Positions 1-20,227 of a stretch of DNA of 20,227 nt are shown here, piece after piece. The notes under the pieces are model-generated. The model did no database searches, had not been told where the DNA came from, and worked only from the letters and a program-made list of their open reading frames with translations. Each line of letters begins with the position of its first letter. Position 1 is the first letter of the stretch. A program made the position numbers and the translations under genes. Origin of the DNA: a virus; the IMG/VR virus record IMGVR_UViG_3300013372_002355, positions 1 through 20,227 of that record. One strand, given 5' to 3'.

Positions 1-607
1 GAGTGGGGGTGGGGGTAATACCAGGACAATTTGGTTGTAAGATGAAAGATATTCCAGTTGCACTATAAACCAATCCAGTTGCAGAATATGGTATTACAGA
101 TGCATATATATCCACAACACTATTAGAATTTTGCCATTCCATAGTCTCATCTTCCCAAGAAGATAAAACAGCATTCCATCTAGAATCATTCGTTGAACCA
201 GTTATTCTATAAACTTCTCCAACATTTAATATTCCAGGTATATTTTCAAATCTAAATTTATTTGATGAGTTATTACACTCTTCAAACAAATAAATGTCAT
301 AAGGTTCAGTAGGTGTTGGACTTGGTGTATTTGTAGGTGTATAAGTTGGAGTTTGAGAAGGTGTAATACTTGGAGTAGGGGTAGGAGATACAGGTATTGA
401 AGTTCCTTGTGGAACAACACCACCTTGTTGAATATTATTTTCAAACCCATCTACTCTTTTGAATTTTGACCTTTTACTATCCCAACTATCAAATGCATTT
501 GCATTTAATGGTTGAATTTTTTTACCTTCTACTTGTTTTTGTGGTGAGTAATAAGTTTGTTGTTTACCTAATACCCCCCATGTTCTTTTGTCAATTCTTT
601 TATTCAT
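1..607 (-). CDS. Partial Thr/Pro-rich modular virion protein (putative tail fibre or adhesin), C-terminus beyond window
   Basis: The reading frame opens at ATG 607-605 (MNKRIDKRTWGVLG) and stays open to base 1, giving 202 visible residues with no stop, so the gene is truncated by the window edge. Residues 1-73 are a basic, polar N-terminal region that might anchor the protein to the virion. Residues 74-101 are a Thr/Pro-rich linker. Residues 102-195 form a compact domain with two Cys (111, 194), and the frame re-enters a Thr/Pro tract (ITPTPT) at the very edge. This alternation matches the genes at 7555-9639 and 9646-10137, so I infer a member of the same family of modular surface proteins. 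It lies downstream of a hairpin terminator at 631-652 and may have its own expression level. I do not recognise the globular domain. Function as a host-contact protein is inference from architecture. Confidence 0.75.
   Translation of the reverse strand, partial: MNKRIDKRTWGVLGKQQTYYSPQKQVEGKKIQPLNANAFDSWDSKRSKFKRVDGFENNIQQGGVVPQGTSIPVSPTPTPSITPSQTPTYTPTNTPSPTPTEPYDIYLFEECNNSSNKFRFENIPGILNVGEVYRITGSTNDSRWNAVLSSWEDETMEWQNSNSVVDIYASVIPYSATGLVYSATGISFILQPNCPGITPTPT
305..388 (-). repeat. Thr/Pro linker repeat tract
   Basis: Short degenerate ACnCCn-type units encode residues 74-101 of the partial protein at 1-607, alternating Thr/Ser with Pro ([18 protein letters not shown]). The coding strand is almost free of G here. 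Confidence 0.8.
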
Positions 608-630
608 TATTGAATTGTATGGCAGAATAA

Positions 631-652
631 AAGGGGGGTTTTACACCCCCTT
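631..652 (-). terminator. Hairpin terminator after the tube-like structural gene
   Basis: On the minus strand a 7-bp stem AAGGGGG/CCCCCTT encloses an 8-base loop and is followed by TTATTC, giving four T in a row immediately after the C run. It sits in the 61-base gap between the stop at 669 and the next start at 607. The form is that of an intrinsic terminator or attenuator separating the capsid/tube genes from the distal Thr/Pro-rich gene. On the plus strand the same stem is followed by TATTATTATT and a T run, but no gene reads that way. Confidence 0.65.
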
Positions 653-668
653 ATTATTATTTTTTGTC

Positions 669-1214
669 TTAGCAAGGACAAGTTGATAAAGAAAGTCCTA
701 CAAGAGTTGAAGTTAGTGAAGCTGCCAATTTTTTTGCAGGTTCTTTTTCAAATCCTTCTAGAACAATTGTATATCCATATCTATCAGCAAAAGCGGTTCC
801 AGTTTCAGCAGTTCCAGTTTGAAGTGCCATACCGAAATCTTCTCCTAAGTAGAATATGTCTCCTTCATTTGTTTCAACAAATACCTTCATATTGGTATTT
901 TGTGCGAGGAGTTTAATTTGATTTCTTGTAGATTGTTGTAATTTCAAAAATACAAGATTGACAATTTGGTTATATACCACAGTGCCATTTTCTAAACTCG
1001 CTTGAATTGTCTCAACAAAATTAGAAGTATTTTTTTCAACTTGGAATTGATAAACAGTTCCTCCTGTTGCACCTACTGTCAATATTTCTTGGTCTCCGTT
1101 TTGGGTTGTGCCCGTCACGCAGCCAGCAATAATGTAAACATTTTTAACACCACCTACGGCGTCTCTACAACCTTTACATACATTAGATGAAACGAAACAA
1201 GATGAAAAACTCAT
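669..1214 (-). CDS. Putative virion structural protein, possibly the major tail tube protein
   Basis: A 181-residue protein encoded directly downstream of the major capsid gene and ahead of a strong hairpin. It has a Cys-containing N-terminus (CFVSSNVCKGC, residues 6-16), a beta-rich body and a C-terminus ending STCPC. The middle (residues 62-160) carries features I associate with structural proteins of Bacteroidota phages: an NGTVVYNQ segment, an alpha-helical stretch (STRNQIKLLAQN), a short NEGDIFYLGEDFG turn, and GTAFADRYGYTIVLEGFE near the end. That pattern fits a tail-tube-like beta sandwich, but I cannot confirm it from sequence alone. A head decoration or head-tail joining role is the main alternative. 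The start ATG 1214-1212 has an A-rich leader without a Shine-Dalgarno sequence. No signal peptide or membrane segment is seen. Confidence 0.6.
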   Translation of the reverse strand: MSFSSCFVSSNVCKGCRDAVGGVKNVYIIAGCVTGTTQNGDQEILTVGATGGTVYQFQVEKNTSNFVETIQASLENGTVVYNQIVNLVFLKLQQSTRNQIKLLAQNTNMKVFVETNEGDIFYLGEDFGMALQTGTAETGTAFADRYGYTIVLEGFEKEPAKKLAASLTSTLVGLSLSTCPC

Positions 1215-1235
1215 AATTTGTTTATTTAATTATTT

Positions 1236-1250
1236 GACTTTTTTCAAGTC
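1236..1250 (-). other. Small hairpin between capsid gene and next gene
   Basis: A 5-bp stem GACTT/AAGTC with a 5-base A-rich loop lies 6 bases after the capsid stop. No T tract follows on the minus strand, so it is a poor terminator. It could stabilise the 3' end of capsid mRNA or be chance. Confidence 0.3.
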
Positions 1251-1256
1251 GGTTTA

Positions 1257-2216
1257 TTATGTTAGACCATTTGTAATTACAAACTGAGGCCATGCAATTT
1301 GCACACCAATTTTGAAATTACATCTAAGCCTTACTTCGTCAAAGTCTACTGAATAGAACATTTTAAGATTATCCATATCTGACATTAAATCCACACCAGC
1401 TACAACATAACCAGCAGGAACTAATACAATCAAATTAGAATTTAATAAACCACCAACTGGATGAACTAAAATGTTAGTTGCAGGGTGGAATGTTTTGAAC
1501 TCTTGATATGAACCTTCAGGATTGAAATGGTAGTAGTTTGCTGTTCTATAGTTTATCAAATATTTTCTATAGTTAGCATGCGACATGAATACAACCCAGT
1601 CAGTTCTATTTACCACGTCATCAGGAATTTGCTCAATCAAATTATCAATTTGTGATAATGCTGTTGTTGAATTCAATGCAGATTGACCAGGAACTACAAT
1701 ACCACCAGTCACGGTAGCAGTATCAGCAGTTGTTCCAGATACACCTCTTACCAATTCTTTAATTCCACTGAAACATGTTGTTGCAGAAGATGCACCCCAA
1801 ATTGTATTTTCTACATATTGAGAAATTTGTGCAACCTTTAATTCTGAAATTTGTTGCTCAAATGGAACTGTCTCTGGAGTTGAACCTGGAGTCAATAATT
1901 GACCTAACCAATAGTTATTCAAATCAGCAGGACAAAGTGTTTCGTTTATTTTGTATTGACATACTGTGATGTCTCTTTGAGTGTAGATAGTTTGACCTGA
2001 TGGAGACCATCCACATGTACCATCTTGAACGTAAAGGTCAGAATTCAATAGATTGATTGCTTGTGAGCCTTTCACGCCAGGTTGGACTTTAACAATTTTG
2101 ATTGTTTCACTTTCCAAAATTGCTCTTCTAATCAATTCACCACCAACTTCATCTGTGTAAGTTGAAAGTGATGATAGATTAAAATTAAAATCGTAGCGTT
2201 TTTTGTTATTATCCAT
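1257..2216 (-). CDS. Major capsid protein (HK97-fold type, inferred)
   Basis: A 319-residue protein following the protease and scaffold-like genes, the usual place of the major capsid protein. Its N-terminal part (TYTDEVGGELIRRAILESET, then IKIVKVQPGVKG) and a middle segment with TQRDITVCQYKINETLCP look like major capsid proteins of Bacteroidota tailed phages. Near the C-terminus it has VVFMSHANYRKYLIN, then ILVHPVGG and VLVPAGYVVAGVDLMSDMDN, followed by VDFDEVRLRCNFKIGVQIAWPQFV, a strand-rich ending typical of HK97-like capsid subunits. No long N-terminal scaffold (delta) domain is present, which fits with a separate scaffold gene just upstream. Five Cys are scattered in the chain. The leader before ATG 2216-2214 is A-rich without a Shine-Dalgarno sequence. 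Strong context, family-level confidence high, exact family unverified. Confidence 0.85.
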   Translation of the reverse strand: MDNNKKRYDFNFNLSSLSTYTDEVGGELIRRAILESETIKIVKVQPGVKGSQAINLLNSDLYVQDGTCGWSPSGQTIYTQRDITVCQYKINETLCPADLNNYWLGQLLTPGSTPETVPFEQQISELKVAQISQYVENTIWGASSATTCFSGIKELVRGVSGTTADTATVTGGIVVPGQSALNSTTALSQIDNLIEQIPDDVVNRTDWVVFMSHANYRKYLINYRTANYYHFNPEGSYQEFKTFHPATNILVHPVGGLLNSNLIVLVPAGYVVAGVDLMSDMDNLKMFYSVDFDEVRLRCNFKIGVQIAWPQFVITNGLT

Positions 2217-2242
2217 GATTTTAGATTTTTGTTTATTTGTGT

Positions 2243-3022
2243 TTATTTTTGGTAGCCTTGTCTGATTTTTACAAGTTGAGATATATAATCTCTTTCTTGT
2301 ATATGTAATTCAGTTTGAATTTGGTTTTTAGCCATTTTCAAAGGTTCTCCTGCTGGCTCCTTAGCAAATTTAGAGACCTTTTTCTTCATTTCTTCTTGGT
2401 CAGCAACGATTGTATCAATTTTATCTTTGATTTCTCCTAATACACCCATTACTTCTTTCTTAAATCCTTCCATAGTATCATTGCCAATAGATAGACCAGG
2501 TGTAAGCATTCCCATATCTTCTTCAACTTCTTTTTCTTCTTCAGTTGGAAGTTCCACATTTTCTCTTTCAGTGATTTTTCCGTCTTTGGTTATAATTTTG
2601 ATGAGAACTTCTTTTCCTTCGGTGTCTTTGAGTTTTAACTCATGCTCACCATCTGGGGCAGGTTGTTCTTTACCATCTGGACTAACTACCATTACATCTT
2701 CACCAACATCAAATGTGGGGGATTTCACAACTGTTCCGTCTTTCAGCATTGCTTCTACGAATTTTTGTTGTTTTTCCATATAATCGTATTTTATTTCTTG
2801 GACCATTCCGTCCTTGATTGTTATTTTGGTTGTATCTTCCAACTCAAACTCACCATCAGGGGCAGGTATTTGACCATCTTTATTTATGATATAAATAGGT
2901 TCACCTACTTTCAAATCCCCTTCTGTAATGATTTCATTCCCATTTTCTTTTATTTTATAGGATTGGAATTTATACAAACCAAGTAGTTTATTGATTTTTG
3001 TTATTGCTTCTTTATATGTCAT
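2243..3022 (-). CDS. Putative capsid scaffolding protein with duplicated PAPDGE module
   Basis: A 259-residue acidic protein lying between the head protease and the capsid gene, where scaffold proteins are encoded. Its start overlaps the protease stop as ATGA, indicating translational coupling. After an N-terminal helix (1-20) there are two copies of one module: about residues 33-78 (core IPAPDGEFEL, then KITIKDGMVQEI) and about residues 96-152 (core QPAPDGEHEL, then IKIITKDGKITE). A very acidic stretch (TEEEKEVEED, 160-169) follows, then a helical segment likely to form a coiled coil (184-220) and a basic, helical C-terminus (ERDYISQLVKIRQGYQK). The acidic middle and helical C-terminus resemble scaffold proteins whose C-terminal helix binds the capsid subunit. 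The role is inferred from position and shape; the module's function is not known to me. Confidence 0.6.
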   Translation of the reverse strand: MTYKEAITKINKLLGLYKFQSYKIKENGNEIITEGDLKVGEPIYIINKDGQIPAPDGEFELEDTTKITIKDGMVQEIKYDYMEKQQKFVEAMLKDGTVVKSPTFDVGEDVMVVSPDGKEQPAPDGEHELKLKDTEGKEVLIKIITKDGKITERENVELPTEEEKEVEEDMGMLTPGLSIGNDTMEGFKKEVMGVLGEIKDKIDTIVADQEEMKKKVSKFAKEPAGEPLKMAKNQIQTELHIQERDYISQLVKIRQGYQK

Positions 3023-4896
3023 ACCAATTCTTTTAATATGTCTTTTATTTCGTTGAGTAGACTTTCTTTTGAAAATTTTGCTTTTTCAATAAAATATCCT
3101 TGAACTGAAAAACCTTTCAATTTTCCATTTTTTACTTGTTCCCAAACTTTTTCACCTTCAGGAGTTCTATCTATTTTCATACTTACCATCCATGTGCCTT
3201 TTGGATAATTCATTCCAAAAATTTGTTGTTTGTCTTTCATTGGGTCATCTACAATCCAACTTTCAACAACTGATACACCATTCAAGAATTTTCTACCATG
3301 CTCAAGATTTGTTTTGTCTAACAATTTCTCTTGCATGAATTTCTGCTGTAAAGATTTTATAGTCTCTTGAGAAAAATATACATAGTAAATCTCACCTGTT
3401 ATTTCATTTCTTCTAATAATCATTTTATCTGGCACCATTGCAGGACCTACAATCATTCTTTCTTCAGAATTAAACACAGAAAATGACATTTCATTTTTAA
3501 TTGATTTGATTTTTTCTGCTGCCCAATTTATTCCTGTAGTGCCTCCCCAACCAAGCCATGCAACATAACCTCTATCTTTCCATGGTGTGTCTTTCAATTC
3601 AGGAGATACTTCAGAATTTTTTCTATGTCTTTGAAATCCACTCATCCTTGAAATTGTTTCTTCAGAAATATTTTCTCCTTTACATAATTGATTTGCTCTA
3701 ATCCAACCAATTTGTGTCATTCCTTTTACTTCATCACCATATTTTTCTCTCCATTTCAATGCCTTACATGCATTATTTTTTGCACTTTCTGGATAGTCAT
3801 TATATGTTGCAAATTCTTCTTTGAATTTCTCCATTGCGGCTTCAATTGGAACACAATTTGGAACTTCACGACCTTCATCATTTATTTTAAGTCCTATTGG
3901 TTCATAACCTTCCCAACATGCATCTTCAAGACCATAATTCATCATTGGATTATCACTTCCACCTACATCATCAGTATCTTCACCATCTGGGGTTGTTTCA
4001 TAACTTGTTTCATCTTTAGGGTGTGTTTCACAAGGCATATAAAATTTCTTGCCATTGATTTCATGTATATGTGAACCACTACAACCAATTGCCTCAGCCA
4101 TTGCTTCAGCATCTTCTTGTTTTTCAAATAAAGGAAGTGAAGCAAGAACTGGCTTTTTCTTTGGTTTAGATATTTGTTCCACATAAGGAGACAAAGCGCT
4201 TACATCAGGATTTGATGCAGCAAAACCAGTTCTTGGTGGAGTATTTCCTGCGTTTATAGTGGCAGTAGTTCTTGTATCTGGACCTGGCATCCCATCCTCA
4301 TCCATTACATTACCTAATGCCTTGTCGTTATTTACAATACGACCTTTGGGTTCATAAACCAATTGAACCCATTTATGACGACAGTTATAGCTTCCACGCC
4401 AAGTGAATATATCATATCCATCTGGGCCTATATCATTTACGGAAAGATTACTCATTTCCATTATATCTTCAATTCTAAAAACTCTTCTTGCCGCCATCAT
4501 TTCAGCACAAAATGTTCTATTGAGTTCATCTTTTGGACCAACATACTTGTATCTAAATCTCACATTTGGTGTATCTTGTGCTGATGGTAAGTTTGGATTT
4601 GATATAATTTGAAACTCTTTTTTTCCAATATTTTTAATTGCAGTAATTTCCCAACCTTCTTTTTCAAGAAATCCTTGAGGTTCACCAAAGGCATGAAACA
4701 TTTGTATCATCTTTGGGATTTGTTCGTCTGCTAAAATATAATGAGAACATTGCCCTTTTTCACAAGGACTTTCTTTTTGCTCATTGAAATATTCAAAATT
4801 TGCTTCATGTGCAGGCATTTCAACTAATGCAATACCATCAAGACCTGCATCATCATCACCATCTTGAATTATTAGTTCAATAATTTTTGGGGTCAT
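3019..4896 (-). CDS. XkdF-like putative prohead protease with inserted head-morphogenesis and accessory modules
   Basis: A 625-residue protein upstream of the scaffold and capsid genes. The ends look like the XkdF family of putative phage serine proteases: residues 6-37 (DGIALVEMPAHEANFEYF) and 470-606 (IVGPAMVPDKMIIR, YYVYFSQETI, LEHGRKFLNG, VVESWIVDDP, PKGTWMVSMKI, KLKGFSVQGYF). His533 and Ser597 are candidate catalytic residues by analogy with other phage head proteases. About 430 residues separate these halves. They hold a Mu-F/SPP1-gp7-like segment (113-182; FRYKYVGPKDELNRTFC, then RGSYNCRHKWVQLVY), a CSGSHIHEING...YMPCETH module (272-292), a CWEGYEPIGLK...VPNCVP module (327-350), and a segment with GWIRANQLCKGENISEETIS and WLGWGGTTGINWA (364-459). 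The expected role is cleavage of scaffold and head proteins in the prohead. Protease assignment is good; the inserted modules' roles are inference. Confidence 0.75.
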   Translation of the reverse strand: MTPKIIELIIQDGDDDAGLDGIALVEMPAHEANFEYFNEQKESPCEKGQCSHYILADEQIPKMIQMFHAFGEPQGFLEKEGWEITAIKNIGKKEFQIISNPNLPSAQDTPNVRFRYKYVGPKDELNRTFCAEMMAARRVFRIEDIMEMSNLSVNDIGPDGYDIFTWRGSYNCRHKWVQLVYEPKGRIVNNDKALGNVMDEDGMPGPDTRTTATINAGNTPPRTGFAASNPDVSALSPYVEQISKPKKKPVLASLPLFEKQEDAEAMAEAIGCSGSHIHEINGKKFYMPCETHPKDETSYETTPDGEDTDDVGGSDNPMMNYGLEDACWEGYEPIGLKINDEGREVPNCVPIEAAMEKFKEEFATYNDYPESAKNNACKALKWREKYGDEVKGMTQIGWIRANQLCKGENISEETISRMSGFQRHRKNSEVSPELKDTPWKDRGYVAWLGWGGTTGINWAAEKIKSIKNEMSFSVFNSEERMIVGPAMVPDKMIIRRNEITGEIYYVYFSQETIKSLQQKFMQEKLLDKTNLEHGRKFLNGVSVVESWIVDDPMKDKQQIFGMNYPKGTWMVSMKIDRTPEGEKVWEQVKNGKLKGFSVQGYFIEKAKFSKESLLNEIKDILKELV

Positions 4897-4937
4897 ATAT
4901 TATTAAATATCTTTTTTATTGTTTAATTCAGACTTTT

Positions 4938-7382
4938 TTATAGTGTTGACCTATCTTTAATATTTCTATCTAACATTTGTTGGTTTGTCATATCACTTGA
5001 TACAACATAAGTTTTAATTGGTGCTTGTTGTGTTGCCAATGTTGTTTGTAATTGAGAAAATGCTTGGTCAGTTGAAAATGAACCAATAGCAAGTCCTCCA
5101 TCTGCAAATCTCCTTCCCCCACCTATTGCATTTATTGAAGACAATAATGGTTTGAACATTGCTGTAGATTGTGCATTTATTACACTCTCTCCATTTGACA
5201 ACATTGCTGGAACTAAATCACTTCTCCCTGAACCAGGACCACTGACTATTCCACCTAATGCCAATCCTCTTGGTCTTTCTGAAGCCCCACCTCCACCACC
5301 AGGTGATGGAACAGGAGTTTTTAATATATTTGAAACCGCTTTGAAACCAACTAATCCTGTTGCTACTGCTTGTGCAATTGCAAAACCAGGTATTCCTCCT
5401 TGTGGACCTTTACCTGCATTTTTTAATACTGCAGTAATTGCTCCATAAGTATCAATTAAAGATGCGGCGGCTGCTAACGCTTTACCTGCAAAAGTTTGTT
5501 CTCCTAATTCTTGAGCTGCAAATTTTAATATTTGTGATGTTGCTTGTAGAAGTTTTTGTTGGTTGTCAAACTTTTTTTGGTCTATTGCTGCTTGAGCATC
5601 TGCATTTGCTTGTTTTGTCTTGGTATATTCTTCTTCAATTTTTTTTCTTTGCTCAGCAGTTAGTTCTTCATTAGATAATAATTTGGTATAAAATGCCTCA
5701 TCTTGTGCAATTTTATCGTCTAAAATTTTTTGTTGTAAAGCAAAATCATTTTCTGCTGCTTTCATTTTGTCTGCATACTTTTGGTCTGCAGCCATTTTGT
5801 CAGTCTCAGCCGTTTTTAATGCTTTTTCAATATCACTTGCAATTTGTTCGTTATTTGTCTTTTCTACCTCATTTGTCAAAGCATTTCTTTCGTTCTTTAT
5901 TGCCGCTAATCTATTGAGTTCATCTTGTGTTAAACCATCCTTTGTTTGTTCTTTTTCCTTGAGTGCTGTTTCTTCAGCATTCAATAATTCAAATTGTTTG
6001 TCAAACTTTGCTTGTATTGCATTTCTATATTCTTGGCTATCTTCACCATACTTTAATTTTTTTGTTTCAATATCAATATTTAATGTGTCAAGTTCAAGTT
6101 TACCAAACTCTTGGGCTATTTTTAATTTTTCATCAAATGCTTTTTGTCTTGCCTCTTTATCTTTATTTAATTCATCTTCAACAATTTTATTTATTTCATT
6201 TGCTTGTAATTTAGCTTGTTCTATAGTAATTTCTTTGCCTTCATTACGAATTGCAAATTGTTTTTCAAGTGCTGCACGAAGTACTTTTTCATCTGTATCT
6301 GCATTATTCTTTAGATTTTGAACTATTGCATCTTGTTCTTCTTGCCTCCTTTGTTTATCTTTATCTGCTGCTGCTTTATTATCAGCAATTATTTTATCAT
6401 TCTTTTGTTTATTTTTATCTAATTCTGCTTTAGCAGCTTCATCATTTTTCTTAGCTCTATCTTTGTCTGCTTTTTCAATTTCTCTATTAGCTTGCGCTCT
6501 ATAAGCACTAATTAGTTTATTTTTTTCTGCCTCACTTTTAGTTTCATCTTTTAAGATTTCAATTTGTTTTTCTTTGAACTTTTGATTTGCATTTACTTTT
6601 CGTTGAGTGAATTCATCATATAAGTCAGCATTTGCTTCCCAATTTTCTTTTTCCTTTTTTAATCCACTCTCTAGCCCTTCAATGAATTTTTTTTGTTCTC
6701 TTTCTGCCTCACTTGTAATACCAACAAAATCAGTAAACTTATTTATAAGTCCACCAACAAAGTCAGCAACTTTACCTAAACCTGGTATAAGGTTCATCAA
6801 AGCACTTTTCAAACTATCAAAATTGGCTATGAGTGCTCCAACTGCAATTACAATTGCACCAATACCTGTAGCAATAAGTGCTTTACCAAATCCACTTGCC
6901 GCTGTTGAAGCTGCTTTCAAACCAATAGGTAATTTGCTAAAAACTTTTGTTAGACCACCAACTGTGGTCTCATATAATTTAGTAATTCCTGTAGCTTTAC
7001 CAATATTTGATGCTACAAGTTTAATATCATCACCTACTGCTTTGAATTGACCTTTTACATCTTTTAGATTAAATGAAGAAAATATCTTCAATTTATCACT
7101 TGTAGATGTAATTGATGACCCAATTTGACCAATGGGGCCTGGCAACATAGAAAAACTATCAAGTAAATCTTTAGATTTAGCTCTAACCAAATCTAGTTTG
7201 TCTCTATTATCCTTGAGTTGTTCACTGAGATTTTCAAATTCTTTACTACCAATTTCAACTTTGGTAAGCTCAACTTCTAATCTTTTAATTTCTTTACGTA
7301 AATTTTCTGTGCTTTTGACTGCAGAATTTACCTGTTTGTCGTCAACCTTTACATTTACATTTACTGTTGTTTGTGTAGCCAT
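4938..7382 (-). CDS. Tail tape measure protein
   Basis: An 814-residue protein that sets tail length and is ejected with the DNA. A beta-like N-terminus (TTVNVNVKVDDKQV) is followed by a helical region with a hydrophobic, membrane-like segment at about 168-187 (ALIATGIGAIVIAVGALIAN). A very long charged coiled coil runs from about 225 to 640, rich in Lys, Glu, Ala and Gln. A Gly/Ala-rich region and a hallmark C-terminus follow (GGIVSGPG at 710, then SDLVPAMLSNGESVIN at 721-736, then SSINAIGGG). Using the common rule of about 0.15 nm per residue, the tail would be around 120 nm long, which is inference. Its start overlaps the stop of the preceding small gene as TAATG. There is no lysozyme or peptidase domain. 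Short length among tape measures, but complete. The antisense frames over this gene are long only because of its skewed composition. Confidence 0.92.
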   Translation of the reverse strand: MATQTTVNVNVKVDDKQVNSAVKSTENLRKEIKRLEVELTKVEIGSKEFENLSEQLKDNRDKLDLVRAKSKDLLDSFSMLPGPIGQIGSSITSTSDKLKIFSSFNLKDVKGQFKAVGDDIKLVASNIGKATGITKLYETTVGGLTKVFSKLPIGLKAASTAASGFGKALIATGIGAIVIAVGALIANFDSLKSALMNLIPGLGKVADFVGGLINKFTDFVGITSEAEREQKKFIEGLESGLKKEKENWEANADLYDEFTQRKVNANQKFKEKQIEILKDETKSEAEKNKLISAYRAQANREIEKADKDRAKKNDEAAKAELDKNKQKNDKIIADNKAAADKDKQRRQEEQDAIVQNLKNNADTDEKVLRAALEKQFAIRNEGKEITIEQAKLQANEINKIVEDELNKDKEARQKAFDEKLKIAQEFGKLELDTLNIDIETKKLKYGEDSQEYRNAIQAKFDKQFELLNAEETALKEKEQTKDGLTQDELNRLAAIKNERNALTNEVEKTNNEQIASDIEKALKTAETDKMAADQKYADKMKAAENDFALQQKILDDKIAQDEAFYTKLLSNEELTAEQRKKIEEEYTKTKQANADAQAAIDQKKFDNQQKLLQATSQILKFAAQELGEQTFAGKALAAAASLIDTYGAITAVLKNAGKGPQGGIPGFAIAQAVATGLVGFKAVSNILKTPVPSPGGGGGASERPRGLALGGIVSGPGSGRSDLVPAMLSNGESVINAQSTAMFKPLLSSINAIGGGRRFADGGLAIGSFSTDQAFSQLQTTLATQQAPIKTYVVSSDMTNQQMLDRNIKDRSTL

Positions 7383-7519
7383 TACTTATAAGTGCTGATA
7401 ATAGTTTTATAATATTCAGGATATACTTTTAATTTTTTAATTAGATTGTGAAACATATCTCTTGTAAGAACATCTTGTGAGCAATCTATTTTTAACAATA
7501 ATAATTTTAAGTAATCCAT
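7382..7519 (-). CDS. Small protein coupled to the tape measure gene (start uncertain)
   Basis: A short helical protein, 45 residues from ATG 7519-7517 (MDYLKLLLLKIDCSQDVLTR, then DMFHNLIKKLKVYPEYYKT). Its stop overlaps the tape measure start as TAATG, so the two are probably translationally coupled. The correct start is unclear. The same frame has further ATGs at 7534 and 7561. A different frame has an ATG at 7553 placed exactly as TAATATG after the upstream stop, the junction used by many genes here. That frame gives MDDKSKNDILYYG and then stops after 37 residues. Either the start is internal, or a one-base length difference or +1 shift joins the frames. A small protein just before the tape measure is often a tail assembly chaperone, but this is too short to say. 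I do not recognise it. Confidence 0.5.
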   Translation of the reverse strand: MDYLKLLLLKIDCSQDVLTRDMFHNLIKKLKVYPEYYKTIISTYK

Positions 7520-7554
7520 AATATAAAATATCATTTTTAGATTTATCGTCCATA

Positions 7555-9639
7555 TTAGCATGGAAGTGAACCACAACCACTTTGTAAATTACTAAGCGTC
7601 ACGGTATATGTGAATGGTGGAGATTGTGTATTTCCAAATTGATATTGATAGCCATCATCACCACACCCCCATGTTCCACTCACTCCTGCAGGAACTCTAA
7701 CTTGATATGCCCCAACTGCTGAATTTTGAACACAATTCAAATATTGTGTAGCATCCCAATAATCCCATTGTGTAGTTGGAGTTTGTGAAGGTGTATTTGT
7801 ATTAGTTGGTGTAGTTGTTTGTGTATTTGTTGGAGTTTGCGTTTGAGTTGGTGTTGAAGTATTTGATGGTGAAACTACAGGTGGAGTAATAGAAGGAGTT
7901 GGTGTATTTGTTGTGGTTGGACTATTTGTAGGTGTATTAGTTTGTGTGGGGGTTTGAGTATTTGTAGGACTATTAGAAGGGGTTTGCGTTTGTGTGGGGG
8001 TAATTGTTGGTGTTGCAGTATTAGTTGGTGTAATTGTAGGTGTTAGGTCAATACAATCAGTTCTATATCTGATAATAACAATACCTGAACCACCATTACC
8101 ACCAAGTGCACCTGTTGTTGTTGAACCACCACCAGTTCCACCACCACCGCCACCTGTGTTAGCAGTTCCAGCAAAACCATTTTGAGTTGTGCCAGTTCCA
8201 CCAGTTCCTCCACCTCCAAGACCACCTGAACCAGGATTTCCACCACTATTTCTTCCACCACCGCCACCACCTCCGTAGTAATTAGCGGTTCCATTGATTG
8301 AACTAAGTCTTCCATCTCCACCATTACCTGTGCTATCACCAGTTGCTCCTGATGTAGAAGTTCCACCACCCCCACCACCTGGTCTTGCCACTTGAGTTGC
8401 GCCATTACCTCCATTAGTAGCAAATCCACCAGGTTGTGAACCAGTTCCACCTGCTCCTTGTAATCCTCCACCACCACCGCATCCACCAGCTAAACCATTA
8501 CCAAGAACTCTCGTTCCACCACCACCGCCACCTAACGCAGTCAAACCAAATGCTGTTGAATTTGCACCATTTCCACCTCTTGCATTTACAGATGCAGTTC
8601 CTCCACTACCAATGACAACAGAGAATGTAGAAATAGATGCCGCAGTTGTTCCTGTAATCAATCCACCTGCTCCACCACCACCTGAACCTGTTGTTGTAGT
8701 AATAGTACAACCTGAGTGAGAACCACCAGCTCCACCACCACCAAGAATTAGATATTCAATTGTGTTGTAAGAACCTAATGAAGAAATTGTGAAATCACCA
8801 TTGGATGTGAATGTATGTACTCTATATGGAATTCCACCCTCTGTGATATTTGTTATTGTTCCACCTGTTGCTTGAATGAAACAAGCTGGCGTTTGTGAAG
8901 GAGTAATAGATGGTGTTTGAGTATTAGTTGGCGTTTGAGTTTGAGTATTAGTTGGCGTTTGTGTTTGTGTCGGTGTGCTTGTGTTAGTCAGTGATGGAGG
9001 TGTAGATGTTGGTGTTTGAGTTTGCGTTTGTGTAGGAGTAGAAGTTTGTGTTAAAGTAGGTGTAGGTGTTGTACAAATTACAGGATATGAAATATATGCT
9101 GATGAACTTTGACCTCTTAAAGGATAAGAATACCCACCAAAAGTTTCAGAAGATAAAGTAAGTCCAAGTGATGAACTTGAAGTGGCAAGTCCACAAGGTT
9201 TGTCAGGAATATAATATGTATTATCTCTTGTAATCACCCATACTCTAAAATCAGTAATTGGTAGTTGGAAAGATTGTGCTATTATTGTAAAATAATCTAT
9301 TCCATCATATCTTCCAAATACTGGATAAGATATTCCATTCAATTGGCCATCATTGAAACATCTAATTGTTTCTGCTCTATACCAACCATCATCAAATGTT
9401 CCACCAGTCCAAGAATATAATCTATCATATGTTCCATTGAATGCAGAGTTTGATGCATTTGATATAATAATTTGTCCAGGGCAAATAGGAATTTGTGTGT
9501 TAGTTGGCGTTGGAGTTAAAGTATTTGTAGGAGTTATGGTGGCTGTTGGTGTTGGACAGGCAGTACCAGTTGGTGTCTTCGTCGGTGTATTTGACGGAGT
9601 ATTACTTGGAGTTGGTGATATTTTAATTCTATAAGTCAT
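7555..9639 (-). CDS. Modular Thr/Pro-linked protein with glycine-rich adhesin domain (putative tail fibre/receptor-binding protein)
   Basis: A 694-residue protein built of globular modules joined by Thr/Pro tracts. Order: tract 8-52; a mixed domain 53-188 (SAFNGTYDRLYSWTGGTFDD, then FGRYDGIDYFTIIAQS); tract 189-251; a glycine-rich domain 252-528 opening YRVHTFTSNGDFTISSLGSY, then IEYLILGGGGAGG, and closing GGNGGSGIVIIRY; tract 531-623; and a Cys-containing C-terminal domain 624-694 ending CGSLPC. The opening and closing motifs are those of the glycine-rich domain found in many phage tail adhesins, where polyglycine-type helices pack into a stable body. The gene lies just after the tail-tip genes and follows a related smaller gene by 6 bases. 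It has no signal peptide, as expected for a virion protein. Host-receptor binding is inferred from domain type and position. The extreme composition is in keeping with function, not with frame error. Confidence 0.8.
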   Translation of the reverse strand: MTYRIKISPTPSNTPSNTPTKTPTGTACPTPTATITPTNTLTPTPTNTQIPICPGQIIISNASNSAFNGTYDRLYSWTGGTFDDGWYRAETIRCFNDGQLNGISYPVFGRYDGIDYFTIIAQSFQLPITDFRVWVITRDNTYYIPDKPCGLATSSSSLGLTLSSETFGGYSYPLRGQSSSAYISYPVICTTPTPTLTQTSTPTQTQTQTPTSTPPSLTNTSTPTQTQTPTNTQTQTPTNTQTPSITPSQTPACFIQATGGTITNITEGGIPYRVHTFTSNGDFTISSLGSYNTIEYLILGGGGAGGSHSGCTITTTTGSGGGGAGGLITGTTAASISTFSVVIGSGGTASVNARGGNGANSTAFGLTALGGGGGGTRVLGNGLAGGCGGGGGLQGAGGTGSQPGGFATNGGNGATQVARPGGGGGGTSTSGATGDSTGNGGDGRLSSINGTANYYGGGGGGGRNSGGNPGSGGLGGGGTGGTGTTQNGFAGTANTGGGGGGTGGGSTTTGALGGNGGSGIVIIRYRTDCIDLTPTITPTNTATPTITPTQTQTPSNSPTNTQTPTQTNTPTNSPTTTNTPTPSITPPVVSPSNTSTPTQTQTPTNTQTTTPTNTNTPSQTPTTQWDYWDATQYLNCVQNSAVGAYQVRVPAGVSGTWGCGDDGYQYQFGNTQSPPFTYTVTLSNLQSGCGSLPC
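7771..8049 (-). repeat. Thr/Pro linker repeat tract
   Basis: The longest tract, about 93 codons (residues 531-623 of the 694-residue protein), made of near-repeats such as TPTQTQTPTNTQ and TPTNTNTPSQTP. It links the glycine-rich domain to the C-terminal Cys domain. Coding strand nearly lacks G. Confidence 0.85.
8887..9075 (-). repeat. Thr/Pro linker repeat tract
   Basis: Residues 189-251 of the 694-residue protein, with repeated strings TPTQTQTQTPTS and QTQTPTNTQTQTPTNTQTPS. It joins the first globular domain to the glycine-rich domain. Confidence 0.85.
9484..9618 (-). repeat. Thr/Pro linker repeat tract
   Basis: Residues 8-52 of the 694-residue protein (SPTPSNTPSNTPTKTPT and similar), placed at the N-terminus immediately after MTYRIKI, so the protein begins almost directly with a linker. 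Confidence 0.8.
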
Positions 9640-9645
9640 ATATCA

Positions 9646-10137
9646 TTATGTGCATCCTACGCAATCAGGGTCATCAGTACAATTTGTTATGGATACACAA
9701 GGTTGTATTGTCATACCAGGGTCTCCTGTTGGTGAAACTTCAGAACAAACTCTTGTATTTGCCCCACCTAATAATGTGAGAGTAATAGGTGTTCCAGTTC
9801 CACAAGGTGTATATGTATATTGTAATACACCTGCAGTTTCATTCAAAATTAAATAACATAAACATTGAACTGCACTTGGCGTAATAGATGGTGTAGGTGT
9901 ATTGGTTGCAGTTATTGATGGGGTAAGTGTATTTGTTGGTGTTATTGATGGGGTATTTGTAGGCGTAAGTGTATTTGTTGGTGTTATTGTTGGTGTAAGT
10001 GTAGGGGTTTGTGTTGCAGTTGGAGTTGAACCAGGACATACTGTTGAAGTTGGGGTTTGTGTTGGTGTTATTGATGCAGTCAAAGATGGTGTAGGTGTAT
10101 TTGACGCAGTCGGTGTTGGAGTTTTTGGAAATGGCAT
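9646..10137 (-). CDS. Thr/Pro-rich protein with small Cys-rich C-terminal domain
   Basis: A 163-residue protein whose first half (residues 5-88) is a Thr/Pro tract of the same kind as in the gene at 7555-9639. The second half (89-163) is a compact domain with eight Cys: CLC at 92-94, Cys112, 131, 147, 153, 159 and 162. Visible motifs are [11 protein letters not shown], a GANTRVCSE strand-turn and the ending [11 protein letters not shown]. The density of Cys suggests disulfide bonds in the released particle. It starts one base after the stop of the tail-hub-like gene (TAATATG) and ends 6 bases before the next Thr/Pro protein, so the three are probably co-translated. Likely a short fibre, spike or decoration attached at the tail tip; this is inference. 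I do not recognise the Cys-rich domain with certainty. Confidence 0.7.
9874..10125 (-). repeat. Thr/Pro linker repeat tract
   Basis: Residues 5-88 of the 163-residue protein, with a clear higher-order repeat of about 12-13 codons ([27 protein letters not shown]). It forms the whole N-terminal half. Confidence 0.85.
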
Positions 10138-10138
10138 A

Positions 10139-12868
10139 TTAAACTTGTTGAACTATATCAAATGCTGTTCTACCAGAACAACCACAATTATCATAAACAT
10201 TTACACTTGTATTTGTATAACCACTACCTATAAATATAGGTTCATAATCATAATTTGCATTTGGTTGGCCTTCTACAACTTGGAAACAACCAATTGAAGT
10301 ATATGCAGTCGTTGAACCTGTATAAATATTTACATAGTTTCCAACATATGCATACATATTGTAATTCAAATCACTTGTTGTATGGTAGTTAGTTCCACCA
10401 GTATTGCAATTTATTAAATCATAATATTTCACTGAATGTGATGTATAATCTCTTGTCAATTTAATCAATTCAATATTACATATTCCTGGTTCAAGTAGAC
10501 TTAGATTTGAAATTTTGTTTATTCTATAATAGGCATTCTTTATTAGAATTTTTTCATCAAAACGAAGATTTGCCACCTCCCATGGGGTTAAATAAATTTT
10601 GGCTTGAACTATTTTATTTTCTGTGCTTATTATATCATCAAGATATTCAAAATAGTAAACATCATACATATTTTCCATCGTTGGAAATGATGATTGTATT
10701 GTATCAGGAGTATCTACACTATTCCAATTTATATAATGAGAAAATGCAGAATATGCAAATGGATATGTTGTAAACCTACTCACTTCTTGCCAATAGTATA
10801 CTGGCACTGTTTCTGCCCACCATGTTTGTGGAGTATTACCAGATATTGCAGGCACTGCCCAATTATCATTTGGAATAACAGGGCCTCTAAATACCAATCT
10901 CGGAAGAATTCTATATGGATTATATTGTTGAAATGTAATACCATTTTTTTCTTGGTTTTTCACTGCAGCCATGTTTGAAATTGTCATGGCAGGTAATACT
11001 GAGTTATTCAATCCAATATCAGTAGGCGAACCTAGTGTTGGTATGATTGGTGTAGTTGAATCTTTATAGTCTTGATTTAATAATTTCTTATATGACCCAA
11101 AGATTCTATTTGATGCAATATTGAATTGCTGATTTCCATAATCTTTGTCTAACTTGAAATTAAAATCAATTGTTCCATTTAATACATTATTCGTTGGAGT
11201 TAAAGTAATAGTTGAATCAAAATCAATTTTCTCTGTCCAATCCAAAATCTCACCTTTACCAACATAATCAATAATTGGTTCAACAATTAAAGTTTTTGGT
11301 TTGACTGGGTGTGGAACAACCACCAGATTGAATAGTTTATTGATAGAGGTTATGAAATCAATTTGTTTGTAATCATCATTAGGAAATTCTTGGGCATAAT
11401 TAAAATTACCTACAATGAATCTAGGGGCATTTATTATTTGAAATGAAACCAATCTAACAGGTGAACCAGGTGGTGGAACAATTGTTAAAACTGATGTGCC
11501 AACCAAAGTAATGGTAATATCTCCAATTATGTCAACCCAATAAGTTCCAGGATATTCATCACAATCAGGAATTGATGCAACATTGAATAGAGTTCCATTT
11601 ACATCTAATGATAAATCAAATGTTGAAAAACTTGGGCAACTATTAAAAGTAAGTTCGGTTTGTACAGCAATTCTAAATGTATATTCTCCAGCATATAATG
11701 ATGGAACTTGAATAGATGTTGTATTTGCAGAGAAAAACCCATTATCACAACTAACCCCTGATGTTGGAGTATTTGCAGTAAATTGGAAAGTATAACAAGG
11801 TTGAACTGACCCTTTTGTATATACTGACTCATCTAAAAATTTTAATGGAAGATAAAATCTTTCAAAATAATTTGTATTGAAGAAATCACTTTCAACAAAA
11901 TAATCTGCTTGTTGAAAAATTTGTTCGTATAATTCTTTTACTTGAATTGATGGCTTGAAATAATAGTTTCTTACAGGAGTTCCTGAAGAAGTCATGTAAT
12001 TTGGAATATTATTTCCTTGGAAATTTAATATTGGTGTAGTCGTTGGGTCTGGAATAAGTTCTCCATCTGCCAATTGTCTTGTAATTGCCCAAGATGAATA
12101 TGTGCCAGTTCCTAATCCAAGATTTGGAGTAAATACTATGGTAAATCCAACACAAGAATCTACTGTGCCTTGAATAAAGTTTTGTGCAGATGTTAGTCTT
12201 ATTGTATCTCCTGGTAAAAATGGTAATATTGTTGTTGTTGTAATTGTTTTTTGCCCTGAATTGATTGAAACTGTACTATTAGACGTTCCTTGATAATAAG
12301 AGGTAATTCCACTAAGATTATTGACATAATTGTATCCAATGTTATACAACCCCCACATTGTCTTTCCATTTTGATAGGAATAGTTTGTAGTCCCAGTCAA
12401 AGGAAATAAGTTGTAATCCATTTGAGATTGAAGATAAACTTCAGGGGTAAATGGATGCTCTAAATGTGATAAATCTAATTCTCTCAAAAATTTATCACCA
12501 ATATTTGCTGCAACATCACCTACTTCATTATAGAAAGTTATTGAATAAACCTTTTCAATCTTATTGATTGATACGCTATTCATTCTAATGTATCCATTGA
12601 ATATCTCATAACCATCATAAATAAGGTCTGCTTCAAATTTTTTCTTTGGGTTCCAATTGAGATAAACTGAATTTATGTCAAAGAAATAATTGAATATATA
12701 GTTATTATTCTTCGTGCCAGGGACTTTGAACTCTTTTGTAAATGCACTATTCTTTTTTGTTATGTCTTGTATCTCAGCAAAAGATACTTCCATATCAATA
12801 TCTTCATCACCATAAAGTTCAATAAACTCTTGGTTTCCTTCAACATAACATCTAATTTGTAATCCCAT
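10139..12868 (-). CDS. Large tail-tip/baseplate hub-like protein
   Basis: A 909-residue protein. Its N-terminal 130 residues ([20 protein letters not shown], then [20 protein letters not shown], then [20 protein letters not shown] and [17 protein letters not shown]) follow a pattern I associate with tail-tip or baseplate proteins of Bacteroidota phages. In these an acidic strand, an SxxFTxxFxVPxTxxN motif and a GxIxxxxV strand recur. A middle region (about 515-840) is rich in beta strands and repeats hub-like phrases such as [20 protein letters not shown] and [20 protein letters not shown]. The last 90 residues form a separate Cys-bearing module ending [16 protein letters not shown]. The start is joined to the preceding gene as TAATATG. 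A role in tail-tip assembly is likely; no peptidoglycan-degrading motif is visible. Exact homology to gp27-type hubs is unproven. Confidence 0.6.
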
Positions 12869-12869
12869 A

Positions 12870-14471
12870 TTATCCTTGAGTTCTATATCTTTTTACATTC
12901 GCATATTGTAGTGTAAAGGTATATTGGAAAATCTTTTGGTATTGTCTTTGGAATTTCTTTAATTCCTTATTTTCCAACACTACAGGTAAAAGGTATTGGT
13001 ATTGTCTTATTTCACCCAAACAAGATTGACAGTCATCTATATCAGGTTGAGCACATGGGTCAACCATTTCTGTAATTCCTTCCATTACATATACTTCTGG
13101 GGAGTTGAAAATCTCTTCAACAATAACTGTATCTTCATCAGTCATAAAATCACTCATGCATTCAATCTTGTAATTTGCATTACTATCATAGATGGTTGTC
13201 CCTCTTTGATATGCCCCTCTTGAATAAAATGATTTATCTAATGAAGTTTCTTGTCTATATTCTTTTCTTTCAATTTCAAATGTCTTTGTAGATTTTTTTC
13301 CAAAGGTATAAGTGTCCCACATTCCCCTACCATTCAAAAATAGTAAATGAATTGGATTATTGATACAATCAGGTTCAATCATATAGAACTCAAGAATTTC
13401 ACTTGTTCTTGCAGAGAAGTTCATATTACTACCAGAAGTTAGGTAAAATGCAAGTTTACCACAAGTTTGAGGAATAATATTTGTCCCTGATTGTGTGATA
13501 TTCCAAGGCATATAAAATACTGCCTGTTTCCAAATATCAAAGTTATTTGTTAAAGTTGAATTATTCGCAGTATATGCAGAGTGGGTATAATTATCACTTT
13601 GGTCATTAGCCCCTCTAACAACAACTCTTGTAGTTTGATTGTTGAAATAATCATTTTGACCATCAAGGAAAGTTATGATAATGGGGCAATCTGGGTGGTG
13701 ATGTCTCCTTCTAACTCTTTGAGATACAAAACCATCTTGAGATATTGTCTTATATTCTCTACCACCTGCATTTAGAAATTCTCTAGGTCCACATGTTGTA
13801 TCTTCACCAGGTTGGTAGATATGTCTAAATAAATCATAGTAATACCATGATTGATTATCTACTTGGAAAAAGTTAGGAGATTGTGTATAACCTGAGCCAA
13901 GTGTTGCACCAGATAAATATGGGGCAGGAATTAGTTTATTATCTACACCAGGAAATATATTTATTGCCGCAGGTTGTGTTGCTGCAGTATAAACCATATC
14001 TGTGATTATTGTTGAACCACTTTCATATTCACAACCTACTTTAATTTGATATTGTTCTGCATGCCATAATATTGGAAGAGTTTGTGATGGGTTATTTCCA
14101 TTGAATGTGTTGAATGCATTTAATGTTCTTGTATTTGTTGCATCACTCATTGTGATTATGGAGTTCTCTTGTGCAACATAATTTAGATATGGGTATGTAG
14201 AACCAGAAAATCTTGGATTTGCCTTGAGAAATGTTCTTACAATTTCTTCTAATTCAATGATTGCCTTTCCATAACTATTGGGTCTTACTTTCAACTTGGC
14301 TGCAATTTTTGGATTTCCTAAAAAATTCAAAGTGCTTGGTCTAAAAAATACATCTATAACAAATTTGAAATTTGTCAATGTATATGCTGTTGACGATAAT
14401 GTGTAGATATGCTCTCCATTACTTGGCGTAATGGTTAGTGGAGATTGTTCTACATTTATTACTATACTCAT
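12870..14471 (-). CDS. Putative tail-tip structural protein
   Basis: A 533-residue protein placed between the neck/tail-completion genes and the hub-like gene and coupled to both by TAATATG junctions. The N-terminus (MSIVINVEQSPLTITPSNGE) is beta-rich and is followed by IIELEEIVRTFLKANPRF (72-89). Residues 380-450 contain YTFGKKSTKTFEIERKEYRQ and a run through DKSFYSRGAYQRGTTIYDS to KIECMSDFMTDEDTVIVEEI, which reads like a distal-tail or baseplate beta sandwich. A Cys cluster lies near the C-terminus (DPCAQPDIDDCQSCLGEIRQ), followed by a helix. I do not recognise a specific family. A distal tail protein joining tube to hub is the most natural reading of position. Alternatives are a tail fibre base or a second hub subunit. 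Confidence 0.5.
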   Translation of the reverse strand: MSIVINVEQSPLTITPSNGEHIYTLSSTAYTLTNFKFVIDVFFRPSTLNFLGNPKIAAKLKVRPNSYGKAIIELEEIVRTFLKANPRFSGSTYPYLNYVAQENSIITMSDATNTRTLNAFNTFNGNNPSQTLPILWHAEQYQIKVGCEYESGSTIITDMVYTAATQPAAINIFPGVDNKLIPAPYLSGATLGSGYTQSPNFFQVDNQSWYYYDLFRHIYQPGEDTTCGPREFLNAGGREYKTISQDGFVSQRVRRRHHHPDCPIIITFLDGQNDYFNNQTTRVVVRGANDQSDNYTHSAYTANNSTLTNNFDIWKQAVFYMPWNITQSGTNIIPQTCGKLAFYLTSGSNMNFSARTSEILEFYMIEPDCINNPIHLLFLNGRGMWDTYTFGKKSTKTFEIERKEYRQETSLDKSFYSRGAYQRGTTIYDSNANYKIECMSDFMTDEDTVIVEEIFNSPEVYVMEGITEMVDPCAQPDIDDCQSCLGEIRQYQYLLPVVLENKELKKFQRQYQKIFQYTFTLQYANVKRYRTQG

Positions 14472-14472
14472 A

Positions 14473-15048
14473 TTATTTTACAGGTTCTTTAATTATATTG
14501 ATTAGGAAGTTTTGTAAGTCAATTCCAAGTTGCGCTGCTGGACCTTTTGGGTCATCAAATGCATTTACAAATACATCAAAACTATCATCATAAAAGTTTG
14601 TAGGTTGAATTCCAAATTTTTGAATTGTTTTTGACATTGCAATTGCAGTTCCTTTAATATTAAATTTCTTAAATCTCCCTCTTATGTCTCTATTTAACCC
14701 CTTTATTCTTATCCAATCCATAAGTGGTTTCAATGGAACATATTTACCAGGTTGTCTACCATCATTTACATATTTCCAATAATTCAACATATTTACTTTC
14801 ATTGTATTTGTTGCTGGGTCAAAAGATACTTGAATTGAATTATATAGTTTACCAGTTTTTTTTTTCATATCTCTAATTCCTTTTTTAGGTCTCTGCCCAA
14901 AATAACCTGGGGCATATGGATATGGTTTTGCCAAATTATTTTTTAATGCCTCTTGAAACATAGTTGCCAATTGTTCCATTGCCTGGTCAAAGTTAGGCGT
15001 AGGCATTTGTTGAAATGAATAAAATTTATATTTAGTTGGAGTTTCCAT
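14473..15048 (-). CDS. HK97 gp10-like neck/tail-completion protein
   Basis: A 191-residue protein. Start chosen at ATG 15048-15046 (METPTKYKF), which overlaps the upstream stop by 17 bases; an ATG at 15090 in the same frame would overlap 59 bases and adds an unconvincing His-rich leader. Features: a helix (FDQAMEQLATMFQEALKNN), a basic loop, TGKLYNSIQVSFD, then YWKYVNDGRQPGKYVPLKPL and a C-terminal helix before FGIQPTNFYDDSF. The arrangement of a central exposed edge (YWKYVNDGR...P) and the ending GIxPxxF resembles HK97 gp10-type proteins that finish the head-tail joint. A run of ten A at 14856-14865 codes for MKKKT within the frame and does not disrupt it. The gene is joined to the next by TAATATG. 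Family call is moderate, by eye. Confidence 0.55.
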   Translation of the reverse strand: METPTKYKFYSFQQMPTPNFDQAMEQLATMFQEALKNNLAKPYPYAPGYFGQRPKKGIRDMKKKTGKLYNSIQVSFDPATNTMKVNMLNYWKYVNDGRQPGKYVPLKPLMDWIRIKGLNRDIRGRFKKFNIKGTAIAMSKTIQKFGIQPTNFYDDSFDVFVNAFDDPKGPAAQLGIDLQNFLINIIKEPVK

Positions 15049-15577
15049 CTGAATTATTATCACAAGGTGGAAACGTTGCATATGGTGCAATACAACGGTT
15101 TATTGCATCAGGAACACGAAGTCTTATTTTACCAGACCACCCATTTACATAATCATCATATGCTTCACCAAATGGGGTCATTTCAACAGGGTAATCCAAG
15201 TCTAAATTACAATAACATTCCATACCTGTTGCATATTTGAGTTGTGCAATTACATCTTTGAGAATGTCTAAAGTATCAGAATATGTGTCAAGTTCATTAT
15301 CAAAGTTCTTTGTATTTTGAATATCCATAATTAAAATGGTGAAATCATAAGTTGTTTCTCTTCCATCTGTTCTTGCGGCTTCAGGTATTACCCACATTGC
15401 AGGGTAAAATGGTGCTTCACTACCAGTATTTTCTTGTTTCAATCTCATTTCAGTTTGATAAATGAGTTGTTCTACATCACCAAATCCCCATGATTGCAAT
15501 TGCTCATGGTAATCTGCCAATTGACGTAGCAAATCCATAATTTTCTTATAGTTGTAATATCCTACTGAATTAGCCAT
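15032..15577 (-). CDS. Putative tail terminator protein
   Basis: A 181-residue mixed alpha/beta protein encoded between the chaperone-like gene and the gp10-like gene. It starts with helices (YNYKKIMDLLRQLADYHEQL), then a strand and Pro-rich turn (APFYPAMWVIPEAARTDG), a strand TTYDFTILIMDIQ, a long helix (YSDTLDILKDVIAQLKYATG) and a C-terminal strand region (GWSGKIRLRVPD) with a Cys-containing tail (CIAPYATFPPCDNNSDGNSN). This order (helix, two strands with an aromatic turn, long helix, strand) is what tail terminator proteins of the gpU type show, and the position next to a gp10-like gene supports it. The stop overlaps the next start. Identification rests on fold pattern and context, not on a motif. 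Confidence 0.5.
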   Translation of the reverse strand: MANSVGYYNYKKIMDLLRQLADYHEQLQSWGFGDVEQLIYQTEMRLKQENTGSEAPFYPAMWVIPEAARTDGRETTYDFTILIMDIQNTKNFDNELDTYSDTLDILKDVIAQLKYATGMECYCNLDLDYPVEMTPFGEAYDDYVNGWSGKIRLRVPDAINRCIAPYATFPPCDNNSDGNSN

Positions 15578-15578
15578 A

Positions 15579-16366
15579 TTATCTTTGTTTCATTTGTTGT
15601 TGAAGTTTTTGAGCCTCTCTTCTTCTCAAATCATTTATGTCTTTCATATATGATAAATAGTTTAGAACAAATACTAATGGATATTTAGTAATTTCTTCAA
15701 TTTTTGTAATATCTTCGTTTGCCAGCGAGACAAGAGTGCCAAACCAGCCCCAAAACTTATCAAAACTAACACTTTCACGAACATCCAAGTCATCTTTACC
15801 ATTAGTTTCAATTTGATGAATAAAGAGCCCCTCAAATTGCCTAGTGAGGTTTTGTCTAAACGAAAAAAAAAACTACTTGCACCTTTTACATACTTTACAG
15901 GTAGTTTCTTAAACTCTTCTGCTTTTGTTTGTAATTGTTTTGAATTATATGGTTTATAGTTTCCATCTTCATCTATTTCTCTATATAGCATTGCCATCAA
16001 GAGTGGTAATTCTTTTTTTTTCTCATATGGTTCTTTGGATAGGTATGTGTCAATATCAATAAACTCACCAAATGTTAAATTGGGTAAGTCTAAGAATTTA
16101 TATCTCTTGTTATTAAATTCAAACTCATTATAGAATTTTTCACTCTCGTCAATTAAAAACTTTGATATTTCTTGAGATACTCTCAGTACTTCTTCAAAAT
16201 CACTATTTTCAATTTCTTCAATTGATAATCCAGTCATGAATGAAAGTATTTCAACCGCAAATTCTCTTTCATCAGTCCAATCTTGGAGCATAGTTAGTTT
16301 TGACCACATCTCAACTGTTGGTTCTTCAACAATATAATCCTTTTCCTTATATCTAAACTTCATCAT
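15579..16366 (-). CDS. Tail-assembly-chaperone-like protein in two frames joined at a T10 run
   Basis: Read straight, ATG 16366 gives a 230-residue product ending at 15674. After residue 168 (GASSFFF) its tail becomes Lys/Leu-rich and unconvincing. A -1 shift in the run of ten T at 15863-15872 joins it to an open frame ending at 15579, giving about 262 residues. The new part reads naturally: FSFRQNLTRQFEGLFIHQIE, then FDKFWGWFGTLVSLANEDIT and FVLNYLSYMKDINDLRRREA. The N-terminal half is acidic and helical (EEPTVEMWSKLTMLQDWTDE) with LPNLTFGEFIDIDTYLS at 94-110. The pair resembles tail assembly chaperones, which in many siphoviruses are made as a short and a frameshifted long form. The shift could instead be a sequencing or assembly length error in the homopolymer, or a real broken gene. 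It lies 34 bases after the large terminase gene and is joined to the next gene by TAATATG. Confidence 0.65.
15863..15872 (-). other. T10 slippery run at frame break
   Basis: The minus strand reads AGT TTT TTT TTT CGT in frame; it contains the canonical T TTT TTT slippery pattern. Slipping one base back gives TTT TCG TTT AGA and the long -1 frame. About 13 bases downstream a 5-bp stem CCTCA/TGAGG (15845-15849 with 15830-15834) could form; it is weak and rather far for a stimulator. Confidence 0.6.
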
Positions 16367-16400
16367 AAATAAATATTTTATCTTGTTATTTCGTTCATAA

Positions 16401-17651
16401 CTATCTTATTACATAACTTCCATAACTTGCCTTTTTCTTATATGAATGAAATGCAAGTGCGAGTGATATTACAGTATCATCATGGAACCCATTAGGAGCC
16501 CCATATTTAATCTTTCTTGTCTTGGGTGAGTATTCATATGTAAAAACAGATAGTTCCTTAAAGAGTTCAGGATTGAGTTCTGGTGATGGTAGTTTCAATT
16601 GTTGTTCGTTGAGAGACATTATTAAATCTTCAATTAAATTTTGTTTACTATCTGATGATGTTATGAATGGTTGAATTGATGGATATTGTTTTTTTATTTG
16701 CTCATATAGAACATCACCAATTGAATTTACTTCTGCATAACAAACTGGTCTCCATTTTTTCAATTTGATTAAAAGTTCTGAAACAATTATATCCCAACTC
16801 TTTTGTCTTTCTCTATAAAAATCTACCATCTCACCATCAGAGTTTAATATAGTCAAAACTGTATAGTCAGTTTGTCTACCAAAGTCAAGACCTGCATAAT
16901 ATTTTTTATCTGGTAATTGGGTGGGGTAGTTATGAAGAATTGCATTTGACTTTAGTGATGCAAATACTTCACCACCATCATCAATAAACTCTGCAAGTAT
17001 TTCTTGTTTGTATATTGTTTCTGGAAGAGATTGTTTTGCCTCAATTAGTTCTTCTTGAGTAATATATGGTGTGTCAAATGATGTTGCATGTAATGTTCTA
17101 TATTGTGGATATTCTTCTGAATATCCTCTCATTGCAAGGTTATAGAACCAGTTTCTCCCTTTGGGGGTAGATATGAATAATACTTTTTTTCCTTGAACCA
17201 GTGTTGTTGGTCTCAAAACTGTGTTCCATACTTCATCTTTAATATATGCGGCCTCATCAATTACAAGGTATGTTAAAGTATATCCTCTAAGTGTATCTTC
17301 ACGTTCACCACTTCTAAAATAAAGTATTGAACCATTGATGAATGTTATTGTGAGTTCTGACTTATTGATTGACTTTGTTAGATTTGCACCTGCAATGATT
17401 GTAATAAGTTCATTGAATATTTTCTTGGCTTGAGAGTAAACTGGACTTACCCACATTGAAATGGAACCATTATCTTCTAGAGACCATTTCAATAATAGAT
17501 TTAATGCAGTAAAAGATTTGCCTGCTTGACGACCAAAACACCCAACAACATATTTAACTTGTTTATCAATACAAACATCAATTATTTCTTTTTGTTTTTT
17601 TGTTGGGGTAAATCCTTGAACAGTAATCTTTTTAATCTGTTTGTTCACCAA
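16401..17651 (-). CDS. terL: Large terminase subunit (ATPase and nuclease)
   Basis: A 416-residue protein that packages DNA into the prohead. The ATPase domain shows Walker A GRQAGKS (40-46), Walker B YLVIDEAA (128-135) and the coupling motif STPKG (161-165). The RNase H-like nuclease domain shows YAGLDFG with Asp256, YAEVNSIGD with Glu307, and HDD at 390-392, the expected three acidic positions. Length is at the compact end of the family but complete. The start overlaps the 3' end of the small-terminase gene by 20 bases, so the two are co-translated. The protein should form a ring on the portal during packaging and cut the DNA. No intein or insertion is seen. The call is secure; the packaging strategy (cos or headful) cannot be told from sequence alone. 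Confidence 0.96.
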   Translation of the reverse strand: MVNKQIKKITVQGFTPTKKQKEIIDVCIDKQVKYVVGCFGRQAGKSFTALNLLLKWSLEDNGSISMWVSPVYSQAKKIFNELITIIAGANLTKSINKSELTITFINGSILYFRSGEREDTLRGYTLTYLVIDEAAYIKDEVWNTVLRPTTLVQGKKVLFISTPKGRNWFYNLAMRGYSEEYPQYRTLHATSFDTPYITQEELIEAKQSLPETIYKQEILAEFIDDGGEVFASLKSNAILHNYPTQLPDKKYYAGLDFGRQTDYTVLTILNSDGEMVDFYRERQKSWDIIVSELLIKLKKWRPVCYAEVNSIGDVLYEQIKKQYPSIQPFITSSDSKQNLIEDLIMSLNEQQLKLPSPELNPELFKELSVFTYEYSPKTRKIKYGAPNGFHDDTVISLALAFHSYKKKASYGSYVIR

Positions 17652-18093
17652 AATTTAATTTAATAGATGTGCCAGTAATATGCACCTTTTCTGGTTCTGC
17701 AAGACCTTGAAGTTTAACAATATCATTGAGTGCATTTCTTGCATTTGTTAAATCATTTGATATAAGTGCTTGGTCATATATGTCCCAATACTTTTGTAAG
17801 TGTTTAACAATTAGTTTGTCTTTTTCTAATTCAAATTTCTTTCTAAGTAAATTCCAAGTTGTAATCCAATATTCATTAGCCTGGTTTTTACTGAAGTTCA
17901 TTCTATCTCTGCAATACTGCACATATTGAGAATATGATAAATGATTATCAAGAATTTCTCTTGCACTTTCATTTATGAATTGACGTTTTTCAACATCTGT
18001 CATTCTTTTCTTTGTTGTTCCTTTTGGTCTACCTGCCTTTCTTGGTGGTGGTGGATTTAATGGTAAATCATTATCTTCAATTGGGAGTGTCAT
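17632..18093 (-). CDS. terS: Small terminase subunit
   Basis: A 153-residue protein directly before and overlapping the large subunit gene. A Pro-rich N-terminus leads into RKAGRPKGTTKKR (18-30), which resembles an AT-hook, then a helix-turn-helix-like region (SYSQYVQYCRDRMNFSKNQA, 53-72) suited to recognising the packaging site. Central helices (LEKDKLIVKHLQKYWDIYDQ) for oligomerisation follow. The C-terminus (EKVHITGTSIKLNFGEQTD) resembles the tail of small terminases that contacts the large subunit. The assignment relies mainly on position and this overall plan. The start is preceded by an A-rich leader and AATAATATG, without a Shine-Dalgarno sequence. A general DNA-binding regulator is possible but less likely. 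Confidence 0.85.
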   Translation of the reverse strand: MTLPIEDNDLPLNPPPPRKAGRPKGTTKKRMTDVEKRQFINESAREILDNHLSYSQYVQYCRDRMNFSKNQANEYWITTWNLLRKKFELEKDKLIVKHLQKYWDIYDQALISNDLTNARNALNDIVKLQGLAEPEKVHITGTSIKLNFGEQTD

Positions 18094-18111
18094 ATTATTT
18101 TTCTTTTTTAG

Positions 18112-18978
18112 TTATTTTACAAAAAATTCATTTTCATTTTTGAATAAGATTAAATCTTCAGTAGTCCCTTTCATTGAAGTGATAAATGATATTGGATTTC
18201 CTGGATATAATATTGTCTTATATGAATTCTTACATATCAAAGAAAGTGCAATCATTTGTCTCAAATGGTCTAACTTTGAAATGCCATATACTTCTTGGAA
18301 TTGATGGTCAGTCCATGACCTTAAATTCAAATGAAATGGTTGGTTGTTTACTTTATTTGATGAAATATATGGAAGAGTATCAAAGCCTAATCCAATCTTT
18401 TCAAATCTATCTAATACATTTCTATCATCAGTTTGAACCACAATTTTCTTTTCATCACAATCAATATTGAATAAAGTTCTTACATAAGTTTCAACCATTG
18501 GAAGTTTCACTTCAAGATATTTGTCTGTGGCTCTTGCCCATATAAAAATTATCTTATTCAAATCCCCACCAAGATATTCCACAAAATAGTTATACCATTT
18601 CATCACTTCTTCGTTGGGATTAAAATATTTGTTTATTACTTTATTTGTGATTGATAAATCTATGTCATTGGGGTTATTTGAAAATCCAATATAAGACCAA
18701 TTTGTCTTATTGAGAAAATCATTTTTAGTTTCTTCAGGTAATTCATATAAATCCAAATCTTGATTATTCATTACAAACAAATCATTGAATGAATTTTTTC
18801 TATGCATATACTCATCAAGATACAACTCAATATTATCAATCTTCTTTCCAGTCATTTCCAACAATGTTATTTGTCTTAAAATCCAATTCAACATTGAGAA
18901 TAACCCTGCACTTCTTCCATGAGAATAAGTGTTTGTATTGGGGTCATATACATCAAATCTTGTTAGAAAATTATCCAT
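18112..18978 (-). CDS. Putative glycosyltransferase, fucosyltransferase-like (GT23/FUT8-type signature)
   Basis: A 288-residue protein from ATG 18978; this start overlaps the stop of the preceding tiny gene as ATGGATAA, and is preferred to an upstream TTG at 19020. An N-terminal GRSAGLFSMLNWILRQI (21-37) resembles the glycine motif near the start of fucosyltransferases that accept GDP-fucose. WARATDKYLE (147-156) resembles the VRRTDK...E signature of alpha-1,6-fucosyltransferases, and VQTDDRNVLDRFEKIG (181-196) matches their TDD motif. A late helix (DHLRQMIALSLICKNSYKTI) corresponds to the region before the final donor-binding loop. No signal peptide or membrane anchor is seen, so it would act in the cytoplasm on virion proteins or cell-surface precursors. 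It sits between sigma-like genes and the terminase genes. Sugar and acceptor are inference; the family is by eye. Confidence 0.55.
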   Translation of the reverse strand: MDNFLTRFDVYDPNTNTYSHGRSAGLFSMLNWILRQITLLEMTGKKIDNIELYLDEYMHRKNSFNDLFVMNNQDLDLYELPEETKNDFLNKTNWSYIGFSNNPNDIDLSITNKVINKYFNPNEEVMKWYNYFVEYLGGDLNKIIFIWARATDKYLEVKLPMVETYVRTLFNIDCDEKKIVVQTDDRNVLDRFEKIGLGFDTLPYISSNKVNNQPFHLNLRSWTDHQFQEVYGISKLDHLRQMIALSLICKNSYKTILYPGNPISFITSMKGTTEDLILFKNENEFFVK

Positions 18979-19123
18979 TGTTTTGTTGTTCTTTGTAATA
19001 CCTTTCTTTTGCCTCTTCAAAAATCTTTCTTTTCAAATATTCAATGTGCTCAATAATAACTCTTCTTTTTTTTATTCTCTTATTATGAGCCTTTCTTCCA
19101 CCTCTAACTCTACTTCTTGGCAT
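18971..19123 (-). CDS. Small basic protein, 50 residues
   Basis: ATG 19123 opens MPRSRVRGGRKAHNKRIKKR, then RVIIEHIEYLKRKIFEEAKE and RYYKEQQNNG, ending TAA inside the start of the glycosyltransferase gene. The first 20 residues are almost entirely Arg/Lys/Gly; the rest is a single amphipathic helix of about 25 residues. It follows another small basic gene by 3 bases (TAATATATG) and is placed to be coupled to the next. A nucleic-acid-binding role is suggested by charge alone; it could also be a head or scaffold cofactor. I do not recognise the family. Confidence 0.7.
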   Translation of the reverse strand: MPRSRVRGGRKAHNKRIKKRRVIIEHIEYLKRKIFEEAKERYYKEQQNNG

Positions 19124-19126
19124 ATA

Positions 19127-19258
19127 TTATTTTTGTCTTCTTGCAGATTGTTTATGATATGAACTTTTGGAATTGTGCTTGTTGAAACTTTTGCACGCCT
19201 TGCCTTTTCTTCTTTTTCCAAAAGTTATTTTCCTTGAACTGGTATTATTTTTCTTCAT
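19127..19258 (-). CDS. Very small basic protein, 43 residues
   Basis: ATG 19258 opens MKKNNTSSRKITFGKRRKGK, then ACKSFNKHNSKSSYHKQSAR and RQK before TAA. It is Lys/Arg/Ser-rich with one Cys and no hydrophobic core, so it is likely unfolded alone or bound to nucleic acid or another protein. Similar tiny proteins with a GKxxKSFNKH-like segment occur in environmental phages, to my recollection. It is the first gene after an AT-rich spacer and may open the late operon that runs through the terminase genes. Confidence 0.65.
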   Translation of the reverse strand: MKKNNTSSRKITFGKRRKGKACKSFNKHNSKSSYHKQSARRQK

Positions 19259-19371
19259 TTGTAATTCATTTATTTCATAAATGGTTCAAACTCATATATT
19301 AAATATAAATTGTTTTTACATTTAATAAATATCTTAAAAATTGAAAATGTTTATGATTTTGATAAAATAAA
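19259..19371 (-). other. AT-rich intergenic spacer, possible promoter region
   Basis: The largest gene-free gap in the window (113 bases), nearly all A and T. A weak match to the Bacteroidota -7 box (TAnnTTTG) is seen as TGAGTTTG on the minus strand, but no TTTG lies at the expected distance upstream. A promoter for the late genes, perhaps read by a phage-specific sigma factor, is plausible but not shown. No terminator-type GC hairpin is present. Confidence 0.35.
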
Positions 19372-19659
19372 TCATTTATTGATTTCATTCCATCTATTCT
19401 TTAGATGTTTTGCTATGTTTACAAAACATTTTCCACAGCCAGGTGTTTTTTTTGTCTTAAACACTCTATTGTAAAATCCATATATATAGTTTATTTCATC
19501 TCTTGATAAACCATATTTATCTAGCATTGGAATGATTTTATTCCACTCTTCAATTGTTGTTAGTCCAAGTTCCATTGTTATTTCTTTTTCTTTTTTGCAA
19601 TCATTGCAATTATTTTCTTTGTCTATGAATTCTAATTCATCAATTTTTTCTTGAGCCAT
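19372..19659 (-). CDS. Small protein with two CxxC pairs
   Basis: A 95-residue protein. Its start overlaps the sigma-like gene by 28 bases. It has Cys18/Cys21 (NCNDC) and Cys75/Cys78 (GCGKC), a spacing that could bind one zinc between two ends of a helical core. The core reads LGLTTIEEWNKIIPMLDKYG, then LSRDEINYIYGFYNRVFKTK. A basic helix (FVNIAKHLKNRWNEINK) ends the chain. Overlap with a sigma-like gene suggests a transcription partner, for example an anti-sigma or co-activator, but this is inference. I do not recognise the family. Confidence 0.6.
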   Translation of the reverse strand: MAQEKIDELEFIDKENNCNDCKKEKEITMELGLTTIEEWNKIIPMLDKYGLSRDEINYIYGFYNRVFKTKKTPGCGKCFVNIAKHLKNRWNEINK

Positions 19660-20111
19660 AATTTCATATTCTTTATTGTTAGTCTTATTGAATATTTCGG
19701 TATTTTTGTTTTTCTATGTATTGTTTCAATTTTCATTTCTTTCATATACATCTTGAATAACATTATATCATACCATTTATCAGGGTTATTATTTAATTCA
19801 TCATCTAATACTTCATTTACCCATTCAATTGTTGGTGGTTCAATATATTCTTCATTTACAATTTCAATATCACTTATTTGCTCAAATGAATGTTTTTTGT
19901 ATTTCTTATAGAATGGACTTGTCTTTGAATTGTATTGATTTTGTATTGTTCTTATTAAAAACCATTTCTTCTCAAAGGCATTCAATGATTGAAATTTTTC
20001 ATTATCATTTAATTCAATTAAAATATCATGAAGTAAATCTCTTGCCTTTTCATCATTTCTAGTTATATTATTGACAATAAAAAGATATTCTCTATATGTT
20101 TTTTCATTCAT
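19632..20111 (-). CDS. Sigma-70/ECF-like RNA polymerase sigma factor (putative)
   Basis: A 159-residue protein. Residues 1-70 resemble sigma region 2: NDEKARDLLHDILIEL is followed by FEKKWFLIRTIQNQYNSKTS, including the aromatic/Arg-Thr-hydrophobic-Asn pattern used in melting of the -10 region. An acidic linker (75-115) follows. Residues 115-159 resemble region 4: EMKIETIHRKTKIPKYSIRL reads like a helix-turn-helix, then a basic helix. Length fits a small ECF-type sigma. It would redirect host RNA polymerase to phage late promoters; a plain DNA-binding regulator is the alternative. It overlaps the next gene by 28 bases. The leader is A/T-rich (TATGATATATG) with no Shine-Dalgarno sequence. Confidence 0.55.
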   Translation of the reverse strand: MNEKTYREYLFIVNNITRNDEKARDLLHDILIELNDNEKFQSLNAFEKKWFLIRTIQNQYNSKTSPFYKKYKKHSFEQISDIEIVNEEYIEPPTIEWVNEVLDDELNNNPDKWYDIMLFKMYMKEMKIETIHRKTKIPKYSIRLTIKNMKLWLKKKLMN

Positions 20112-20132
20112 ATATCATAAATATCATCATTT

Positions 20133-20222
20133 TTATTTTTTTTCTTCATATAACCTCAAAATCTCATTTGCAACATATTCAGGTGTATACATTTCATTGA
20201 ACTTGGTTTTTGCATATACCAT
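20133..20222 (-). CDS. Short protein, possibly the 3' end of a longer gene
   Basis: ATG 20222 gives 29 residues (MVYAKTKFNEMYTPEYVANE, then ILRLYEEKK) and stops at 20133, 21 bases before the sigma-like gene. The frame stays open to the right edge (one more codon), so the true start may lie outside the window. The sequence looks coding (amphipathic helix at the end). Function unknown. Confidence 0.5.
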   Translation of the reverse strand: MVYAKTKFNEMYTPEYVANEILRLYEEKK

Positions 20223-20227
20223 TATAC

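Follow-up and report, generated by a model that had tools for sequence, protein, structure and literature searches.

The window, a complete IMG/VR virus record of 20,227 nt, carries on its minus strand a gene whose coding sequence is divided between two reading frames that meet at a run of ten T. Does this break reflect a faulty sequence, a switch in the genome or a gene programmed to give two products, and, in the last case, which products and through which machine? A sequence-only reading had proposed either a programmed -1 frameshift or a homopolymer error in a chaperone-like gene. Our analyses make programmed recoding of the gene almost certain, and we consider it quite probable that this one gene is programmed for two proteins, most likely as a tail assembly chaperone.

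Layout of the gene in the window

The recoded gene comprises the following features:

15579..16366, minus strand: entire recoded gene, from ATG at 16366 to the -1 frame stop TAA at 15579-15581; layout kept in 75 clusters of relatives
15863..16366, minus strand: shared N-terminal part of 168 codons, ending ...SSFFF; profile conserved across all relatives
15863..15872, minus strand: putative slip site T10 with in-frame T TTT TTT; T9 or T10 in 75/75 clusters
15674..15862, minus strand: zero-frame tail, 62 codons plus stop TAG, predicted ending of the short form and dual-coded with the -1 frame; open beyond expectation and under synonymous constraint
15579..15863, minus strand: -1 extension, 94 codons plus stop TAA, predicted C-terminal domain of the long form; continuous in the related records L009 and L010

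As the sequence-only reading had claimed, the T10 run on the coding strand joins the zero and -1 frames, and the -1 frame is open from the slip site to its stop. The zero frame (16366-15674) encodes 230 aa, and the two frames joined at T10 give a 262-residue fusion. A -1 frame stop (TAG) directly abuts the T10 run in the window, so that the frames can be joined only at the run, and the next gene begins immediately past the -1 frame stop at 15579. An independent start for the -1 part was considered and rejected, as the conserved part starts at the run and is abutted there by the -1 stop in the window. An ATG near the junction occurs in 3/75 clusters and any of ATG, GTG or TTG in 8/75; judged by these start codons, the extension is shown to lack a usable start in nearly all clusters.

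By itself, a long T run is not unusual for a sequence of this composition: the window contains five T9 matches, compared to 7.0 expected from dinucleotide shuffles. What exceeds chance, judging from the relatives described below, is that the place, frame and length of the run are kept. Two further homopolymers that had been reported to keep frame, A10 (14856-14865) and A9 (16013-16021), were both confirmed in frame. The A10 run lies in a gp10-like gene, and runs of such length are almost absent elsewhere in the genes of these phages.

Relatives and selection on both endings

A first scan recovered seven relatives with 64-71% identity to the window gene, all seven with T10 in the identical place and with both tails identical in length. 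Larger scans with N-domain profiles and an independent C-domain profile, to which the group of phage P12024 was added, yielded 246 loci with both halves, forming 75 clusters at 90% identity and 24 at 60%; coming from overlapping scans, the 246 loci represent 110 distinct 270-nt slip regions. The C half lies in the -1 frame in 75/75 clusters, which reach down to about 25% identity. At the junction, T9 is found in 47 clusters and T10 in 28, never a shorter and never a longer run. The comparison thus shows a conserved two-frame layout with an invariant T9/T10 in the sequenced members, and the family apparently belongs to phages of Bacteroidota.

An uninterrupted long frame was found in four records. 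L009 carries T11 and a single frame and matches the window at 99.9% identity in the surroundings of the gene, and L139 has T10 in a single frame as a one-T variant of L137 (99.9% identical). In L010 (43% identity), C plus T10 (AAC then T10) lies within a single long frame; at about 5460-5700 of this record, the run is retained, and some 60 codons are open in the frame that corresponds to the short tail, as though slippage with one T fewer now yielded the short form. L259, a distant relative, has T7 and an uninterrupted frame. Homologues with one frame and no long slippery run, which the sequence-only reading had named as evidence against programming, were seen only in the very distant L089 and L259. 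The more distant of these, a GC-rich Hymenobacter homologue at 24% identity, has a single frame and no T run.

These records bear on two explanations at the level of DNA. The first is that the sequence or its assembly is wrong, or that the gene is a pseudogene; the run would then truly have another length and the gene a single frame, as the T11 of L009 and the similar variant pair L139/L137 would suggest. However, the off-frame layout recurs across 75 clusters and also in cultured phages, and selection acts on both frames (see below). The T11 of L009 is also less trustworthy, because its gp10-like gene is broken by the loss of 68 bp at about position 1259 (window about 14872-14940), which may be a genuine deletion or a mistake of the assembly. 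We therefore regard sequence error as refuted as a general explanation by the comparative data and as scarcely credible for this gene, and of the two possibilities raised initially only programming stood, in 75/75 clusters and two cultured phages. In the second explanation, phase variation, replication slippage at the run would toggle individual genomes from one form to the other. Two near-identical genome pairs do differ by a single T, and long runs are mutable; yet the off-frame state is fixed in 75/75 clusters, where a switch should often show both states, and toggling would not serve a chaperone that needs both forms simultaneously. Phase variation is thus very improbable.

Under the null model in which only the -1 protein matters, a stop in the zero frame is expected after about 15 codons. 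The zero-frame tail was instead open for 61 codons on average versus an expected 14.5, with p<0.05 in 40 of 42 clusters, and further clusters outside this first test gave 57 versus 15.5 codons (28/32). The stop-count model was checked on rows upstream and downstream of the overlap, with 550 stops observed upstream compared to 549.6 expected. A stop count inside the overlap is circular, as the first stop is what delimits the overlap, and was left aside; the conclusion rests on the open-length tests.

Synonymous change pointed in the same direction. In close pairs, divergence at four-fold sites was 0.40 before the run, 0.16 in the overlap and 0.41 past the zero-frame stop, a roughly 2.5-fold fall over the overlap with a sharp edge at the run, while protein divergence stayed level over the same three segments (0.15, 0.16 and 0.165). 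At sites that no substitution could turn into part of a stop, divergence was 0.19 in the overlap compared to 0.38 upstream, indicating that stop avoidance is not the whole reason; past the zero-frame stop, the same subset gave 0.22, resting on 32 sites only. Part of the constraint on the overlap could be carried by the nucleotide sequence itself, although a search for a consensus RNA structure gave none. Identity of the zero-frame tail protein was 0.77 versus 0.57 expected by recoding (32/32 pairs, which are not independent). Its median charge was +12 versus +8 expected from recoding, and since the basic charge thus mostly follows from recoding, we draw little from it. In an AlphaFold model of the short form, the tail is one helix (residues 158-227) of moderate confidence, and such long helices can be artefacts. 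With a tail open far past chance and a drop in synonymous change, both endings are under selection, and dual coding of the overlap is shown at the level of sequence evolution. The earlier claim that the 62-residue zero-frame tail does not read like a natural protein was therefore wrong.

While searching the window fusion against annotated phages gave no match, a structure library led to the cultured Nonlabens phage P12024S. Its gp38 lies directly after the terminase gene, the same genome position as in the window, and has T9 and an 81-residue -1 extension; P12024L and metagenomic relatives likewise have T9 and a -1 extension. A comparison of profiles between the window family and the P12024 group, covering both sides of the slip, gave a probability of 98.6 and an E-value of 5e-16, and we regard gp38 and its P12024L counterpart as true homologues, alike in T9, -1 extension and place after the terminase. 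In the annotation, gp38 (L091 23136-23830) is a 175-residue hypothetical protein with the zero-frame end; the -1 extension is left out and no frameshift is noted. It differs from the window gene in its zero-frame tail of 25 residues, and selection on the tails of the P12024 group (16-25 residues) was sought and not detectable. As the tail is short there and shows no detectable selection, the long version is a feature of the branch of the family that includes the window. The Flavobacterium phages 2A and 6H were set aside as having no bearing on the T switch, since 2A has one frame and the local change by which 6H differs involves no long T run. The same gene is annotated at 191 residues in 6H (L092 10352-10927) and at 293 in 2A (L090 5644-6525), a difference that stems from this local sequence change, possibly another frame switch or an error.

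The product as a candidate tail assembly chaperone

Three genes of the window are relevant to the identity of the product:

16401..17651, minus strand: terminase large subunit, neighbour (phrog_2, 1.6e-50; Pfam Terminase_6N, 8.6e-17)
14473..15090, minus strand: HK97-gp10-like tail completion or neck protein, neighbour (phrog_5, 2.7e-5)
4938..7382, minus strand: tape measure protein, expected partner (phrog_25241, 3.5e-15)

Several matches, each below curated or usual significance, converge on a chaperone. Pfam PF10109 (Phage_TAC_7) matched weakly in 7 of 41 members (best E 0.0056, below the Pfam cut-off) and did not match the window protein itself, and PHROG tail families ("tail protein") gave weak matches in 17 of 41 members. 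Among solved folds, the HK97 chaperone 2ob9 was the best for the N-domain and came first in both rankings, as a weak match (Foldseek E 2.3; Z 4.5 over 74 residues, rmsd 3.5; runner-up Z 3.2). Beyond it, the structure lists gave no clear match, from which no exclusion follows, and a sequence search of the PDB returned none. The uninterrupted homologue L010 was modelled by AlphaFold with a pLDDT of 91.5; in this model, the slip falls in the middle of a helix (160-179), so that the two products would share their fold up to there and differ beyond.

Genes of G/GT-type tail assembly chaperones typically, though not obligatorily, lie between the major tail and tape measure genes. The recoded gene has its frames offset by -1 at a conserved slippery site, as expected of this type (75/75 clusters), but it lies elsewhere: it adjoins the terminase and neck genes, and about 8 kb separate it from the tape measure gene. 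This unusual position, together with the weakness of the family matches, would fit another head-tail or packaging protein with two forms. Against such a protein, which we consider unlikely, Pfam TAC_7, the PHROG tail families and the HK97-chaperone fold all agree, and no other chaperone candidate was seen in the window. The chaperone-like nature suggested earlier thus stands on weak, convergent matches in spite of the gene position; a tail assembly chaperone is the probable identity of the product, which would work like those of the G/GT kind and is likely, though not proven, to belong among them. Elsewhere in the window, three predicted proteins (2-607, 7555-9639 and 9646-10137) are rich in repeated Thr-Pro (TPTPTNTPTPS-like), and L010 encodes a similar protein in the same operon.

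In the proposed mechanism, standard reading would yield the 230-residue short form, and a fraction of the products would enter the -1 frame at T10 to give the 262-residue long form. The two would have 168 residues in common and separate endings read from one stretch of about 190 nt. By analogy with lambda gpG/gpGT, the short form may bind the tape measure protein and the C-domain of the long form may recruit the major tail protein.

RNA polymerase or ribosome

We infer that the long form arises by slipping, which could take place in either of two machines. Slippage of RNA polymerase would place one extra U in some mRNAs, whereas in programmed ribosomal -1 frameshifting on U_UUU_UUU the mRNA would keep its templated length; the two products would be the same and the level of control different. 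An in-frame T TTT TTT, the X XXY YYZ type of heptamer used by ribosomes, is present in every member (83/83 loci examined), and a ribosomal shift would work on it too. Tail chaperones usually shift ribosomally, those of P2-like phages on T6G, T7G or T7C without a hairpin (PMC3091744, PMC3931495). However, seven T are enough for a ribosome, yet the run is never below nine, and other heptamers have never replaced it despite large divergence. The run occurs in two codon phases across clusters, and phase-1 members retain both T flanking the heptamer although the next residue varies (Y, S, F, L, W).

Stimulatory RNA structures are common in ribosomal -1 frameshifting but not obligatory, and P2 has none. 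The remark that the window lacks a convincing stimulator holds: 20 sequences searched for a consensus RNA structure gave no consensus pairs, single-sequence folds were no better than shuffles (z-scores -0.2 to 1.1), and Rfam returned no match for a stimulator.

A conserved A/T homopolymer of about 8-9 or longer, as expected for transcriptional realignment, is found at the junction in 75/75 clusters. The critical run length in bacteria is usually nine (PMC1088944), and the RNA polymerase of E. coli is more prone to slip on poly-T, with insertions about three times as frequent as deletions (PMC6260861), matching the type and direction found in the T9/T10 family. Other genes of these phages contain three T8-T10 runs versus 6.4 expected and nine A8-A10 runs versus 37.6 expected; across 42 representative loci, runs of at least seven T and at least eight A are depleted in their coding sequence compared to codon shuffles. 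High mutation rates at runs would also explain this depletion, and several T of the run are already fixed by dual coding alone; both points count against the polymerase argument. Taken as sequence evidence, the poly-T strand, the direction of insertion, runs of at least nine in two phases and the missing stimulator favour polymerase slippage, which we hold to be somewhat more probable than otherwise as the main route; ribosomal frameshifting is plausible but less likely, and both routes acting jointly, or another one, would be improbable.

Significance and comparison with known systems

Should RNA polymerase be the machine that slips, tail-assembly proportions would be set at transcription. 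Whichever machine slips, gene finders truncate such proteins, as with that of P12024S, and this phage and its host offer a laboratory system for testing the switch. This widespread family retains a T9/T10 that other genes of these phages avoid, with both frames beyond it selected, and the long dual-coded tail poses a new question, the role of the short form's own ending.

Ribosomal recoding is classically illustrated by frameshifted tail chaperones, and there are precedents for each element taken singly: the recoded chaperone, the poly-T slip site and the slipping polymerase. What is new is a broad family whose T9/T10 switch is invariant, a selectively maintained zero-frame ending of about 60 residues and the probable use of polymerase slippage by a tail chaperone. 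Neither a polymerase-slippage tail chaperone nor a comparable selected zero-frame ending was found in openly licensed PubMed Central papers. The combined reading, a large family of Bacteroidota-phage chaperones that sets the ratio of its forms by polymerase slippage on T9/T10 and has two selected, overlapping C-termini, is a tentative one that we put at slightly under even.

The closest mechanistic parallels, Shigella mxiE and insertion-sequence genes (PMC1088944, PMC5009743), likewise have overlapping frames and gain a longer product through an extra nucleotide at a T9/A9-type run; their proteins are unrelated, and transcriptional slippage has been demonstrated there, whereas we infer it in the window family. 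Phage P2 gpE/E+E' (PF10109) also makes a -1 shift on a T run, TTTTTTG in P2 and T7G or T7C in relatives, with no downstream hairpin (PMC3091744, PMC3931495), but the window family always has T9/T10, and its N-domain of 168 residues compares to a whole E protein of 91. Lambda gpG/gpGT (HK97 2ob9) resembles the window gene in its single start, in a -1 shift that accounts for two products and in a C-terminal extension confined to the long form. Its sequence has no detectable similarity to the window protein, its slip site is GGGAAAG instead of poly-T, and the window gene differs from it in the roughly 60 selected zero-frame codons and in its place beside the terminase gene. The length of the zero-frame ending likewise sets the family apart from the SEA-PHAGES chaperones, with about 186 nt from slip to stop compared to a mean of 26 nt (PMC10885494).
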